From: Pseudoflavonifractor phocaeensis | Lineage (GTDB): Bacteria > Bacillota > Clostridia > Oscillospirales > Oscillospiraceae | DNA: 64,000 nucleotides | Reading direction: 5' to 3' | Assembly: GCF_021531815.1 (NCBI RefSeq) | Contig: NZ_JADYUM010000009.1 | Location: 1-64,000 of the forward strand | Shown here: piece after piece, positions 1-64,000 of the stretch | How the letters are laid out: the number at the start of each line of letters is the position of its first letter | How positions within the stretch are numbered: position 1 is the first letter of the stretch | The notes under the pieces: model-generated | Told to the model about the DNA's origin: nothing | Database searches by the model: none | What the model saw: the letters and a program-made list of their open reading frames with translations, nothing else | Translations under genes and position numbers: made by a program

Positions 1-983
1 CCGCCAGCCAGCCCGCTTCCAGCGGCTCCGCCAGCGCCAGCACCGCCGAGCCCGCCATCGAGCCCGTCAAGCTGACCATCTACTCCCCCGGCAACGAGAA
101 CTCCGTCCCCACCAAGACCATCATCGAGTATGCCCGTCTGGTGAATGAGGCCTCTGACGGCGCCATCACCCTGGACGTCCACCACTCCAACGAGCTGGGC
201 AACGATGCCGAGGCCATTGAGTCCACCCGTATGGGCACCATCGACATCATCTTCGCCGGCACCTCCGGCTTCACCTCCTTCTATGAGAAGGCCAAGGTCC
301 TGGACCTGCCCTTCCTGTTCGACAGCGCTGAGCAGGCCTATGAGGTCACCAACGGCGAAGTGGGCGAGAAGATCTTCTCCGACTTCCCCCAGTACGGCCT
401 GATCTACCTGGCTGAGGGCGACAACGGCATGCGCCACATCTCCACCACCAACCGTCCCATCCACACCGCTGATGACGTGGCCGGCCTGAAGATCCGCGTC
501 CCGACCAGCCAGCTGTATCTGGACGTGTGGGAGGCTCTGGGCGCCACCCCCGTGGCTCTGGCTCTGCCTGAGCTGGCTCTGGCCCTGTCCAACGGCACCG
601 CCGAGGGCCAGGACAACGCCACCTACCACCTGGTTGCCAACGCCACCTATGATGACATCAAGTACTTCTCCAACATCAACTACATGTGGATGGGCTGCAC
701 CATGGCTGTCAACAGCGTGACCTGGAGCAAGCTGGCTCCCGAGGTCCAGGACATTCTGAAGGAGCAGGCCAAGGCTGCCGCCAAGTACAGCTTCGACACC
801 ATCGCCACCGACAACGAGACCGCCACCAAGACCCTGCAGGACGCCGGCGTGGAGTTTGACTTCGAGCCCGATGTCCAGTCCTTCAAGGATAAGCTGGGCG
901 GCGACGCTTACTATGACCGTTACGCCAATGAGAGCTGGTTCGATCAGGACCTGCTGAACGCCATCCTGGCCGTCGTCCGCTGA
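1..983 (+). CDS. dctP: TRAP transporter solute-binding protein, 5'-truncated
   Basis: Extracytoplasmic receptor of a tripartite ATP-independent transporter, which binds a carboxylate and delivers it to the DctQM membrane pair. The open frame runs in from the window edge (first full codon at 3), so signal peptide and start are missing. The first ~20 codons are Ser/Ala/Pro-rich, as in the linker after a lipoprotein cysteine. The DctP fold follows, with the family's substrate-clamping arginine in KIRVP (codon 495-497) and the downstream ALALSNGTAEGQDN segment. It heads an operon with dctQ (75 bp away), dctM, an SDR enzyme and a DapA-type lyase. This suggests a sugar acid or related carboxylate as substrate (inference). 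Family sure, ligand unknown. Confidence 0.93.
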   Translation, partial: ASQPASSGSASASTAEPAIEPVKLTIYSPGNENSVPTKTIIEYARLVNEASDGAITLDVHHSNELGNDAEAIESTRMGTIDIIFAGTSGFTSFYEKAKVLDLPFLFDSAEQAYEVTNGEVGEKIFSDFPQYGLIYLAEGDNGMRHISTTNRPIHTADDVAGLKIRVPTSQLYLDVWEALGATPVALALPELALALSNGTAEGQDNATYHLVANATYDDIKYFSNINYMWMGCTMAVNSVTWSKLAPEVQDILKEQAKAAAKYSFDTIATDNETATKTLQDAGVEFDFEPDVQSFKDKLGGDAYYDRYANESWFDQDLLNAILAVVR

Positions 984-1004
984 TCTCGCCGAAAACCGAC
1001 TTTC

Positions 1005-1037
1005 GACAGCTGCATAGGCCCGGCCTATGCAGCTGTC
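1005..1037 (+). promoter_or_regulatory. Stem-loop between dctP and dctQ
   Basis: Perfect 16-bp inverted repeat (1005-1020 and 1022-1037) with a one-base centre, directly after the dctP stop and before the dctQ ribosome site. The following bases are not a T tract, so it is unlikely to be a full terminator. Such hairpins after binding-protein genes usually protect the upstream mRNA and lower expression of downstream permease genes. Confidence 0.7.
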
Positions 1038-1058
1038 TCTATATGAGGGAACAATGGT

Positions 1059-1562
1059 ATGAAACTATGTAAAAAGATCACCGGAGGGATCGCCAAGATC
1101 GCGGAAGTGGTCTGTATGCTCATGATCGCCCTGCTGGTGGTGGTCATCGTCACAGAGTTGCTGCGGCGAAACTTCTTTAACCAGTCCTACCGGGGCACCA
1201 TTGAGGTCTGCGGCATCGCGTTCCTGTGGATGGCCTTCATCGGTCTGATCCCCCTGTACCACAACAGCGGCCTGATGCGGCTGGACTTCTTGGTGGCCCA
1301 CACCAAGGGCGGCGTATATGAGCTGCTCTATTTCGTCAACAAGGCGTTCAGCCTGATGCTGGGCGTGGTCATGGTGGTGGCCTTTGTAGCCCAGTATCCC
1401 TATGTCAGCACCCGTACCTATTCCACCTTCTCCATCCCTGTCCCCTACACGGTCCAGTATATTCCCATGGCCCTGGCCGGAGCCTATATGACCCTGAAGT
1501 CAGTGGAGCAGGTCGTGGAGGAACTCCTCAAGCTGGCCGGCAAGCGGCCGGACGAAACCTAA
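1059..1562 (+). CDS. dctQ: TRAP transporter small permease (DctQ)
   Basis: Small membrane subunit of the TRAP carrier; it pairs with DctM. 167 aa with four predicted hydrophobic helices (about residues 15-35, 48-66, 88-112, 127-148). The family signature lies around RGTIEVCGIAFLWMAFIGLI. ATG at 1059 follows an AGGGA motif by 8 bases. It is followed 16 bases later by dctM with its own strong AAAGGAGG site. Size and order (P-Q-M) are as in SiaPQM/DctPQM operons. Confidence 0.92.
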   Translation: MKLCKKITGGIAKIAEVVCMLMIALLVVVIVTELLRRNFFNQSYRGTIEVCGIAFLWMAFIGLIPLYHNSGLMRLDFLVAHTKGGVYELLYFVNKAFSLMLGVVMVVAFVAQYPYVSTRTYSTFSIPVPYTVQYIPMALAGAYMTLKSVEQVVEELLKLAGKRPDET

Positions 1563-1578
1563 AGGAGGAACACAGTAT

Positions 1579-2847
1579 ATGGTTATTTTCCTGGTGGCCT
1601 TTGTGGTCCTTCTGGTCATCGGCGTCCCCATCAGCATCTCCATCGGCGCTTCCGCCGTGCTGGGCTGCCTGTCCCTGGGCTACCCCCTGGTGGTCATCGG
1701 ACAGAAAATGGTCAGCGGCGTGGACTCCTTTCTGCTCATCGCCGTTCCCCTGTTCATCCTGGCCGGCAATCTGATGAACGCCGGCAAGATCACCGAAAAG
1801 ATCTTTGACACCGCCAAGGAACTGGTGGGCTGGATCCCCGGTGGTCTGGGCCATGCCAACGTGGTGGCCAGCATCATCTTCGCGGGCATGTCCGGCTCCG
1901 CCGTGGCAGATGCCGGCGGCCTGGGTGCCATCGAGATGGAGGCCATGAAGACCAACGGCTATGACGAGGACTTCGCCGGCGCTGTCACCGCCGCCTCCTC
2001 CGTCATCGGTCCCATCTTCCCGCCCTCCATCCCCCTGATCATCTACGGCAGCGTGGCCAGCGTCAGCGTGGACAAGCTGTTTATGGGCGGCGTGGTCCCC
2101 GGCGTGCTCATGGGCCTGCTGCTGATGGTGATGATCCTAGGTTTTGCCATCGTGCGCAAGTATGAGCGGCATTCCTTCCACTTCAAGGCCCTGATCAAGC
2201 AGTTCCTGGGCTCCATCCCCGCCCTGATCACCCCTGTCATCATCCTGTGCGGCTTTGTGGGCGGCTGGTTCACTCCCACCGAGGCATCCTCCATCGCGGT
2301 GATCTACTCCCTGCTCATCGCCCTGTTCCTGTACCGGACTCTGGACTGGAAGACCTTCTGCAAGTGCCTGAAGGATTCCGCCATCTCCTCCGCCAATACC
2401 CTGTTCATCATCGGCACCTCCACCCTGTTTACTTACGTCATGGCCATGGAGGGCATCTCCCGCCAGATGGCCGACGTGATCCTGGGTATCAGCAGCAACC
2501 CGGCCGTGATCCTGCTGGTCATCAACATCCTGCTGCTGGTCCTGGGCATGGTCATGGAGCCCGGCGCCATCCTGACCCTGATGCTGCCCGTGCTGCTGCC
2601 CATCGCCAACGGCCTGGGCCTGGACCTGGTCCACTTCGGCGTGATGGTGGTGCTGAATCTGATGATCGGCCAGGTCACCCCGCCCTTCGGCGTGTGCCTG
2701 TTCGTCATCTCTGACGTAAATAAGCTGAAGCTGGAGCGGATGTACAAGGCCGTCCTGCCCTTCCTGGTCCCTCTGGTTTTGACGCTGCTGCTGGTCACCT
2801 ATATCCCCGGCATCGTGACCTGGCTGCCCTATACCCTGCTGGCATAA
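1579..2847 (+). CDS. dctM: TRAP transporter large permease (DctM)
   Basis: Large 422-aa channel-forming subunit that uses the ion gradient to drive substrate entry. About 12 hydrophobic helices. The GMSGSAVADAGGLGAIEMEAM and IGPIFPPSIPLIIYGS blocks are typical of the family, as is the late MIGQVTPPFGVCLFV segment. Start ATG 1579 is preceded by AAAGGAGG (1561-1568). It belongs to the same transcript as dctPQ and the downstream SDR/lyase genes. Full length, no defects seen. Confidence 0.95.
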   Translation: MVIFLVAFVVLLVIGVPISISIGASAVLGCLSLGYPLVVIGQKMVSGVDSFLLIAVPLFILAGNLMNAGKITEKIFDTAKELVGWIPGGLGHANVVASIIFAGMSGSAVADAGGLGAIEMEAMKTNGYDEDFAGAVTAASSVIGPIFPPSIPLIIYGSVASVSVDKLFMGGVVPGVLMGLLLMVMILGFAIVRKYERHSFHFKALIKQFLGSIPALITPVIILCGFVGGWFTPTEASSIAVIYSLLIALFLYRTLDWKTFCKCLKDSAISSANTLFIIGTSTLFTYVMAMEGISRQMADVILGISSNPAVILLVINILLLVLGMVMEPGAILTLMLPVLLPIANGLGLDLVHFGVMVVLNLMIGQVTPPFGVCLFVISDVNKLKLERMYKAVLPFLVPLVLTLLLVTYIPGIVTWLPYTLLA

Positions 2848-2884
2848 CCATATCAATCCGATTCCTGAGAGGAGTATGATTATC

Positions 2885-3718
2885 ATGAACGACAAACTTT
2901 TCAGCGTGGAAAACAAGATCTGCATCGTCACCGGCGGCCTGGGCCAGATCGGCAAGAACTTTGTCCGGGAGCTCTGGGAGCGTGGCGCCAAGGTGGCCGT
3001 CTGGGGCCGCACCGTCAATGACGAGCGTATCGCCAACACCCTGGGCGAGAAGGCCCTCACCGATCCCAACCTGCGGTTCTACTCCGTGGACATCACCAAC
3101 AAGGTCCGGATGAACGAGGTGTTGGACGATATGGAGGCCGCCTGGGGCGACGCCCCCGACGTGCTGGTGAACAACGCCGGCATCGATACCCAGCCCTCCG
3201 CTCCCCCGGAGGTCTCCGGCCCCTTTGAGAACTTCCCCGAGGAGATCTTCCGCGAGGTGGTGGATGTGAACCTGGTGGGCACCTTCCTGGCCTGTCAGGC
3301 CGTGGGCGCCCGGATGGTCAACGCCAACAAGGGCGGCTCCATCATCAACGTGGGCTCCATCTACGGCATGCTTTCTCCTATCCAGGACATCTACGCCTAC
3401 AAGAAAGAGATGACCGGCGTGCCCTTCATCAAGCCGGTGGCCTACTCCGCCGCCAAGTCCGGCATCTACAACCTGACCCGCTACCTGGCCACCTACTGGG
3501 GCAAGAAGGGTATCCGGGTCAACACCCTGACCCCCGCCGGCGTGTGGCGTGATACCCAGGACGAGATTTTCCAGGGCAACTTCTGCGCCCGGATGCCCAT
3601 GGGCCGTATGTCCCGTGAGGACGAGTACAATGGCGCCCTGATCTTCCTGGCCTCCCAGGCCTCCTCCTTTATGACGGGTTCCAATCTGGTGATCGACGGA
3701 GGGTGGACCGCATGGTAA
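2885..3718 (+). CDS. SDR-family NAD(P)-dependent oxidoreductase
   Basis: Short-chain dehydrogenase of 277 aa. TGGLGQIG (residues 16-23) is the nucleotide-binding loop, NNAG is at 96-99, and the catalytic residues are Ser158 with Tyr187 and Lys191 (YSAAK). The start at 2885 is chosen over the in-frame ATG at 2876 because GAGAGGAG (2867-2874) lies 10 bases before 2885 but only one before 2876. General resemblance is to gluconate 5-dehydrogenase-like SDRs. With a TRAP importer upstream and a DapA/NanA-type lyase overlapping downstream, it probably oxidises or reduces the imported acid before aldol cleavage. Exact substrate not readable. Confidence 0.85.
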   Translation: MNDKLFSVENKICIVTGGLGQIGKNFVRELWERGAKVAVWGRTVNDERIANTLGEKALTDPNLRFYSVDITNKVRMNEVLDDMEAAWGDAPDVLVNNAGIDTQPSAPPEVSGPFENFPEEIFREVVDVNLVGTFLACQAVGARMVNANKGGSIINVGSIYGMLSPIQDIYAYKKEMTGVPFIKPVAYSAAKSGIYNLTRYLATYWGKKGIRVNTLTPAGVWRDTQDEIFQGNFCARMPMGRMSREDEYNGALIFLASQASSFMTGSNLVIDGGWTAW

Positions 3719-4611
3719 GCGTGCAGCCGGAACAGTTCCGTAGGATCTGGTCTGCCCTCATTACCCCCACCAGGGAGGATGAGAGCGTAAACTATGAGGC
3801 CCTGGAGCAGGTGGTGGAACTCCAGCTCCAGGACGGCGTGGAGGGCTTCTACTGCTGCGGTTCCTCCGGCGAGGGCCTGCTCCTCACGCTGGAGGAGCGC
3901 AAGCAGGTGCTGGAGCACGTGCTGAAGGCTGTGGACGGCCGGGTGCCCGTGGTTTCCCACGTGGGCACCATCCGAACCCACGACGTCATCGACCTGGCGG
4001 ATCACGCCATGTCCGCCGGCGCGCTGGCGGTGTCCATGATCCCCCCCTACTACTATAAATTCTCCATGGACGAGATCATGGGCTACTATGAGGATGTCAT
4101 CAAGGCCCTGCCCAACGTCCCCGCTATCGTCTACAATATTCCCCAGTTCACCGGCGTGGAGTTCAACAAGGACAACGCCGGTCGGCTGCTGTCCAATGAG
4201 AACATCGTGGGCATCAAGCACACCTCCACCAACCTCTATTCCTTAGAGCGCATGGGTCAGGCCTTCCCCGGTAAGGTCCTGATCAACGGCTTTGACGAGC
4301 AGTTCCTGGGCGCATTGGCCATGGGGTCCATCGCCACCATCGGCACCACCGTCAACCTGTTTGCCCCCCTGTACCGCAAGGTGCGTGACGCCTTTGACAA
4401 GGGCGATATGGCGCAGGCTATCCGCTGGCAGCACGCCATCAACGAGCGGGTGGAGGCCACCGTCAAAGTGGGTATTTTCAACGCCATGAAATATGGCTGG
4501 ACCCTGCGGGGGGTGGACTGCGGCTTCTGCCGCGCCCCCTTCAAGCCCCTGGGGCCCGAAGCCCGGAAGGCTATGGCCGACGTGATGGCTATGCCTCTGG
4601 AACCGATCTGA
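3712..4611 (+). CDS. DapA / N-acetylneuraminate lyase family protein
   Basis: Class I aldolase/lyase of 299 aa that forms a Schiff base with a 2-keto acid. GSSGE (50-54) is the carboxylate-binding loop, Tyr141 in VYNIPQFTG the general acid/base and Lys169 in GIKHTS the Schiff-base lysine. ATG 3712 sits 8 bases after GGAGGG (3698-3703) and overlaps the SDR stop by 7 bases, so the two are translationally coupled. An upstream GTG at 3703 would overlap the ribosome site. The YNIP/GSSGE combination resembles the NAL subgroup more than true dihydrodipicolinate synthase, and lysine genes are absent nearby. A catabolic keto-acid lyase is the better guess. Confidence 0.85.
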   Translation: MVSVQPEQFRRIWSALITPTREDESVNYEALEQVVELQLQDGVEGFYCCGSSGEGLLLTLEERKQVLEHVLKAVDGRVPVVSHVGTIRTHDVIDLADHAMSAGALAVSMIPPYYYKFSMDEIMGYYEDVIKALPNVPAIVYNIPQFTGVEFNKDNAGRLLSNENIVGIKHTSTNLYSLERMGQAFPGKVLINGFDEQFLGALAMGSIATIGTTVNLFAPLYRKVRDAFDKGDMAQAIRWQHAINERVEATVKVGIFNAMKYGWTLRGVDCGFCRAPFKPLGPEARKAMADVMAMPLEPI

Positions 4612-4628
4612 GCGTTCCCCATCCTCCT

Positions 4629-4675
4629 GTCCCTGCCGCCCTCTGCCTCTGGGGGTGCGGCGGGGACGCTTTTTT
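4629..4675 (+). terminator. Terminator of the TRAP/lyase operon
   Basis: GC-rich stem (4629-4639 with 4657-4667, one G-T pair) followed by a T run at 4670-4675, 18 bases after the lyase stop. Confidence 0.75.
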
Positions 4676-4694
4676 ATGCCAAGACAACAGACAA

Positions 4695-4730
4695 AAAAGG
4701 AGAGAAGCCTGATGGCTTCTCTCCTTTTGT
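4695..4730. terminator. Bidirectional terminator between convergent genes
   Basis: Perfect 15-bp inverted repeat (4695-4709, 4714-4728) with A run on one side and T run on the other, between the plus-strand lyase operon and the minus-strand symporter. Confidence 0.85.
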
Positions 4731-4741
4731 TATAGGAAGAC

Positions 4742-6271
4742 TTACTGGTTGCAGCTGTCGTAAAGGTCGAGGACTTCTTTGCCGGGGGCGGGGGTGGCCA
4801 GAGAGACCACCACAATGGCGATGCTGGCGCACAGGAAGGCGGGGAGCAACTCGTAGATGGCGAACATGCCGCCCAGCTTGGCGATGACGAACTTCCAGAC
4901 GAAGACCATCACGCCGCCCACCACCAGACCGGCCAGGATGCCCTGGCGGTTGCTGCGCTTCCAGAACAGGGCGAACAGGACCGCGGGGCCGAAGGTGGCG
5001 CCGAAGCCGGCCCAGGCGAAGGAGACGATCCGGAACACGCTGCTGGTGGGATCGGCCGCCAGGAAGACGGCGACGACGGCAATGCAGATGACGGTGAGCC
5101 GGGCCACCACCATGGTCTGCTTCTGGGTCAGCTTGATGCCGAACACGTCCTGAAGCAGGTTCTCAGAGAAGGCGGAGGCGGCGGCCAACAGCTGGGAGTC
5201 GGCGGTGGACATGGTGGCCGCCAGAATACCGGCCAGGATCAGGCCGGCTACGATGGCGGGAAGTACGCCATAGGAGGACAGTAGGTTGGAGATCTGGACG
5301 ATCACCGTCTCAGAGTTGCTGCCTTCCAGCAGGGGAATGCGGCCGGCCTTGGACACGCTGTAACCGATCATACCGATACAAACAGCCACGGTCATGGAAA
5401 TGACCACCCAGACAGAAGCGATGCGGCGGGACAGCTTCAGCTCATTTTCGTCCCGGATGGCCATGAACCGGACCAGGATGTGGGGCATACCGAAATAACC
5501 CAGGCCCCAGGCCAGCATGGAGGCCATGTTCAGGAAGGGGTAGGGCTTGGCGGCGTGAGAGGCCACGTCGTAGGTCTGGGTAAAGCTCAGGTAGCCGGGC
5601 AGGGCCTTGGCGTTTTCCACCACCACATCCAGACCGCCGGCCTGGTAGATGCCGAAGCAGGTGATGACCACCAGGGCGCAGGTCATGATGATGGACTGGA
5701 TCAGGTCCATGGTGGCCACGGCGCTGAAGCCGCCCACGGAGGTGTAGCTGATGATGACGGCGGCGCCGATGAGAACGGACACCATGTAGTTCCAGCCGAA
5801 CAGGCTGTTGAACAGTTTGCCGATGGCGGCCAGGCCGGAGGCCACGTAGGGGACGAAGAAGATCAGGATGATGAGGGAGGCGATGCACATGATGACGGGC
5901 TTCTTCTCCTGGTAGCGCTTGGAGATGAAAGCGGGGATGGTGATGGCGTCCAGCCGCACGCTGTACCGGCGGATGCGCTTGGCCACCAGCAGGAAGTTCA
6001 GGTAGGTGCCCAGAGCCAGGCCGATGGCGGTCCAGCCCGCGTCAGCCACGCCGCTGAGGTAGGCCACGCCGGGCAGGCCCATGAGCAGCCAGGAGGACAT
6101 GTCGCTGGCTTCAGCGCTCATGGCGGTGACCAGAGGACCCATGCCCCGGCCGCCCAGGTAGAAGCCCTCGGCGCTCTTTTTGCTGCGGCGTCCGATCATG
6201 ATGCCGGTAAAGATGACGAAACAGAGGTAGAGGATGATTACAGCGGTGATGCAGATCTGCGCGGTTGTCAT
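4742..6271 (-). CDS. putP: Sodium/proline symporter (SSS family)
   Basis: Sodium:solute symporter of 509 aa with about 13 hydrophobic helices, importing proline or a related compound with Na+. The N-terminal SAEGFYLGGRGMGPLVTA and MSAEASDMSSWLLMGLPG blocks are those of PutP, as is the SADSQLLAAASAFSENL segment. The ATG at 6271 has GGAGAG about 6 bases upstream; the reading frame stays open further upstream but with no ribosome site. It lies downstream of a TetR regulator on the same strand, with a large palindrome between them that may be its operator. PutP assignment is firm at family level; proline specificity is inferred. Confidence 0.88.
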   Translation of the reverse strand: MTTAQICITAVIILYLCFVIFTGIMIGRRSKKSAEGFYLGGRGMGPLVTAMSAEASDMSSWLLMGLPGVAYLSGVADAGWTAIGLALGTYLNFLLVAKRIRRYSVRLDAITIPAFISKRYQEKKPVIMCIASLIILIFFVPYVASGLAAIGKLFNSLFGWNYMVSVLIGAAVIISYTSVGGFSAVATMDLIQSIIMTCALVVITCFGIYQAGGLDVVVENAKALPGYLSFTQTYDVASHAAKPYPFLNMASMLAWGLGYFGMPHILVRFMAIRDENELKLSRRIASVWVVISMTVAVCIGMIGYSVSKAGRIPLLEGSNSETVIVQISNLLSSYGVLPAIVAGLILAGILAATMSTADSQLLAAASAFSENLLQDVFGIKLTQKQTMVVARLTVICIAVVAVFLAADPTSSVFRIVSFAWAGFGATFGPAVLFALFWKRSNRQGILAGLVVGGVMVFVWKFVIAKLGGMFAIYELLPAFLCASIAIVVVSLATPAPGKEVLDLYDSCNQ

Positions 6272-6410
6272 AAATTTCTCTCCTTTTGACGGCTCAGGCC
6301 GCCTTTGACACACACGGCCCTGTCCGCCGGAGCGGGACCGGGCCTGGACCGCCGGCGGCCGGGCCGCGGCGGTTAGGAACATCATACCACAAAGAAAACC
6401 GGAATAAAAC

Positions 6411-6450
6411 AGAGAATAATGTATAGAATAAATTCTATACATTATTCTCT
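6411..6450. promoter_or_regulatory. 40-bp palindrome upstream of putP, candidate TetR operator
   Basis: Near-perfect palindrome with 19-bp arms (6411-6429 and 6432-6450) around a 2-base centre, in AT-rich DNA. On the minus strand a TATAAT (6461 to 6456) lies just upstream, so the palindrome would cover the putP transcription start. Alternatively it could end the tetR transcript, but the following T tract is weak. Confidence 0.6.
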
Positions 6451-6506
6451 TAAAAATTATAAAAGTATTGTAAATCAATGGATTTCAACTGTACGGTTTA
6501 TAAATA

Positions 6507-7124
6507 TCATGATTGTACATTTTTTACAAAATTGTCCTTGTCCGCGCGGAATTCCCGGAAAAACATGGGCATCATGGTTTTGCCGTATTGGAGCAGGGAG
6601 TAGTCTCCCTCGGACAGACACCAGTCGTAGATGAGGGCCCGCTCGCACAGGGCGTAGACCCGGACCATCTCGTTGGCCGTCACGTCGCTCCGCAGCTCTC
6701 CCCGCTCCTGGCCCTGGAGGACGATCTGCCGCAGTAGCCTGTAGTAGGTCCGGTTGTGGTCCAGCAGGTGCTTGTCCCCCCGGGTGATGAGCTGGGAGGA
6801 GTACAGCCGGGCCAGCAGGTCCAGGGAGATGGAGTTTTCGATCATAGCGAACAGCTCCCGGTTCAAGTACATCAGCTGGTCGAACCGGTCCATGTCCGGG
6901 TCCATGGTCTCCATCAGCTCCTCGTACTTCTGGTCAAAGAGGTAGGAGACGGAGGACAGCAGGGCGTCCTTCCCTTCAAAGTAGTGGTAAAAGGACCCCC
7001 GGGAGGTGCCCGACTCGGCGATGATCTCCTCCACCGTGGTGTCGTCGTAGCCCTGGCGGTAGAACAGCCGCCAGGCCGCCTCGATGATCTTTCCCTTGGT
7101 GTTCCGGGTGTTTTTCTTGGCCAT
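6507..7124 (-). CDS. TetR/AcrR family transcriptional regulator
   Basis: 205-aa repressor-type protein. The N-terminal TetR helix-turn-helix covers about residues 8-55, including TTVEEIIAESGTSRGSFYHY, the classic recognition helix ending in Y-H-Y-F. The C-terminal part is a divergent ligand domain. ATG 7124 is preceded by AAAGGAGG with 7-base spacing. It is followed by putP on the same strand; the 40-bp palindrome between them is the best operator candidate. The ligand cannot be read from sequence. Confidence 0.88.
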   Translation of the reverse strand: MAKKNTRNTKGKIIEAAWRLFYRQGYDDTTVEEIIAESGTSRGSFYHYFEGKDALLSSVSYLFDQKYEELMETMDPDMDRFDQLMYLNRELFAMIENSISLDLLARLYSSQLITRGDKHLLDHNRTYYRLLRQIVLQGQERGELRSDVTANEMVRVYALCERALIYDWCLSEGDYSLLQYGKTMMPMFFREFRADKDNFVKNVQS

Positions 7125-7218
7125 GGTGAGGCCTCCTTTGTGTATCATGGAGCTGTGTGCTGTGTGATGACCTGGCAGGCGGCGGTACGTCGATAGCGGA
7201 CGCTGCGCGAACCCAAAC

Positions 7219-7245
7219 AAGACGGCTGAGGCCGTCTTCTTTTTT
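7219..7245 (+). terminator. Orphan intrinsic terminator
   Basis: 8-bp stem (7219-7226, 7231-7238), 4-base loop, then CTTTTTT on the plus strand. No plus-strand gene lies upstream, and the promoter of the next gene is further down (7309). On the minus strand it would sit in the tetR leader with only a weak T tract. Confidence 0.55.
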
Positions 7246-7308
7246 GCCCTGGGTCCATTATCCGCAATTTTTTTGCCTCCGTCAACTGTTTTCCCGCCCT
7301 TCTGCCAG

Positions 7309-7337
7309 TTTACATCTCCCCTTTGCTGTGATAAAAT
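7309..7337 (+). promoter_or_regulatory. Sigma-A-type promoter for the HD nucleotidase
   Basis: TTTACA (7309-7314), 17-base spacer, TAAAAT (7332-7337), about 40 bases before the TTG start at 7376. Confidence 0.6.
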
Positions 7338-7375
7338 ATCCCAGTCTTGATTTTGCCGGAAGGAGGTCAGGCTCC

Positions 7376-7951
7376 TTGGCCTACAATTTTTTCCCCATGA
7401 TCGCCCGGATGAAGTACATCAACCGCTGGGGACTCATGCGCAACACCCAGGCGGAGAACATCCAGGAGCACTCCCATATGGTGGCCGTCCTGGCCCACGC
7501 CCTGGCCGTCATCCAGAACCGCTACTACGGCGGACAGGTGGACCCGGGGGCGGTGGCGGTGGCGGCGCTGTACCACGACGCCAGCGAGATCCTCACCGGG
7601 GACATGCCCACCCCCATCAAATACGACAACCCGGACATCCAAAACGCCTATAAGGCGGTGGAAAGCGTGGCCGAGCAGAAGTTGCTGTCCATGCTCCCCG
7701 AGGACCTGAGGGCAGATTACGACGAGATCATCACCATCCCCGATCCGGAGGTCCACGCCCTGGTGAAGGCGGCGGACAAGCTGTCCGCCTACCTCAAGTG
7801 TGTAGAGGAGCTGAAGGCGGGCAACGCCGAATTCAAAAAGGCAAAGGAACAGACCTACGCCGCCCTGTGTCAGAACCCCATCCCCGCCCTGAAGTATTTC
7901 ATGGACCACTTCCTGGAGGGCTTTGAGCTGACCCTGGACGAACTGAATTAG
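7376..7951 (+). CDS. HD-domain 5'-deoxynucleotidase, YfbR-like
   Basis: 191-aa HD-domain phosphohydrolase resembling E. coli YfbR, which dephosphorylates deoxynucleoside 5'-monophosphates. Metal ligands are His32, His67-Asp68 (LYHDASE) and Asp134 (KAADKLSAY), nearly the same positions as in YfbR. The start is a TTG at 7376, 9 bases after AGGAGG. The first ATG in frame (7397) lies too far from that site and would remove the N-terminal FF..I.RMKYINRW segment shared with the family. Transcribed alone from the 7309 promoter; the ACT/UPF0210 pair follows 90 bp later. Confidence 0.88.
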   Translation: MAYNFFPMIARMKYINRWGLMRNTQAENIQEHSHMVAVLAHALAVIQNRYYGGQVDPGAVAVAALYHDASEILTGDMPTPIKYDNPDIQNAYKAVESVAEQKLLSMLPEDLRADYDEIITIPDPEVHALVKAADKLSAYLKCVEELKAGNAEFKKAKEQTYAALCQNPIPALKYFMDHFLEGFELTLDELN

Positions 7952-7968
7952 AATTTGGGAGGCGTGAG

Positions 7969-8004
7969 CCGCCCCTGTAAGATCATATCGCCGTAGGGGC
8001 GGCC
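7969..8004. repeat. Intergenic inverted repeat
   Basis: GCCGCCCCT and AGGGGCGGC arms separated by about 17 bases, followed by a second small GGCGGCC..GGCCGCC hairpin. It lies between the nucleotidase and ACT genes and lacks a T tract. It resembles short interspersed palindromes of gut clostridia (recollection, not tested). Confidence 0.5.
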
Positions 8005-8041
8005 TGTGGCCGCCCGCCGGAAACAGAAAGGAATTGTTCAT

Positions 8042-8311
8042 ATGAAGGCTATCGTCACCGTCATCGGCAAGGACCGGGTGGGCATCACCGCCGCCGTCTG
8101 CTCCCTGCTGGCCCAGCACAACATCAACATCCTGGACATTACCCAGACCGTCCTGCAGGAGTATTTCACCATGGTCATGCTGGTGGATACCTCCGCCTGC
8201 GCCCAGTCCATCGGGGACATGTCCGATATCCTGGACCAGGCCGGCAAGGAGCAGGGCCTGTCCATCCGCATCCAGCGGGAGGACATCTTCAACGCCATGC
8301 ATCGAATCTAA
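8042..8311 (+). CDS. ACT domain protein (UPF0237 type)
   Basis: 89-aa protein made of one ACT domain, a small-molecule sensor fold, starting MKAIVTVIGKDRVGITAAV. The G-K-D-R-V-G-I loop is typical of GcvR-like ACT domains. ATG 8042 follows AAAGGA. The UPF0210 gene starts 17 bases downstream. The two families are commonly adjacent, and the ACT protein may sense an amino acid for its partner (inference). Function not established. Confidence 0.88.
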   Translation: MKAIVTVIGKDRVGITAAVCSLLAQHNINILDITQTVLQEYFTMVMLVDTSACAQSIGDMSDILDQAGKEQGLSIRIQREDIFNAMHRI

Positions 8312-8327
8312 GGCGAGGTGACCGACT

Positions 8328-9686
8328 ATGCTCAACCAACACGAGATCATGCAGACCATCCAGATGATCGACCAGCAGCATCTGGACGTGCGCACCATCA
8401 CCATGGGCATCTCCCTGCTGTCCTGTGCCCACAGTGACGTGAAGGTGGCCTGCGACAAGGTATACGATAAGATCACCCGCTACGCCGAGCACCTGGTGGC
8501 CACCGGCGAGGCCATTGAGAAGGAATTCGGCATCCCCATTGTCAATAAGCGCATCTCCGTCACCCCCATCGCCCTGGTGGCCGCCGCGGCGGAGACGGAC
8601 AACTACACCCCCTTTGCCCAGACGCTGGACCGTGCCGCCAAGACCTGTGGGGTCAACTTCATCGGCGGCTTCTCCGCCCTGGTCCAGAAGGGGATGACCA
8701 AGGCCGACCGTATCCTCATCAACTCCATCCCCGAGGCTCTGTCCACCACCGACATCGTCTGCGCCAGCGTCAACGTGGGCTCCACCAAGGCGGGTATCGA
8801 CATGGACGCGGTGGCTCTCATGGGCCGGACCATCAAGGATCTGGCCGGCCGCACCGCCGACAAGGGCGGCTTCGGCTGCGCCAAGCTGGTGGTGTTCTGC
8901 AACGCCGTGGAGGACAACCCCTTCATGGCGGGGGCCTTCCATGGCGTGGGCGAGCCGGAGAAGGTCATCAACGTGGGTGTCTCCGGCCCCGGCGTGGTGT
9001 ACCACGCCCTCCAGGCCGTGAAGGGCCAGCCCTTTGACGTGGTGGCTGAGACGGTGAAGAAGACCGCCTTCCGCATCACCCGCATGGGCCAGCTGGTGGC
9101 CCAGGAGGCCTCCCGCCGCCTGGACACCCCCTTCGGCATCGTGGACCTGTCCCTGGCCCCCACCCCGGCGGTGGGCGACAGCGTGGCCCGGATTCTGGAG
9201 GAGATGGGCCTGGAGGTCTGCGGCACCCACGGCACCACCGCCGCTCTGGCTCTGCTCAACGACGCGGTGAAGAAGGGCGGCGTCATGGCCTCCTCCTCTG
9301 TGGGCGGCCTGTCCGGCGCCTTTATCCCCGTCAGTGAGGACGAGGGCATGATCGCCGCCGCCTCCGCCGGGGCCCTGACCCTGGATAAGCTGGAGGCCAT
9401 GACCTGCGTGTGCTCCGTGGGTCTGGACATGATCGCCGTCCCCGGGGACACCAGCGCGGAGACCATCTCCGCCATCATCGCCGACGAGGCCGCCATCGGC
9501 ATGGTCAACTCCAAGACCACCGCCGTCCGCCTGATCCCCGCTCCCGGCTGCAAGGTGGGGGACATGGTGGAGTTCGGCGGCCTGCTGGGCTCCGCCCCGG
9601 TTCAGCCGGTCCACCCCTACTCCAGCGCCGACTTTGTGGCCCGGGGCGGACGTATCCCCGCGCCCATGCAGAGCCTGAAAAACTGA
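8328..9686 (+). CDS. UPF0210 (PFL/DUF711) family protein
   Basis: 452-aa conserved protein of the UPF0210 family, whose members look distantly like glycyl-radical enzymes but lack a demonstrated activity. Recognised by the opening [20 protein letters not shown], the [14 protein letters not shown] block and conserved stretches such as [11 protein letters not shown] and GVSGPGVV. Full length for the family. It forms a two-gene unit with the ACT protein and ends at a strong terminator. Cellular role unknown. Confidence 0.9.
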
Positions 9687-9704
9687 AAAACGTTCATCGT
9701 TTCC

Positions 9705-9740
9705 AGCGCCTCCGGAACGGGTTCCGGGGGCGCTTTTTTG
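9705..9740 (+). terminator. Terminator after UPF0210 gene
   Basis: 14-bp stem (9705-9718, 9721-9734; one mismatch) followed by TTTTTT. Confidence 0.85.
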
Positions 9741-9787
9741 TATGGCGGACCGAATGTAAACAAATTTTGAATCCCGTGGGGAAGCTA

Positions 9788-9849
9788 TTGACATTCCAGT
9801 CCCCGGTGCTACAATAGTCAGCGCGTTAATGATTAATAGGTTAATTATT
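9788..9849 (+). promoter_or_regulatory. Promoter and MarR-type operator
   Basis: TTGACA (9788-9793), 16-base spacer, TACAAT (9810-9815). Just downstream is an inverted repeat AATGATTAA (9828-9836), 4 bases, TTAATTATT (9841-9849), matching in 8 of 9 pairs. Its size and AT-richness fit a MarR box, placed to block transcription of the marR-ABC operon. Confidence 0.72.
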
Positions 9850-9871
9850 TTACAGGGGAGGTGTGATCCGA

Positions 9872-10348
9872 ATGGTATCTCCAAAGGAGATGGAGCTGCT
9901 GGCCCGGCGGCTCAACCAGGCCCACCGGACGGCCGTCCAGTCCGAATTGGACGCCGCGGGCCTGCGGGAAGTGGGGCATCCCATGCTGCTGACCATTCTG
10001 CAGAGCTCCCGGGGCGCGGCGGGCGAGGGACAGTGCGGCGCCCAGCGGGAACTGGCGGAACTGCTGCATATCTCGCCGGCGGCGGTGGCAAACTCCTTGA
10101 AATCCCTGGAAAAAGGGGGCTATATCCGCCGGAAGCCCAGCACGGGAGACGCCCGGCGCAACCTGGTGACCCTGACGGAGAAGGGCGCTGCGGCGGTGAA
10201 GGAGTGCGACCGCATCTTTGAGCGGGTGAGCACCCGGATGCTGGAGGGCTTCTCAGAGGAGGAACAGGACCAGCTCCTGATCTTCCGCCAGCGGATGCTG
10301 GACAATTTGATCAAAAAAGACCATTCTTCTTGTAAACAGGAGGGCTGA
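9872..10348 (+). CDS. MarR family transcriptional regulator
   Basis: 158-aa winged-helix regulator. The recognition region is LAELLHISPAAVANSLKSLE, followed by the wing with the family Asp-Arg pair (GDARRNLVTLTEKG). The ATG at 9872 is 10 bases after GGGGAGG; an in-frame GTG at 9863 is too close to that site. First gene of an operon with two ABC half-transporters (3 bases to the next start), so it most likely autoregulates and controls export of a drug or metabolite. Confidence 0.9.
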   Translation: MVSPKEMELLARRLNQAHRTAVQSELDAAGLREVGHPMLLTILQSSRGAAGEGQCGAQRELAELLHISPAAVANSLKSLEKGGYIRRKPSTGDARRNLVTLTEKGAAAVKECDRIFERVSTRMLEGFSEEEQDQLLIFRQRMLDNLIKKDHSSCKQEG

Positions 10349-10351
10349 ACG

Positions 10352-12091
10352 TTGCTTTCACTATTTCTGACCCACCTCCAGGGCTATAAGAAGGACGCCG
10401 TCAAGGCGCCCATCCTCATTATCCTGGAGGTCATCTGCGAGCTGCTGCTCCCCCTGGTCATGGCGGAGATCGTGGATACGGCCATCCCGGCGGGAGATGT
10501 CAGGTACATTTTCCAACTGGGGGCGCTGATGCTGGCCCTGGCCGTAGCGGCCATGTTCTGCGGCGTCATGTCCGCCAAATACGCCGCCTTCGCCAGCCAG
10601 GGCTTCGGAGGAAACCTGCGCCAGTGCCTTTTCGACAAGGTGCAGGAGTTCTCCTTTGCGGACATCGACCGCTTTTCCTCCGCCTCCCTCATCACCCGCA
10701 TGACCAACGACGTCAACGCCATGACCATGATGCTGGCCATGGGTCTGCGGATGCTGGTCCGGGCCCCGGTGATGCTGGTGACCGCCCTGGTCATCTGCTT
10801 CCGGCTCAATGCCCGGCTGGCCCTGGTGCTGGTGGTCATCATTCCGCTGATGGTGGCCGCCATCGGTCTTCTGATGAAGATCTGTACCAAGCTGTTTGAG
10901 ATCATGCAGAGAAAGATCGACGGCCTGAACAACACCCTTCAGGAGAATCTGGTGGCCATCCGGGTGGTCAAGGCCTTCGTCCGGGAGGACCACGAGCGGA
11001 GTAAATTCAAAAAGGCCAACGATGAGCTGATGGAGGCCGGCCTGAACGTGGGCATGCGGATCGTGGCCATCATGCCCATCATGATGCTGGCCATGAACGG
11101 CGCCATTGTGACGGTGCTGTATCTGGGCGGCAAGATGGTCATGGGAGCGGAGTTCGACCTGGGTAGCCTCCAGGCCTTCCTCTCCTATATCGCCCAGATC
11201 CTCATGAGCGTGATGATGGTGGCCATGTCCCTGCTCCAGCTGTCCCGGGCCCAGGCCTGTGCCCGCCGCATCAACGAGGTGCTGTCCACCCAGCCCTCCG
11301 TGGAGGACAAGAGGGAGGCTGCCGGGGCGGCGCTGCCCGCGCCCCGGGGCGAGGTGGAGTTCCGGGATGTGTCCTTTAAATATGTGGCAACCGGCACCGG
11401 CGACGACGTGCTGTCCCACATCAGCTTCACGGTGAAACCGGGACAGTTCGTGGCCATTGTGGGCGGTACCGGCACCGGCAAGTCCTCTCTGGTCAACCTG
11501 ATTCCCCGGTTCTATGACGTCACAGGCGGCTCTGTCCTGGTGGACGGCTTGGACGTGCGGCACTACCCCCTGGAGGAGTTGCGGGGCCGCATCGGCATGG
11601 TGCTCCAGACCAATGTGCTGTTCACCGGTACCATCCGGGAGAATTTGCTCTGGGGCAAGCCGGACGCCACCGAGGAGGAGATCATCCAGGCGGCCAAGGA
11701 CGCACAGGCCTATGATTTCATCATGTCCTTCCCCGAGGGCTTCGACACCCTGCTGGACCAGGGAGGCACCAATGTCTCCGGCGGCCAGAAGCAGCGGCTT
11801 TGTATCGCCCGGGCCATGCTGCGCAAGCCCGCCATTCTGATCCTGGATGACTCCACTTCCGCCGTGGACTCAGCCACCGAGGCGGCGATCCGCCAGTCCT
11901 TCGCCAAAAACCTGAAGGACACCACCGTCATCATCATCGCCCAGCGCATCTCCTCGGTGCAGTACGCCGATGAGATCCTGATCCTGGACGATGACCATAT
12001 CGCCGGCCGGGGCACCCATGAGGAGCTGCTGGCTTCCAATGCGATCTACCAGGAAATTTATCAATCTCAGCAAGAGGGGGTGGGTGAATAA
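10352..12091 (+). CDS. ABC exporter half-transporter with degenerate ATP site
   Basis: 579-aa type IV ABC half-exporter: six-helix membrane domain (about 1-310), then a nucleotide-binding domain. Walker A GGTGTGKSS is near residue 370, signature VSGGQ near 474, Walker B ILILDDSTSAVD near 495. The Walker B catalytic glutamate is replaced by aspartate (LDD), as in the inactive-site subunit of heterodimers such as TM287/288 or LmrCD. TTG start at 10352, 8 bases after AGGAGGG. Its stop overlaps the next start (TAATG). With the partner it forms a heterodimer probably exporting drugs or peptides/lipids. Confidence 0.92.
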   Translation: MLSLFLTHLQGYKKDAVKAPILIILEVICELLLPLVMAEIVDTAIPAGDVRYIFQLGALMLALAVAAMFCGVMSAKYAAFASQGFGGNLRQCLFDKVQEFSFADIDRFSSASLITRMTNDVNAMTMMLAMGLRMLVRAPVMLVTALVICFRLNARLALVLVVIIPLMVAAIGLLMKICTKLFEIMQRKIDGLNNTLQENLVAIRVVKAFVREDHERSKFKKANDELMEAGLNVGMRIVAIMPIMMLAMNGAIVTVLYLGGKMVMGAEFDLGSLQAFLSYIAQILMSVMMVAMSLLQLSRAQACARRINEVLSTQPSVEDKREAAGAALPAPRGEVEFRDVSFKYVATGTGDDVLSHISFTVKPGQFVAIVGGTGTGKSSLVNLIPRFYDVTGGSVLVDGLDVRHYPLEELRGRIGMVLQTNVLFTGTIRENLLWGKPDATEEEIIQAAKDAQAYDFIMSFPEGFDTLLDQGGTNVSGGQKQRLCIARAMLRKPAILILDDSTSAVDSATEAAIRQSFAKNLKDTTVIIIAQRISSVQYADEILILDDDHIAGRGTHEELLASNAIYQEIYQSQQEGVGE

Positions 12092-14247
12092 TGCCAGGAC
12101 CAAACCGTCCTCCCCGCGGAGGCTATCAAAAGCCCAAAAACATGGGTAAGACCATCCGCCGCCTGGTGGGCTACCTCACCCGCAGCAAGCTGCCCCTGTT
12201 CCTTGTGCTGCTGTGCCTGCTGCTGTCGGTGGGCACCAACATCGGTGGCTCCTATATGATGCGGGGCATCATCAACAACTTCATCTGGTCGGGCTGCACC
12301 GACTTCGCCGGCCTGGGAACGGCGATCCTCAAGCTGGTGGGCATCTACCTGCTGGGCTGTCTGGCCACCTACGGCCAGTCCGCCACCATGGTCCGCCTGG
12401 CCCAGAAGGGCACCAACCGCCTGCGGAAGGACCTGTTTGACAAGCTCCAGCAGCTGCCCCTGAGCTACTTTGACAAGCACCCCCACGGGGAACTGATGAG
12501 CCGTTTCACCAACGACGCCGACAACGTCCAGACCGCCCTGGAGCAGAGCGTGGTCTCCCTGTGCTCCAGCAGCCTGATGTTTGTGGGGCTCATCGTCATG
12601 ATGCTGGTCATCAACTGGAAGCTGTTTCTGGTCACCGCCCTCATCCTGATCCTGACCATGTCCCTGTTCAAAAACCTGGGCAGCCGCAGCCGGAAGTATT
12701 ACCAGGCCCAGCAGGTGGCCCTGGGCAAGGTCAACGGCGAGATCCAGGAGATCATCGAGGGCCTGAAGGTGGTCAAGGCCTTCACCCACGAGGAGGAGGC
12801 TAAGGCGGAGTTTAAACAGCTCAACGAGGCCTACCGGGATGCCGCCCAGAAGGCTAATTTCTATTCCACCATGATCATGCCTGTGACCGCCAACCTGATG
12901 AATGTCAGCTACGCCCTTACCGCCGCCTTCGGCGGCCTGCTGGCCATTCTCCAGGGCTTCGACCTGGGCGGCCTGGTGGTCTACCTCAACTACTGCAAGC
13001 AGGTGGGCCAGCCCATGAACCAGATCTCCCAGCAGATGACCACGCTGCTCTCTGCCCTGGCGGGCGCCGAGCGGATTTTTGAGGTGATGGACACCCAGCC
13101 CGAGGTGGACCGGGGCTCCGTCACCCTGGTGGCCGCGGAGAAGGACGAAAACGGCTCTCTTTCTATCCACACCGGGGCGGAGCGGTCCCGAACCTGGGCG
13201 TGGAAGACACCCCGGGGCTGCGGCATGGCCCTGGTCCCCGTGCTGGTGGGGGAGAAGGAGGAGCTTACCGAGCTGGGCCAGGCGGTCCGGGAGAAGGAGG
13301 GCCTCAAGCTGCTGCCCCCCCACCAGGATTCCGAGGCAGGCTTGTGGGTGGAGGTGTCCGCCAACGGCGCCCTCACCGAGGTGACGGACCTGTCCCGCCT
13401 GGCGGGCCACGGCTGGGCATGGAAATACCCGGGGCCTGACGGGACCATGACCCTCCACCTGATTCGGGGCACTGTCCGCAACGTCCCCGGCGAGGATTAC
13501 TACCTCACCGAACTGCGGGGAGCGGTGCGTTTTAACCATGTGGATTTCTCCTATGTCCCCGGCAAGCGCATTTTGAAGGACGTGTCCGTCTACGCCAACC
13601 CGGGCCAGAAGATCGCCTTTGTGGGCTCCACCGGCGCGGGCAAGACAACCATCACCAACCTGATCAACCGCTTTTATGAGATCGAGGGCGGCCTCATCAC
13701 TTACGACGGTATCGACGTGAAGGCCATCCGGAAGGACGACCTGCGCCGGTCCCTGGGCGCGGTGCTCCAGGACACCCATCTGTTCACCGGCACCATCATG
13801 GACAACATCCGCTACGGCCGGCTGGACGCCACCGATGAGGAGTGTATTGCCGCCGCCAAGAGCGCCAACGCCCACTCCTTCATCCGCCGCCTGCCCCAGG
13901 GCTATGACACCATGGTCACCGGGGACGGGGCCAACCTGTCCCAGGGCCAGCGCCAGCTGCTGGCCATCGCCCGGGCCGCCGTGGCCGATCCCCCGGTGAT
14001 GATTCTGGACGAGGCCACCTCCTCCATTGATACCCGCACCGAGGCCCTGATCCAGAAGGGTATGGATATGCTCATGGAGGGCCGGACGGTGTTCGTCATC
14101 GCCCACCGGCTGTCCACGGTGCGCAACTCCAACTGCATCGTGGTCATCGAGCACGGCGAGATCGAGGAGAAGGGCAGCCACGACCAGCTGCTGGAGAAGC
14201 AGGGCCGGTACTACCGCCTGTATACGGGCCAGTTCCAGCTGTCCTGA
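12091..14247 (+). CDS. ABC exporter partner subunit with large linker insertion
   Basis: 718-aa half-exporter: membrane domain about 30-330, ATPase domain about 476-718. Walker A GSTGAGKTT at 512-520 and Walker B MILDEATSSID with the catalytic Glu are canonical. The signature is LSQGQ instead of LSGGQ, the usual pairing for a heterodimer with one consensus and one degenerate site. Odd feature: about 135 residues (341-475, roughly 13111-13515) lie between the two domains, where 10-20 are normal. This insert holds two WAWK motifs (369-372, 442-445). A proline/glycine-rich N-terminal tail precedes helix 1. Translationally coupled to the upstream subunit. Confidence 0.92.
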   Translation: MPGPNRPPRGGYQKPKNMGKTIRRLVGYLTRSKLPLFLVLLCLLLSVGTNIGGSYMMRGIINNFIWSGCTDFAGLGTAILKLVGIYLLGCLATYGQSATMVRLAQKGTNRLRKDLFDKLQQLPLSYFDKHPHGELMSRFTNDADNVQTALEQSVVSLCSSSLMFVGLIVMMLVINWKLFLVTALILILTMSLFKNLGSRSRKYYQAQQVALGKVNGEIQEIIEGLKVVKAFTHEEEAKAEFKQLNEAYRDAAQKANFYSTMIMPVTANLMNVSYALTAAFGGLLAILQGFDLGGLVVYLNYCKQVGQPMNQISQQMTTLLSALAGAERIFEVMDTQPEVDRGSVTLVAAEKDENGSLSIHTGAERSRTWAWKTPRGCGMALVPVLVGEKEELTELGQAVREKEGLKLLPPHQDSEAGLWVEVSANGALTEVTDLSRLAGHGWAWKYPGPDGTMTLHLIRGTVRNVPGEDYYLTELRGAVRFNHVDFSYVPGKRILKDVSVYANPGQKIAFVGSTGAGKTTITNLINRFYEIEGGLITYDGIDVKAIRKDDLRRSLGAVLQDTHLFTGTIMDNIRYGRLDATDEECIAAAKSANAHSFIRRLPQGYDTMVTGDGANLSQGQRQLLAIARAAVADPPVMILDEATSSIDTRTEALIQKGMDMLMEGRTVFVIAHRLSTVRNSNCIVVIEHGEIEEKGSHDQLLEKQGRYYRLYTGQFQLS

Positions 14248-14254
14248 CCCAAAT

Positions 14255-14284
14255 AAAAAAGACGCCGGAAGGCGTCTTTTTTAT
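14255..14284. terminator. Bidirectional terminator
   Basis: 12-bp stem AAAAAAGACGCC/GGCGTCTTTTTT (14255-14266, 14271-14282). It ends the ABC operon on the plus strand and the LytTR operon on the minus strand. Confidence 0.88.
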
Positions 14285-14711
14285 TTCCGCCCGAACAGCG
14301 CCGTGCCAGCAAATACCAGCCAGCAGAAAGACAACAGAGCGGAGACGGCGTACAGCCCAGTCCACTGCAACAATAAGCGCAGCCGTACATGGGGACAGCG
14401 GAAAAGACGGCGAGCACGGCGGCGGGGAGAAAAAGAATATTCCAACGAAACAGTGAATAGGTCAGAGAGGCCATGGAGGAGAAAAACGTGATCAGACTGA
14501 GCCAAAAGACGGCCCGGGTCGCAATGGGGGAAGTGCGGCATCCAAAGGAGAAACCGGCCCAGAATACCATGTAGAGGACGGTCATAAAAAGATTGGCCGG
14601 GTGGGCGGGGCCGCCATACCACGCGCCGCCTAAATTGACTGAGAAACAGCACACTGTGACTGCGGCGGCGTCGAGAGACCAAAGAAAAACGTTGGATGAA
14701 CGGCTGGACAT
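14281..14711 (-). pseudogene. Small membrane protein gene with apparent frameshift
   Basis: Unrecognised hydrophobic protein, last gene of the LytTR operon. From ATG 14711 (GGAG 6 bases upstream) the frame encodes four hydrophobic stretches, e.g. LFMTVLYMVFWAGFSFGC. Near 14370-14400 this frame turns Cys/Ser-rich and runs through the terminator to 14211. A second frame beginning at the same place gives a credible last helix, AVSALLSFCWLVFAGTAL, and stops at 14281, just before the terminator. Span 431 bp means one base lost (or two gained) relative to a 143-aa protein. Either a real pseudogene or a sequence error. Confidence 0.6.
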
Positions 14712-14727
14712 AAAGACTCCTTTCCTC

Positions 14728-14751
14728 GGCCCCGTGAGGGCACGGGGCCCT
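14728..14751. repeat. Palindromic repeat, copy 1
   Basis: GGCCCCGTG-AGGG-CACGGGGCC hairpin (arms 14728-14736 and 14741-14749) directly upstream of the ribosome site of the 14711 gene. A near-identical 21-base stretch lies at 15241-15261 before the next gene. Confidence 0.7.
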
Positions 14752-14753
14752 TG

Positions 14754-15221
14754 TTACGGCTCCTGAGCCCGCCTTTGGCTAAGATACATTCCCAGGGCGA
14801 AGAGGGCGGGCAACAGCATATGGGCCGCGGCGGTGGCGGCGGGTTCCACCGTGTGGAAGTAGAGGGCGGAGCCGTAGTGGACGGGGACCAACCGGGCCAG
14901 CCCCACACCGGCCATCTGCTGTGGCATGGAGAACAGCATCTTGTAATCGGTCAAGAGCACGGTCAGCATTCCCATCAGTACAGTCCACAGTACCAGTATG
15001 CCCACAGCTCTTTTTGTTCCAGGACGGGCAGCCCTTGGGGTGAGCCAGCCCCAGACTACCCAGAGAGGGAGCATGGCAAGGCCATATGCACGCAGTTCCC
15101 CGCCGCCGCCGAACCAATCGCAGAAAAACAGGAGCACCCCCAAACCGATCAATTCGCCTGCCAGTTGGAGCAGGGCCAGCCAGCCCAGAAATCGAAGATC
15201 GCTTTTGAAGATCTGATTCAT
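14754..15221 (-). CDS. Membrane protein of unknown function in LytTR operon
   Basis: 155-aa integral membrane protein, not recognised. Starting MNQIFKSDLRFLGWLALLQL, it has about four hydrophobic helices (residues 12-35, 45-60, 70-92, 130-148). The ATG at 15221 is 5 bases after GGAGG; the frame stays open upstream but without a ribosome site. It lies between the DUF3021-like protein and the frameshifted membrane protein on one apparent transcript with the LytTR regulator. A role as an additional sensor/inhibitor subunit is possible but unsupported. Confidence 0.65.
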   Translation of the reverse strand: MNQIFKSDLRFLGWLALLQLAGELIGLGVLLFFCDWFGGGGELRAYGLAMLPLWVVWGWLTPRAARPGTKRAVGILVLWTVLMGMLTVLLTDYKMLFSMPQQMAGVGLARLVPVHYGSALYFHTVEPAATAAAHMLLPALFALGMYLSQRRAQEP

Positions 15222-15238
15222 TGGCGCCTCCTTCCTCC

Positions 15239-15261
15239 GGCCCGTGAGGGCACGGGGCCCT
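15239..15261. repeat. Palindromic repeat, copy 2
   Basis: Same CCCGTGAGGGCACGGGGCCC core as at 14731, with one C fewer in the left arm, again directly upstream of a ribosome site (gene starting 15221). Confidence 0.7.
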
Positions 15262-15306
15262 ACAAAAACTATGGGGAGGTAGGGCCTGATGCCCACATCA
15301 GGCCGG

Positions 15307-16170
15307 TTATGTTGTCTCCTTTTTCGGCACCGCCCGGCGGTATAGCCAGCCCAGGAGATTGCCCATTAGGGCAGGGACAGCCACCATGAAGCAGTGAAAC
15401 AGGGCGGAGCGGTTAAACAGCAGCCACACCATGGGCAGGTAGCATACAAAGCAGGCCGGGGGATACAGGGGACACACCCCCTGCCGTTTGCCCAGGGACA
15501 CCCCGGAGCAGAAGCCCGCCACAGGCAGCAGGAAGTAGGGGAGGATGAGCCCGGAGAGCACCGGGACGTCCACCACAAAGGTCCGGTCCACCCACCCCAG
15601 CGCCAAGGGCAGCAGGTCGCACACCAGCAGAACGAAGGGCAGATAGGGCATGGTCTCCCGCCATTTCAGGGGCGTGGGCCCCGGGTCCAGCCCCAGCAGC
15701 TCCCGCAGCTGCATCACCTCCACGTACCAGCCGGTCCACCGGGCCAGCCAAATGACAGCGTACAGGATGGCCAGCAGCGCCACCCACAGGGGGATGTACC
15801 GGGGGCTGTTCACCCAGCGGCACACCCAGAGCAGGGCGGAGAACAGCGCGGCGGTGGCGGCAAAATGGGCCAGGGAGCGGGCCGCTAGCGTCTTTCCGTC
15901 GTCGGCGAAGGGCAGGGTGGACACCGCCGCCACCGCGCCCAACAGTCCCCCCAGCAGAGACTGGACCAGGGCCGCCAGCCCCACGGAGCCGAAGGCCTCC
16001 GCCATGGCCGGGGTCACCAGATGGAGGCCGGAGGTCCAAGCGGAGCCCACGGCCTGGGCTTCCGCGGGGAGCATCATGGTGCTGAACAGGCACACCGCCA
16101 GGGGTGCCAGTGCCGCGCCCAGGAGAAAGCCTGCCAGGGTGCGTCTTTTTCCGCTCATCCGCTGGGTCAT
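15307..16170 (-). CDS. DUF3021-like membrane protein, LytTR partner
   Basis: 287-aa membrane protein with about eight hydrophobic helices. The first ~130 residues resemble DUF3021 proteins: four helices, small membrane partners that hold back LytTR regulators. The remaining ~150 residues are an extra hydrophobic domain. ATG 16170 overlaps the LytTR stop by 4 bases (ATGA), so the two are coupled. The classic arrangement is LytTR followed by DUF3021, as seen here, but usual DUF3021 proteins are about half this length. The assignment rests on context and hydropathy; no catalytic motif seen. Confidence 0.6.
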   Translation of the reverse strand: MTQRMSGKRRTLAGFLLGAALAPLAVCLFSTMMLPAEAQAVGSAWTSGLHLVTPAMAEAFGSVGLAALVQSLLGGLLGAVAAVSTLPFADDGKTLAARSLAHFAATAALFSALLWVCRWVNSPRYIPLWVALLAILYAVIWLARWTGWYVEVMQLRELLGLDPGPTPLKWRETMPYLPFVLLVCDLLPLALGWVDRTFVVDVPVLSGLILPYFLLPVAGFCSGVSLGKRQGVCPLYPPACFVCYLPMVWLLFNRSALFHCFMVAVPALMGNLLGWLYRRAVPKKETT

Positions 16171-16625
16171 GTCCGGTCCCTCCTTCCCAAATGTAAGGTC
16201 TCCTTGATCTTTTTCACATACCGCCGGGACACATAGGCGGTCACCGAGTGGTTCAACGTCATTCGGATGGTCCCGGCGAGGGACAGGTCCAGGGCGGTGA
16301 CCTTGTCCAGATTGACGATCTCCGAGTTGGAGATGCGGACGAACCGCCGGGGGTCCAGCCGCCCTTCCAACTCATATAGCCGCAGGCGGACGGAATAGAC
16401 CCCCTCCGCCGTCTGGGCGGATACCCCCTTGCCCTCGGCGAAGAAGCGGAGAAATTCGCCCTGCGGGAGGAGAAGAGCCCGGTCTTCCCGCCACACAGGG
16501 ACCGGGTCCAGAGCCAGCCCGGACAGCTCCCGGACCAGACGGTCCAGTTCCTCCGACTCCGCTCCGGCCAGGATCACGATCTCCGGCTCCCGCCGTCCCG
16601 GTTCGATCTTCAACTCCACCTTCAC
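16167..16625 (-). CDS. LytTR DNA-binding domain regulator
   Basis: 152-aa protein. The C-terminal LytTR domain (about 45-145) has GVYSVRLRLYELEGRLDPRR and FVRISNSEIVNLDKV, the conserved F-x-R-x-S/H-x-S-x-I-V-N core, ending with the YVKKIKE tail. There is no response-regulator receiver domain. The ~45-residue N-terminal part (ELKIEPGRREPEIVILAG) matches that of stand-alone LytTR regulators that act with a DUF3021 membrane protein. It leads the minus-strand operon 16625-14281 and probably activates its own transcription when released. Confidence 0.88.
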   Translation of the reverse strand: MKVELKIEPGRREPEIVILAGAESEELDRLVRELSGLALDPVPVWREDRALLLPQGEFLRFFAEGKGVSAQTAEGVYSVRLRLYELEGRLDPRRFVRISNSEIVNLDKVTALDLSLAGTIRMTLNHSVTAYVSRRYVKKIKETLHLGRRDRT

Positions 16626-16749
16626 ACGCCGCGCCCCCTCTCCGGTGTTCTGCTCCCAGTATATCCGGTCTTTCCGCTCCCGTCCAGCCTTTTGGGACGG
16701 ACGGTCATTTTGAGGAGACAGGCGGTCAAAAACTTGCTCCGGCCTGACC

Positions 16750-16778
16750 TTGTATTTTTCGCCCTGCCGTGGTATGCT
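16750..16778 (+). promoter_or_regulatory. Promoter for WYL regulator
   Basis: TTGTAT (16750-16755), 17-base spacer, TATGCT (16773-16778), about 70 bases before the GTG start. Confidence 0.5.
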
Positions 16779-16849
16779 GAAGAAAAGTCCGGTTTATAGG
16801 ACAGCGTTCCTGATACACTCATGGTATTTTCAGGAAAGGGAGTGATTTT

Positions 16850-17836
16850 GTGGCAAAAAGCTCCAACCAGAAGACCAAGCTGCTCCACCTCTATCAGATC
16901 CTGCTGCGCCAGACGGACGAGGACCATCCCATCACCGTGGCCCAGATCATCCAGGAACTGGGCAAGTACGGCATCAAAGCGGAGCGAAAAAGCATCTACG
17001 ACGACCTGGAGTCCCTGCGCCAGTTCGGCCTGGACGTCCAGTGCCGGAAGGGGAAGACTGCCGGCTGGTTCGTGGGGGAGCGGGACTTCCAGCTCCCGGA
17101 ACTGAAGCTGCTCATGGACGCCGTCCAGTCCTCCCGGTTCATCACCCAGAAAAAGAGCGACGCCCTGATCCGCAAGCTGGAGGGGCTGGCCAGCGTCCAC
17201 CAGGCCCGGCAGCTCCAGCGCCAGGTCTATGTCAGCGGGCGAATCAAGCTGATGAACGAGAGCATCTACTATAACGTGGACAAGCTCCACACCGCCGTCT
17301 CGGGACAGCGGGCCATCACCTTCAAGTATTTTGACTACGACCTGGAGCGGAAGAAGGTCTTCCGCCGGGAGGGGCGGCGGTACACTGTCTCCCCCTACGG
17401 CCTGATCTGGAACAATGAAAACTACTATCTGGTGGCCTTCGACCACGCCAACCGGGAGATGCGCCACTACCGGGTGGACAAGATGACGGAGATCGTGGTC
17501 ACCTCCCTGGACCGGGAGGGGAGGGACCAGTACCCCGATTTTCAGCTGGCCTCCTACGGGGAGAAGCACTTCGGCATGTACCGGGGCCAGGAGATGACCG
17601 TCACCCTCCGGGGGCGGCGGAGCATGGCCGGAGTGGTGTGGGACCGCTTCGGCCAGGACGTGATCCTGGTCCCCGACGGGGAGGAGCATTTTACCGTCAC
17701 TCTGCCCGTGGTGGTCAGCCCCCAGTTTTTCGGCTGGCTGTTCGGCCTGGACGGGGGCCTGACCATCACCGCCCCCCGGGCCGCCGTGGAGGAGTACCGG
17801 AGAAAGCTGGAAGGGGCCCTGGGAGGGGGAGAATGA
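16850..17836 (+). CDS. WYL-domain transcriptional regulator
   Basis: 328-aa regulator: N-terminal HTH (about 10-75, with ITVAQIIQELGKYGIKAERK), middle WYL domain (about 145-225) and C-terminal WCX-type segment. The WYL region includes ITFKYFDYDLERKKVFRR and VSPYGLIWNNENYYLVAF. Such proteins sense nucleotides or other ligands and control nearby or distant stress genes. The GTG start at 16850 is 7 bases after AAAGGGAG. It stands alone between the divergent LytTR operon and nadE. Target unknown. Confidence 0.9.
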   Translation: MAKSSNQKTKLLHLYQILLRQTDEDHPITVAQIIQELGKYGIKAERKSIYDDLESLRQFGLDVQCRKGKTAGWFVGERDFQLPELKLLMDAVQSSRFITQKKSDALIRKLEGLASVHQARQLQRQVYVSGRIKLMNESIYYNVDKLHTAVSGQRAITFKYFDYDLERKKVFRREGRRYTVSPYGLIWNNENYYLVAFDHANREMRHYRVDKMTEIVVTSLDREGRDQYPDFQLASYGEKHFGMYRGQEMTVTLRGRRSMAGVVWDRFGQDVILVPDGEEHFTVTLPVVVSPQFFGWLFGLDGGLTITAPRAAVEEYRRKLEGALGGGE

Positions 17837-17901
17837 AACGCGGCTTCGGGAAAACCAGCGGGGCAGGCTTCGCCGGCCAGGGGAAAGCCGGTTTGCCAGC
17901 C

Positions 17902-17930
17902 TTGCAATTTCTGGATAAGTACGGTATGAT
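17902..17930 (+). promoter_or_regulatory. nadE promoter
   Basis: TTGCAA (17902-17907), 17-base spacer, TATGAT (17925-17930), 36 bases before the nadE start. Confidence 0.7.
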
Positions 17931-17966
17931 AAGATACAAAATATAACCTCAGAGGGAGGTCCTTTT

Positions 17967-19886
17967 ATGCGGGACGGATTTGTCAAAATTGCCGCCGGTA
18001 CGCCGGAGGTCCGGGTGGCGGACTGCGCCTATAACGGGGAACAGTGCATCAAGCTGATCCGGGAGGCCCAGGCCCAGGGGGTGAAGGTGCTGTGCCTGCC
18101 CGAGCTGTGCCTGACGGGTTACACCTGCGGTGACCTGTTTTTGCAGGACGCCCTGCTCCGGGGGGGCGAGGAGGCGCTGCGGGCGGTGCTGGAGGCCACC
18201 CGTGAGGTGGACATGCTCATCGCGCTGGGCCTGCCCCTGCGGTACCGGGGCAAGCTGTACAACTGCGCCGCCGTCCTGTGCCGGGGGGAGCTGCTGGGGC
18301 TGGTGCCCAAGCAGAACATTCCCAACTACACCGAGTTTTACGAGGCCCGCTGGTTCGCTTCGGGGACCGGGGTGAAGGAGCCGTCCTTCCCCTTCGCCGG
18401 ACAGACCGCCAGCCTGAGTTCCAATCTGGTCTTTACCTGCCGCTCCCTGCCGGAGCTGACGGTGGGCGTGGAGATCTGCGAGGACCTGTGGGTGGCCGAC
18501 ACCCCCTCCACCCGTCTGGCCCAGGCGGGGGCCACCCTTGTCCTGAACCCCTCCGCCAGCGACGAGACAGTGTGCAAGGACAGCTACCGCCGCGATCTGG
18601 TGGCCATGACCTCGGGCCGTCTGGTCTGCGGCTATGTCTACGCCGACGCGGGCTGGGGGGAGTCCTCCACCGACCTGATCTACGCCGGGCACAGCCTGGT
18701 GGCGGAGAACGGCTCCATCCTGGCCCAGCGCCGTTTCGAGACGGGGCTGACCGTCTCGGAGATCGACGTGTACAAGCTGACCCATGAGCGCCAGCGCATG
18801 TCCACCTTCCGCTGCTGCCCCACCCAGGAGGTGATGCAGCTCTCCTTCGACCTGGAGCTGGAGGAGACCGCCCTCACCCGCCCCGTGGCCAAGAACCCCT
18901 TCGTCCCCGCCGACCACGGGGACCGGGCTGTCCGGTGCCAGGAGATCCTGACCCTGGCCGCCCTGGGGCTGAAAAAGCGGCTGGCCCATACCCACGCCAA
19001 GACGGCGGTGGTGGGCCTGTCCGGCGGGCTGGACTCCACCCTGGCCCTGCTCATCACCGCCCGGGCCATGGAGATGCTGGGCCGCCCCATGACCGATATC
19101 GTGGCCATCACCATGCCCTGCTTCGGCACCACCTCCCGCACCAAGTCCAACGCCCAGCTGCTGGCTGAGCGCATCGGCACCACCTTCAAGACCATCGACA
19201 TCGGCGAGGCGGTGAAGGTCCACTTCCGGGACATCGGCCAGTCCATGGAGGACCTGTCCGTCACCTTTGAGAACGGCCAGGCCCGGGAGCGCACCCAGGT
19301 GCTCATGGACATTGCCAACCAGTCCGGGGGCATGGTCATCGGCACCGGGGACCTGTCCGAGCTGGCCCTGGGCTGGGCCACCTATAACGGGGACCACATG
19401 TCCATGTACGCCGTCAACGCCGGCATCCCCAAGACCCTGGTGCGCCATCTGGTGGCCTATGTGGCCGACGAGAATCAGGAGCGGGACCCCCAGCTGTCCG
19501 CCGTTCTGCGGGACATTCTGGACACCCCCGTCTCCCCCGAACTGCTGCCCCCCAAGGAGGGGGAGATCGCCCAGAAGACGGAGGACCTGGTGGGGCCCTA
19601 CGAGCTCCACGACTTCTTCCTGTACTACGCCGTCCGCTGGGGCTTTTCGCCCCGGAAGGTGTACCGGCTGGCCCTGTACGCCCTGGAGGAGGCCTACGGC
19701 CGGGAGACCATTTTGAAATGGCTGCACAACTTCTACCGCCGCTTCTTCGCCCAGCAGTTCAAGCGCTCCTGCCTGCCCGACGGCCCCAAGGTGGGTTCCG
19801 TCACTCTTTCACCGAGAGGCGACTGGCGGATGCCGTCGGATGCCGTGGCGTCACTGTGGATGGAGGAACTGAAGGGGCTGGAGTAA
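17967..19886 (+). CDS. nadE: Glutamine-dependent NAD+ synthetase
   Basis: Last step of NAD synthesis: amidates nicotinate adenine dinucleotide using glutamine and ATP. 639 aa in the two-domain form. The N-terminal glutaminase (nitrilase fold) has catalytic Glu46 (LPELCLTGY), Lys115 (PKQNIPNY) and Cys171 (VEICEDLW). The C-terminal synthetase has the ATP loop SGGLDSTLALL. Start ATG 17967 follows GAGGGAGG. The 3' end is odd: its last 22 codons (from GAC at 19821) are repeated, diverged, at about 20039-20104 after a hairpin-rich spacer. The gene itself appears complete. Confidence 0.96.
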   Translation: MRDGFVKIAAGTPEVRVADCAYNGEQCIKLIREAQAQGVKVLCLPELCLTGYTCGDLFLQDALLRGGEEALRAVLEATREVDMLIALGLPLRYRGKLYNCAAVLCRGELLGLVPKQNIPNYTEFYEARWFASGTGVKEPSFPFAGQTASLSSNLVFTCRSLPELTVGVEICEDLWVADTPSTRLAQAGATLVLNPSASDETVCKDSYRRDLVAMTSGRLVCGYVYADAGWGESSTDLIYAGHSLVAENGSILAQRRFETGLTVSEIDVYKLTHERQRMSTFRCCPTQEVMQLSFDLELEETALTRPVAKNPFVPADHGDRAVRCQEILTLAALGLKKRLAHTHAKTAVVGLSGGLDSTLALLITARAMEMLGRPMTDIVAITMPCFGTTSRTKSNAQLLAERIGTTFKTIDIGEAVKVHFRDIGQSMEDLSVTFENGQARERTQVLMDIANQSGGMVIGTGDLSELALGWATYNGDHMSMYAVNAGIPKTLVRHLVAYVADENQERDPQLSAVLRDILDTPVSPELLPPKEGEIAQKTEDLVGPYELHDFFLYYAVRWGFSPRKVYRLALYALEEAYGRETILKWLHNFYRRFFAQQFKRSCLPDGPKVGSVTLSPRGDWRMPSDAVASLWMEELKGLE

Positions 19887-20038
19887 GGTCCCCCCTAGTC
19901 GCCTCGCGCGCGAAAGCGCGCCGCGCCGAGTGGCGCGTAAATTCGGAGCGCAGCGGAGAATTGCGCAGGCGAAATTCACTTTCGCCGAGCATTTAAATCC
20001 AGAGGGCCCCCCATAGGACGCTTGCGTCCTATGGGAAA
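19887..20038. repeat. Hairpin-rich insert between the two nadE 3' ends
   Basis: About 150 bp with no gene, packed with inverted repeats. There is a GCGCGC stem near 19906-19920 and GGCGAAA/TTTCGCC (19968-19974, 19980-19986). A perfect 12-bp stem lies at 20010-20021 with 20024-20035. It separates nadE's stop from a second, degenerate copy of the nadE tail, so it looks like a small inserted element or a recombination scar. Confidence 0.65.
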
Positions 20039-20104
20039 GACTGGCGTATGCCCTCCGACGCCGTGGCGGCTCTGTGGATGGAGGAGCTGACGGGGCTGGA
20101 GTGA
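20039..20104 (+). pseudogene. Duplicated 3' end of nadE
   Basis: Reads DWRMPSDAVAALWMEELTGL then E and a stop. nadE itself ends DWRMPSDAVASLWMEELKGL plus E, so 20 of 22 codons including the stop position agree in sense, while the DNA differs at roughly 10 of 66 bases, mostly silent. It has no start and no independent ribosome site. It is either the displaced original tail of nadE or a remnant of a tandem duplication. Confidence 0.8.
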
Positions 20105-20143
20105 CGCCGCCCCGGAAAACCGCGTGAAAAGGAGACTGACCCC

Positions 20144-20704
20144 ATGTATATCGACCCCCAGCGCTATACCACCCGGCCCACCGACGACCGGCTGCCCCAG
20201 GAATTTGCCATCTACGACAAGCTGGAGGAGCTGGACATCCCCTACATCCGGGTGGACCACGACCACGCCGACACCATTGAGATCTGCGAACAAGTGGAAC
20301 AGGTCCTGGGCGGCAAGATCTGCAAGAACCTGTTTCTCTGCAACCGCCAGGGTACCCAGTTCTACCTGCTGATGATGCCGGGAGGCAAGCCCTTCAAGAC
20401 CAAGTTTTTGTCCGCCCAGCTGGGTTGCGCCCGGCTGTCCTTTGCCGACGCGGGCCATATGGAGCAGTACCTGCGTACCATCCCTGGCTCTGTGTCCGCC
20501 CTGGAGTTGCTGTTCGACACGGAACACCGAGTCCAGCTGGTCATCGACCGGGACCTGCTGGCCGACGAGTTTATCAGCGGCCACCCGGGCATCTCCACCT
20601 CCACCCTGCGGCTGAAGCGGGAAGACATGCTGCGGTTCGTGTCCGACACAGGCCACGAGCCGGTGTACGTGGACCTGCCCGATCCCCGGACGGAGGAAGG
20701 ATAA
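20144..20704 (+). CDS. YbaK/ProX-type aminoacyl-tRNA deacylase
   Basis: 186-aa YbaK/EbsC-superfamily protein of the prolyl-tRNA-editing (ProXp) kind, which clears mischarged tRNA in trans. Family marks are the start with IYDKLEELDIPYIRVDHDHA, the lysine-containing KNLFLCNRQGTQFYLL strand, and PGSVSALELLFD and SGHPGISTSTLRL near the end. ATG 20144 has AAGGAG 9 bases upstream. It follows nadE and its duplicated tail, and ends at a strong terminator. The amino acid specificity cannot be told. Confidence 0.85.
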   Translation: MYIDPQRYTTRPTDDRLPQEFAIYDKLEELDIPYIRVDHDHADTIEICEQVEQVLGGKICKNLFLCNRQGTQFYLLMMPGGKPFKTKFLSAQLGCARLSFADAGHMEQYLRTIPGSVSALELLFDTEHRVQLVIDRDLLADEFISGHPGISTSTLRLKREDMLRFVSDTGHEPVYVDLPDPRTEEG

Positions 20705-20715
20705 CACAGAAAAAC

Positions 20716-20746
20716 GCCCCCGGTTTTCCGTCGGAAAACCGGGGGC
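20716..20746. terminator. Terminator between convergent genes
   Basis: Perfect 14-bp stem (20716-20729, 20733-20746) flanked by an A run and ATTT. It serves the deacylase gene, possibly also mtaB from the other side. Confidence 0.8.
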
Positions 20747-20855
20747 ATTTGCTGCTAGCGGGAGAAATCAGGGCCTTGCGCAGGATGCCCATGGGGTCGA
20801 CGGGGAGGACCGCATAGTGGTCGTAGGGAGGGATGGCGCCCCCGGCGGGAGGAGA

Positions 20856-22145
20856 TCAGACCAGAACGCCCCGGAGGCTGCCGCCCTCCACGCTTTTGAT
20901 CCGGACAGAGCGCAGGCAGTTGTGGAGGTTTTCGTCGCTGGGGGCCGTGACCTCGGTGTACCGGGTGGTGTAGCCCCGCCAGAGGCCCTCCCGTTCCTCC
21001 TCAAAGAGAACGGGGACCGTCTCTCCCACCCACTGTTCCAGGTAGGCGCGCTCCATTTGGGCGGCCAGGTTGGCGGCCCGGTGGGCCCGCTCCTCCTTGA
21101 CGGATTTCAGCACCTGGCCGGGCATCTTGGCCGCCGGGGTGCCGGGACGCTTGGAGTAGGGGAAGATGTGCATGGCGGAGAAGGCGCACTTCCGGAGAAA
21201 GACCAGGGTCTCTCCGAACTCCTCCTCTGTCTCCCCCGGGAAACCCACGATCAGGTCGGTGGTGATGCCGGGGCGGTCGAACCATTCCCGCAGCAGGGCC
21301 ACGCTCTCATAGTACCGGGCGGTGTCGTACTTCCGGTTCATCCGCTTCAAAACGGTGTCGCAGCCGCTCTGCATGGACAGGTGGAAGTGGGGGCACAGGT
21401 TGGGGAGTTGCGCTGCCCGGCGGCAGAAGTCTTCGGTGACGGTTCTGGGCTCCAGGGAGCCCAGCCGGACGCGGCAATCCGGGGCGGCGGCGCAGATCCC
21501 CTCCACCAGGTCGATGAGGGCGGTCCCGTCCCGGAGCTCATGGCCCCAGGAGGAGATTTCGATGCCGGTGAGCACCAGCTCCTGATAGCCCTCAGCGGCC
21601 AAGTGGGCGGCTTGGGCCTTGGCCTCCTCCAGGGGGAGGGAGCGGATGGGACCCCGGGCGTAGGGGATGATACAGTAGGTGCAGAAGTTGACGCAGCCGT
21701 CCTCCACCTTCAGCATGGCCCGGGTCCGGCCCTCCAGCCCCCCGGCGGGCAGCACCTCAAAGGTCCGCCGCTTCATGGCGTCGTCCAGGGCGGTGACGGG
21801 TTGGCGCTCGGCCCAGGTCCGTTCCAGCAGGTCCACAAAGCCTGTCCGGTCTCCGGTGCCGGACACCAGGTCTACGGACAGTCCCTCCATGTCCTGGGGG
21901 TGGGTCTGGGTGTAGCAGCCGCACACGGCGATGATGGCGTCGGGGGCCGTCTTCCGGGTGCGGCGGATGACCTGCCGGGACTTCTTGTCGCTCACCGCTG
22001 TGACGGAGCAGGTGTTGATGACGTAGACATCGGCCTCCCCCTCAAAGGAGACCAGGGTGTGGCCCCGCTGGGTGAGAAGCTGTTCCAGGGCCTGGGTCTC
22101 GTACTGGTTGACCTTGCAGCCCAGGGTGTAAAAGGCGATATTCAT
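20856..22145 (-). CDS. mtaB: tRNA t6A37 methylthiotransferase MtaB
   Basis: Radical-SAM enzyme that adds a methylthio group to t6A at tRNA position 37. 429 aa: the N-terminal UPF0004 domain has its three cluster cysteines (LGCKVNQYE, INTCSVTAVSDKKSRQ, VCGCYTQ). The radical SAM centre is CxxxCxxC in DGCVNFCTYCIIPYARG. A C-terminal TRAM-like region ends the protein. The ATG at 22145 is preceded by AAGGAAG with 5-base spacing. The MNIAFYTLGCKVNQYET opening is the MtaB/YqeV form rather than MiaB. Stand-alone gene; the cupin gene lies upstream beyond a hairpin-rich gap. Confidence 0.93.
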   Translation of the reverse strand: MNIAFYTLGCKVNQYETQALEQLLTQRGHTLVSFEGEADVYVINTCSVTAVSDKKSRQVIRRTRKTAPDAIIAVCGCYTQTHPQDMEGLSVDLVSGTGDRTGFVDLLERTWAERQPVTALDDAMKRRTFEVLPAGGLEGRTRAMLKVEDGCVNFCTYCIIPYARGPIRSLPLEEAKAQAAHLAAEGYQELVLTGIEISSWGHELRDGTALIDLVEGICAAAPDCRVRLGSLEPRTVTEDFCRRAAQLPNLCPHFHLSMQSGCDTVLKRMNRKYDTARYYESVALLREWFDRPGITTDLIVGFPGETEEEFGETLVFLRKCAFSAMHIFPYSKRPGTPAAKMPGQVLKSVKEERAHRAANLAAQMERAYLEQWVGETVPVLFEEEREGLWRGYTTRYTEVTAPSDENLHNCLRSVRIKSVEGGSLRGVLV

Positions 22146-22189
22146 AATGGCTTCCTTTTCTATTGGAAATTGCGGCGCCGCGTCTAAAA

Positions 22190-22289
22190 GGCCGCCGGAG
22201 GCGGCCCGCCAAGCCAAAGCCCAGCGAAGCGGTTTTGGCTTGGAAAGGCGGAGCAACGGAACGGGTGAGTTTTCCCGTTTACGGGGAAA
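22190..22289. repeat. Hairpin cluster between cupin and mtaB
   Basis: Three inverted repeats in tandem: GGCCGCC/GGCGGCC (22190-22206), CCAAGCCAAA/TTTGGCTTGG (22209-22218, 22234-22243), and TTTCCCGT/ACGGGGAAA (22271-22289, reaching into the cupin stop). Either terminators of the cupin/AAA transcript or a short interspersed element. No gene seen. Confidence 0.55.
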
Positions 22290-22641
22290 CGAACGATGTG
22301 GAGTTTGTGACGCCGTGCTCCGGCACCACGGCGAAGAAGCACAGGTCTCCCTGGCCGTCGTTGATGAGGCTGTGGGCGTGGCCCATGGGACAGTAGTGGC
22401 AGTCCCCGGCGGCCAGAGGCTCATACTCCCCGTCGCAGAGCACCTTGCCCGTGCCGGAGAGAATGTAGATCATCTCGCTGTTGCCCTCGTGGGTATGCAG
22501 GCCGATGGAGGAGCCGGGGAGCAGACGGCCCCGCATGATCTTGGCGCGGGGGTCGGTGTACATCTTGACGTGGAATTCACCCTCGCCGCCCTTGAAGCTC
22601 TGAAAGACCTTTTCTTCCATCTGGTCAAAGAAAATTTTCAT
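22279..22641 (-). CDS. Cupin-domain protein
   Basis: 120-aa single-domain cupin. The metal-binding motifs are recognisable: GSSIGLHTHEGNSEMIYILSG (motif 1 with H-x-H and E) and AGDCHYCPMGHAHSLIN (motif 2). ATG 22641 lies 8 bases after AGGAGG; a GTG one codon upstream is also possible. It follows the AAA+ gene by 18 bases and is probably co-transcribed with it. Substrate or regulatory role unknown; the small size suits a sugar-phosphate or polyketide-type cupin enzyme or a sensor. Confidence 0.85.
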   Translation of the reverse strand: MKIFFDQMEEKVFQSFKGGEGEFHVKMYTDPRAKIMRGRLLPGSSIGLHTHEGNSEMIYILSGTGKVLCDGEYEPLAAGDCHYCPMGHAHSLINDGQGDLCFFAVVPEHGVTNSTSFVSP

Positions 22642-22659
22642 CACAATTTCCTCCTGTTA

Positions 22660-24114
22660 TCATTTCTCCGGGGCGGACTCCTCCGCCTCCGGTTCTTTCA
22701 GATCCTGGGGCAGCAGCTCCATAAGCTGCTCCTTGGTGGGAGCCTCCAGCTGGGCCACCCGGTTGGACTGGCGGGCCACCGCCTTTTCAAACAGGTTGCG
22801 CACGTCCCGGGCGTTGCCGAAGTTCTCGTCCCGGGTTTCGTACAGCTCCCGAAAATCCTGTCCGGCCCACTCCTCCGCCTCCTGGGAGAGGGTGTAGCCG
22901 TTCTTTTTGCACATGGAGCGGAAAATCTCCAGCAGCTGTCCGGCGTTGTAGTCTTCAAAGTAGAAATACTTGTTGAACCGGGACTCCAGGCCGGGATTGG
23001 AGTGGATGAACTTCTCCATCAGGTTGGTGTACCCGGCCACAATGACGATCAGGTCATCCCGGTGGTCCTCCATGTTTTTCAGCAGTACCTCAATGGCCTC
23101 GTGGCCGAAGTCGTTGCCGTTTTCCTGGTTCACCAGGGCGTAGGCCTCGTCTATGAACAGCACGCCGCCGATGGCCCTTTGGACCACCTCCTGGGTCTTG
23201 ATGGCGGTCTGTCCCACGAAGCCGGCCACCAGGCCGGAGCGGTCCACCTCCACCAGCTGGCCCTTGGACAGCACGCCGATGGCGTGGTAAATTTTTGCCA
23301 GCAGCCGGGCCACGGTGGTTTTGCCGGTGCCCGGATTGCCCAGGAACACCAGATGGAGAGACATGGGCGGGACGGGGAGCTTTGCCTCCTGGCGCAGCTT
23401 CCGGACCTTCACCAGGTTGATGAGGCTCTTGACGTCCTTTTTTACCTGGTCCAGGCCGCACAGGCTGTCCAGTTCCGCCAGTACCTCCTCCAGCTTGGGA
23501 GGTTCGGGGGCTGCCTCCGCCTCTTTTTTCTCCTCTTTGGCCGCGGCCTGCTCCTTCTGCCGGGCGGGGGCCTGGGGGGTGTCGGGCCGCCGGGAGATAA
23601 ACTCGTCCGCCTTCAAGGCAGGGCGGTCGGCTTTTAATCCGTCCCGGTCACAGAGGGCCAGGAGGGTGTCGTTGCAGGCGTTGACAAAGCCGGCCTCGCT
23701 CTCGCTGACCACGTCGTCCACGGCGGCAAAGAGCAGCAGGATCAGGGTCAGCTGGTCAGCGAATCGCCGGGCCAGGGTGGTGCCCTTCCGGCGGTCGTAC
23801 TGCCGCAGGCCCTCGAAAAAGGCGGGGGGCTGGAACAGGTCGAAGCCCGCCACCCCCGTGGCCACCTCCCAGTACAGAGCGGAGGGCACCGGGTTGCCCG
23901 CGGAGTAAATGGCATTGTAGAATTCCACGTGGCGGGGGGTGATGGAACTGGCATTGTCCGCCTGCCATACCCCCAGGACATACTGGCGCATGTAGCCGTC
24001 CACCTGGCGGCTGAAGCTCATGCGCAGACCGGGGTCCGGGATCAGCTTGCGGAAGGCTGTCACGGCCTCGTTGTACTGTTTGTGGACCTCTGTGGCGGAC
24101 ATGGTGCCTCGCAT
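22660..24114 (-). CDS. CbxX/SpoVK-type AAA+ ATPase
   Basis: 484-aa protein. The C-terminal AAA+ module (about 220-470) is of the CbxX/CfxQ type: Walker A GNPGTGKTT, Walker B GGVLFIDEAYAL, sensor/Arg-finger region NPGLESRFNKYFYF. The N-terminal ~160 residues are helical and not recognised, followed by an Ala/Glu/Lys-rich linker (170-205). ATG 24114 is 9 bases after GGAGG. Relatives remodel protein complexes (Rubisco activase CbbX; SpoVK in sporulation). It is divergent from a zinc-ribbon/SH3 membrane protein and upstream of a cupin gene. Target unknown. Confidence 0.88.
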   Translation of the reverse strand: MRGTMSATEVHKQYNEAVTAFRKLIPDPGLRMSFSRQVDGYMRQYVLGVWQADNASSITPRHVEFYNAIYSAGNPVPSALYWEVATGVAGFDLFQPPAFFEGLRQYDRRKGTTLARRFADQLTLILLLFAAVDDVVSESEAGFVNACNDTLLALCDRDGLKADRPALKADEFISRRPDTPQAPARQKEQAAAKEEKKEAEAAPEPPKLEEVLAELDSLCGLDQVKKDVKSLINLVKVRKLRQEAKLPVPPMSLHLVFLGNPGTGKTTVARLLAKIYHAIGVLSKGQLVEVDRSGLVAGFVGQTAIKTQEVVQRAIGGVLFIDEAYALVNQENGNDFGHEAIEVLLKNMEDHRDDLIVIVAGYTNLMEKFIHSNPGLESRFNKYFYFEDYNAGQLLEIFRSMCKKNGYTLSQEAEEWAGQDFRELYETRDENFGNARDVRNLFEKAVARQSNRVAQLEAPTKEQLMELLPQDLKEPEAEESAPEK

Positions 24115-24298
24115 GGCGGTCACCCTCCCGAGATAAATTCTAACTTTATATTATAGAGGAAAGGGGGAACTTGGTCAAGGGCGGAAGGAATTCCTCCCGT
24201 GGAACGCAGGGCCGCAGGGTCCGGCGGACAAAATGCGGGGATAAAGAACAGAAGTAGACATAATAATGTGAACATTTTGTTATTTCGACGTTTCACCG

Positions 24299-24327
24299 TT
24301 GACGGGGCGGGTTTTTCCTTGTACAAT
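24299..24327 (+). promoter_or_regulatory. Promoter for zinc-ribbon/SH3 protein
   Basis: TTGACG (24299-24304), 17-base spacer, TACAAT (24322-24327), 50 bases before the ATG at 24377. Confidence 0.7.
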
Positions 24328-24376
24328 AGATTTAAACCCGCTTTGGGCGGGAAAAAGGTTAAGCGGAGGAATGAAC

Positions 24377-25378
24377 ATGGCAGAACGGCAAAGTCCCTCC
24401 CGGCGCGCCCCGGAAAAACGGGCCGCGGCCAGCAAGCAGCCGGCCTCCCGGCGCGCCGCCCCTGAAAAACAAAGTCCCTCCCGCCGCAACGATGTGATCC
24501 GCTGTGAGAACTGCGGCGAGGATTATTCCATTACCTACAAGCGCTGTCCCTTCTGTGACGAGCGCCCCGGCCGCACCGGCATCGGCGGCCGCCGGATGAG
24601 CGATGGACGGACGGGCCGGGGAACGGTCCACCCCGTCCAGGTGATCGGCCTGGTGGTGTCCATGGTGGTCATCATCGCGGCGCTGTTCATCGTCTTCAAG
24701 TATGTGGGTCCCCTGATCTTTGGGGACAAGTCCCCAGCCTCCTCCTCGGTGAGCACCAGCCAGAGCGGCAGTCAGTCCGCGGCCGGGTCCTCCTCCAGCC
24801 AGCCGGGGAGCGACGTCAGTTCCGGCGGCGACATCTCCGAGCCGGCGACCCAGGTGATTGTGACCGCTCTGACCCTGAACAAGTCGGATATTACCCTGAC
24901 GGCCAACGAAGTATTCTCCTTCCTGGCCACCGTCAGTCCGGCTGAAGCCACGGTCACCTGGAGCAGCAGCGACGAGTCCATCCTGAAGGTGGACCAGGAC
25001 GGCACCGCTACCAATGTGAACACCACCGGCAGCAAGGTGAAGGTCACCGTCACCGCCACCGCCGGGGACAAGACCGCCCAGTGCACCGTCTACTGCAACA
25101 GCGCCGGAGGCGCCAGTACCGCACCCTCCGGCGGCGGGACCACCACCGCGCCCAGCGGCGGCGCCGTGGCGCCCAACACCCCGGGCACCATTGTCAACGC
25201 GGGCAGCGGCCTGAATATCCGTTCCGGTCCGGGCTCCAGCTATGAGAAGATCGCCAGCGCCGCCAACGGCTCCAAGATCGTCATTCTGGAGGATGCGGGC
25301 AGCGGCTGGTACAAGATCGACTACGGCAATGGGAAGATCGGTTATGTGTCCAGCGATTACGTCTCCGTGGGCAACTAA
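24377..25378 (+). CDS. Membrane-anchored zinc-ribbon, Ig-like, SH3b protein
   Basis: 333 aa, domains in order: basic N-tail with repeated SPSRR/APEK units (1-38), zinc ribbon RCENCGEDYSITYKRCPFC (about 42-60), one transmembrane helix (about 87-112), a Ser-rich linker. Then a BIG2/Ig-like domain with VSPAEATVTWSSSDESILKV (about 160-235), a Gly/Thr/Ala linker, and a C-terminal bacterial SH3 domain with LNIRSGPGSSYEKI. The topology suggests a cytoplasmic ribbon and an external wall-binding part. The ATG at 24377 has CGGAGGA 6 bases upstream; an ATG at 24371 abuts that site. Divergent from the AAA+ gene. Probable cell-envelope sensor; function unknown. Confidence 0.85.
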   Translation: MAERQSPSRRAPEKRAAASKQPASRRAAPEKQSPSRRNDVIRCENCGEDYSITYKRCPFCDERPGRTGIGGRRMSDGRTGRGTVHPVQVIGLVVSMVVIIAALFIVFKYVGPLIFGDKSPASSSVSTSQSGSQSAAGSSSSQPGSDVSSGGDISEPATQVIVTALTLNKSDITLTANEVFSFLATVSPAEATVTWSSSDESILKVDQDGTATNVNTTGSKVKVTVTATAGDKTAQCTVYCNSAGGASTAPSGGGTTTAPSGGAVAPNTPGTIVNAGSGLNIRSGPGSSYEKIASAANGSKIVILEDAGSGWYKIDYGNGKIGYVSSDYVSVGN

Positions 25379-25390
25379 AAACAAGACAAG

Positions 25391-25420
25391 AAAGGGCGTC
25401 CCCATCGGGGACGCCCTTTT
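25391..25420. terminator. Bidirectional terminator
   Basis: Perfect 13-bp stem AAAGGGCGTCCCC / GGGGACGCCCTTT (25391-25403, 25407-25419), T after and A before, between the SH3 protein gene and convergent ilvD. Confidence 0.88.
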
Positions 25421-25468
25421 CGCAAGGGAAATGGGTCAGCATTTCCGAAAGTTCTTTGGTCCGTTCTT

Positions 25469-27130
25469 TCAAGAAAGGACAGCGCCCTTGTCGGCGGAGG
25501 AGACCAGCTTGGCGTAGCGGGCCAGATAGCCGGTCTTGATCTTGGGCTCGGGGCAGACCCAGGCGGCCTTCCGGGCGGCCAGGGTAGCCTCATCCACCTT
25601 CAGGGTGATGGTGTGGGCGGGGATGTCGATGGCGATGAGGTCGCCCTCCTCCACCAGTCCGATGGTGCCGCCGCTGGCGGCCTCGGGGGAGACATGTCCG
25701 ATGGAGGCGCCCCGGGTGGCGCCGGAGAAGCGGCCGTCGGTGATCAGGGCCACGTCCTTGTCCAGTCCCATGCCTGCGATGGCGGAGGTGGGGTTGAGCA
25801 TCTCGCGCATGCCGGGGCCGCCCTTGGGGCCCTCGTACCGGATGACCACCACGTCGCCGGCCACGATCTTGCCGGCGTAGATGGCCTCAATGGCCTCCTC
25901 CTCCGAGTTGAACACCCGGGCGGGACCCTCATGGACCATCATCTCGGGGGCTACGGCGGACTGCTTGACTACGCAGCCGTCGGGGGCCAGGTTGCCCTTC
26001 AGGACCGCGATGCCGCCGGTCTTGGTGTAGGGGTTGTCGATGGGCCGGATGATCTCGGGGTTGCGGTTGACCACGCCCGCCAGATTCTCCGCCACCGTCT
26101 TGCCGGTGCAGGTCATCAGGCTGGTGTCCAGCAGATCGGCCTTGGCCAGCTCGGCCATGACGGCGTAGACGCCGCCCGCCCGGTCCAGGTCCTCCATGTA
26201 GGTGTCCCCGGCGGGGGCCAGGTGACACAGGTTGGGGGTCTTGTCGCTGATCTCGTTGGCCATGTCGAAGCTGAGTTCAATGCCGCACTCGTGGGCGATG
26301 GCGGGCAGGTGGAGCATGGTGTTGGTGGAGCAGCCCAGGGCCATGTCGATGGTCTCGGCGTTGTGGAAAGCGGCGGCGGTCATGATGTCCCGGGGGCGGA
26401 TGTTCTTCTCCACCAGCTCCATGACCTTCATGCCCGCGTGCTTGGCCAGACGGAGCCGGGCGGAGTAGACGGCGGGGATGGTGCCGTTGCCCGCCAGGGC
26501 CATGCCGATGGCCTCGGTGAGGCAGTTCATGGAGTTGGCGGTGTACATGCCGGAGCAGGAGCCGCAGGTGGGGCAGGCGTTGTTCTCGTACTCCTCCACA
26601 CCGGCCTGGTCCAGCTTGTCGGCGTAGTAGGCGCCCACCGCCTCAAACATGTGGCTCAGGCAGGTGCGGCGGCCATTGTTCAGAGTGCCTGCCAGCATGG
26701 GGCCGCCGGAGACGAAGATGGTGGGGATGTTGACCCGGGCGGCGGCCATCAGCAGGCCGGGGACGTTTTTGTCGCAGTTGGGAATCATCACCAGGCCGTC
26801 AAACTGGTGGGCCATGGCCATGGCCTCGGTGGAGTCGGCGATCAGGTCCCGGGTGACCAGGGAGTACTTCATGCCCACGTGCCCCATGGCGATGCCGTCG
26901 CAGACGGCGATGGCGGGAAACTCCACGGGGGTGCCGCCGGCGGCGCGGATGCCCGCCTTGACGGCCTCGGCGATCTTGTCCAGGTTCATGTGGCCGGGGA
27001 CGATCTCATTGTAGGAGCAGACCACACCGATGAGGGGGCGCTCCAGCTCCTCCTTGGTGTAGCCCAGGGCATACAGCAGGGAGCGGTTGGGGGCGGCGGG
27101 GATGCCTTTTTTCACAACGTCGGAACGCAT
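25469..27130 (-). CDS. ilvD: Dihydroxy-acid dehydratase
   Basis: Third step of valine/isoleucine synthesis: dehydrates 2,3-dihydroxy acids to 2-keto acids with an Fe-S cluster. 553 aa, full length. Cluster cysteines lie in PNCDKNVPG and [19 protein letters not shown]; the C-terminal [19 protein letters not shown] block is diagnostic. ATG 27130 is 9 bases after AGGAGG. It is transcribed on its own from a consensus promoter with two GntR/FadR-type operators, separate from the T-box ilv operon. A divergent FadR-type regulator sits next to it. Confidence 0.97.
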
Positions 27131-27161
27131 AGTTCTTTCCTCCTGAAAATTTTTGCATGAG

Positions 27162-27191
27162 TTGTTAGACAACTCTTGATTTGTCTGACTA
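27162..27191. promoter_or_regulatory. Two tandem GntR/FadR-type operators at ilvD
   Basis: TTGTTAGACAA (27162-27172, inside the longer palindrome GAGTTGT-TAG-ACAACTC, 27159-27175) and TTGTCTGACTA (27181-27191) both match TNGTNNNACNA exactly, the known consensus of FadR-subfamily GntR regulators. They are 19 bp apart, about two helical turns, and lie just downstream of the ilvD -10 box. Confidence 0.82.
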
Positions 27192-27192
27192 C

Positions 27193-27221
27193 ATAGTATA
27201 GGATAGAGGAAAGAAAGTCAA
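27193..27221 (-). promoter_or_regulatory. ilvD promoter
   Basis: Minus strand: TTGACT (27221-27216), 17-base spacer, TACTAT (27198-27193). Confidence 0.8.
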
Positions 27222-27310
27222 GAGAAATTCCGGGAAAATATGGGCTGCGATCCCCCGGCAGGTAGGACCGCGTTTCCCCAACAAGAAGCAAACCATAAAG
27301 GAGAACACCC

Positions 27311-27988
27311 ATGGAAAAGAAGAGCTTATCCCGTCAGACGGCGGAAAAGCTGTATGAGCAGATCGTGGTGGAAAAGCGCCTGGCCCCGGGGGACAAGCTG
27401 CCCAATGAGGTAGACCTGTCCCGGGAGCTGGGGGTGAGCCGCACCACCCTGCGGGAAGCCCTCCGGGACTTGACGGTCCAGGGGGTGCTGGAGGTGCGCC
27501 GGGGACGGGGCACCTTTGTTTCGGCGCGGGCGGGCCAGGTGGAGGACTTCGGCTTCTCCGCTCTGGACCGGGTGCGGGGGCAGCTCCGGGACCTGTTTGA
27601 GCTGCGGTCCATCTTTGAACCCCAGGCCGCCCGGCTGGCCTGCCGACGGGGCAGCGACGGGGAGATCGCCGACATTCTGGAGAAGGGGGCGGCGGTGGAG
27701 CGCTGCATCCGGGAGGGCCGGGACCGCACTGCCGCCGACCGGGAGTTCCACGCCGCCATCGTCCGGTGCACCCACAACGAGTTCATGATGCGGCTGCTGC
27801 CCCTCATCAGCCAGGCGGTGGAGACGGCCATCGTCTCCGGGGAGGGCCAGGAGGCCCTGGCCCAGAGCACCCTCCGGGACCACGCCCTGCTGCTGGAGTT
27901 CTTCGTCAAACGGGACGAGGCCGGGGCAGAGCACGCCATGGCCATCCATATGCGCCACGCCATGGATGAGATGGGGCTGGAAGGCTGA
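27311..27988 (+). CDS. FadR-subfamily GntR transcriptional regulator
   Basis: 225-aa regulator. The N-terminal GntR winged helix (about 5-75) contains PNEVDLSRELGVSRTTLREA. The C-terminal FCD all-helical ligand domain carries likely metal ligands (Asp in AADREFHAAIV and its His, then later His residues in RDHALLLEFF and AIHMRHAM). RBS AAAGGAG precedes the ATG. Divergent from ilvD, with two exact subfamily operators over the ilvD start. It is therefore probably an effector-controlled repressor of ilvD (inference). The ligand is likely an organic acid, such as a keto or hydroxy acid of the pathway. Confidence 0.9.
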   Translation: MEKKSLSRQTAEKLYEQIVVEKRLAPGDKLPNEVDLSRELGVSRTTLREALRDLTVQGVLEVRRGRGTFVSARAGQVEDFGFSALDRVRGQLRDLFELRSIFEPQAARLACRRGSDGEIADILEKGAAVERCIREGRDRTAADREFHAAIVRCTHNEFMMRLLPLISQAVETAIVSGEGQEALAQSTLRDHALLLEFFVKRDEAGAEHAMAIHMRHAMDEMGLEG

Positions 27989-28001
27989 ATATAAATATGT
28001 G

Positions 28002-28036
28002 AACAGCCGGGAGGGGTGACCCTCCCGGCTGTTTTT
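28002..28036. terminator. Terminator after the FadR-type gene
   Basis: Perfect 14-bp stem (28002-28015, 28020-28033) followed by TTTTT; the converging minus-strand gene ends 7 bp beyond. Confidence 0.88.
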
Positions 28037-28042
28037 GATCTG

Positions 28043-28550
28043 TCATTCCATTGGACGATACTTTTCGTACAGCTCATAAAACGGCTCCAGCGAGCCTCTG
28101 CAGGTACTGGGAAACAGGTTTCCTACCTCTGCACCATGGACCCAATAGCATACTTCTATGTCCGACAGTTCTTGCCTTCTGTTTGAAGCAAGGCGGAAAT
28201 GGGAACAGTTCTCCGTCCGAGAGATAAATGTCGATCTCATACAAAACGCTTCCGCCTGTAAATATCCCATACATAAATATGTCTTTTATCTCGTTCCCCG
28301 TGTGCTGAAATCTGTTCACGGAGTCGATGAGCATTTGAATATCGTCTTTGTCCGTTACAACGGCACGATACAAATCGACGTGAACGTCGGTACAGGAGAG
28401 CTCAACGTGGTCTACCTCATCCGCAGAGAAGTCCATCACGTTGATGTCGCCGCGGAACCAGCCAAATATCCATGCACATAAAACCAAGATAGCCGCCATA
28501 ACAGCGCCGCCAATCATCATCCATTTCTGCTTTTTTGTAAAATGCTTCAT
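28043..28550 (-). pseudogene. Small membrane-anchored protein gene with apparent frameshift
   Basis: Unrecognised. From ATG 28550 the frame gives a basic start MKHFTKKQKWMM, one membrane helix (about 11-30) and an outer domain through YEIDIYLSDGEL. It then becomes Arg/Pro/Gly-rich and ends at 28074. A second frame entered near 28215 reads CSHFRLASN, EVCYWVHGAEVGNLF, EPFYELYEKYRPME and stops at 28043, a far more protein-like tail. The joined length (508 bp) implies one extra base or two missing. Lower GC than neighbours. It lies just outside the left terminal repeat of the AT-rich cassette, so decay or a sequence error are both possible. Confidence 0.6.
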
Positions 28551-28657
28551 GGTTCAGACCCCTTTCGCACTGCAGCGGTGTGGGAGTAACATCCTGTTTT
28601 TAATCATTATACCATTTATTTCAGCTGTTTTGTAGCTTTATCCGGATTGTTTCCCAA

Positions 28658-28701
28658 TAAAACGGCCCGCCCCGAAGGGGCGGTGTTCGTAAGACAGTTA
28701 A
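28658..28701 (+). repeat. Left terminal inverted repeat
   Basis: 44 bp starting TAAAACGGCC and ending ACAGTTAA, with an internal CCGCCCC-GAA-GGGGCGG hairpin. Pairs with 30536-30578. Confidence 0.85.
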
Positions 28702-28756
28702 GGAACAGCTTAGCTTTTTATGGAATCTGTCAGACGGGGTTGGCAACAACAAAATG

Positions 28757-28795
28757 AGCGATGCTTGGTTTACTGACTGAGCATTGCTTTTTTTG
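28757..28795 (+). terminator. Terminator inside the left end of the cassette
   Basis: AGCGATGCT / AGCATTGCT stem (28757-28765, 28780-28788; one G-T pair) followed by seven Ts. It would stop transcription entering from outside before it reaches the cassette promoter. The rest of 28551-28909 holds the left repeat and this site; no gene seen. Confidence 0.72.
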
Positions 28796-28862
28796 CCTGT
28801 GCTTAATGGATATTAGTACGATTCCTGATTCAAATTAGAACTTAATTATATTAAACTCTATA

Positions 28863-28891
28863 TTGACAATCGCGAAATCTAATATTATATT
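28863..28891 (+). promoter_or_regulatory. Cassette promoter
   Basis: TTGACA (28863-28868), 17-base spacer, TATATT (28886-28891). It fixes the start of the first cassette gene at 28910, since the ATG at 28892 would lie at the transcription start. Confidence 0.8.
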
Positions 28892-28909
28892 ATGGGTAGA
28901 GGTGATTGT

Positions 28910-29656
28910 ATGGCAAAACTGATTTCAAAATGCCCCGGTTGCAAGGGCGCTCTGATAATCTCTACGCTGCAATGTTCTTGCTGTGGGATGGAATTAAAAA
29001 GCAATTTTGATCTGAGTCCATTTGACCAACTGAATTCTGAACAAAATGCACTGCTTATCTCTTTTTTGAAAAACAGAGGAAATCTAAAGGAGGTGCAATC
29101 TGATTTGAATATCTCATACCCCACCGCTAAAAAGAAACTGGATGAATTGCTGACTGCGCTGAACCTGAGTGACGCATCCCATAGAGAGGAACGAACGGAA
29201 ATTGATATAAGTAGTTTGGAGGTTGACTATTCCAGTAGGCGGGCATCGGAAATCATCAAAGCAAAGCTGAAGGAACATGGTGGTCATGTTACCGTATATA
29301 CCGCAAGAGGACTTCCTTGCGAAATATATGCTGAAGCGGACGGAAAAACATTTACGAGTGACAAATTGCCGATTAGCCCTCCTTATGAATACGATGTATT
29401 TAATGTCATCGTTGACCTCCTTCTGAAGCAAGGCGGACGCGCACGAAAAGGGAACGGCAGAAATTATAAACTCGGTGAGGCTGGTTGCGAAGAAAACACC
29501 GTTGTAGGTGCAATCGCAAAAAGCCGAGGACGCAAAGTTGGGGATTCTGTATTTGACCCTGTTTTTGTCATGGCTGCGATTTTGGAGTGGGCTGGAATAG
29601 CGGAGAATGGCAGAGGCGAATTGATACTCACCTCAGAATATAGGAGATTGATATGA
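28910..29656 (+). CDS. DUF2089-family protein with C-terminal extension
   Basis: 248 aa. The N-terminal ~90 residues match the DUF2089 pattern: a zinc ribbon (Cys8, Cys11, Cys22, Cys24/25), then an acidic linker and NLKEVQSDLNISYPTAKKKL, an HTH-like segment resembling sigma/anti-sigma DNA-binding parts. The last ~150 residues, with YDVFNVIVDLLLKQGGRARK and GDSVFDPVFVMAAILEWAGI, form a separate domain I do not recognise by name. The ATG at 28910 is preceded by AGAGGTG. First gene of the cassette, AT-rich. Probably a DNA-binding regulator; the partner gene starts 82 bp downstream. Confidence 0.8.
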   Translation: MAKLISKCPGCKGALIISTLQCSCCGMELKSNFDLSPFDQLNSEQNALLISFLKNRGNLKEVQSDLNISYPTAKKKLDELLTALNLSDASHREERTEIDISSLEVDYSSRRASEIIKAKLKEHGGHVTVYTARGLPCEIYAEADGKTFTSDKLPISPPYEYDVFNVIVDLLLKQGGRARKGNGRNYKLGEAGCEENTVVGAIAKSRGRKVGDSVFDPVFVMAAILEWAGIAENGRGELILTSEYRRLI

Positions 29657-29738
29657 TTCGTTTCTTACTTTATGTGTTTATAGTATTTTGGTATAACTTG
29701 CTATTTAAGAATAAGTACTAAAAGCGTGGAGGGTGAAA

Positions 29739-30314
29739 ATGGCAAAAAGAATATGCTGTCCTAATATTTTGTGTAAAAGCACAGATGTTGTTCCAGTTTC
29801 AACCAAAACGAAATTCTCACTTAGAAAAGCTGTGATTGACGGTACAGTTGGCAGCCTGTTCACCCCCTTGGAACAGTTATTGGCGCAGCAAGCGGCATTA
29901 ACGGAAAGTATGGAAAAACGAAATTTATATGCCAAGATTGCGGGAAAGTGCTTGAGAAAAAGCTTAAATTCAGGTGGTAATACTTTTATGGAAATATTAG
30001 CAAAAAAGTTTGAAGAAGAATTGAAACTGAAAATGCTCCGGGCTAAAAAGGAGTGCAAATACAATCCAACTCGCTTCAATCAAATGCTGGCAACTTACGG
30101 CGGCGTTGAAACAGCAAAGCGACTCATTTCAAATGCACGAAAAACGGGTAATACATCAGAGGGATTCTCCACGCTCTTTTTATGTGGGCGATTAGATTTA
30201 TCCATGGAGGATTCTGTCTGTAAAGTCGAATATGCGTCATTATTTACTGACGAAGAAATCGCATATTGCAAAGAGGTTTTAGGAATTGATAAAATACAAA
30301 CTGAAACTGATTAA
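29739..30314 (+). CDS. Unknown cassette protein with zinc-ribbon-like start
   Basis: 191 aa, not recognised. The N-terminus has cysteines 6, 7 and 12 (RICCPNILCKSTD) and a KFSLRKAVIDGTVG stretch, like a worn zinc-ribbon plus glycine-rich module. The middle (50-105) is helical and charged. The C-terminal ~75 residues contain YNPTRFNQMLATYGGVETAK, GFSTLFLCGRLDLSMED and SLFTDEEIAYCKEVLGI. I recall this kind of tail from other hypothetical proteins but cannot name a family. The ATG at 29739 lies 5 bases after GGAGGG. Followed by three hairpins and the right terminal repeat. Confidence 0.72.
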   Translation: MAKRICCPNILCKSTDVVPVSTKTKFSLRKAVIDGTVGSLFTPLEQLLAQQAALTESMEKRNLYAKIAGKCLRKSLNSGGNTFMEILAKKFEEELKLKMLRAKKECKYNPTRFNQMLATYGGVETAKRLISNARKTGNTSEGFSTLFLCGRLDLSMEDSVCKVEYASLFTDEEIAYCKEVLGIDKIQTETD

Positions 30315-30347
30315 AGAAGTATCACAAATATCCCTTTAAAACAAAGG

Positions 30348-30388
30348 GCGCACTTCTATACAGGGGTAAGCCCTGTATAGAAGTGCGC
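30348..30388 (+). terminator. Hairpin after the second cassette gene
   Basis: Perfect 18-bp stem (30348-30365, 30371-30388) with 5-base loop, then TTT. Likely terminator of the cassette transcript. Confidence 0.75.
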
Positions 30389-30400
30389 TTTGCGGGGCTG

Positions 30401-30430
30401 GCAGCCCGGACACTCAAACATCCGGGCTGC
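30401..30430. repeat. Second hairpin in the cassette tail
   Basis: GCAGCCCGGA / TCCGGGCTGC, 10-bp perfect arms, 10-base loop, followed by TTTG. Confidence 0.65.
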
Positions 30431-30497
30431 TTTGCGTCACTTCATTCCGTACAAGAGGCTGCACCCCTTGCGCCGCTTTGTGGCTATCCTCATGAGA

Positions 30498-30530
30498 CAA
30501 AATGCGTGACCACAGAAGTCACGCATTTTG
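30498..30530. repeat. Third hairpin in the cassette tail
   Basis: CAAAATGCGTGAC / GTCACGCATTTTG, 13-bp perfect arms (30498-30510, 30518-30530), just inside the right terminal repeat. It is palindromic with A and T runs, so it could stop transcription from either side. Confidence 0.7.
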
Positions 30531-30535
30531 CATAG

Positions 30536-30578
30536 TTAACTGTTTTACGAACACCGCCCAAAGGGGCAGGCCGTTTTA
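30536..30578 (-). repeat. Right terminal inverted repeat
   Basis: 43-bp inverted copy of 28658-28701, ending 22 bp from the ilvC stop codon. Confidence 0.85.
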
Positions 30579-30600
30579 TGATGTGATTTGGATTTGTTCT

Positions 30601-31620
30601 TTAGTTGGAGGCAGTATCCAGATCCTTGTCGCCGCCCCAGATCATGTTCTTGCGCAGTTCCTCGCCCACGATCTCCATCTGGTGCTTAGCCAGGTTGGCC
30701 CGCTTGGAGTTGAAGAAGGTGCGGCCGTTCTTGTTCTCGGCGATCCACTTGCCGGCGAAGGTGCCGTCCTGGATGTCGTTCAGAACCGCCTTCATGTTCT
30801 TCTTGGTCTCCTCGTAGGGCAGGACCCGGGGACCGGAGACATACTCGCCGTACTCGGCGGTGTCGGAGATGGAGTAGTTCATAGCAGCCACGCCGCCCTT
30901 GTTGATCAGGTCGATGATGAGCTTCATCTCGTGGATGCACTCGAAGTAGGCGTTCTCGGGCTCGTAGCCGGCTTCCACCAGGGTCTCGAAGCCGCACTTC
31001 ATCAGCTCCACCACGCCGCCGCACAGAACGGCCTGCTCGCCGAACAGGTCGGTCTCGGTCTCGTCGTGGAAGGTGGTCTCCATCACGCCGGCGCGGGCGC
31101 CGCCGATGCCGGCGATGTAGGCCAGGGCGATCTTGTAGGCGTCACCGGTGGCGTTCTGCTCCACGGCCACCAGGCAGGGCACGCCCTTGCCGGCCACGTA
31201 GGTGGAGCGGACGGTGTGGCCGGGACCCTTGGGGGCGGCCATGAACACGTCCACGCCCTTGGGGGGGACGATCTGCTGGTAGCGGATGTTGAAGCCGTGG
31301 GCGAAAGCCAGGGCCTTGCCCTCGGTCATGTAGGGGGCGATGGACTTCTTGTACACCTCGGCCTGGACCTCATCGTTGATCAGCATCATGACGATGTCGC
31401 CCCACTGGGCGGCCTCCTCCACGGTCATGACCTTCAGGCCGGCCTTCTCCACGTTGGCCCAGTTCTTGGAGCCGGCGCGCAGGCCCACGCACACGTCACA
31501 GCCGGAGTCCTTCAGGTTCAGCGCGTGGGCGTGACCCTGGGAGCCGTAGCCGATGATGGCGATCTTCTTGCCGTTGAGGTAATTGATGTCGCAGTCTTTC
31601 TCATAATACATTTTTGCCAT
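30601..31620 (-). CDS. ilvC: Ketol-acid reductoisomerase
   Basis: Second step of branched-chain amino acid synthesis: Mg2+- and NAD(P)H-dependent isomeroreduction. 339 aa, class I form. The Rossmann loop is [13 protein letters not shown]; the cofactor-specificity loop LRAGSKNW carries the Ser expected for NADPH use. Metal ligands lie in the [14 protein letters not shown] and [13 protein letters not shown] helices. ATG 31620 follows AAGGAGG and overlaps the ilvN tail by 20 bases. Last gene of the minus-strand ilv operon; its 3' flank is the right end of the inserted cassette, so the native terminator may be gone. Confidence 0.97.
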
Positions 31621-32167
31621 AGTTGTATTCCTCCTTGAGTTTGTTGTCATCATATATAGTGCCGCGCCCTCTTTCGATGGCGAGTGTACCCGTTTTCGCG
31701 ATCTCCAAAATGCCGAAGTCCTCCAACAGCCCGATGAGGGCGGAGGTCTTGCTCTTGTCCCCGAAGATAGCCACCGTCAGGGACTCCTTGCCCACGTCGA
31801 TGATGCTGGCCCGGAACAGGTTGGCCATCTGGATGACCTCGTCCCGGGAGGCCCGGTCCTCCGCCTTCACCTTGATGAGGGCGAACTCCCGATGGATGGA
31901 GGCGGACTCGTCCAGCAGCTTCACCGCCTTTACGGGGATGAGCTTCCGGCACTGGGCGGCGATCTGGGAGATCATCAGTTCGTCGGCCAGCAGCACGATG
32001 GTGATGCGGGTGATGCCCGGCTTGTCCGTCTCACCGGAGACGATGGACTCAATGTTGTAGCCCTTCCGGGAGAACAGGCGGGCCACCTGGCTCAGTACCC
32101 CGGGGATGTCCTGGACCAGGATGGCCAGGGTGTACAGCTTCTTTTCGGTGTCAAATTCCTTTTTCAC
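31601..32167 (-). CDS. ilvN: Acetolactate synthase small subunit (copy 1)
   Basis: Regulatory subunit that binds the end product valine and activates the large subunit. 188 aa: N-terminal ACT domain (about 10-85, with [20 protein letters not shown] and [20 protein letters not shown]) and the ALS-specific C-terminal domain. GTG start at 32167, 13 bases after the ilvB stop, ribosome site weak. About 25 residues longer at the C-terminus than the second copy at 34090, and that tail overlaps the ilvC start. Paired with the large subunit at 32181. Confidence 0.94.
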
Positions 32168-32180
32168 GCGGTCCGCCCCC

Positions 32181-33884
32181 TTATCTCAGCAAAAAGTCGG
32201 TGATGTGGGCGCCGCCGGCCACCATGGGCCGGACCATCTCGTCCATGTCCAGGCGGCAGTCGATGACGCAGCCGCAGCCCGCCTCCAGGGCGGCCCGGAA
32301 GGCCGCTTCCATCTCCCCCTGGTTGGTGACCCGGAAACCCTTCAGGCCGTAAGCCTCGGCCAGCTTGACGAAGTCGGGGCCCCGGTCCAGGGTGGTCTCG
32401 GAGTAGCGCTGGTGGTAGATCAGGTTCTGCCACTGGCGGACCATGCCCAGACAGCCGTTGTTGAAGATGACGGTGATGATGGGCAGGCCGTAGTGCTGGA
32501 CGGTGGCCAGCTCATGGCAGTTCATGCGGAAGCAGCCGTCGCCCGTGGTGTGGACCACCACCTTGTCCGGGTTGCCCACCTTGGCGCCGATGGCGGCCCC
32601 CAGGCCGAAGCCCATGGTGCCGAAGCCGCCGGAGGTGAGCAGCTGGCCGGGATAGTCAAAGTGGAAGTGCTGGATGGACCACATCTGGTGCTGGCCCACA
32701 TCGGTGGCCACAATGGTGTCCTGGGGGGCCAGGCGGCGGATGGTCTCCAGCACCTGCTTGGGGGTCAGCGTTTCGCTGTCCTCCGCCACGGAGGGCTCCC
32801 GCAGGGGGAGAATGTGGTCCTTCCAGGCTGGATGGCTGTATTGGGGCAGACGCTGGTTCAGCAGCTCCAGCACCCGGCGGGCGTTGCCGATGATGTGGTG
32901 GTCGGTGAGGACATTCTTGTCGATCTCAGAGCGGTCAATGTCGATCTGGACGATCTTGGCCTGGCTGGCGAAGGAGGCCGGGTCCAGGGCCACCCGGTCG
33001 GAGAACCGGCAGCCTACGGCAATGAGCAGGTCGCACTCGTTGCAGGCCACGTTGCTGGCCTTGGAGCCGTGCATGCCGATCATGCCGGTGGTCAGGGGGT
33101 GGCCGCCGGGGAAGCCGCCGCCGCCCATGACGGTGATGGCCACTGGGGCGTCCAGCTTTTCGGCAAATTCCCGAAACTGCTTGTCCGCCCGGGCCCGGAC
33201 CACGCCGCCGCCGCAGATGAGCAGGGGGCGTTCCGCCTGGGCCACCATGTCCACCAGAATGTCGATGTCCTCTAGATCGGGCTCAGGGGCCTTCAGCTCA
33301 TGGCTGTCGGACAGGGCCCGGATGCTGGAACAGGATCGGTTCTGGGTCCAGGGGACGAACTCGTAGTCGATCTCCACGCTGGGGGCGGTGACATTCTTCA
33401 AAAAGTCGATGAGCACCGGGCCGGGCCGGCCGGTGGCGGCTACGGCGAAGGCTTGGCGCATCACATCGGGGATGGTCTGGGCGTCCCGGACCAGATAGGT
33501 AGCCTTGGTGATGGGCATGGCGATGCCGGTGATGTCCACCTCCTGGAAGGAGTCCTTGCCCAGCAGGGGCTCGGTCACGTTGCAGGTGATAAAGACCACG
33601 GGGGAGGAGTCCATGTAGGCGGTGGCGATGCCGGTGGTCAGGTTGGTGGCGCCCGGGCCGCTGGTGGCGAAGCACACCCCTACCTTGCCGGTAGAGCGGG
33701 CGTAGCCGTCGGCGGCGTGGGAGGCGCCCTGCTCGTGGGCGGTCAATACGTGGTGGATCTTGTCTTTGTAATTATACAGCTCGTCATAGAGGTTCAGAAT
33801 GGTGCCGCCGGGATACCCGAATACGGTGTCCACTTCCTGCTCCAGCAGGCACTCCATGATGGCTGCGGTGGCGCGAATTTTCAT
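32181..33884 (-). CDS. ilvB: Acetolactate synthase large subunit (copy 1)
   Basis: Thiamine-diphosphate enzyme condensing pyruvate with pyruvate or 2-ketobutyrate. 567 aa. The catalytic Glu is in TAHEQGASHAADGYAR; the ThDP/Mg motif runs from GDGCFRMNCHELATV to the closing NN of VIFNN. Gly-rich KVGVCFATSGPGATNLTTG is as in true ALS. It differs from the second copy (34595), for example in having Cys after GDG. The ribosome site (CAGGAG) is far, about 15 bases, from the ATG. It lies downstream of ilvB2-ilvH2 after a 205-bp hairpin-rich gap and in front of ilvN-ilvC. Confidence 0.95.
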   Translation of the reverse strand: MKIRATAAIMECLLEQEVDTVFGYPGGTILNLYDELYNYKDKIHHVLTAHEQGASHAADGYARSTGKVGVCFATSGPGATNLTTGIATAYMDSSPVVFITCNVTEPLLGKDSFQEVDITGIAMPITKATYLVRDAQTIPDVMRQAFAVAATGRPGPVLIDFLKNVTAPSVEIDYEFVPWTQNRSCSSIRALSDSHELKAPEPDLEDIDILVDMVAQAERPLLICGGGVVRARADKQFREFAEKLDAPVAITVMGGGGFPGGHPLTTGMIGMHGSKASNVACNECDLLIAVGCRFSDRVALDPASFASQAKIVQIDIDRSEIDKNVLTDHHIIGNARRVLELLNQRLPQYSHPAWKDHILPLREPSVAEDSETLTPKQVLETIRRLAPQDTIVATDVGQHQMWSIQHFHFDYPGQLLTSGGFGTMGFGLGAAIGAKVGNPDKVVVHTTGDGCFRMNCHELATVQHYGLPIITVIFNNGCLGMVRQWQNLIYHQRYSETTLDRGPDFVKLAEAYGLKGFRVTNQGEMEAAFRAALEAGCGCVIDCRLDMDEMVRPMVAGGAHITDFLLR

Positions 33885-33928
33885 GGCACTGATTCAACTC
33901 CTGTCAGTGGGGGTTAGGCATCGCAGAG

Positions 33929-34082
33929 TTTCGCCGCCGCAGCGGCGAAAGAAATTGTAATCTGTTTTCCGACGACATGCGCGTCGGAAAAACTCATCTC
34001 AGCCTGCAAACGTGCGAGCGAAGCGAGTGCGCTGCGGCAGGCCGCAATCCTTTTCAAACAAGTGCCTTTGGCACTTGTTTGA
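33929..34082. repeat. Cluster of four hairpins between the two ALS gene pairs
   Basis: Stems at 33929-33950 (TTTCGCCGC arms), 33965-33991 (TTTTCCGACG arms), 34033-34046 (TGCGGC arms) and 34054-34082 (13-bp perfect TCAAACAAGTGCC arms). None has a strong T tract in the direction of transcription. They may be attenuators, RNA-processing sites, or an interspersed element. No gene fits here. Confidence 0.7.
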
Positions 34083-34089
34083 TGAAAGC

Positions 34090-34575
34090 TTAAATTTTCC
34101 CGCCGCCTTTTTGAACGGCAATGACCCCGGTGCGGGCCACCTCCAGAATGGAGAAGGGCCGCATCATGGCCTGGAAGGTATCCAGCCGGTCGGGGGTGTC
34201 GGACAGCTCCATGGTCAGGGAGGTGGGGGAGATGTCGTCCACCTTGGCCCCCATGATCTCGCAGATGGTCATAATGTCCTGACGGGTCTTGTTGTTGGCG
34301 TTCACCTTTAATATCATCAGCTCCCGGCCGATGAAGGTGTTTTCGTCCAGGGTCCGGACCTTGATGACCTCAATGAGCTTGTTCAGCTGCTTTTCCACCT
34401 GCTCCACCACGCTGTTGCCGCTGTCCACGATGATGGTGATGCGGGAGATGGTGGGGTCGTCGGTGACGCCCACGGCCAGGGACTCGATGTTGAAGGCCCG
34501 GCGGGAAAAGAGGCCGGTGATCCGGTTCAAAACGCCGGCCTGGTTTTCCACCAGGACGGAAATGGTCTGTTTCAT
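34090..34575 (-). CDS. ilvH: Acetolactate synthase small subunit (copy 2)
   Basis: 161-aa regulatory subunit of standard IlvH/IlvN length: N-terminal ACT domain (MKQTISVLVENQAGVLNRIT, then FNIESLAVGVTDDPTISRIT) and C-terminal ALS domain ending with SILEVARTGVIAVQKG. ATG 34575 lies 19 bases after the large-subunit stop. It is in the T-box-controlled transcript with the large subunit 34595-36223. Confidence 0.94.
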   Translation of the reverse strand: MKQTISVLVENQAGVLNRITGLFSRRAFNIESLAVGVTDDPTISRITIIVDSGNSVVEQVEKQLNKLIEVIKVRTLDENTFIGRELMILKVNANNKTRQDIMTICEIMGAKVDDISPTSLTMELSDTPDRLDTFQAMMRPFSILEVARTGVIAVQKGGGKI

Positions 34576-34594
34576 GTTGTGGCCTCCTCCCTAC

Positions 34595-36223
34595 TCAGTC
34601 TGTGGTGCTGACGTCGGGGTGGACCCGGCAGATCAGCAGGCAGCAGCCCTCGCTGCCCAGGAACCGGTCCAGCACCTCGTCCAGCTCATCCTCGTCGCTG
34701 ACGGTCAGGCTGGGGATGCCGTAGGCGGCGGCGATGGCGGGGAAGTCGGGGGAGCCGTCCAGGGCCACGCCGAAGGGGCCGTGGTAGGGGGCGGTGCGCT
34801 GGATCTGGTTGACCAGGCCCAGCACCTGGTTTTGGAACAGTACGATCTTCAGGTCCATCCCCGCGCACTTGACGGCGGCCAGCTCGTTCATGGACATCTG
34901 GAAGGAGCCGTCGCCGCAGACCACCACGGTCTGGCGGTCCGGCTGAGCCACCTTCACGCCGACGGCGGCGGGGAGGGCGTAGCCCATGGTGCCCAGTCCG
35001 CCGCTGGTGAGCAGGCGGCCGTTTTTCTGGGGCAGGTACTTGCAGGTGAAGATCTGGTTCTGGCCCACGTCCACGCATACCGCCGCGTCGTCGGCCAGCT
35101 TGGCCCCCAGCTTCCGCAGGACGGTGCCGGGGAATACATAGCCCTCCCGCTGGGGGAAGACCCGGCCCAGCTCCGCCTTCCGGTAGTCCCGCAGCCGCTC
35201 CAGCCAGGCGGCGGAGTCGGGAGGCGTGATGTTCCGGTCCAGGAGCTGCTGCAAGATCACTTTCACATCCCCCACCAGGGGGATGGCGGCCTGCATGTTT
35301 TTACCGATCTCGGCGGGGTCCACGTCGATGTGGATGGTGGCCATGCGGCGCTGGATCTCACCGGGGTCGATGACCGCCCGGTCGGCGGCCCGGGTACCCA
35401 CCATGATGAGCAGGTCCGCCTTGGCCAGGGCCTTGTTGGCGCAGTGGTTGCCGTGGGCGCCGATCATGCCCAGGTTCAGGGGGTGGTCGGTGGGCATGAG
35501 AGAGATGCCCATCATGGTCTTGACCACCGGGATGGCGCAGCGCTCCGCCAACTCCAGCAGCTCCTCCCGGGCGCTGGCCAGCCACACGCCGCCGCCCGCG
35601 CAGATCAGGGGCTGCTTGGCCTTGGAGATGGCCTCAGCCACCCGCTTGATCTGGAGCTCATTGCCCTTGACGCTGGGCTTGTAGCCCCGGATGTTGACCT
35701 CCTCGGGGTAGCGGAAGTTTTTGACCTCCTGATTCTGGACGTCGATGGGGATGTCGATGAGGACAGGGCCGGGGCGGCCGGTGGAGGCGATGTGGAAGGC
35801 CTCCTTTACGATCCGGGGGATCTCGTTGGCGTCCTTCACCAGGTAGCTGTGCTTGGAGAAGGGGGCCACCGCGCCGGTGATGTCGACTTCCTGGAAGATA
35901 TCCCGGCCCAGCAGGTTGCTGGGCACTTGGCCGGTGATGGCCACCACGGGGATGGAGTCCATGTAGGCGGTGGCGATGCCGGTGATCAGGTTGGTGGCTC
36001 CCGGGCCGGAGGTGACCATGCACACGCCCACCTTGCCCGACACCCGGGCGTAGCCCGAGGCCATGTGCCCCGCGTTCTGCTCCGTCCGCACCAGGGTATA
36101 GCCGATCTCCGGGTGCTCCATCAATGCGTCCACCGCCGGGCAGATGGTGGCCCCGGCGTAGCCGAAAATATGGTCTACCTGTTCCTGTAATAGGCTTTCG
36201 ATCAAAGCCTGCGCTCCGTTCAC
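34595..36223 (-). CDS. ilvB: Acetolactate synthase large subunit (copy 2)
   Basis: 542-aa ThDP enzyme. Catalytic Glu in VRTEQNAGHMASGYAR, GDGSFQMSMNELAAV opening the ThDP motif, FAD/regulatory features typical of anabolic ALS. GTG start at 36223 with GGAGGTGA 6 bases upstream. First gene behind the Ile-type T-box and so probably the main end-product-controlled isozyme. Slightly shorter than copy 1, lacking a short N-terminal stretch. Confidence 0.95.
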   Translation of the reverse strand: MNGAQALIESLLQEQVDHIFGYAGATICPAVDALMEHPEIGYTLVRTEQNAGHMASGYARVSGKVGVCMVTSGPGATNLITGIATAYMDSIPVVAITGQVPSNLLGRDIFQEVDITGAVAPFSKHSYLVKDANEIPRIVKEAFHIASTGRPGPVLIDIPIDVQNQEVKNFRYPEEVNIRGYKPSVKGNELQIKRVAEAISKAKQPLICAGGGVWLASAREELLELAERCAIPVVKTMMGISLMPTDHPLNLGMIGAHGNHCANKALAKADLLIMVGTRAADRAVIDPGEIQRRMATIHIDVDPAEIGKNMQAAIPLVGDVKVILQQLLDRNITPPDSAAWLERLRDYRKAELGRVFPQREGYVFPGTVLRKLGAKLADDAAVCVDVGQNQIFTCKYLPQKNGRLLTSGGLGTMGYALPAAVGVKVAQPDRQTVVVCGDGSFQMSMNELAAVKCAGMDLKIVLFQNQVLGLVNQIQRTAPYHGPFGVALDGSPDFPAIAAAYGIPSLTVSDEDELDEVLDRFLGSEGCCLLICRVHPDVSTTD

Positions 36224-36284
36224 GGAAGCTCACCTCCATTGGTGTTGGTTGGCGGATACGGACCTCTCTGTCCTCCGCTGGAAA

Positions 36285-36556
36285 ACAAAAACGGCCTCGT
36301 CCTATCTGAAATAAGATAGGACGAAGCCGTATACTCCGTGGTACCACCTAAATTCACGGCGGACTGCCGCCGCCGCGCGCTCGTTGCCCCTGTAACGGAG
36401 GGGGGACCGTTCCAACCTACTTGGGCCGCGCCGGTTCAATCGGACTGCTCGCGGGTGATGTTCGGAAGTGCTCCTTCACGGGAGCTTGCACCGACCGCTC
36501 CCTCTCTGTGCATCCAGGCATGCCTACTAGCCCGCTCATCGCTTTTGTGATGATTG
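36285..36556 (-). promoter_or_regulatory. T-box leader, probably isoleucine-specific
   Basis: Minus-strand leader. The distal loop GGTGCAAGCTCCC suits a T-box stem I. The specifier loop reads GAAC-ATC-A before the closing CCCGC, giving ATC (Ile) at 36459-36457. The T-box bulge sequence TTAGGTGGTACCACGG lies near 36352-36337. The terminator is an 18-base stem (36291-36330 region) followed by GTTTTTGTTTT. Uncharged tRNA-Ile would allow read-through into ilvB-ilvH. Confidence 0.9.
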
Positions 36557-36562
36557 TCATTT

Positions 36563-36591
36563 ATCATATCCCAATCAAAGAAATTTGTCAA
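36563..36591 (-). promoter_or_regulatory. Promoter of the T-box ilv operon
   Basis: Minus strand: TTGACA (36591-36586), 17-base spacer, TATGAT (36568-36563), just upstream of the T-box leader. Confidence 0.85.
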
Positions 36592-36664
36592 TTCCCTTTT
36601 TGGGATTTTTCTTTACCGGCTTACTTTGGCAAAGCACCCCGATTTTGGGAGGGCGCGGCGGGTG

Positions 36665-36699
36665 AAAAAGGGGGAGTCCTTGGACTCCAAGGACTCCCC
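36665..36699 (-). terminator. Terminator after the coiled-coil protein gene
   Basis: Perfect 13-bp stem (36671-36683, 36687-36699), then CTTTTT on the minus strand. Confidence 0.85.
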
Positions 36700-36713
36700 G
36701 GAACCGACCGGTT

Positions 36714-39092
36714 TCAGCGGCGGAACCAGCCGGTGATGGTGTTCCAGATGTCCTGGAACATGTCGGCGATGCGGGTCCAGATGGTGCCGTTGTCCTTCTG
36801 GACAGCGGCGAGCTCCTCCTCCTCAGGCTCCTGGACCTTGATCTCCTGGCTACGCATGATGTACTGGACGCTGGAGGTGCCCTCGTTGCGCTGGTCGGTG
36901 AGGGAGACGGGCTGGGCTCCGGCATCCATGAGCAGCAGATTGTTGTCCTCGCCGGTGTGGCTGTCCCACTGGTCCCGGACCAGGGCGTCGATGGTGTCCT
37001 TGGCGTTCCGGATGACAGTGGTCTGGTTCAGCCCCTTGGTGGACTTGCGCAGGGCGGCGGACAGGCCGGCTAGAGCCTGCTGGGTGCCCGCGTCCAGGTC
37101 CTGGCCGCTCTCCCTGGCCAGAGACTCGGCCTCCCGGGCGGTGTCCACCAGGGCGGAGATGCTGGCGGAGGCGGAGTCGGAGAAGATCTTGGCGTCCTCC
37201 AGGGCCTGTTGGGCCTCGGGCTCGTAGGTGTTCATGATGTCGGTGAGGGCCTGGGTCTGGTCCAGGGCGGCGTCCAGGTTGACGCTGACCCGCTCGGCCA
37301 GCTCACAGGCGCTTTTCAGGGTGCGGGTGGCGGAGGTGAGCGCTCCGCTGTGGTCATCCACGTCCTCCAGCATCTCCTCCAGCATGTGGGAGAGGCTTTC
37401 CAGGTCGCCGCTGAGGTTGGCGCCGCCCAGGGCGGAGCACAGGCTCTCCAGCTGCTTCAAGATGGGGCCGGCCTTGCTGTTGGCGGTGCCCACCAGGGTC
37501 TTCAGCTGTCCCACCGTCAGGTCCAGCTGGGAGAGCAGGCTGTTCAGCTCCTGGGCGCTCTCGATTTGTTTCTGGTACTCCTCCGTCTGGGCGGCCTGCC
37601 AGAGGGCAACGGTCTGCTGGGCCGCCTCCTCGGACAGGCCCGCGACGGCTACCAGAAAGTCATAAAAGCTGAGCCCCTCCAGCTCCGGATTGGCTTCCAG
37701 AGCCGCCTCATATTGCGCGTAAGCGCCGTTGGCCTGGGCCACCAGGGATTTGACCTCGCCCACGGTCCGGTCCGTCCCGTCGCCCAGGTCGATGGTGACC
37801 TCGCTGCCGCCCCGGACGCCGGACAGCTGGCTGTTCATGCCGGCCAGCTCACCGCCCATGGATTTCAGGGACTTTTCCAGATTGTTCAGGCTGCTGCCCA
37901 GCTTGGAGAAATCGTCCTCCAGGTTCCCGGCGATGCGGCGGGCCTGGGAGGGGTATTCCTCCAGATCGTCCATCAGGTCCTGAAGCTCGTCCAGGTCGGA
38001 CTTGAGGTCCTTCAGGAGCTTCCGGGCGTTCTCCACCTCGGGCCTCAGGCTCTGGAGGTTGTCGTTCATCTGGTTGAGCAGGGCGGTGGTGTCGGTGATG
38101 GCCTGCTGGGCGGTGGCCAGGTGGCCCGCCACAGGCTGCAGGGACTCGGTCAGGGGGCCAGCGGCGTCCAGGGCGGTATCTAGGCTGTCATAGACCTTGT
38201 CCTTGCCGCTGGAGATGGTGCCCCGGGCCCGGTTCAGCTGGTCCAGGCCGTTGGCAGTGGCGTTGAGGGAACCGCTCATCCCCTCCAGGGAGTCCAGGAT
38301 CACATCCATGCTGTCCTGGAGGGCCTCGTAGGAGTCCTCCACATCCTCCTTGGCGTCCCGCAGGTCGGCGATCTGGTCCAGCTGCTGCAGGGTGGCGGGG
38401 ACGGCCAGGAAGATCATGCCGTCATAGGAGAAGTCCTCGGCCCCCACCCGGATGGTGAAATGCTGTTCCTCGCCGGGCATTACCATGTACAGCACGCAGT
38501 ACAGGTTGCCGACGAGCTGGACCTGGGCCCCCTCCGCCTCCAGGGACAGAATGTCGTCCCCGTTGAACATGGAAGCGGCGGTGAGGACCAGGTTGTTCCG
38601 GCTGTACTCGGAGGCGGCGGGGTTGGGGACCGCGTCCAGGGTGATCTCCACCAGACCCTTTTGACCCGCCAGCGCCTCCGCCGGGGTGGGTACTCCGTTC
38701 AGAGTGTAGGACAGGGATAGGAACCAGGGAAACTCATCCAGGGGCTGGGTGGTCTTGCCCTCAAAGTAGAAGCGGTTGGGGGCGTCCTCCCCCAGCTGGA
38801 AGGTGACGGTGCCGTTTCCCAGGGTGGGCTCCCGGCTGTCGGTGAGGTTGGTCACCTGGTCGTAGACGCCGTAGTCGGTGATGGTGTCGTTGCCGTAGGT
38901 CTTGTAGCTCTTGACCACGCTGCTGTCCAGCACCCCGCCGTAATAATCTAGGGTGGCGTAGAAGGTCTCGTCGTGGGAGGTGGGGATCTGGGTCCCCTCG
39001 GCGAAGGCGGGCAGGGTGAGCCCGGCGGTCAGGACCAGGGCCAGGCACAGGGGCAGGCCCCGCCGGGCAAAGCGTTTCAAAAGACGTTCCAT
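36714..39092 (-). CDS. Secreted coiled-coil protein, MMPL partner
   Basis: 792 aa. Signal peptide 1-31 ends LTAGLTLPAFAEG (A-F-A cleavage site). Residues 32-235 are a mixed beta region (VTFQLGEDAPNRFYFEG; GEEQHFTIRVGAEDFSYDG). Residues 236-700 are long helices with heptad-like leucines, interrupted at about 425-455 by GGSEVTIDLGDGTDRT. This resembles the extracellular part of YhgE/Pip-type proteins that bridge the wall. It starts 15 bases after the MMPL stop, so the two form an export unit, the coiled coil possibly acting as the extracellular adaptor (inference). No close family recognised with certainty. Confidence 0.78.
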   Translation of the reverse strand: MERLLKRFARRGLPLCLALVLTAGLTLPAFAEGTQIPTSHDETFYATLDYYGGVLDSSVVKSYKTYGNDTITDYGVYDQVTNLTDSREPTLGNGTVTFQLGEDAPNRFYFEGKTTQPLDEFPWFLSLSYTLNGVPTPAEALAGQKGLVEITLDAVPNPAASEYSRNNLVLTAASMFNGDDILSLEAEGAQVQLVGNLYCVLYMVMPGEEQHFTIRVGAEDFSYDGMIFLAVPATLQQLDQIADLRDAKEDVEDSYEALQDSMDVILDSLEGMSGSLNATANGLDQLNRARGTISSGKDKVYDSLDTALDAAGPLTESLQPVAGHLATAQQAITDTTALLNQMNDNLQSLRPEVENARKLLKDLKSDLDELQDLMDDLEEYPSQARRIAGNLEDDFSKLGSSLNNLEKSLKSMGGELAGMNSQLSGVRGGSEVTIDLGDGTDRTVGEVKSLVAQANGAYAQYEAALEANPELEGLSFYDFLVAVAGLSEEAAQQTVALWQAAQTEEYQKQIESAQELNSLLSQLDLTVGQLKTLVGTANSKAGPILKQLESLCSALGGANLSGDLESLSHMLEEMLEDVDDHSGALTSATRTLKSACELAERVSVNLDAALDQTQALTDIMNTYEPEAQQALEDAKIFSDSASASISALVDTAREAESLARESGQDLDAGTQQALAGLSAALRKSTKGLNQTTVIRNAKDTIDALVRDQWDSHTGEDNNLLLMDAGAQPVSLTDQRNEGTSSVQYIMRSQEIKVQEPEEEELAAVQKDNGTIWTRIADMFQDIWNTITGWFRR

Positions 39093-39107
39093 ATGGAAAA
39101 CTCCTTT

Positions 39108-41318
39108 CTAATGAACGGGATCGGCGGGAAGCTCTTCGTTGGCCGGAGTGGTCCCGGTGGGGAGCGGCTCAGGAGAGGGCAGGGACTCCTCTTGTTTGCG
39201 GGTCAGTCCGGGACGGCCCTGTCTGGGCGGCTTCGGAGCCTTGGGGGTCCGCCAGTGGAGGGTGGTTTTGGCGATGACCGGCTCAAATACCACCAGCACC
39301 GAGGGCAGGATGAACATACACACCAGGGCGGAGATGACGGCGCCCCGGGACAGCATCAGGCAGATGCTGCTGATCAGGTCCATGGTGGAGATCAGGGCCA
39401 CCCCTAAGGTGGAGCAGAAGAAGACCAGGGCGCTGGTGAGGATGGACACGTCGGCGGCCGAGGCGGCCGTCCGGATCGCCTCCATCCGGTCCTTGCCCTT
39501 CTGCAGCTCATCCTGGAACCGGGTGGTCATCAAAATGGCGTAATCCACGGTGGCCCCCAGCTGAATGCAGCCGATGACCGTGGGCGTGATAAAGGCGATC
39601 TCGGTGCCGGTGAAATAGGGGATGCCCTGGTTGATGAAGATGGCCAGCTCAATGGTGGACACCAGCAGGACCGGGATGGAGATGGAGCGGAAGGCGATGG
39701 CCACTAGGATGAAAATGGCGATGATGGACAGGTAGTTGGTGACCTGGAAGTCCACGGCGGAGGTGGAGATCAGGTCGGCGGTCATGGCGGCCTCGCCGGT
39801 GACATAGGCGTTGGGGTCGTAAGATTTGACCAGCGCGTTCAGCTGGTCCAGTTGGGCGGCCACCGCGTCCGAGGCGGTGACATATTTGGAATTGACCATC
39901 ATCATCTGATAGCCGCCCTGCTTGCACAGGTCTTTGATGGACTGGGGAATGAAGAAATCGGGGATGGAGCTGGGGACCAGCTTGTCGTAGGCCACCACGC
40001 TGGTGATGCCGGGGATGGCGTCGATGGCCTCCTCCAGCTCCTTCATGTCCGCGTGGCTCAGGTCGTCCCGCATGACGATAAAATGGCTGGAAGCCATGTT
40101 GAACTCGTCCTTCAGCTTGTCGGTGGACACGATGGAGGGCATATCCTGAGGCAGGGACTCATCCAGCTTGTAATAGACCTGGGTGTGGTTGTTGGAGTAG
40201 ACGGCGGGGACGAACAGCACCAGGAACAGCCCGGTGAAAAAGCGGCGGTGGCGGATGATAAAGCCGTTGAGCCGGTTCATGTTGGGGCTGACGCAGGGGT
40301 GGCGGTATTTCAGGATGGGGCCGTCCATCACCAGGAGGATGGAGGGCAGCACCAGAATGACGGTGGCCACGCCCAGAACCACGCCCTTGGCCATGACCAG
40401 ACCGATGTCCCGCCCCAGGGTCAGACGCATGAAGCACAGGGCGAGAAAGCCGGCGATGGTGGTCATGGAGCTGCCGGACAGGGACTTGAAGGCGGCCACG
40501 ATGGCGGTGGCCATGGCGTCCCGCCGGTCCTCATGGCGGGGCAGCTCCTCCAGATACCGGTCATAGAGGAAGATGGAGTAGTCCATGGTGACGCCCAGCT
40601 GGAGCACCGCCGCAATGGCCTGGGTGATAAAGGAGATCTCCCCCAGCAGGATATTGCTGCCGAAGTTGTACAGGATGGCCAGACCGATGCTGAGCATTAG
40701 AGCCGCCGGCAGCAGCCAGGAGGACATGGTGACGCACATGGCGGCGGTGGACAGGACGGCGGCCATCAGCACATACAGGGGCATCTCCTTGGAGATCAGG
40801 TCCTTGGTGTCCTTGATGAACACGGAGAATCCGGCCAGAAAGCAGTTTTTGTTGCACAGGTCACGCACCTGCTGGATGGCTTTCATGGTGGCCGCCGAGG
40901 CGCCGGGCTGGTCGTACTGGACGATCATCATGGTGGCGTCTCCGGAGAAGAAAATATCCCGAAGGTCCTCCGGGATCATTTCGGTGGGGACCTGGATGCC
41001 CACCATGCCGGACAGCCAGAGTACGTTGCTCACCCCGGGCACCTGCTCCACCTGCTTTTGGAGCTGGTGGGTATACTCGGGGGGCATGTCTTCCACGATG
41101 AGCATAGTGGTGGCCGCCATCCGGAATGGGTCCTCCAAGAGGGCCTCGCCCTTGGCGGAGTCCATGTCCTGGGGCAGATAGGACAGAATGTCGTAGTTGA
41201 TCCGGGTAAAGGCGGCGCCCAGGATGCTGGGGACCAGCATCAGGACGGCGATCAGAATGACCAGCTTGGGACGCCGGGTCAGCTTGTGCGCGATTTTTTC
41301 AAGCAAGTGCTCCACCAT
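39108..41318 (-). CDS. MMPL/RND-family exporter
   Basis: 736-aa membrane transporter built of two repeats of about six helices with an external domain each. The proton-relay Asp-Tyr pairs typical of MmpL3-type pumps are present in both halves: LGVTMDYSIFLYDRY and LGATVDYAILMTTRF. The C-terminus is a Pro/Glu-rich cytoplasmic tail. The ATG at 41318 sits very close to its only AGGAAG; the GTG one codon later is an alternative start. Divergent from the two-component system and followed by a secreted coiled-coil protein. Probably exports a lipid, wall component or drug. Confidence 0.88.
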   Translation of the reverse strand: MVEHLLEKIAHKLTRRPKLVILIAVLMLVPSILGAAFTRINYDILSYLPQDMDSAKGEALLEDPFRMAATTMLIVEDMPPEYTHQLQKQVEQVPGVSNVLWLSGMVGIQVPTEMIPEDLRDIFFSGDATMMIVQYDQPGASAATMKAIQQVRDLCNKNCFLAGFSVFIKDTKDLISKEMPLYVLMAAVLSTAAMCVTMSSWLLPAALMLSIGLAILYNFGSNILLGEISFITQAIAAVLQLGVTMDYSIFLYDRYLEELPRHEDRRDAMATAIVAAFKSLSGSSMTTIAGFLALCFMRLTLGRDIGLVMAKGVVLGVATVILVLPSILLVMDGPILKYRHPCVSPNMNRLNGFIIRHRRFFTGLFLVLFVPAVYSNNHTQVYYKLDESLPQDMPSIVSTDKLKDEFNMASSHFIVMRDDLSHADMKELEEAIDAIPGITSVVAYDKLVPSSIPDFFIPQSIKDLCKQGGYQMMMVNSKYVTASDAVAAQLDQLNALVKSYDPNAYVTGEAAMTADLISTSAVDFQVTNYLSIIAIFILVAIAFRSISIPVLLVSTIELAIFINQGIPYFTGTEIAFITPTVIGCIQLGATVDYAILMTTRFQDELQKGKDRMEAIRTAASAADVSILTSALVFFCSTLGVALISTMDLISSICLMLSRGAVISALVCMFILPSVLVVFEPVIAKTTLHWRTPKAPKPPRQGRPGLTRKQEESLPSPEPLPTGTTPANEELPADPVH

Positions 41319-41399
41319 CTTCCTAAGGTCAAGAAATCTGTTTCACGGTCCGCATTTTATGTTCAGCCGGGGGCAAAGTCAACGGATTTGGGCCATTCC

Positions 41400-41446
41400 T
41401 AATAATCCTTAATAATTGGTCCGGGCTGGCGTCTGTAATAATTCTT
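41400..41446 (+). promoter_or_regulatory. Direct repeats, candidate response-regulator sites
   Basis: AATAATCCTT (41401-41410), AATAATTGGT (41411-41420) and AATAATTCTT (41437-41446), each preceded by T, in the divergent gap between the MMPL gene and the response regulator. A TATAAT at 41472-41477 follows. OmpR-family regulators bind direct repeats with about this 10-11 bp period. Confidence 0.5.
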
Positions 41447-41523
41447 CATGGTTCAGCGGCGGTTTTTCTGATATAATATCCGCGAAACAAGAGAAGTTTC
41501 CTGGGATGAAGGAGGGAAACGAA

Positions 41524-42249
41524 ATGAAGGAATGTATTCTGGCAGTGGACGATGACGCCTCCATCCTGGAACTGGTCTCCGACGTGCTGGCCGAGCAGGA
41601 CATGGAGGTCCGGACGGCCGCCTCGGGGGAGGAGGCCCTGGAGCTGCTGGAGCGGGAACCGTTCGACCTGGTGCTGCTGGATATTATGCTGGGGGGGGTC
41701 AGCGGGCTGGAGGTGTGCCGCCGGGTCCGGGACAAGGTGAGCTGCCCCATCCTGTTTCTCAGCGCCAAGGACGACGTGAAGGACATCGTCAAGGGACTGG
41801 GTCTGGGGGCCGATGACTATATGACCAAGCCTTTTGCCCTGGAGGAGCTGGTGGCCCGGGTCCGGGCCCATCTGCGGGCCCGTGCCCGGGGGCAAAGGCC
41901 CCAGCAGGAGCGGCAGACAGTCCTCCAGATCGGGCAGATCCGTCTGGACCCGGAGGAGCGGACTGTGACCAAGGACGGGGCGCCCGTGGACCTGTCCACC
42001 CGGGAGTTTGACCTGCTGGCCTACCTGATGAACAACGCGGGCCAGACCCTGTCCAAAGAACAGATCTTCCATGGCGTGTGGGAGACTGACTATGGAGACA
42101 TAGGCACCGTGGCCATCAACATCAAAAAACTGCGGACCAAGATCGATCCGGACTGGGAGTATATCAAGACCATATGGGGCTCAGGCTACCGCTTTGTGAC
42201 CAAGAGCGGCTTCAGCGAGCGGACGGGAGGCGGCGCCGGTGGACACTGA
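41524..42249 (+). CDS. OmpR/PhoB-family response regulator
   Basis: 241 aa: receiver domain (1-120) with acidic pocket Asp10/Asp11, phospho-acceptor Asp53 (VLLDIMLGG) and Lys in SAKDD. C-terminal winged helix (about 135-230) with LSTREFDLLAYLMNNAGQTL and INIKKLRTKI. ATG 41524 lies 7 bases after AAGGAGGG. The stop overlaps the histidine kinase start by 11 bases. It probably controls the divergent MMPL/coiled-coil exporter through the direct repeats at 41400-41446 (inference). Confidence 0.95.
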   Translation: MKECILAVDDDASILELVSDVLAEQDMEVRTAASGEEALELLEREPFDLVLLDIMLGGVSGLEVCRRVRDKVSCPILFLSAKDDVKDIVKGLGLGADDYMTKPFALEELVARVRAHLRARARGQRPQQERQTVLQIGQIRLDPEERTVTKDGAPVDLSTREFDLLAYLMNNAGQTLSKEQIFHGVWETDYGDIGTVAINIKKLRTKIDPDWEYIKTIWGSGYRFVTKSGFSERTGGGAGGH

Positions 42250-43597
42250 GCGGCGGAAGCTGCGCTTCCCCGGGGTGGGCTGGCTCAGCGCCAAGCTGAC
42301 CCGGAAGATGATCTTCATTCTGGTGGCCGCGGCGGTGCTGGGGTGGCTGCTGTCCATCTCCTGGTTTTTGTCCTACCTGGGGCGCTTTGTGGGAGAGAGC
42401 TATGACCAGGTCCTGGAGGAGACACGGGATGAGGCCGGGCAGGTGGCCTCCTTTCTGGAGGGGAGCCAGGGCGGTTTCGAGGGGCTGGAGGAGTATCTGG
42501 AGGAGCGGGAGCTGGGCTGTGCCGTCCGGGACGAGGCGGGAGAGGTCCTGTTCCGCTTCATGCCCCGGGAGTGGGGAGACGCCCAGATCACCGTGCCCTG
42601 CCGGACGGACTTGACCCTGCGGTCGGGGGAGCGGTTGTCGATCTATGTGGAGAGCGCCCCTCTGAGCCGTCAGGACCTGAGCGAGCTGGTGGCAAAGAAG
42701 GCCTTCGCGGGCCTGCTCCTGTTCAATCTGACCCTGTTGCTGCTGGCGGGGGTGCTGCTCTACCTGCTCATCGTCTCACCCATCGTGAGATTACGCCGGA
42801 CCATGCGGGAATATTCGGAGAAGGGGACCCTGCCGCCCCGCAGCGACCGGATGGACGAGGTGGGCAAACTGCAGAACACCTTTGCCGACCTGACGGGAGT
42901 GCTCCGAGCCAAGGAGCAGTCGGAACGGCGGCTCATCGCCTCCATCTCCCACGACATCAAGACCCCGCTGACCTCGGTGCTGGGCTGTTCCGAGCGGCTG
43001 CTGTCCGCCCAGCTCACCCCGGAGAAGGAGGAGCGCTACCTCCAGAACATCCATGACAAGGGGCTTGCCATCAAGTCCATTGTGGACGAGTTTGACGACT
43101 ATCTGGACGCCGGCCTGCGGGACGGGGCGCCCATGGAGCTGATCTCGGTCCAGGCATTGTGCGACGGCCTGGTGCGGGAGTACCGGGAGGAGCTGGAGGA
43201 TACCGGGGTATCCCTGACGGTGCGCTGTACCTGCCCCAACGCGGAGCTGATCTGCAACTGGGCCCACATGCGGCGGTACTTCGGCAACCTCATCGGTAAC
43301 AGCATCCAGCACAGCGGCGCGGAAAAGCTGCGGCTGGAGGTCCTGGTCCGCCAGGAGGGGCGGGAAGTCGTCCTGGAGTTCGGAGATAACGGTACCGGCG
43401 TCCCGGAGGAGCTGCTCCAGCAGATCTTTGAGCCCCTGTATACCTCGGACCGGGGACGGAAGGTGTCCGGCCTGGGTCTGGCCATCTGCCGCAGCATCAT
43501 CCGGGCCCACGGGGGCACCATGTCGGCGGAGAACCGCCCACAGGGCGGACTTTTGGTCCGGGCGGTGCTGCCCTGCGCCGGAGGAGAGCGGAGCTGA
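42239..43597 (+). CDS. Sensor histidine kinase
   Basis: 452-aa membrane kinase. TM1 about 23-48, external sensor about 49-155, TM2 about 156-178, HAMP 179-230. Phosphorylated His238 (ASISHDIKTPLTSVLG), then ATPase domain with N box GNLIGNSIQHSG, G1 GDNGTGVPEEL and a G2 region RKVSGLGLAICRSI. The GTG start at 42239 is 8 bases after GGGAGG, inside the regulator gene. Senses an envelope signal, perhaps the compound handled by the neighbouring exporter. Confidence 0.93.
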   Translation: MDTERRKLRFPGVGWLSAKLTRKMIFILVAAAVLGWLLSISWFLSYLGRFVGESYDQVLEETRDEAGQVASFLEGSQGGFEGLEEYLEERELGCAVRDEAGEVLFRFMPREWGDAQITVPCRTDLTLRSGERLSIYVESAPLSRQDLSELVAKKAFAGLLLFNLTLLLLAGVLLYLLIVSPIVRLRRTMREYSEKGTLPPRSDRMDEVGKLQNTFADLTGVLRAKEQSERRLIASISHDIKTPLTSVLGCSERLLSAQLTPEKEERYLQNIHDKGLAIKSIVDEFDDYLDAGLRDGAPMELISVQALCDGLVREYREELEDTGVSLTVRCTCPNAELICNWAHMRRYFGNLIGNSIQHSGAEKLRLEVLVRQEGREVVLEFGDNGTGVPEELLQQIFEPLYTSDRGRKVSGLGLAICRSIIRAHGGTMSAENRPQGGLLVRAVLPCAGGERS

Positions 43598-43628
43598 GGG
43601 CGGAACGTCCGCAGGCAGTGCTATTCTG

Positions 43629-43904
43629 CCGGTGTACATTGGAAACACCGGATGGATTTGGACAGACAGACAGTGAGAAAGCGGCTGGGATCATGCGATC
43701 CCGGCCGCTTCAGCTTGTCAATAAACCCTGATCCTTTAAGGATTCGGAGGGAAGGATAGTTTGAAAGGGAACCGTCAGGGTTCCCTTTCTTTTCAATCAG
43801 TACAAATTTGAAAACATTTTTTAATGTTTTCAAATTTGCTCAGGCTGTCGAAAAAGCTTTTTCGACAGCCTGAAGCGGCTGGGATCATACGATCCCAGCC
43901 GCTT
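43629..43904. repeat. Array of six hairpins, two of them near-identical
   Basis: Gene-free 337-bp gap (43598-43934). Stems: 43629-43651, 43679-43710, 43763-43789, 43803-43838 (16-bp AT-rich arms), 43841-43872 (perfect 32-bp palindrome), 43873-43904. The second and sixth are the same 32-bp sequence apart from two bases (AAGCGGCTGGGATC arms), in direct orientation, 194 bp apart. The last is followed by TTTTTT and the third by TTTTC, so some act as terminators for the kinase and the converging gene. Confidence 0.8.
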
Positions 43905-43934
43905 TTTTGGGTTAAGCTGATGTAAACTGTGTCA

Positions 43935-44387
43935 TTATCCCACCCGGACCTTGACCACGCATTTGCGGCAGGGGACGGGAGCGCCGTCCACGGCGATGCA
44001 GGGGGCGTGGGCGTCTCCTGGGAACAGGACGGCGAACTTGTCTCCGGCGAGGGTGATCTCATCCACGGGGCCGTGGTAGAACCAGATGTCGCCCTCGGGG
44101 CGGGCCTCCACCAATTCGGTCATGTCCTCCAGCGCACCCACGCCGATCTTCTCCTGGCCGGAGATCAAAAACTGGATGTCCGCGTACTTCTTGTGGGCCT
44201 CGGGGGAGTCGTTGACCTCCTTGGTGTCATAGCTCTGGAGGAGGAAGAACAGGTCGTCCCCCGCCACTTCGTGCCGGCCGTCCTCCAGCTTGGAAAAATC
44301 CGTGTCCCGCAGCAGCTCCAGGCCGCGGTAGACGCCGGGGTGGATGCCCTTGTAGGCCTCCAGGTGCTTCAGACTGTCATAGATCAT
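43935..44387 (-). CDS. YhcH/YjgK/YiaL family protein
   Basis: 150-aa cupin-like protein of the YhcH/YjgK/YiaL (DUF386) family, members of which occur with sialic acid and uronate catabolism genes and may be sugar mutarotases or isomerases. Recognisable blocks: KYADIQFLISGQEKIGV, DIWFYHGPVDEI, GDKFAVLFPGDAHAPCI with the conserved metal-binding His. ATG 44387 has GGAGAG upstream. Stand-alone here; conceivably linked in function to the TRAP/lyase operon far upstream, but nothing in the sequence proves it. Confidence 0.88.
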   Translation of the reverse strand: MIYDSLKHLEAYKGIHPGVYRGLELLRDTDFSKLEDGRHEVAGDDLFFLLQSYDTKEVNDSPEAHKKYADIQFLISGQEKIGVGALEDMTELVEARPEGDIWFYHGPVDEITLAGDKFAVLFPGDAHAPCIAVDGAPVPCRKCVVKVRVG

Positions 44388-44594
44388 GATGTATCTCTCC
44401 TTTTTGCAGTGTGACGCGCGGGTATGGCGCGGAAGATATGTTGTCGGCATTATTATACTACCGCCGGGCGCTCTGCCGCAAGAGAAGAAAGAGATCCGGG
44501 GCAAAATATGGTGGCGGAGAAAAAACTATGATATAATAAAAACAACACACATGCTCTGTCTGCCCGGAAGGCGGGGACAGGGAGAGGAGGCAAT

Positions 44595-45929
44595 ATGGAC
44601 GTTCAGAAGCTGTACCGGTCCAAGCTGCGCACGCCGGAGGAGGCGGTCCGGGCGGTAAAAAGCGGAGACTGGGTGGATTACACCACCAATGTGGGGTTTC
44701 CCACTCTGCTGGATGCCGCTCTGGCCAAGCGGAAGGACGAGCTGAGGGATGTGAAGATCCGGGGCAACCTGCTCTTCGGTCCCATCCGGGCGGTGGAGTG
44801 CGACCCGGAGCGGGAGCACTTTATCTACAACAGCTGGCACTGCTCCGCCTATGAGCGGAAGCTGTGCGACCGGGGACTGTGCAACTACATCCCCATGATT
44901 TTTCGGAACTTGGTGGCCTACTACCGCCATTTCCTGTCGGTGAATGTGGCCATGATGTGCGTCACCCCCATGGACAAGCACGGCTACTTCAACCTGTCCT
45001 GCGCCACCGGCGTGGCCAAAGGGATCCTGGATGACGCGGACATTGTGATCCTGGAGGTCAATGAGAATCTGCCCCGGCTCTACGGCATGTACGACGAGTG
45101 CATCCACATCAGCCAGGTGGACTATGTGGTGGAGGGCCCTCACGGCCCCCTGCCCCAGTTCCCCATTGACGAGCCCACCCCCGAGGACGTTCAGATCGCC
45201 GACCACATCCTGCCCTATATCGTGGACGGGGCCACCATCCAGCTGGGCATCGGCGGGATGCCCGACGTGGTGGGGGCCCGGCTGGCCCAGTCGGACCTGA
45301 AGGACCTGGGAATGCACACGGAGCTGTGCTCCGACGCCTACTATGAGCTGTTCCAGGCGGGCAAGCTGACCAACGCCAAAAAGGCCCACTTCCGGGGCAA
45401 GGGAATGGCGGGCATCGTCTTCGGCAGCCAGAAATTATATGACTGGGTGGACCAGAATCCCAGCATCATGATCGCCCCCCTGGAGTACGTCAACGCCCCG
45501 GCCACCATCGCCCAGCTGGACAATATGGTGTCCATCAACAACTGTATCGCCGTGGACCTGTACGGCCAGATCTGCGCTGAGAGCGCCGGCCTGCGCCACA
45601 TCAGCGGCACCGGGGGACAGCTGGACTATGTGACAGGGGCGGCCATGGCCCGGGGCGGAAAGGCCTTTATCTGCATGACCTCCTACTTTGTCAACAAGGA
45701 GGGGGTGCGGCAGTCCCGTATCCTGCCCCACTTCGGGGGCGACATCGTCACCGCGCCTCGGAGCCAGGCCCACTTCATCGTCACCGAGTACGGGGCGGTG
45801 AACCTGGCGGGGCGCAGCACCTGGGAGCGGGCGGAGATGCTGGTGTCCATCGCCCACCCGGATTTCCGGGATGAGCTGATCCGGGCGGCGGAGGCTCAGA
45901 AGATCTGGCGGTGGTCCAATAAGCGGTAA
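44595..45929 (+). CDS. Acetyl-CoA hydrolase/4-hydroxybutyrate or butyryl CoA-transferase family
   Basis: 444-aa CoA-transferase of the family including butyryl-CoA:acetate (but) and 4-hydroxybutyrate CoA-transferases of gut butyrate producers. Likely catalytic Glu243 in GMHTELCSDAYYELF, CoA-binding GIGGMPD loop at 220-224 and GTGGQLDYVTGAAMARGGKA near the end. Length fits the family (about 440-450). The ATG follows GGAGAGGAGG. A TATAAT at 44532-44537 precedes it; the -35 box is unclear. No butyrate-pathway genes are adjacent, so the acyl substrate is open. Confidence 0.85.
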   Translation: MDVQKLYRSKLRTPEEAVRAVKSGDWVDYTTNVGFPTLLDAALAKRKDELRDVKIRGNLLFGPIRAVECDPEREHFIYNSWHCSAYERKLCDRGLCNYIPMIFRNLVAYYRHFLSVNVAMMCVTPMDKHGYFNLSCATGVAKGILDDADIVILEVNENLPRLYGMYDECIHISQVDYVVEGPHGPLPQFPIDEPTPEDVQIADHILPYIVDGATIQLGIGGMPDVVGARLAQSDLKDLGMHTELCSDAYYELFQAGKLTNAKKAHFRGKGMAGIVFGSQKLYDWVDQNPSIMIAPLEYVNAPATIAQLDNMVSINNCIAVDLYGQICAESAGLRHISGTGGQLDYVTGAAMARGGKAFICMTSYFVNKEGVRQSRILPHFGGDIVTAPRSQAHFIVTEYGAVNLAGRSTWERAEMLVSIAHPDFRDELIRAAEAQKIWRWSNKR

Positions 45930-45934
45930 GATAG

Positions 45935-45976
45935 AAAAAAGGTCCCTGCTTGCGTCAGCAAGCAGGGACCTTTTTT
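45935..45976. terminator. Bidirectional terminator
   Basis: Perfect 19-bp stem including A6 and T6 (45935-45953, 45958-45976) between the CoA-transferase gene and convergent livF. Confidence 0.92.
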
Positions 45977-45993
45977 GTCGGACAGAAATTGGG

Positions 45994-46704
45994 TCAGCCG
46001 CCCAGGTAGGCTTTTTTGACGGCCTCGTCCTCCAGCAGCTCCTCGCCGGAGCCGGTGGTGACGATCTTGCCCGTCTCCAGCACATAGCCCCGGTGGGCCA
46101 CGGAGAGGGCCATCTGGGCGTTCTGCTCCACCAGCAGGATGGTGGTGCCGTGGCGGTTCAGCTCCTGGACGATGTCGAAGATCTGCTCCACCAGGATGGG
46201 AGCCAGACCCATGGAGGGCTCATCCAGCATCAGCAGGTTGGGTTTGGACATCAGGGCCCGGCCCATGGCCAGCATCTGCTGCTCGCCGCCGGACAGGGTG
46301 CCGGCGATCTGGCGGCGGCGCTCCTTCAGCCGGGGGAAGCGCTCGTACACATCGGCGATGCTGGCCGCGATCTCCGCCTTGGGGCGGGTGAAGGCGCCCA
46401 TCTCCAGGTTCTCCTCCACGGTCATCTGCAGAAAGACCTGGCGTCCCTCGGGGACCAGGGCCAGACCCTTGGTGACGATTTTGTGGGCGGGGATGCTGCC
46501 CAGCTTCTCCCCCATAAACTCGATGGAACCGGTACGGGAGGAGAGCAGTCCGGACACCGTCTTCAGGATGGTGGACTTGCCGGCGCCGTTGGCGCCGATG
46601 AGGGTGACTACCTCGCCCTGGTTGACCTCGAAGGAGACGTTCTTAATGGCGTGGATGGCTCCGTAGTAGACGTTGATGTCCTCCACTTTCAGCACAGTGC
46701 TCAT
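45994..46704 (-). CDS. livF: Branched-chain amino acid ABC transporter ATPase LivF
   Basis: 236-aa ATPase of the HAAT importer. Walker A GANGAGKST, signature LSGGEQQML, Walker B LLMLDEPSMGLAP, the LivF-specific EGRQVFLQMTVEENLEMGA block. ATG overlaps the livG stop by 4 bases (ATGA). Last gene of livJHMGF. Confidence 0.96.
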   Translation of the reverse strand: MSTVLKVEDINVYYGAIHAIKNVSFEVNQGEVVTLIGANGAGKSTILKTVSGLLSSRTGSIEFMGEKLGSIPAHKIVTKGLALVPEGRQVFLQMTVEENLEMGAFTRPKAEIAASIADVYERFPRLKERRRQIAGTLSGGEQQMLAMGRALMSKPNLLMLDEPSMGLAPILVEQIFDIVQELNRHGTTILLVEQNAQMALSVAHRGYVLETGKIVTTGSGEELLEDEAVKKAYLGG

Positions 46705-47561
46705 TTCTTGGCGCCTCCCTTCTTCTGGCTGCCCAGGTAAGCCTCGATGACCTTGGGATTGGCCTGGATCTCCTCGGCGGTGCCCTTGGCGATGATCTGG
46801 CCGAAGTTCAGAACGCAGATGCCCTCACAGATGCCCATGACCAAGCTCATGTCGTGCTCGATGAGCATGATAGCGATGTGGAAGGTGTCCCGGATCTTGA
46901 CGATGTTCTCCATCAGCTCGGCGGTCTCAGAGGGATTCATGCCGGCGGCGGGCTCGTCCAGGAGCAGCAGGGAGGGATTGGTGGCCAGAGCCCGGACGAT
47001 CTCCAGCCGGCGCTGGGCGCCGTAGGGCAGGGAGCCCGCCTGATGGCCCGCCAGGTCCTGCATGCCGAAGATGGACAGCAGTTCCAGGGCGCTCTCATGG
47101 GCCAGCTTCTCCTGCTTCCAATACTTGGGCAGGCGGAGGATGCCGTCCCACATGGGGTAGCGGATCTGGTTGTGGAGGCCGATCTTCACGTTGTCCTCCA
47201 CAGACAGGTTGTTGAACAGGCGGATGTTCTGGAAGGTACGGGCGATGCCCGCCTGGTTGACCTGGGCGGTGGACATGCCGTGGGTGTCCTTGCCGTTGAG
47301 GAGGATGGTGCCCCGGGTGGGCTGGTACACCTTGGTCAGCAGGTTGAACACCGTGGTCTTGCCCGCGCCGTTGGGGCCGATGAGGCCGGCGATCTCGGAG
47401 GGGCCCACGGTGATGTTGAACTCGTTGACGGCGGTAAGGCCGCCGAAGTCGATGCCCAGGTGCTGGCACTCCAGCACCGGCAGCTTGCCCAGGTCCCGCT
47501 CGGGGACGATGGAGTGGCTGGGCACCGGTACCATTTTGGGCTTTTCAAACTGCTTTGCCAT
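46701..47561 (-). CDS. livG: Branched-chain amino acid ABC transporter ATPase LivG
   Basis: 286-aa ATPase partner of LivF. Walker A GPNGAGKTT, the ARTFQNIRLFNNLSVEDNV block, Walker B LLLLDEPAAGMNP. The usual signature LSGGQ is changed to LPYGAQRRLE, as is common in LivG. An N-terminal extension of about 28 residues precedes the ATPase domain. Start shares one base with the livM stop (TGATG). Confidence 0.96.
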   Translation of the reverse strand: MAKQFEKPKMVPVPSHSIVPERDLGKLPVLECQHLGIDFGGLTAVNEFNITVGPSEIAGLIGPNGAGKTTVFNLLTKVYQPTRGTILLNGKDTHGMSTAQVNQAGIARTFQNIRLFNNLSVEDNVKIGLHNQIRYPMWDGILRLPKYWKQEKLAHESALELLSIFGMQDLAGHQAGSLPYGAQRRLEIVRALATNPSLLLLDEPAAGMNPSETAELMENIVKIRDTFHIAIMLIEHDMSLVMGICEGICVLNFGQIIAKGTAEEIQANPKVIEAYLGSQKKGGAKK

Positions 47562-48637
47562 CAGCGGGCGCCTCCTTTCCGCTTAAACAGGCCCAGGAAC
47601 TTCGACCGCAGAGAGGCGAAGAAGATCCGGGAAGTTTCGTTGTTGGTGGCCAGCATGACCAGGATCAGCACGATGGCGTACACCAGCATCCGGTACTGGT
47701 CCAGATTCAGCTTGCGCAGGAACTCGGGCAGCACCGTGAGGAAGGCGGCGGCCACGATGGAGCCCCGGATGTTGCCCAGGCCGCCCAGCACCACGAAGAC
47801 CAGCACCAGGATGGAGGTGTTGAAATCGAACTTCTTGGCGGCCAGAGAGGAGTAGTTCATGGCGTACAGGGCGCCGGCGGCGCCGGCCAGGACGGCGGAG
47901 GTGACGAAGGCCATCAGCTTGTACTTGGTGACCTGGATGCCTACGGACTCGGCGGCGATTCGGTTGTCCCGGAGGGCCATGACCGCCCGGCCCGCCCGGC
48001 TGTTCACCAGGTTCAGCACCACGGTGAGGGCGATCAGCACCAGAATGAAGCCGGCGGTAAAGGAGGAGAGCTTCACATTGGTGGTAACGCCCATGGGGCC
48101 CTTGAGGATGGCGCGGCCGCCCGCGGCCAGACCCAGCGCCGCCTCGTTGGTGATGGAGAAGCGCAGGCCGGTCTCATCGATGCCCACGTAGAGGATGTTG
48201 ATGATGTTTTTGATGATCTCGCCGAAGGCCAGGGTGACGATGGCCAGGTAGTCGCCCTGGAGGCGGAGTACCGGCACGCCCACGATGAAGCCGGCCAAAC
48301 CGGCCAGCACGGCGCCCACCACCATGGCCACGGCCAGACGGACGGGACCGGAGGGGATAGCCTCCTGAAGGGACAGGGAGACCACCACGCCGGAGAAGGC
48401 GCCCACGCTCATAAAGCCCGCGTGGCCCAGGGACAGCTCGCCGGAGAAGCCCACCACCAGGTTCAGGGAGATGGCCATGGTGATGTAGGCGCAGATGGGC
48501 ACCAGCTGGCCCTGGATGGAGGGGGACACCATGCCCCCGGCGTTGAGGACCTGGATGATCAGGTAAGCGGCGATGACGATGCCGTAGGTGACGGCGTTGT
48601 TCACCAGCTTTTTGCGGGAGGGGGAGAGTTGTTTCAT
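47561..48637 (-). CDS. livM: Branched-chain amino acid ABC transporter permease LivM
   Basis: 358-aa permease with about nine to ten helices; SGELSLGHAGFMSVGAFSG is the family mark. The ATG at 48637 is chosen (GAGGTGG about 7 bases upstream) over an upstream GTG at 48661 that lacks a site. Ends with the basic KFLGLFKRK tail. Central gene of the liv operon. Confidence 0.94.
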   Translation of the reverse strand: MKQLSPSRKKLVNNAVTYGIVIAAYLIIQVLNAGGMVSPSIQGQLVPICAYITMAISLNLVVGFSGELSLGHAGFMSVGAFSGVVVSLSLQEAIPSGPVRLAVAMVVGAVLAGLAGFIVGVPVLRLQGDYLAIVTLAFGEIIKNIINILYVGIDETGLRFSITNEAALGLAAGGRAILKGPMGVTTNVKLSSFTAGFILVLIALTVVLNLVNSRAGRAVMALRDNRIAAESVGIQVTKYKLMAFVTSAVLAGAAGALYAMNYSSLAAKKFDFNTSILVLVFVVLGGLGNIRGSIVAAAFLTVLPEFLRKLNLDQYRMLVYAIVLILVMLATNNETSRIFFASLRSKFLGLFKRKGGAR

Positions 48638-48647
48638 GCCGGCCACC

Positions 48648-49562
48648 TCACACTTTCTCACGGACGGTCTTGCCCAGCAGTCCGGTGGGCTTGACCAGCA
48701 GCACTACGATGAGGACGGCGAATACCACGGCGTCGGAGATCTGGGTGTTGAAGGCCTTGGCGAAGATCTCGATGACGCCCAGGAGGATGCCGCCTAGGAA
48801 GGCCCCGGGGATGGAGCCGATGCCGCCGAAGACGGCGGCGGTGAAGGCCTTGATGCCGGGCAGGGAGCCGGTGGTGGGCATCAGGGTCTGGTAGCTGGAG
48901 CATAGCAGCACGCCGGCGATGGCGGCCAGGGCGGAGCCGATGGCGAAGGTCATGGAGATGGTGAAATTCACGTCGATGCCCATGAGCTGGGCGGCGGCCT
49001 TGTCCTCGGAGCAGGCCCGCATGGCCTTGCCCATCTTGGTCTTGCCGGTGAACAGGGTCAGCCCCACCATGATGACCACGCACATCAGCACGGTGAACAT
49101 GGCCACATAGGTGATGGTCAGTCCGCCGTCAAAGAGGGTGATGCCCGTCTTCATCTCTCCGGTGGCCTTGTCCTGGAAGGCGAAGAAGGTGGGGAAGACC
49201 TTGGGGTCGGACTTCCACAGCAGCAGGGCGCTGTTCTGGAGGAAATAGCTCATGCCGATGGCGGTGATGAGGACGGCCAGAGAGGGGGCCTGGCGCAGGG
49301 GCTTATAGGCCAGCCGCTCGATGGTGATGCCCAGAACGGTGCACACCACCATGGCCAGCAGGGCGCCCAGAATGGGATGCAGGCCGAAATTCTGGGTGGC
49401 AAAGAAGCAGATGTAGGCGCCCACCATAATGACGTCGCCGTGGGCGAAGTTGAGCATTTTCGCGATGCCGTAGACCATGGTGTAGCCCAGGGCGATGATG
49501 GCGTAGACACTGCCCAGGCTGATGCCGTTGACCAAATTGCTCAAAAGGCTCAAACCACTCAC
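48648..49562 (-). CDS. livH: Branched-chain amino acid ABC transporter permease LivH
   Basis: 304-aa permease, about eight helices, with GYTMVYGIAKMLNFAHGDVI as the LivH signature and AAVFGGIGSIPGAFLGG near the end. The GTG at 49562 abuts the AGAGGTGA site; a TTG a few codons later would be better spaced, so the true start may be up to three codons downstream. Separated from livJ by 189 bp containing a strong hairpin. Confidence 0.93.
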   Translation of the reverse strand: MSGLSLLSNLVNGISLGSVYAIIALGYTMVYGIAKMLNFAHGDVIMVGAYICFFATQNFGLHPILGALLAMVVCTVLGITIERLAYKPLRQAPSLAVLITAIGMSYFLQNSALLLWKSDPKVFPTFFAFQDKATGEMKTGITLFDGGLTITYVAMFTVLMCVVIMVGLTLFTGKTKMGKAMRACSEDKAAAQLMGIDVNFTISMTFAIGSALAAIAGVLLCSSYQTLMPTTGSLPGIKAFTAAVFGGIGSIPGAFLGGILLGVIEIFAKAFNTQISDAVVFAVLIVVLLVKPTGLLGKTVREKV

Positions 49563-49695
49563 CTCTTTCTCTAAAATATCAAACGTTGTGCCCCTCTGCG
49601 CCCGGCGGAGAGAGACAACCCGAATGGCAGAAACACCGGCGTCCCCAAGAAGGGCACGCAGATGTTTCCGCCATCCGGAACGATTACGGAAATGG

Positions 49696-49729
49696 CGCGG
49701 GGCTGCCGGGAAACTCCGGCAGCCCCGCG
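49696..49729. promoter_or_regulatory. Stem-loop between livJ and livH
   Basis: Perfect 14-bp GC-rich inverted repeat (49696-49709, 49716-49729) downstream of livJ with no T tract. It likely uncouples high expression of the binding protein from the permease/ATPase genes. Confidence 0.75.
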
Positions 49730-49751
49730 AACAGACATTTTTCAGGGGGGC

Positions 49752-50960
49752 TTACTGGGTCACGTACACGCCGCCCTCGACCTTGACCACCACGGGGGCC
49801 TTGGAGACCTCGCCGGCGGTGGACCAGCTCATGCCGGAGCCGGTCAGGCCGTCCACGCTGAAGCTGCTGTCGGTGAAGGTGGCAATCAGCTTTTCGCAGA
49901 TGTCGGCGGCGCTCATGTCGGTGGTGACGCCGGCCTTGAGGCAGGCCTCATAGATGGCGTACATACAGTCATAGCCGTCGGCGGCGAACTGGTTGGGGAT
50001 GCTGCCGTAGGCGTCCTGATAGGCCTTGACGAAGTTGACGGTGCGGTCGTCGGAACCCCAGGCGTTGAAGGGGGTCATCAGCATCAGGCCCTCGGCCAGG
50101 GACTTGTCAAAGCCCTCCAGATCCAGGATGCCGTCCATGCCGTCGCAGCCGAAGAAGATGGGAGCGTAGTTCATGGTCTTGGCCTGGTTCAGGATCAGAG
50201 AAGCGGGGGTGTAGTAGATGGGCATGAACACCAGGTCGGCGCCGGCGTTCTTGGCGGAGTTCAGCTGGACGGTGAAGTCGGTGTTGCTGTCGTCGGGGAA
50301 GGTCTCCACAGCCACCACGTCCAGCCCGATGGCGTCGGCCTGAGCCTGGAAGGCGTTGTAGATGCCGGTGGAGTAGGCGTCACCGTTGTTGTAGATGACG
50401 GCGACCTTGGTGCCCAGGCCGTTCTCCTTGATGTAGCTGGCGGCGGTGGTGCCCTGGTTGGGGTCGGTGAAGCAGACCTGGAACACGTTGTCCTTGCCGG
50501 CAGTGACGTCGGCGGAGGAAGCGGAGGGAGTCAGCTGGAAGATCCGGTCGCTGAAGGACTCGGCGGCCACGGCCACGCAGGAGCCGGTGGTGGTGCAGCC
50601 GTAGAGCACCTGGATGCCGTCGCCCTTGAGCTTGTTGTAGGCGTTGACGCCCTTCTCGGCGTCGGCTTCGTCGTCCTGGAAGTCCAGGGACAGCTGGAGG
50701 CCGCCCTTGGCGTTGATCTCCTGAACGGCGATCTCAGCGCCCTGCTTGGTGGCGATGCCGTACACGGCGGCGCCGCCGGTCAGGGGGCCGATACCGCCGA
50801 TCTTCAGGACGCCGGCCTCGGCGGAAGCGCTGGCGGAAGAGGCGGAAGCGGCGGCGTTGGAAGCAGCGGTGCCGGAGCTGGCGGACTTGCTGCCGCCGCA
50901 GCCGGCCAGCAGGCTGACGCACATGGCGCCGGCCAGGAGCATGGCAAGATACTTTTTCAT
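49752..50960 (-). CDS. livJ: Branched-chain amino acid-binding lipoprotein LivJ-type
   Basis: 402-aa type I periplasmic-binding-fold lipoprotein. Signal with lipobox MLLAGAMCVSLLAGCGGS (lipidated Cys about 20), Ser/Ala-rich linker to about 48, then the binding domain starting VLKIGGIGPLTGGAAVYGIA. ATG at 50960 is 9 bases after AGGAGG; an ATG two codons upstream is only 3 away. Binds Leu/Ile/Val or another aliphatic or aromatic amino acid for LivHMGF. Expressed from a consensus promoter at 51081-51053. Confidence 0.94.
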   Translation of the reverse strand: MKKYLAMLLAGAMCVSLLAGCGGSKSASSGTAASNAAASASSASASAEAGVLKIGGIGPLTGGAAVYGIATKQGAEIAVQEINAKGGLQLSLDFQDDEADAEKGVNAYNKLKGDGIQVLYGCTTTGSCVAVAAESFSDRIFQLTPSASSADVTAGKDNVFQVCFTDPNQGTTAASYIKENGLGTKVAVIYNNGDAYSTGIYNAFQAQADAIGLDVVAVETFPDDSNTDFTVQLNSAKNAGADLVFMPIYYTPASLILNQAKTMNYAPIFFGCDGMDGILDLEGFDKSLAEGLMLMTPFNAWGSDDRTVNFVKAYQDAYGSIPNQFAADGYDCMYAIYEACLKAGVTTDMSAADICEKLIATFTDSSFSVDGLTGSGMSWSTAGEVSKAPVVVKVEGGVYVTQ

Positions 50961-51052
50961 ATTCATTTACCTCCTTGAATGAAAGCCAAGCGGGTCTGGA
51001 GCGGCCCGCGGACCTGAAAGAACCCGCCGGGGATTTTTCAGGGTTGGTGCCC

Positions 51053-51081
51053 ATTATAGGGAGGAAAAAGACAAATGTCAA
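51053..51081 (-). promoter_or_regulatory. livJ promoter
   Basis: Minus strand: TTGACA (51081-51076), 17-base spacer, TATAAT (51058-51053). Confidence 0.88.
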
Positions 51082-51419
51082 TCGTAAAAATACACAAGCC
51101 GACGCCGGAACAGAAAGAAGAAAAAGTGACGAGAAAAGAAAGAAAAAGGTTAAAATTCGAAAAACATGTTCTAAAATAGCTGAAAAGAGAGAAAAAACGG
51201 ACTTTTTGTGAGAACGGGAACAGGAGGGGTGGGAAAAGAATATAAACTATGATACAATTGAAAAGGGGAAAACCTGAAAAAAACAAAATGGAGGGATTCC
51301 TGTGCAAAATGACGGGAAGACTTCTGAAAGTAACGAAAATTTTTCGGAGAAAAAGGAAAAAACGCTGGGGCCGTAGGGAGCAGGACCATGAGATCCAACG
51401 GAGACGGGGCGTGCGGGAC
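51082..51419. other. A-rich intergenic stretch without a gene
   Basis: About 340 bp, strongly purine/A-rich on the plus strand (runs such as GAAAGAAGAAAAAG), quite unlike the GC-rich flanks. A short basic open frame (51249-51461) runs over the rib promoter and is not believable as a gene. It probably serves as an upstream region for the two divergent promoters. Confidence 0.6.
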
Positions 51420-51448
51420 TTGACAGGTGGGACGGATGAGATTATAAT
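51420..51448 (+). promoter_or_regulatory. Promoter of the rib operon
   Basis: TTGACA (51420-51425), 17-base spacer, TATAAT (51443-51448), 17 bases before the riboswitch. Confidence 0.92.
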
Positions 51449-51464
51449 GCAGGAAAATTGAACC

Positions 51465-51577
51465 AGGATCTTCAGGGCGGGGTGAAATTCCCCACCGGTG
51501 GTAAAGCCCACGAGCCGCAAGGCATGATTCGGTGAAATTCCGAGGCCGACAGTACAGTCTGGATGAAAGAAGATCGT
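51465..51577 (+). promoter_or_regulatory. FMN riboswitch (RFN element)
   Basis: Classic RFN sequence: opening GGATCTTCAGGGCGGGGTG, the CCCACCGGTGGTAA and AGCCCACGAGCCGC segments, CCGACAGTACAGTCTGGATG near the end, and closing helix GATCTTC (51467-51473) with GAAGATC (51569-51575). Binds FMN and reduces transcription of the rib genes. Confidence 0.97.
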
Positions 51578-51620
51578 GTGCCGCGGGGGATATTGCAGTC
51601 TCCGCGCCCATGGATTTGCT

Positions 51621-51649
51621 CTGGAATTGGATAATTCCAGGGCTTTTTG
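51621..51649 (+). terminator. Riboswitch-linked terminator
   Basis: CTGGAATT / AATTCCAG stem (51621-51628, 51633-51640) followed by GGCTTTTT, 44 bases after the RFN closing helix. Confidence 0.75.
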
Positions 51650-51708
51650 TTTCCGCCGGAAGCGGGGAAACAGGTCCGGGGGCGCGGGCCCCTTTGCCGC
51701 ATCATGAT

Positions 51709-51738
51709 GCCTTGAACCATCCGTTCAAGGCATTTTTT
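51709..51738 (+). terminator. Second terminator before ribD
   Basis: Perfect 9-bp stem (51709-51717, 51723-51731) followed by ATTTTTT, only 20 bases before the ribD start. It may be the actual expression platform or a second stop. Confidence 0.72.
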
Positions 51739-51757
51739 GTTGGTTTGGAGGCGGAAT

Positions 51758-52864
51758 ATGACAGATTTGTACTATATGCGCCGGGCGCTGGAGCTGGCGG
51801 AGCGGGGCCGGGGCTGGACCTCCCCCAACCCCATGGTGGGCGCCGTCCTGGTCCGGGAGGGCCGTATTATCGGACAGGGCTGGCATGTCCGGTGCGGGGA
51901 GCTCCACGCGGAGCGCCACGCCCTGAAAAACTGCACGGAGTCTCCGAAGGGGGCTACCATGTATGTGACGCTGGAGCCCTGCTGCCATCAGGGGCGGCAG
52001 CCCCCCTGCACCGACGCCATCCTGGAGGCGGGGATTGCCCGGGTGGTGGTGGGCTCCGGGGACCCCAACCCGCTGGTGGCGGGCAAGGGACTGGACATCC
52101 TCCGCAGTCACGGCGTAGAGGTGGAGACTGGCGTCCTGGAGGAGGAGTGCCGGGCGCTGAACCGGGTGTTTTTCCACTACATCCAGACGAAGCGGCCCTA
52201 CGTGACCATGAAATACGCCATGACCCTGGACGGCAAGATCGCCACCCGCACCGGGGCCTCCCAGTGGATCACCGGCGAGGAAGCCCGGGGGCAGGTCCAC
52301 CGGGACCGGCACTTCCACACGGGCATTATGGTGGGCATCGGTACCGTGCTGGCGGACGACCCGCTGCTGACCTGCCGGATGGAGGGCGGGAAGGACCCCG
52401 TCCGCATCATCTGTGACACCCGCCTGCGGACGCCCCTGGACAGTCGGATCGTCCGCACTGCGGAGGAGGTCCTCACGGTCATCGCCACCTGCTGCGCCGA
52501 TCCCGCCCGGCGGGCGCCCTATGAAGCTGCCGGGTGCCGGGGGCTGGTGCTGCCGGAGCGGGGCGGCCATGTGGACCTGACTGCCCTGATGGAGCGGCTG
52601 GGCCAAATGGGGATCGACAGCGTTCTGCTGGAGGGCGGCGGCACTCTGAACTGGGTGGCTCTGGAGAGCGGTATCGTCCAGCGTGTCCAGGCTTACATCG
52701 CGCCCAAGCTCTTTGGGGGCGGGACGGCCAAGTCCCCGGTGGAGGGCCTCGGCGTGGAGACGCCCGCCCAGGCGGTGCGTCTGAAAAACACCACCGTGAC
52801 GCCGGTGGGAGAGGACTTTTTGCTGGAAGGAGATGTGGACACGGATGTTTACAGGAATCGTTGA
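51758..52864 (+). CDS. ribD: Bifunctional riboflavin deaminase/reductase
   Basis: Steps 2 and 3 of riboflavin synthesis. 368 aa: the N-terminal deaminase (1-145) has the zinc site H-A-E in LHAERHAL and the two cysteines of EPCCHQGRQPPC. The C-terminal reductase (about 150-365) has PYVTMKYAMTLDGKIA, GIGTVLADDPLLTCR and LLEGGGTLN. ATG 51758 follows GGAGG. First gene of ribD-ribE-ribBA-ribH under FMN-riboswitch control; its end overlaps ribE by 20 bases. Confidence 0.97.
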   Translation: MTDLYYMRRALELAERGRGWTSPNPMVGAVLVREGRIIGQGWHVRCGELHAERHALKNCTESPKGATMYVTLEPCCHQGRQPPCTDAILEAGIARVVVGSGDPNPLVAGKGLDILRSHGVEVETGVLEEECRALNRVFFHYIQTKRPYVTMKYAMTLDGKIATRTGASQWITGEEARGQVHRDRHFHTGIMVGIGTVLADDPLLTCRMEGGKDPVRIICDTRLRTPLDSRIVRTAEEVLTVIATCCADPARRAPYEAAGCRGLVLPERGGHVDLTALMERLGQMGIDSVLLEGGGTLNWVALESGIVQRVQAYIAPKLFGGGTAKSPVEGLGVETPAQAVRLKNTTVTPVGEDFLLEGDVDTDVYRNR

Positions 52865-53492
52865 GGAGATCGGCACCATTCGCGCCGTGCGCCGGGGGGC
52901 CCACTCCTCGGTGCTGTCCATCGGGGCCAGCACCATCCTGCCCGATTTGAAGATCGGCGACAGCGTGGCGGTGAACGGCGTGTGCCTGACGGCCACCAGC
53001 CGGGACGAGGGCGGCTTCACCGCCGATGTGATGCACGAGACGCTGAACCGCTCCTCCCTGGGCACCCTGACGGCGGGCGGCCATGTGAATCTGGAGCGGG
53101 CCATGGCGGCGGACGGCCGCTTCGGTGGCCATATTGTCTCCGGTCATATCGACGGCGCCGGCCGCATCTCGGCCATCCAAAAAGATGACAACGCCATCTG
53201 GTACACGGTGGAGGCCGCCCCCTCCCTGCTGCGGTATATCGTGGAAAAGGGCTCCATCGCCATCGACGGCGTCAGCCTGACGGTGGCGGCCGTCGGCGAG
53301 ACCTGGTTCTCCATTTCTGCCATCCCTCACACGGTGGCGGTCACCATCCTGGGGGAGAAACGGAACGGGGACACCGTGAACCTGGAGACGGACATCATCG
53401 GCAAATACGTGGAAAAGCTGCTGCAGCCCCAGTCGGAGACAAGGCAGCAGAGCAAAATTACGCTGGAATTTCTGGCGGAAAACGGATTTTGA
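52845..53492 (+). CDS. ribE: Riboflavin synthase alpha subunit
   Basis: Dismutates two 6,7-dimethyl-8-ribityllumazine molecules to riboflavin. 215 aa with two lumazine-binding barrels ([12 protein letters not shown]... and [13 protein letters not shown]...). The conserved [10 protein letters not shown] and IDGVSLTV repeats are present. Start ATG 52845 inside the ribD tail, AAGGAG about 11 bases upstream, gives the family's MFTGIVE N-terminus. Confidence 0.97.
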
Positions 53493-53514
53493 GCGCACAA
53501 AGGAGGAACTACCT

Positions 53515-54717
53515 ATGGATCAACCCTACTGCACCGTGGAGGAGGCCCTGGAGGAGCTGCGGGCAGGCCGCATCATCATCACCATCGACGACCCGGACCG
53601 GGAGAACGAGGGCGACATGATCTGCGCCGCCCAGTTCGCCACCACGGAGAACGTCAACTTCATGGCCGTCCACGCCAAAGGCCTCATCTGCACGCCCATG
53701 AGCGAGGAGGTGGCCGCGCGGCTGGGCCTGGAGCAGATGGTGAAGGTGAACACCGACAACCATTGCACCGCCTTCACCGTGTCCATCGACCATGTGGACA
53801 CCACCACCGGCATCTCGGCTCAGGAGCGGGGCTACACCTGCCGCAAGTGCGTGGACCCCGCCACCCGGCCGGAGGACCTGCGCCGTCCCGGCCATGTGTT
53901 CCCTCTGGTGGCCCGGCGGGGCGGCGTGCTGACCCGCAACGGCCACACGGAGGCCACAGTGGACCTGTGCCGCCTGGCGGGCCTCCATCAGTGCGGATTG
54001 TGCTGCGAGATCATGCGGGAGGACGGCACCATGATGCGCACCACCGAGCTGCTGGAAAAGGCGAAGGAGTGGGGCCTGAAGGTCACCACCATCAAGGCCT
54101 TGCAGGACTACTGCCGCCGCCATGACAAGCACGTGGTCCGGGAGGCCAGCGCCAAGCTGCCCACCCGTTTTGGGGAGTTCCAGATCTACGGCTACACCAA
54201 CGACCTGACCGGTGAGCACCATGTGGCTCTGGTGAAGGGCAACATCGGCGACGGCCGGGACGTGCTGTGCCGGGTCCACTCCGAGTGCCTCACCGGCGAT
54301 GTGTTCGGCTCCCGCCGCTGCGACTGCGGCCAGCAGTTGGCCGCCGCCATGCAGCAGATCGACCGGGAGGGCCGGGGCGTGGTGCTCTACATGCGCCAGG
54401 AGGGCCGGGGCATCGGCCTCATCAACAAGCTGAAGGCCTACGCCCTCCAGGAGCAGGGCTTCGACACGGTGGACGCCAACGTGAAGCTGGGCTTCGCCCC
54501 CGACCTGCGGGAGTACTGGACCGGCGCCCAGATCATCCGGGACCTGGGGATCAAGACCATGCGGCTGCTGACCAACAACCCGGACAAGGTCTACCAGCTC
54601 TCCGACTTCGGCCTGGAGATCGTGGAGCGGGTGCCCATCCAGGTGGAGGCCAATCAGGACGACCTCTTCTACCTGCGGACCAAGCAGCGGCGCATGGGGC
54701 ATATTCTGAGCTATTGA
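53515..54717 (+). CDS. ribBA: Bifunctional DHBP synthase/GTP cyclohydrolase II
   Basis: Supplies both precursors of the pathway. 400 aa: N-terminal 3,4-dihydroxy-2-butanone-4-phosphate synthase (1-200) with [10 protein letters not shown] and RPGHVFPL. C-terminal GTP cyclohydrolase II (about 205-400) with zinc cysteines in [18 protein letters not shown] and the RQEGRGIGL loop. The segment after GISAQ is somewhat unusual ([11 protein letters not shown], with two Cys where most homologues have none). RBS AAAGGAGG 23 bases after ribE. Confidence 0.97.
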
Positions 54718-54748
54718 AAACCATCAAACTGAACGGAGGAAACAGATC

Positions 54749-55216
54749 ATGAGAACACTGGAAGGCAAACTGGTAGCGGAAAACATCAAGGTGGGCGTGG
54801 TGGCGGCCCGGTTCAACGACTTCATCGTCTCCAAGCTGGTGGGGGGCTGCGAGGACGCCCTGCTGCGCCGCGGCGTCCGGCCGGAGGACATCGACCTGGC
54901 CTGGGTCCCCGGCGCGTTTGAGATCCCGCTGATCGCGTCCAAAATGGCCAAGAGCGGCAAGTACGACGCCGTCATCGCCCTGGGCGCCGTCATCCGGGGC
55001 AGCACTTCCCACTATGACTATGTGTGCAGCGAGGTGTCCAAGGGGGTGGCCAACGTGTCCTTGAACAGCGACATCCCCGTCATGTTCGGCGTACTGACCA
55101 CCGACACCATTGAGCAGGCCATCGAGCGGGCCGGCTCCAAGGCGGGCAACAAGGGCTCCGAGTGCGCCCAGGGGGCCATCGAGATGGTGAATCTGATCCG
55201 GGCCCTGGAGGCGTAA
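54749..55216 (+). CDS. ribH: 6,7-dimethyl-8-ribityllumazine synthase
   Basis: Penultimate step; forms icosahedral or pentameric shells. 155 aa. Family marks: [47 protein letters not shown] with the catalytic His, and [20 protein letters not shown] 54749 after CGGAGGAA. Last gene of the rib operon. No clear terminator separates it from the next promoter (55237). Confidence 0.97.
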
Positions 55217-55236
55217 AAATTTTCCGCAAAAAATTC

Positions 55237-55265
55237 TTGACAAAGCAAAAAACTGATTTTATAAT
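55237..55265 (+). promoter_or_regulatory. Promoter of the second T-box operon
   Basis: TTGACA (55237-55242), 17-base spacer, TATAAT (55260-55265). Confidence 0.9.
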
Positions 55266-55271
55266 TCAGCC

Positions 55272-55538
55272 ATCTAAACTGATGACGCAGGAAAAAGTCA
55301 GGTCAGTCCCGTCGCAGCGAGGGGAGGGCGGTGGAAGCTCCCCACAGGACTCTGAGGAATATGGTCTGCGGAGGGCGGCTCTAAATGGGCCGACGTTGGG
55401 ACGGACGTTACCCGTCGGGGATATGTTGGTATCCCGCTGGAGGGCCCTGTCATGGGGCTGAATCAAGGTGGCACCGCGAAATTGTCTTAGTTTCGCCCTT
55501 GACCGAAGTGAAATTCGGTCAAGGGCGTTTTTTATTTT
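55272..55538 (+). promoter_or_regulatory. T-box leader, probably tryptophan-specific
   Basis: Stem I base CGCAG (55286-55290) with CTGCG (55366-55370); distal loop GGCGGTGGAAGCTCCCC. The specifier loop reads GGAATATGGT, which gives TGG (Trp, 55362-55364) one base from the closing helix, as in the Ile T-box of this window; ATG is the alternative frame. T-box AATCAAGGTGGCACCGCG at 55461-55478. Terminator with perfect 13-bp stem (55495-55507, 55514-55526) and T run. The downstream TrpXYZ-like importer supports Trp. Confidence 0.88.
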
Positions 55539-55558
55539 CCAAACGGGAGGATACCGAT

Positions 55559-56479
55559 ATGGAGCAGGGAAAAGTTGTGATCATCGGCGCGGGCCATGTG
55601 GGCAGCCACTGTGCTTACGCCCTGGCCGCCTCCGGTGTGTGCGGAGAGATCGTGCTGGTGGACAAGGCGGCGGAGAAGGCCTCCGCTCAGGCCCTGGACG
55701 TGGCCGACAGCGTCAGCTTCATGGACCGGAACGTCACGGTCCGGTCCGGAGGATACGGAGAATGTAAAGACGCCGGCCTGACCGTGGTGGCCATCGGGGA
55801 GCCCCGCCTCCCCGGCCAGACCCGGCTGGACCTGCTGGACCGGTCGGTGGAGCTGCTGAAGGGCCTGGCCGCGGAGCTGAAGCCCCTGAAGCTCGCCTGT
55901 CCGGTGGTGACCATCACCAATCCCGCCGACATCGTGGCCGACTACCTGCGCAAGAGCCTGGAGCTGGAGCGATGGCGGTGCTTCGGGACCGGGACTCTCC
56001 TGGACACCGCCCGCCTGGTCCGGGTCATCGGTCAGGAGACAGGGGCAGACCGGCGGAGTGTGTGCGCCTTCTCCATGGGAGAGCACGGCGACTCCTCCAT
56101 GGTCCCCTTCTCCGCCATCACCGTGGGAGGCGTCCCCTTCGAAAAGCTGGGCCTGGACAAGGAGAAGGTCCTGGAACAGACCCGCCGGGCGGGGATGGAC
56201 ATTATCGAAGGCAAGGGCTCCACGGAGTTCGGCATCGGCCGGGCCCTGGCTGAGCTGGCCGGGTGCATCCTCCGGGACGAGAAGCGGGTCCTCCCCGTCT
56301 CCGTTCTGCTGGATGGGGAATACGGCCAGCGGGGCGTCCACTGCGGCGTGCCCTGCCGCATCGGGAAAAGCGGCATTGAGAAGATCATTCAACTGGACCT
56401 GAGCGGGGAGGAACAGCGGATGCTGGACGCCTCCTGTCAGGTCATCCGAACCCACATTGAGCGGGCGGCGGCACTGTGA
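55559..56479 (+). CDS. L-lactate/malate dehydrogenase-fold 2-hydroxyacid dehydrogenase
   Basis: 306-aa NAD-dependent enzyme of the LDH/MDH family. GAGHVG (10-15) binds NAD; catalytic set Arg89, Asn121, Asp149, Arg152 and His176 (MGEHGDSS). At the substrate-specificity position, where LDHs have Gln and MDHs Arg, it has Arg83 (GEPRLPGQTR). The ATG at 55559 is 8 bases after GGGAGG. It sits between a T-box and a TrpXYZ-like importer, so it may reduce an aromatic 2-keto acid such as indolepyruvate rather than pyruvate (inference). Arg83 leaves malate or another diacid open. Confidence 0.85.
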   Translation: MEQGKVVIIGAGHVGSHCAYALAASGVCGEIVLVDKAAEKASAQALDVADSVSFMDRNVTVRSGGYGECKDAGLTVVAIGEPRLPGQTRLDLLDRSVELLKGLAAELKPLKLACPVVTITNPADIVADYLRKSLELERWRCFGTGTLLDTARLVRVIGQETGADRRSVCAFSMGEHGDSSMVPFSAITVGGVPFEKLGLDKEKVLEQTRRAGMDIIEGKGSTEFGIGRALAELAGCILRDEKRVLPVSVLLDGEYGQRGVHCGVPCRIGKSGIEKIIQLDLSGEEQRMLDASCQVIRTHIERAAAL

Positions 56480-56516
56480 CCGCCCATGATTTGATGATAA
56501 AAAGGAGTAATATAAA

Positions 56517-57554
56517 ATGAAAAAATTGATTTCTGTTATGGCTTCCGCCCTGGTTATCGCCGGCATCCTGGCCGGCTGCGGCTCCTCCAGCAGCAATTCC
56601 GCCCCCTCCGGGGCGGCTTCCTCCGGTTCCGCCGCCTCCGCTCAGGAGACCTACAAGGTTGCCATTGTCCAACCCATGAGCCACACCTCCCTGGACCAGA
56701 TCCGGGACACCATCGTCTCCAAGCTGGAGGCTTCGGGCAAGAGCATCGAGATCACCACCGAGAACGCCAACGGCGACTCCACCGCCCTGTCCACCATCCT
56801 GAGCAACTGCAAGGCTGAGGGAGTGGACCTGGTGGTCCCCATCGCCACCTCCACCGCCCAGTCTGCCAAGACCGTCTTTGACGGGGACAGCACCCCCATC
56901 GTCTTCGCCGCCGTCTCCGACCCCACCGCTGCCGGCCTCACCGGGGATGACTGCCAGTACATCACCGGCGTGTCCAACAACATCCCCGCCGCCGAGATCG
57001 TCAAGCTGATTTTCAACTTCCAGCCCGACTGCCAGAAGATCGGCTTCCTCTACACCTCCAGCGAGGCCAATTCCGTCTCCACCATCAACGCCGCCAAGAC
57101 CTACTGTGACCAGGAGGGCATCGCCTACGAGGAGGTCTCCATCGCCAACCTGTCCGAGCTCCAGACCGCCGCCGAGACCCTGATTTCCCGGGGCGTGGAC
57201 GCCCTGTATACCGGCAACGACAACTCCATCGCCTCCGCCATGGCCACCTACACCGACGTGGCCTACGCCGACGGCATCCCCGTCTACTGCGGCGCCGACT
57301 CCATGGTGGCGGACGGCGGCTTCGCCACCATCGGCGTCAACTATGTCCAGCTGGGCGAGCAGGTGGCCGACCTGGTGCTGAAGGTGATGGACGGCGCTGC
57401 CCCCGCCGACCTGCCCTATGAGACCCTCAGCGACTACGCCAAGTTCGTCAACCTCCAGGCCGCCGGCCGCTTCGGCGCCGACTTCCCCGACAGCGCCTAC
57501 GAGGGCTATGAGGTCCTGGTGGAGGAAGACGGCACCAGCCACTTCGGCGCCTGA
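56517..57554 (+). CDS. ABC importer substrate-binding lipoprotein, TrpX-like
   Basis: 345-aa binding protein of the ABC_sub_bind (TrpX/YufN-like) family. Signal with lipobox VIAGILAGCGSS (Cys about 21), Ser/Ala-rich linker to about 43, then YKVAIVQPMSHTSLDQIRDT, TPIVFAAVSDPTAAGL and ALYTGNDNSIASAMATY, typical of the family. Members next to Trp-specific T-boxes in other Firmicutes have been predicted to carry tryptophan. In the T-box transcript, 37 bases after the dehydrogenase; followed by a hairpin and then permease and ATPase genes. Confidence 0.9.
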   Translation: MKKLISVMASALVIAGILAGCGSSSSNSAPSGAASSGSAASAQETYKVAIVQPMSHTSLDQIRDTIVSKLEASGKSIEITTENANGDSTALSTILSNCKAEGVDLVVPIATSTAQSAKTVFDGDSTPIVFAAVSDPTAAGLTGDDCQYITGVSNNIPAAEIVKLIFNFQPDCQKIGFLYTSSEANSVSTINAAKTYCDQEGIAYEEVSIANLSELQTAAETLISRGVDALYTGNDNSIASAMATYTDVAYADGIPVYCGADSMVADGGFATIGVNYVQLGEQVADLVLKVMDGAAPADLPYETLSDYAKFVNLQAAGRFGADFPDSAYEGYEVLVEEDGTSHFGA

Positions 57555-57578
57555 GCAGGATACATTATAAATATAGAG

Positions 57579-57603
57579 GTCCGGCGGGAAATTCCCGCCG
57601 GAC
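57579..57603 (+). promoter_or_regulatory. Stem-loop between binding protein and permease
   Basis: Perfect 11-bp stem GTCCGGCGGGA / TCCCGCCGGAC with a 3-base loop, then a short T run (57611-57615) about 8 bases on. A partial terminator or mRNA-stabilising hairpin. Confidence 0.72.
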
Positions 57604-57630
57604 CCACCGCTTTTTATCAAGGAGGCGCCC

Positions 57631-58587
57631 ATGGTCTATTTGAGTATGCTCATCTCCGCCCTGAGCCAGGGAATGCTGTACGCCCCCATGGCCCTGGGGG
57701 TGTTCGTCACCTTCCGTATTTTGAAGACGCCGGACCTGACGGTGGACGGCAGCTTCGTCTTCGGCATGACGGTGTGCGCCGCCGTCACCATCTCTGGACA
57801 CCCGGTGCTGGCGCTGCTGGCCGGGACGGCGGCGGGAGCCCTGGCCGGCTTCTTCACCGCCCTGCTCCAGACCAAGCTGCGCATCGAGCCCATCCTGTCC
57901 GGCATCCTGGTGGCGGCGGGACTGTACACCGTGAACTACGCCGTGCTGGGCGGCCAGTCCAACCTGTACCTCCAGTACGACACGGTAAATTCCGCCGGGG
58001 CGGCGGTGAAGGCCGCCAGCCCCACCATCTATAAGAACTTTTCTGCCCTCTTTGCCGGGGCGGAGGGAGTGCTTGCCGACAGCAACGCCCAGGTCCTGCT
58101 CCTGACCCTGGCTATTGTGGCGGCACTCACCGCCGGTTTGGGCGTCTTCTTCTTCACCCGGCCCGGCATGGCCATCCGGGCCACCGGAGACAACGAGGAG
58201 ATGGTCCGGTCCTCCTCCATCAACGCCGACCTGACCCGCACCGCCGGGGTCATGCTGGCCAACGCCCTGGTGGCCCTGTCCGGCGCCTTGCTGTGCCAGC
58301 AGCAGCGCTACGCCGACCTGAACTGCGGCAGCAGCATGCTGGTCATGGGGCTGGCCTCGGTCATCATCGGCCAGGTCCTCTTTGGGGACCGGGGTATGGT
58401 GGGCGGACTGGTGTCCGCTGAGGGAGGCTCCCTCCTCTACCGGATCATTATTCAGGCGGCCTATCAGGTGGATATGCCCAGTTACGCCGTCAAGCTGCTG
58501 TCCACCCTCATCGTGGTGGCGGCCCTGGCGGTCCCCCTGGTCCGGCGGAAGCTGGCCCGGAGCCAGAAAGGAGGGAAGACGCAATGA
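57631..58587 (+). CDS. ABC importer permease, TrpY-like
   Basis: 318-aa membrane protein with about nine hydrophobic helices, of the branched-chain/ribose-type permease superfamily that accompanies TrpX-like binding proteins. Conserved stretch FRILKTPDLTVDGSFVFGMT. RBS AAGGAGG before ATG 57631. Stop overlaps the ATPase start by 4 bases (ATGA). Confidence 0.9.
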   Translation: MVYLSMLISALSQGMLYAPMALGVFVTFRILKTPDLTVDGSFVFGMTVCAAVTISGHPVLALLAGTAAGALAGFFTALLQTKLRIEPILSGILVAAGLYTVNYAVLGGQSNLYLQYDTVNSAGAAVKAASPTIYKNFSALFAGAEGVLADSNAQVLLLTLAIVAALTAGLGVFFFTRPGMAIRATGDNEEMVRSSSINADLTRTAGVMLANALVALSGALLCQQQRYADLNCGSSMLVMGLASVIIGQVLFGDRGMVGGLVSAEGGSLLYRIIIQAAYQVDMPSYAVKLLSTLIVVAALAVPLVRRKLARSQKGGKTQ

Positions 58588-59369
58588 GCGGAAGCACCTT
58601 GTCTGTGCGGGGGCTGACCAAGCGGTTTGAGGCGGGCACCGTAAATGAGAAGCTGGCCCTGGACCACCTGGACCTGGAGGTCCCCGCCGGCCAGTTTGTC
58701 ACGGTTCTGGGCTCCAACGGCTCGGGCAAATCCACCCTGTTCAACACCATCTTGGGCCGCCTCAGCCCCGACAGCGGCAGCATCCTTCTGGGGGAGGAGG
58801 ACATTACCCGCCAGAAAGACTACCAGCGGGCCCTGAATATGAGCTGCCTGTACCAGAACCCCCTCCGGGGCACCGCACCCACCATGACCCTGGAGGAGAA
58901 CCTGGCGCTGGCCTATACCCGGAAGGCCTCCAAGAGCTTTTTTGCCGTCAACCGGCGGGACAACGCCTATTTCCGGGATCTGCTGGCCACCCTGAATATG
59001 GGCCTGGAGGACCGGATGAAGACCAAGATGGGCCTGCTGTCCGGCGGGCAGCGCCAGGCGGCATCCCTCCTCATGGCCACCGTGGCCCAGCCCAAGCTCC
59101 TGCTGCTGGACGAACACACCGCCGCCCTGGACCCCGGCGCGGCGGAGAAGGTGATGGAGGTCACCGAGGAGATCGTGACCCGGGACAAGATCACCACCCT
59201 GATGATCACCCACGACATGGACTATGCCCTCAGCGTGGGCAGCCGAACCATTATGCTGGACGCGGGCCGGGTGGTGCTGGACCTGTCCGGCGGGGAACGG
59301 GAGAAGATGACCGCCGGGGCGCTGGCCGAACTATTCTACGCCAGAAGCCGCAGAAAAAGAAACGGATGA
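58584..59369 (+). CDS. ABC importer ATPase, TrpZ-like
   Basis: 261-aa ATPase. Walker A GSNGSGKST, signature LSGGQRQAA, Walker B LLLLDEHTAALDP (catalytic Glu present, followed by His where Pro is usual, as in this subfamily), switch His in LMITHDMDYAL. Completes the binding protein-permease-ATPase importer under T-box control; a terminator follows at 59401. Confidence 0.92.
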   Translation: MSGSTLSVRGLTKRFEAGTVNEKLALDHLDLEVPAGQFVTVLGSNGSGKSTLFNTILGRLSPDSGSILLGEEDITRQKDYQRALNMSCLYQNPLRGTAPTMTLEENLALAYTRKASKSFFAVNRRDNAYFRDLLATLNMGLEDRMKTKMGLLSGGQRQAASLLMATVAQPKLLLLDEHTAALDPGAAEKVMEVTEEIVTRDKITTLMITHDMDYALSVGSRTIMLDAGRVVLDLSGGEREKMTAGALAELFYARSRRKRNG

Positions 59370-59400
59370 CCCCGGAACATCTTCGGCATATGATATAAGG

Positions 59401-59430
59401 AAGGACGGCGGAAACGCCGTCCTTTTGTTT
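59401..59430 (+). terminator. Terminator of the T-box importer operon
   Basis: Perfect 10-bp stem AAGGACGGCG / CGCCGTCCTT (59401-59410, 59415-59424) followed by TTGTTT. Confidence 0.8.
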
Positions 59431-59478
59431 AGGAAAAAACAGCGGGGAAATATTCACAAAACATTAACACATTTCCAA

Positions 59479-59541
59479 TTGACATGGGTGGAACAGATCA
59501 GTATAATTTGTGACAGCTTGTCATGATGACAGGTTGTCACA
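59479..59541 (+). promoter_or_regulatory. Promoter with large TetR operator
   Basis: TTGACA (59479-59484), 17-base spacer, TATAAT (59502-59507). The operator follows at once: outer arms TGTGACA (59509-59515) and TGTCACA (59535-59541) enclose the 13-bp palindrome TGTCATGATGACA (59519-59531), with 3 bases between each. The 33-bp symmetric site covers the transcription start and could hold two repressor dimers. Confidence 0.85.
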
Positions 59542-59555
59542 TTCGGAGGGATTAC

Positions 59556-60209
59556 ATGCCGACCAGTACTTTTTTTCGATTGCCTGGGGAAAAACGGGAA
59601 CGGCTGATGGATGCGGCCTGGGAGGAATTTACCAGCAGCAGCTATAGCGACGCTTCCATTAACCGGATCATCCATAAGGCCCATATCCCCAGAGGCAGCT
59701 TCTACCAATATTTTCAGGATAAGGAAGACCTGTTTTGGTACCTGCTTGGCGGGATGCGGGAGTATTTTTCCGGGGTGTTCCGGGAGCTGTTGCAGGATGC
59801 GAAGGGAGACCTGTTCTCCGTTCCGGTCCGGGCTTTTGACCGGTTTGTAAGCCGGAGAGGAGATCCGGACCCCATTTTGACCCAGTGCATCCAGGTGATG
59901 CGGCTGAACCAGGGACTGGATTTTCAGCGTTTCTACGCCGCAGAGCCCGGGACGCTGCCTGAAGAATTTATGGCCTGCATCGATCTGGACCATTACCGCA
60001 GGAAAACCCCGGATTTTATCAGCCACGTCTTTTTCCTGACGGTCCCGCCGCTGGCGTTTGCCATCATGGAGACCCTGCGGGACCCGGACCAGTGGGAGCG
60101 CCAACGGAAGTTTTTGCAGGAGCGGATCGAGGTCGTGCGGACCGGTAGCCTGACGTCCCGGGGAAACGCGGCCTATGAGCATCAGCATCAAGGAGGAGAG
60201 CAATGTTGA
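59556..60209 (+). CDS. TetR family regulator of RND efflux operon
   Basis: 217-aa repressor-type protein; HTH at about 10-58 with SINRIIHKAHIPRGSFYQYF, ligand domain after. ATG 59556 is 5 bases after GGAGGG; earlier in-frame codons lie inside the operator. It overlaps the next gene by 7 bases, so regulator, TolC-like protein, adaptor and pump form one transcript repressed through the palindrome at 59509-59541 (inference). Inducer unknown. Confidence 0.92.
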   Translation: MPTSTFFRLPGEKRERLMDAAWEEFTSSSYSDASINRIIHKAHIPRGSFYQYFQDKEDLFWYLLGGMREYFSGVFRELLQDAKGDLFSVPVRAFDRFVSRRGDPDPILTQCIQVMRLNQGLDFQRFYAAEPGTLPEEFMACIDLDHYRRKTPDFISHVFFLTVPPLAFAIMETLRDPDQWERQRKFLQERIEVVRTGSLTSRGNAAYEHQHQGGEQC

Positions 60210-61558
60210 ATCGCAAGATCATCGCCGCCCTTTTGGCGGCGGCCATCACCCTGTGTGGAGTGTCCGTGTTCGCGGCGGACCCGGTACAGGGGGAGGCATC
60301 CGAACAGCCGGAGGCTGCCGCCGCGGTTCCGGTGGAAGCGCCGGAGGAAGAACCGGCTGCCGCCCCGGCGGAAGATACATACGCCCCGGAGACCACGGCG
60401 GAAGCGCCCCAGGAGGCCGCCGCAGCGGAGCAGGAGGCCCCGGCGGAGGTCACGCCCGATCCGGTAGGCAGCGTGTCCTTTGCCAATCTGGGCAGCCGGG
60501 TGCGGGAAAACAACTTCAATATGCTGGCTCTGACAGAGACCATCGCTTCCATTCAGGCGGTGGACTACGACAAGATGAAGGATGATTTGAAGGACAGCTT
60601 GAAGCTTCTGGCCAATACGTCCTATTACCTGAGCGTCACGGGAAATTCCTTCGCGGCCAACTCCGTGCAGCAGCAGTACGACTCCCTCAAGAATACCTGG
60701 GATGACCTGAAGGACGGCAAGATCCAGGAGGACTACGACGCGGCGGTCCGCCAGCTGGAAAATGCCCAGGACCAGATCGTCATGGCCGCTGAATCCCTGT
60801 ACATCGCCCTGGTGGAGCTGGAGCAGAACGACCGGTCCCTGGACCGCCAGCTCAACGCCCTGGACCGTACCATCCAGGAGCTGGAGCTGCGCTATGACCT
60901 GGGACAGATCTCCACCCTGACCCTCCAGCAGGCCAAGGCGGGCCGCACCTCCCTGGTCAGCGGCCGGCAGACCCTGAACATGAACCTCTCCAATTATAAG
61001 ACCCAGCTGGAGCTGATGATCGGCGCGGAACTCAGCGGGAAGATTAAACTCCAGGCTCTGCCTCAGGTCAGCGCCCAGGAACTGGCCGCCATGAATCTGG
61101 AAAAGGACCTGGCTGCCGCCAAGGCGAACAGCTACGACCTGTTTGCCGCCAAGCGCACCCTGGATGACGCCAAGGAGACCTACAGCGACACGGGCAAGGA
61201 GTATGGCTACAACGAGAACCTGTACCAGTATGCCTCCGCCAAACACACCTGGGAGGCGGCCCAATACACCTACAGCGCCTCCATTCAGAACTTTGAAAAC
61301 AGTTTCCGCGTCCTGTACAACCAGGTGAAGGATTACCAGCAGGTGCTGGCCGCCGCCAAGACCGCCCTGGAAGTGGAGAAAAGCAACTATGCGGTGGACC
61401 AGCTGAAGTATGAGCAGGGCACCATCTCCAAGAACGATCTGCTCACCGCAGAGGACGACCTGAACACCGCTCAGGACAAGGTGACCGGCGCCGCCATCGA
61501 CCTCTTTGCCGCTTATCACAACTACCGTTGGGCCGTGGACCGCGGTATCCTGAACTAA
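60203..61558 (+). CDS. TolC-like outer/export factor protein
   Basis: 451 aa. Signal peptide 1-24 (AAAITLCGVSVFAAD), a low-complexity Ala/Glu/Pro segment about 25-88, then two homologous long-helix halves as in TolC/OMF proteins. Each has the typical turn: ELRYDLGQISTLTLQQAKAG and KYEQGTISKNDLLTAEDDLN. RBS AAGGAGG ends 5-6 bases before the ATG. Overlaps the tetR stop. A Gram-positive-type host has no outer membrane, so here it may bridge the thick wall or work as an envelope adaptor; if the host has an outer membrane the assignment would be ordinary. Confidence 0.85.
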   Translation: MLNRKIIAALLAAAITLCGVSVFAADPVQGEASEQPEAAAAVPVEAPEEEPAAAPAEDTYAPETTAEAPQEAAAAEQEAPAEVTPDPVGSVSFANLGSRVRENNFNMLALTETIASIQAVDYDKMKDDLKDSLKLLANTSYYLSVTGNSFAANSVQQQYDSLKNTWDDLKDGKIQEDYDAAVRQLENAQDQIVMAAESLYIALVELEQNDRSLDRQLNALDRTIQELELRYDLGQISTLTLQQAKAGRTSLVSGRQTLNMNLSNYKTQLELMIGAELSGKIKLQALPQVSAQELAAMNLEKDLAAAKANSYDLFAAKRTLDDAKETYSDTGKEYGYNENLYQYASAKHTWEAAQYTYSASIQNFENSFRVLYNQVKDYQQVLAAAKTALEVEKSNYAVDQLKYEQGTISKNDLLTAEDDLNTAQDKVTGAAIDLFAAYHNYRWAVDRGILN

Positions 61559-61578
61559 AAATGGAGGATCTACCTATT

Positions 61579-62757
61579 ATGCAGAAACGTGTTTTATCTC
61601 TCGCCCTGGCGGCGGTCCTGGTGCTGTCCCTCACTGCCTGCGGTTCCAAGAACACGGACGGTTCCAGTTCCGGCAGTCAGGAGGCTTCCGTCGGCGTGGC
61701 TGTCCAGGCGGCTGAAGTGACCCTGAACGACATCTCCACGGAGAACAAGGTATCCGGCAAAGTGGTGGCCGACAGCGAGCACACCATCATGGTGGGCGTC
61801 AGCGCCAAGTGCACCGCCGTCTATGTGGAGGCGGGCGACCTGGTCCAGGCCGGGGAGAAGATCTGCACCCTGGATCTGGCCAGCACCCTGGCCAGCTACA
61901 ACGCCGCCAATATCACCTACGCCTCCGCGGTCCAGAGCTATCAGGACCAGACGGCCATTTTTGACGAGCAGATCCGGCTGGCCCAGAATAATGTGGACAA
62001 CCTGAAGGCTCTGTTTGAGATCGGCGCCGCCTCCCAGCTGGAGATCGACCAGGCGCAGCTGTCCCTCCAGCAGGCCATCGCGGGACGCGCCTCCACCCTG
62101 GCCCAGCTGGAGGCCGGGATGCAGAGCTATAAGTCCAACGTGGAGCAGCTGACCACCGTCCTCCAGGATGTGGACGCCGCGGGCAACGTCATCGCCCCGG
62201 CCAGCGGCACCCTGGTCTCCCTCAGCGCGGTGGAGAACGGCTATGTCTCCCCCTCCATGCCCGTGGCCGTCATTGACGGCGCCGAGCAGATGAAGGTCCA
62301 GGTCTCCGTGTCCGAGGCCCTGGTGCCTAAGCTGTCCATCGGGGACCAGGTGGACGTGGCCGTGAGCGCGGCGGGCCAGAACTTCACCGGCATCATCCGC
62401 TCCGTGGAGCAGGCGGCCAACGTCCAGACCAAGCTGTACACCGTCACCATTACCGTGCCCGCGGACACCAGCGGCCTGCTGTCCGGTATGTTCGCCGACG
62501 TGACCTTCCATACCGATACCTCCGCCAATACCGTGGTGGTCCCCACCGAGGCCATCCTCACCAACGGCAATGTCCAGTATGTCTTTGTGGTGGAGAACGG
62601 CGACACCGCCCGGTATGTGGAAGTGACCACCGGCCTGACCGGCAACGGCGTTACGGAGGTCACCTCCGGGCTGGCCGCCGGTGAGCAGCTGGTCACTGTG
62701 GGCCAGAGCTACCTGAGCGACGGCGACGCTGTGCGTGTGGTCTCCGGGGAGGATTAA
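61579..62757 (+). CDS. RND efflux membrane-fusion protein (lipoprotein)
   Basis: 392-aa periplasmic-adaptor/HlyD-type protein. Lipobox VLVLSLTACGS (Cys about 19). First half of the lipoyl domain at about 55-95 (VSGKVVADSEHTIMVGVSAK), coiled-coil hairpin about 95-190, second lipoyl half with IAPASGTLVSLSAVENGYVS. Then beta-barrel and membrane-proximal domains ending GEQLVTVGQSYLSDGDAV. ATG 61579 after GGAGG at 11 bases. Links the RND pump to the TolC-like protein. Confidence 0.93.
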   Translation: MQKRVLSLALAAVLVLSLTACGSKNTDGSSSGSQEASVGVAVQAAEVTLNDISTENKVSGKVVADSEHTIMVGVSAKCTAVYVEAGDLVQAGEKICTLDLASTLASYNAANITYASAVQSYQDQTAIFDEQIRLAQNNVDNLKALFEIGAASQLEIDQAQLSLQQAIAGRASTLAQLEAGMQSYKSNVEQLTTVLQDVDAAGNVIAPASGTLVSLSAVENGYVSPSMPVAVIDGAEQMKVQVSVSEALVPKLSIGDQVDVAVSAAGQNFTGIIRSVEQAANVQTKLYTVTITVPADTSGLLSGMFADVTFHTDTSANTVVVPTEAILTNGNVQYVFVVENGDTARYVEVTTGLTGNGVTEVTSGLAAGEQLVTVGQSYLSDGDAVRVVSGED

Positions 62758-62762
62758 GCCCC

Positions 62763-64000
62763 ATGAATATTGCAAAGACGTGTATCAAACATAAAGTAGC
62801 CACCCTGCTGGCCACCATCATGGTCATCATTTTTGGCGTCATGTTTGGCACCCAGCTCCAGATGGCTCTGATGCCCAACATGGAGATGCCCATGGCAGTG
62901 GTCATGACCACCTATGTGGGCGCCAACCCCAGCGACATTGAGGAACTGGTCACCGATCCCCTGGAGGCGGCCATCATGTCTGTCTCTGGCGTGGACGAGA
63001 TCCAGTCCAGCTCCTCGGAAAATGTGAGCGTCATCATGATCACTTATGTGGAGGATACCGACACCGACATCGCGGCCACCAAGCTGCGGGAGAAGTTTGA
63101 CATGGTGTCCCTCCCTGATGACGCCTCCGACCCCATCATCGTCAACATGAACATGAGCGAGATGATGCCCACCGCCATGATCACCCTCACCGGCGAGGAC
63201 CTGGCCCAGCTGGAAAATGTGGCGGAGGACATTGTGGCGCCCGCGCTGGAGCGCATCGACGGCGTGGCCCAGGTCTCGGTCAACGGCGGCCTGGAGCAGC
63301 AGATCGCCGTGGAGATCGACGCCAGCCGGGCCGCGGGCTACGGCCTGTCCAATTCCTATATCGCCCAGTTCCTGGCGGGGCAGAACCTGCTGTATCCCGG
63401 CGGTGACCTGCAAAACGGCAATAAGAAGCTGACGGTCTCCACCGACGCCAAGTTCCAGTCGGTGGATGACGTGGCCAATATGCTGATCACCCTGCCCACC
63501 GGCGGCACCGTGCGGTTGTCCGAGGTGGCCAACGTCGCCATGGAGCAGAAGGACCCGGAGGCTATCGCCAAGTCGGACGGCATCTCCTGCGTCATGCTCC
63601 AGGTGTCCAAACAGTCCGGCGCCAACGAGATGGAAGTGGCCACCCAGGTGGAAAAACGCCTGAAAGAGCTGAAGGAAGACAACCCCGGCATCAACTACTC
63701 CGTTCCCTACAGCGCCCGGGAATACATCAGCCTGTCGGTGAATAACGCCATGCAGAACATCATCCAGGGCGTGATTCTGGCTGCCATCGTGGTGTTTCTG
63801 TTCCTGCGCCGGGGCAGCGCCACCCTGACCATCTGTATTTCCATGCCGGTCTGTATCCTGGCGGTCTTCGTCATGATGAACGTGTTTGATCTGACGCTGA
63901 ACATGATGTCCCTGGGCGGTATCGCCATGGGCGTGGGCATGATCGTGGATAACTCCATCGTGGTCTTGGAGAATATCAACCGTTTCGCCGCCGAGGGCCA
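62763..64000 (+). CDS. RND efflux pump, 3'-truncated by the window
   Basis: Proton-driven pump of the AcrB/HAE superfamily; about 412 residues visible of an expected ~1000. First helix about 10-32, then the porter domain with LPNDDASD-like PN1/PN2 segments (e.g. QVSVNGGLEQQIAVEIDASR), then helices 2-4. The relay-helix motif is GMIVDNSIVVLENI: one conserved Asp, with Asn in place of the second Asp of AcrB, as in many Gram-positive members. ATG 62763 follows GGGGAGG at 10-11 bases. Runs off the right edge. Confidence 0.93.
   Translation, partial: MNIAKTCIKHKVATLLATIMVIIFGVMFGTQLQMALMPNMEMPMAVVMTTYVGANPSDIEELVTDPLEAAIMSVSGVDEIQSSSSENVSVIMITYVEDTDTDIAATKLREKFDMVSLPDDASDPIIVNMNMSEMMPTAMITLTGEDLAQLENVAEDIVAPALERIDGVAQVSVNGGLEQQIAVEIDASRAAGYGLSNSYIAQFLAGQNLLYPGGDLQNGNKKLTVSTDAKFQSVDDVANMLITLPTGGTVRLSEVANVAMEQKDPEAIAKSDGISCVMLQVSKQSGANEMEVATQVEKRLKELKEDNPGINYSVPYSAREYISLSVNNAMQNIIQGVILAAIVVFLFLRRGSATLTICISMPVCILAVFVMMNVFDLTLNMMSLGGIAMGVGMIVDNSIVVLENINRFAAEG

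Follow-up and report, generated by a model that had tools for sequence, protein, structure and literature searches.

Why would one transcription unit of a gut clostridium join a dehydrogenase of 2-hydroxy acids to a TrpX-family importer behind a tRNA-sensing leader? The operon lies in the window, the 64-kb stretch of DNA analysed here. Our preferred answer, to which we give a probability of roughly 0.48, is that it responds to tryptophan shortage by importing an amino-less analogue of tryptophan, likeliest indolelactate, to be oxidised and then transaminated to tryptophan.

When tryptophan is short, uncharged tRNA-Trp would pair with UGG and UGGC in the leader, allowing transcription to continue, as homology with tested T-boxes suggests. 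The importer's cargo would resemble an aromatic amino acid in shape but have no α-amino group; the likeliest candidate is L-indolelactate that other gut bacteria nearby release. The dehydrogenase would oxidise it with NAD+ to indolepyruvate, which an aminotransferase encoded elsewhere would convert to tryptophan. We infer the substrate, the reaction direction and the aminotransferase step. The scheme is the reverse of the reduction proposed in a preliminary description of this DNA. NAD+-dependent oxidation of hydroxy acids is energetically uphill, as this direction would be, which counts against the scheme.

Indolelactate has been described as a bifidobacterial product in the infant gut. If the scheme is true, it would be more than an end product, namely a cross-fed tryptophan source among gut bacteria, linking producers to tryptophan auxotrophs, and its levels would be affected by a consumption route. 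A search of the open full-text literature, judged by titles and the beginnings of abstracts, found no description of a T-box-plus-dehydrogenase arrangement or of indolelactate salvage.

Organization of the operon

The T-box, LDH/MDH-fold dehydrogenase and TrpXYZ-like importer noticed earlier are all present, and their coordinates were right. The order is promoter, T-box, dehydrogenase, binding protein, permease and ATPase (Table 1).

Table 1. Parts of the operon, in window coordinates
Feature	Position	Strand	Basis
Sigma-70-like promoter, consensus TTGACA-17 bp-TATAAT	55237..55265	+	by eye
T-box leader RNA, Stem I to antiterminator	55273..55503	+	Rfam RF00230
Basal Stem I helix, 5′ strand CGCAG, pairs with 55366-55370	55286..55290	+	
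Specifier UGG (Trp)	55362..55364	+	leader comparison, 28/28 readable
Basal Stem I helix, 3′ strand CUGCG	55366..55370	+	
T-box antiterminator UGGC, complementary to GCCA end of tRNA-Trp (G73)	55469..55472	+	
Intrinsic terminator hairpin and U-run	55495..55533	+	by eye; hairpin also in computed fold
LDH-fold NAD-dependent 2-hydroxyacid dehydrogenase, 306 aa, ATG at 55559	55559..56479	+	PF00056 + PF02866
Codon of dehydrogenase Arg83 (position 102, LDH numbering)	55805..55807	+	alignments
TrpX-type substrate-binding lipoprotein with Asn154 and Asn234	56517..57554	+	PF04392 1.3e-57, NF041285 239.8 bits
Codon of binding-protein Asn154, equivalent of ligand-binding Asp152 in S. suis TrpX	56976..56978	+	
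Codon of binding-protein Asn234, changing together with Asn154	57216..57218	+	
ABC permease	57631..58587	+	PF02653
ABC ATPase	58584..59369	+	PF00005
Terminator-like inverted repeat and T-run, operon end	59401..59428	+	by eye

The leader and its specifier

T-boxes are induced upon accumulation of their uncharged cognate tRNA. The leader matches RF00230 with 67.1 bits (E 1.4e-14), under the Rfam gathering score of 93, and folds with a z of -3.22. Scores under 93 are also found for 11 of the 17 T-box matches in the genome and for all six orthologous leaders from other genomes of the genus that carry the dehydrogenase gene. The covariance model thus recovered the T-box, but the window by itself left the choice of specifier unsettled, with AUG overlapping UGG by two bases, and it was the comparison of leaders that decided. 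UGG occupies the canonical register in 28 of 28 readable leaders, and the leader of L109 reads CUGG, with no AUG. The antiterminator is UGGC in 29 of 29 leaders, including that of L122, which ends before the specifier and is counted for UGGC only. This sequence matches the G73 carried by all three tRNA-Trp genes of the genome, while its three tRNA-Met genes have A73. Judged by this comparison, the specifier is UGG (Trp) rather than AUG, so that the earlier reading of TGG is borne out and its alternative, ATG, is ruled out.

AUG (Met) had initially been preferred. In the leaders of the genus a covarying pair (A-U, G-C, G-U) follows UGG and would move the register to AUG, like that of the Val and Leu leaders of the genome. 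This candidate was rejected on the CUGG of L109, the A73 of tRNA-Met and the pair itself, which is non-standard in 10 of the 28 leaders (the 5′ strands of the L099-L102 leaders were judged by eye as forming standard pairs, and that of L153 a non-standard one). Between UGG and the helix these leaders carry a variable base, T in 16, A in 8, C in 3 and G in 1.

Tryptophan metabolism and the direction of the reaction

TrpA and TrpC gave no match in the genome, which is 98.84% complete. A Trp T-box precedes a TrpB-like gene (NF009057, 667 bits), and another leads a second TrpX importer. Both the Trp T-box of the operon and the lack of TrpA and TrpC matches favour salvage. A TrpC match is likewise absent from 24 of 29 genomes with a T-box-linked LDH, most of which come with no stated completeness. 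TrpC exceeds its cut-off in 12 of 60 relatives; with TrpC so scarce anyway, auxotrophy is best seen as a permissive background, and this comparison shows no enrichment of tryptophan auxotrophy among LDH carriers. The scarcity of TrpC among relatives counts against salvage, as does an operon without an aminotransferase. So do the genome's five 2-hydroxyacyl-CoA dehydratase-family matches, which make a reductive route possible.

Such a route would have the importer bring tryptophan and the enzyme reduce indolepyruvate or another aryl-pyruvate to indolelactate, which is what the available passages of PMC8556157 describe for the type 4 aromatic LDH of Bifidobacterium. That enzyme, compared here by description, belongs to the LDH family and uses aryl 2-oxo acids, which is also the class of substrate we propose. 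The pocket residue Gly212 of the operon enzyme would suit a reductase of this kind, and the dehydratase-family genes could process aryl-lactates further. In those passages, however, the bifidobacterial gene stands in an aldh element alongside genes for an aminotransferase and a HAD protein, and the unit studied here has no aminotransferase. Since the T-box responds to uncharged tRNA-Trp, a tryptophan-consuming reductase would come on exactly during tryptophan shortage, and would do so in a genome where neither TrpA nor TrpC was matched. The genome already has its second Trp-T-box importer, and the binding protein of the operon has lost the Asp discussed below. The coupling of tryptophan supply to keto-acid reduction envisaged in the preliminary description is therefore not supported, and tryptophan import followed by reduction appears improbable.

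The dehydrogenase

Assignment to the LDH/MDH-fold 2-hydroxyacid dehydrogenases agrees with the Pfam domains and with the AlphaFold2 prediction (pLDDT 94.6), for which all 50 listed Foldseek matches are lactate dehydrogenases. The fold and catalytic residues of L-lactate dehydrogenase are present. Arg89, Asn121, Arg152 and His176, shared with canonical bacterial L-LDH and LDH-like MDH, are each conserved in 62 of 62 aligned enzymes (L153 and the partial L158 and L160 were excluded from these counts and from the LDH tree). The top NCBIfam match is to L-LDH (TIGR01771, 288.8 bits, cut-off 303.55), and the malate dehydrogenase profile NF004863 gives 247.8 bits (cut-off 283), so the enzyme falls under the cut-offs of both families. 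An enzyme with 91% identity to it (L098) occurs in Pseudoflavonifractor phocaeensis.

At the specificity position, Arg83 aligns to the LDH Gln with no gap and no loop insertion, as had been noticed earlier. Arg is found in 25 of 26 T-box-linked enzymes read and in 52 of the 62 enzymes overall. The second, ordinary LDH of the genome has the Gln that characterises L-LDH; the operon enzyme does not, and the argument against plain lactate is supported. Gly212 (62/62) and Met213 (41/62) replace the Ala and Tyr of the ordinary LDH and may enlarge the substrate pocket, which would favour salvage. Glu223 is present in 61 of 62 enzymes, and Thr222, an LDH-type residue, is kept. Canonical L-LDH and MDH differ from the operon enzyme, which combines MDH-like Arg83 with LDH-like Thr222, plus Gly212 and Glu223.

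Arg83, as a malate dehydrogenase residue, speaks against salvage. It is also the starting point for another explanation: the enzyme would be a malate dehydrogenase, or would use another 2-hydroxy acid that bears a further acidic group, and Arg83 would hold this group; the cargo would then be acidic and amino-less, possibly an unrecognised tryptophan precursor. The absence of the loop insertion fits such a substrate. Gly212 is common in malate dehydrogenases as well, and one related locus has a chorismate mutase gene behind the dehydrogenase (see below). On the other side, the profile scores lie nearer to LDH than to MDH, the listed fold matches are all lactate dehydrogenases, Thr222 is of the LDH type and Glu223 could offset the charge of Arg83. 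Plain malate, moreover, has no evident role beside a TrpX-family importer under a Trp T-box. A diacid substrate is thus unlikely, though worth keeping in view.

We take Arg83 to be position 102 of LDH numbering, in agreement with passages of PMC9299796. In those passages two members of the LDH/MDH superfamily, the L-phenyllactate dehydrogenase FrsC and TcAHADH, act on aromatic 2-oxo acids; FrsC has Ser102 and a loop insertion and TcAHADH has Ala102, whereas the operon enzyme has Arg and no insertion, a difference that also weighs against salvage.

The binding protein and its ligand site

The binding protein, permease and ATPase have the domains of a TrpXYZ-like importer, although the match to the TrpX profile NF041285 is well under the cut-off of 390 bits, which no protein of the 60 relatives exceeds either. 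Aligned to structures 3lft, 6hni and 3lkv, the binding protein has Asn154 where TrpX and CD0873 have Asp, the only one of the reported TrpX ligand residues that is acidic. Of 37 LDH-adjacent binding proteins, 36 share this Asp-to-Asn change, which the preliminary description did not contain. Asp is kept by all 27 proteins with no LDH within 1.5 kb that were read from relatives (30 of 50 matches having been read), by three solved aromatic-amino-acid binders and by the second Trp-T-box importer of the genome. Asn234 changes in step with Asn154. To judge from its charge, Asp152 of TrpX would contact the amino group of the ligand; because the operon protein lacks the acidic residue expected to hold that group, its importer is probably not a plain tryptophan importer. 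The earlier assignment to a type predicted to carry tryptophan therefore holds for the family, whereas plain tryptophan uptake is improbable, and the Asn favours salvage.

Other features of the site count against salvage. The TrpX of S. pyogenes likewise has Asn at the Asp152 position, and the role of Asp152 is itself read from its charge. Pneumococcal TrpX holds indole through a Gln, and a Tyr there is said to hinder tryptophan; the operon protein has Tyr276 at this position, as does the second Trp-T-box importer. The T-box-controlled trpXYZ importer of S. suis (PMC9382623) shares the UGG specifier, UGGC antiterminator, TrpX-family binding protein, permease and ATPase, but is mentioned with no dehydrogenase and has Asp152 and Gln273 in place of Asn154 and Tyr276. 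The tyrosine-binding CD0873 of Clostridioides difficile (PDB 6hni) belongs to the same family with the same pocket layout; its Asp and Thr correspond to Asn154 and Asn234 of the LDH-adjacent proteins, and its Glu263, which serves the tyrosine hydroxyl, to Ala260 of the operon protein.

A test of whether Asn strictly accompanies the enzyme did not uphold such a coupling. Where a genome has the LDH but no importer beside it, Asp is found in 18 of the 24 TrpX-type proteins that were read (of 34 matches), which also counts against salvage. Six have Asn: L204, the contig-broken operon of the L103 genome; L206, the L102 remnant; and L215, L216, L218 and L221, which belong to a second, separate Asn group found mostly in genomes without this enzyme. 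Among 98 relatives of one such genome, 9 of 30 proteins read (of 44 matches) have Asn, three with the clade LDH and six without (G229, whose LDH is only 34% identical, is counted among the latter). This second group is a further point against salvage. We therefore claim coupling between Asn and the enzyme for the group of LDH-adjacent importers alone. Three changes between Asn and Asp are needed on the tree, which warns of long branches meeting, and shared descent thus explains most of the 41-against-48 Asn/Asp pattern.

Association across genomes

LDH and importer are adjacent in Bacillota and Spirochaetota, in five arrangements, with one doubtful case in Chloroflexota. Of 64 loci, 36 have next to the LDH a TrpX-type match spanning 250 or more aligned residues, one of them (L102) being a gapped remnant. 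Clustering of neighbouring frames, for clusters in at least four loci, left LDH and the importer parts as the sole real families in more than four loci, the remaining clusters being classed by eye as antisense frames; no aminotransferase was found in the conserved unit. T-boxes were detected for many Bacillota loci and none in Spirochaetota. The gene set thus appears to be present in gut clostridia and some other bacteria, often behind a Trp T-box. The Chloroflexota case, L153, is weak as support. At 38% identity, its LDH is interrupted by a single in-frame stop (residue 272 of 321); GHVGSHCA and TEFGI are retained, but the GQTR loop is missing.

This linkage favours salvage. The broader claim is of a dedicated route in which indolelactate, or an amino-less aromatic acid related to it, is taken up and oxidised to regain tryptophan, the binding protein having been re-tuned from the amino acid to the hydroxy acid. 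Such a route would lie under a Trp T-box in many Bacillota, would run with no T-box detected in Spirochaetota and would perhaps extend to Chloroflexota; we put it forward tentatively, as somewhat short of an even bet.

The importer is not always kept with the enzyme, which weighs against salvage. Enzyme and T-box persist with a decayed importer in L099 and L102 and with none in L104, and the permease of G029 is split over two frames. Such loci, and four others with a different ABC importer near the LDH (L143, L145, L147, L159), would fit an enzyme acting on an internal metabolite beside an ordinary importer of tryptophan or aromatic amino acids, the two having only their regulation in common. 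Shared regulation would not account for the adjacency in five arrangements, some without co-transcription (the convergent loci L128, L130, L131, L132, L134 and L161), or for the Asn state of the adjacent binding protein, and is a rather improbable explanation. Salvage is favoured, finally, by aromatic neighbours at two loci: in L114 a chorismate mutase gene lies directly behind the LDH, and in L155 a Trp-T-box trpE gene is divergent from it.

A leader that reads tRNA-Trp

The T-box proposed in the preliminary description upstream of the dehydrogenase gene is borne out by a covariance-model match. The score of the leader is under the Rfam gathering score of 93 and is no sign of a chance match, because its orthologous leaders in the genus (6/6, 59-78 bits) fall short of it too, as do 11 of the 17 T-box matches found across the genome, which spans 2.67 Mb at 98.84% completeness.

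Coordinates of the operon and of other features discussed (G000, this genome; C, contig; L, locus)
Feature	Location	Strand	Remarks
Promoter	window 55237-55265	+	
T-box leader	window 55273-55503	+	RF00230, 67.1 bits, E 1.4e-14
AUG specifier candidate	window 55361-55363		
UGG specifier candidate	window 55362-55364		overlaps AUG
Intrinsic terminator	window 55495-55533	+	
Four genes	ending window 59369	+	LDH-fold dehydrogenase, TrpX-type binding lipoprotein, permease, ATPase, in this order
FMN riboswitch	window 51464-51578	+	then riboflavin-synthesis-like genes (by eye); immediately upstream of operon
Efflux-type cluster (by eye)	window 59556-62757		TetR-family regulator (PF00440), then outer-membrane-factor-like and membrane-fusion-like frames (by eye); just downstream of operon
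T-box, AUC (Ile)	window 36314-36548	-	ahead of acetolactate-synthase-like genes (named by eye)
T-box L007, AUC	G000:C44:77315-77581		
T-box L009/L082, UUC (Phe, by eye)	G000:C42:10313-10567		
Extra tRNA clusters (L053, L057)	G000:C22:169252-169641; G000:C40:105876-106366		
Chorismate mutase gene (CM_2, PF01817)	L114:1747-2343		
Trp T-box ahead of trpE	L155:3805-4053	-	AAAUGG-A, UGGC

Leaders of the genus show covariation between the base 3′ of UGG and its pairing partner on the opposite strand, and this initially spoke for AUG (Met) as specifier. This candidate was ruled out by a wider set of leaders and by the match of antiterminator and tRNA discriminator. Relatives of the enzyme are encoded at 64 named loci, at least 28 of which have a T-box ahead of the operon: 25 were picked up by pattern no further than 700 bases from the LDH gene, L109 and L123 by a covariance-model scan that covered part of the loci, and that of L153 precedes a TrpX-first operon. 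Among the 29 leaders compared (28 loci and the window), UGG is found in all 28 with a complete Stem I, and the L109 leader reads CUGG without AUG. The base separating UGG from the basal helix is T in 16 of these, A in 8, C in 3 and G in 1, and its pairing is non-standard in 10/28 (five leaders read by eye). The antiterminator is UGGC in 29/29, and the discriminator in this genome is G73 in all three tRNA-Trp genes versus A73 in all three tRNA-Met genes. UGGC can pair with G73 but cannot do so with A73, which makes tRNA-Trp the tRNA read here; judged from sequence, the leader is specific for this tRNA through UGG, the codon originally put forward. Two leaders of this genome carry UGGU opposite G73 tRNAs, for Trp (L006) and Asn (L011), so U at that position is permissive and C informative. 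Among described systems the closest is the trpXYZ importer of S. suis, likewise under T-box control, whose UGG and UGGC match this leader (PMC9382623).

Three leaders of the genome read UGG: the present one, that of a second TrpX-permease-ATPase operon lacking the dehydrogenase (L006), and that of a TrpB-like gene of the TrpB2 kind (L008; NF009057, 667 bits against a cut-off of 366). TrpC and TrpA have no match at E <= 0.001 in this 98.84% complete genome; therefore the organism is probably unable to make Trp from chorismate, and probably relies on imported Trp, perhaps also on indole. TrpC is likewise unmatched in 24/29 genomes with the T-box-linked enzyme. This is background and not enrichment, since 48/60 relatives also lack TrpC over the cut-off.

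Association of the dehydrogenase with the importer

In 36 of the 64 loci the LDH gene adjoins a TrpX-type match with 250 or more aligned residues, one such match being a gapped remnant (L102). Five arrangements occur: LDH-X-permease-ATPase; X-permease-ATPase-LDH (L141, L153; L142 starts inside the permease); X-LDH-permease-ATPase (L138); X-LDH (L139); and convergent (L128, L130, L131, L132, L134, L161). Among the carriers are Oscillospiraceae, Lachnospiraceae, Syntrophomonas and Alkalibacter, together with four Spirochaetota loci (L116, L121, L127, L129; no T-box found by pattern) and one Anaerolineaceae genome, whose LDH has a divergent sequence and an in-frame stop. When neighbouring frames were clustered, no further genuine family turned up at more than four loci, antisense clusters being judged by eye. 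Because the pair is repeatedly rearranged yet kept, gene order offers strong evidence that the proteins function jointly.

The enzyme can persist without this importer, which is broken or absent in several genomes that retain the LDH. G003 (L099) and L102 retain an intact LDH frame and T-box next to a broken importer. G015 (L104) has TrpC and lacks the importer, and G029 has a permease divided over two frames. At L091 (G003:C11) and L102 the operon's TrpX and permease lie in pieces beside the intact LDH and T-box, which is importer decay still in progress. Shared regulation of an enzyme and an importer with no common substrate, for which this persistence speaks and against which the recurrent pairing does, is quite improbable.

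A probably re-tuned binding site

The ligand residues of S. suis TrpX are T108, A127, T129, D152, N233 and Q273, of which only D152 is acidic (PMC9382623). Placed by residue spacing in the 3lft alignment, its equivalent in the window protein is Asn154. Asn occupies this position in 36/37 LDH-adjacent binding proteins; L153 supplies the one exception, in a tandem pair whose other member has Asn. Among 30 TrpX-type proteins taken from the window's relatives (30 of 50 matches), Asn is confined to the three with an LDH within 1.5 kb; the other 27 have Asp, as does the second importer of this genome. Positions 154/234 in 89 proteins are Asn-Asn (41), Asp-Thr (44) or Asp-Ile (4), with no mixture; later samples include one Asp-Asn (L239) and one Asp-Gln (L248). 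The Asp would, from its charge, hold the amino group, and loss of the only acid of the site fits a ligand that carries no charged amino group.

Some results do not fit. Reading 24 TrpX-type proteins from 20 genomes in which an LDH has no complete importer beside it gave Asp in 18 and Asn in 6. A separate Asn-Asn group occurs whether or not the genome encodes the enzyme: among 98 relatives of one such genome, Asn is present in 9 of 30 proteins read, three from genomes with a clade LDH (G128, G161, G221) and six from genomes without. At the position of the Gln that contacts indole in pneumococcal TrpX, the window protein has Tyr276, although Tyr is also found there in the second Trp-T-box importer of this genome.

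The dehydrogenase active site

The 50 matches listed for the predicted structure (pLDDT 94.6) are lactate dehydrogenases; three of them, chains of 2e37, are titled only TT0471 protein in the structure search and are named L-lactate dehydrogenase elsewhere. By profile score the enzyme lies closer to LDH than to MDH and reaches neither cut-off. Residues were counted in 62 enzymes, 26 of them T-box-linked with a complete frame (L153, L158 and L160 excluded), and Arg89, Asn121, Arg152 and His176 are kept in all 62. Four positions distinguish the enzyme from the ordinary LDH of this genome. Arg83, already noted as replacing the LDH Gln, holds up against that Gln-bearing paralogue in 52/62 (25/26 T-box-linked); Gly212 replaces Ala in 62/62, Met213 Tyr in 41/62 (25/26) and Glu223 Tyr in 61/62. 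Residues 83 and 212 we take to be positions 102 and 237 in LDH numbering. Engineered glycines at 237 let in bulkier substrates. In MDH the residue at 102 is Arg (PMC9299796), which makes Arg83 the chief feature still to be explained and the weightiest reason to doubt a purely aromatic substrate. A diacid substrate, which Arg83 favours, is nevertheless unlikely.

Proposed salvage of indolelactate

Under Trp shortage, uncharged tRNA-Trp would rise and open the leader. The importer would then bring in an amino-less aromatic acid, most simply indolelactate, a bifidobacterial product (PMC8556157); the dehydrogenase would oxidise it, and an aminotransferase would finish the conversion to Trp. For that step, an aminotransferase-family gene behind tyrS, under a Tyr-reading T-box, is only a candidate. 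We put this salvage at slightly under one half. Regulation and need suggest the oxidative direction; the reduction of keto acids first envisaged is very doubtful. The RNA type and protein folds are already known, unlike their combination and the re-tuned binding site. Among the papers listed, judged by titles and abstract starts, none appears to report a T-box operon uniting such an importer with a 2-hydroxyacid dehydrogenase.

Other T-boxes and neighbouring genes

The remaining leaders, read by eye, specify Ile, Val, Gly, Leu, Phe, Asn, Thr, Cys, Ala, Tyr and Asp, and mostly fit the genes behind them; leuA, tyrS, a non-discriminating aspartyl/asparaginyl-tRNA ligase and iorAB are profile-confirmed. 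The misfit is Ile-reading L007, ahead of a CstA-like transporter gene (233.8 bits, far under the CstA cut-off) with no obvious match to the specifier. L009/L082 precedes a YerC/YecD TrpR-related gene and iorAB (indolepyruvate ferredoxin oxidoreductase, both genes exceeding NCBIfam cut-offs); the Phe T-box suggests reductive carboxylation of arylacetates, supplying Phe. The extra tRNA clusters (Cys, Trp, Gln, Glu and others) duplicate isoacceptors found elsewhere in the genome, which has three tRNA-Trp genes in total, and are possibly mobile-element cargo.

At L114 (Clostridium vitabionis) the chorismate mutase gene overlaps the LDH stop, with no importer gene beside it. The L155 T-box and trpE are divergent from the LDH gene, near trpD-, trpC- and asparaginase-like frames (named by eye). 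At L147 (Papillibacter) the LDH gene lies near a different ABC importer, with an NMT1-type binding protein, and at L143, L145 and L159 (Claveliimonas and relatives) near other binding-protein-dependent ABC genes.
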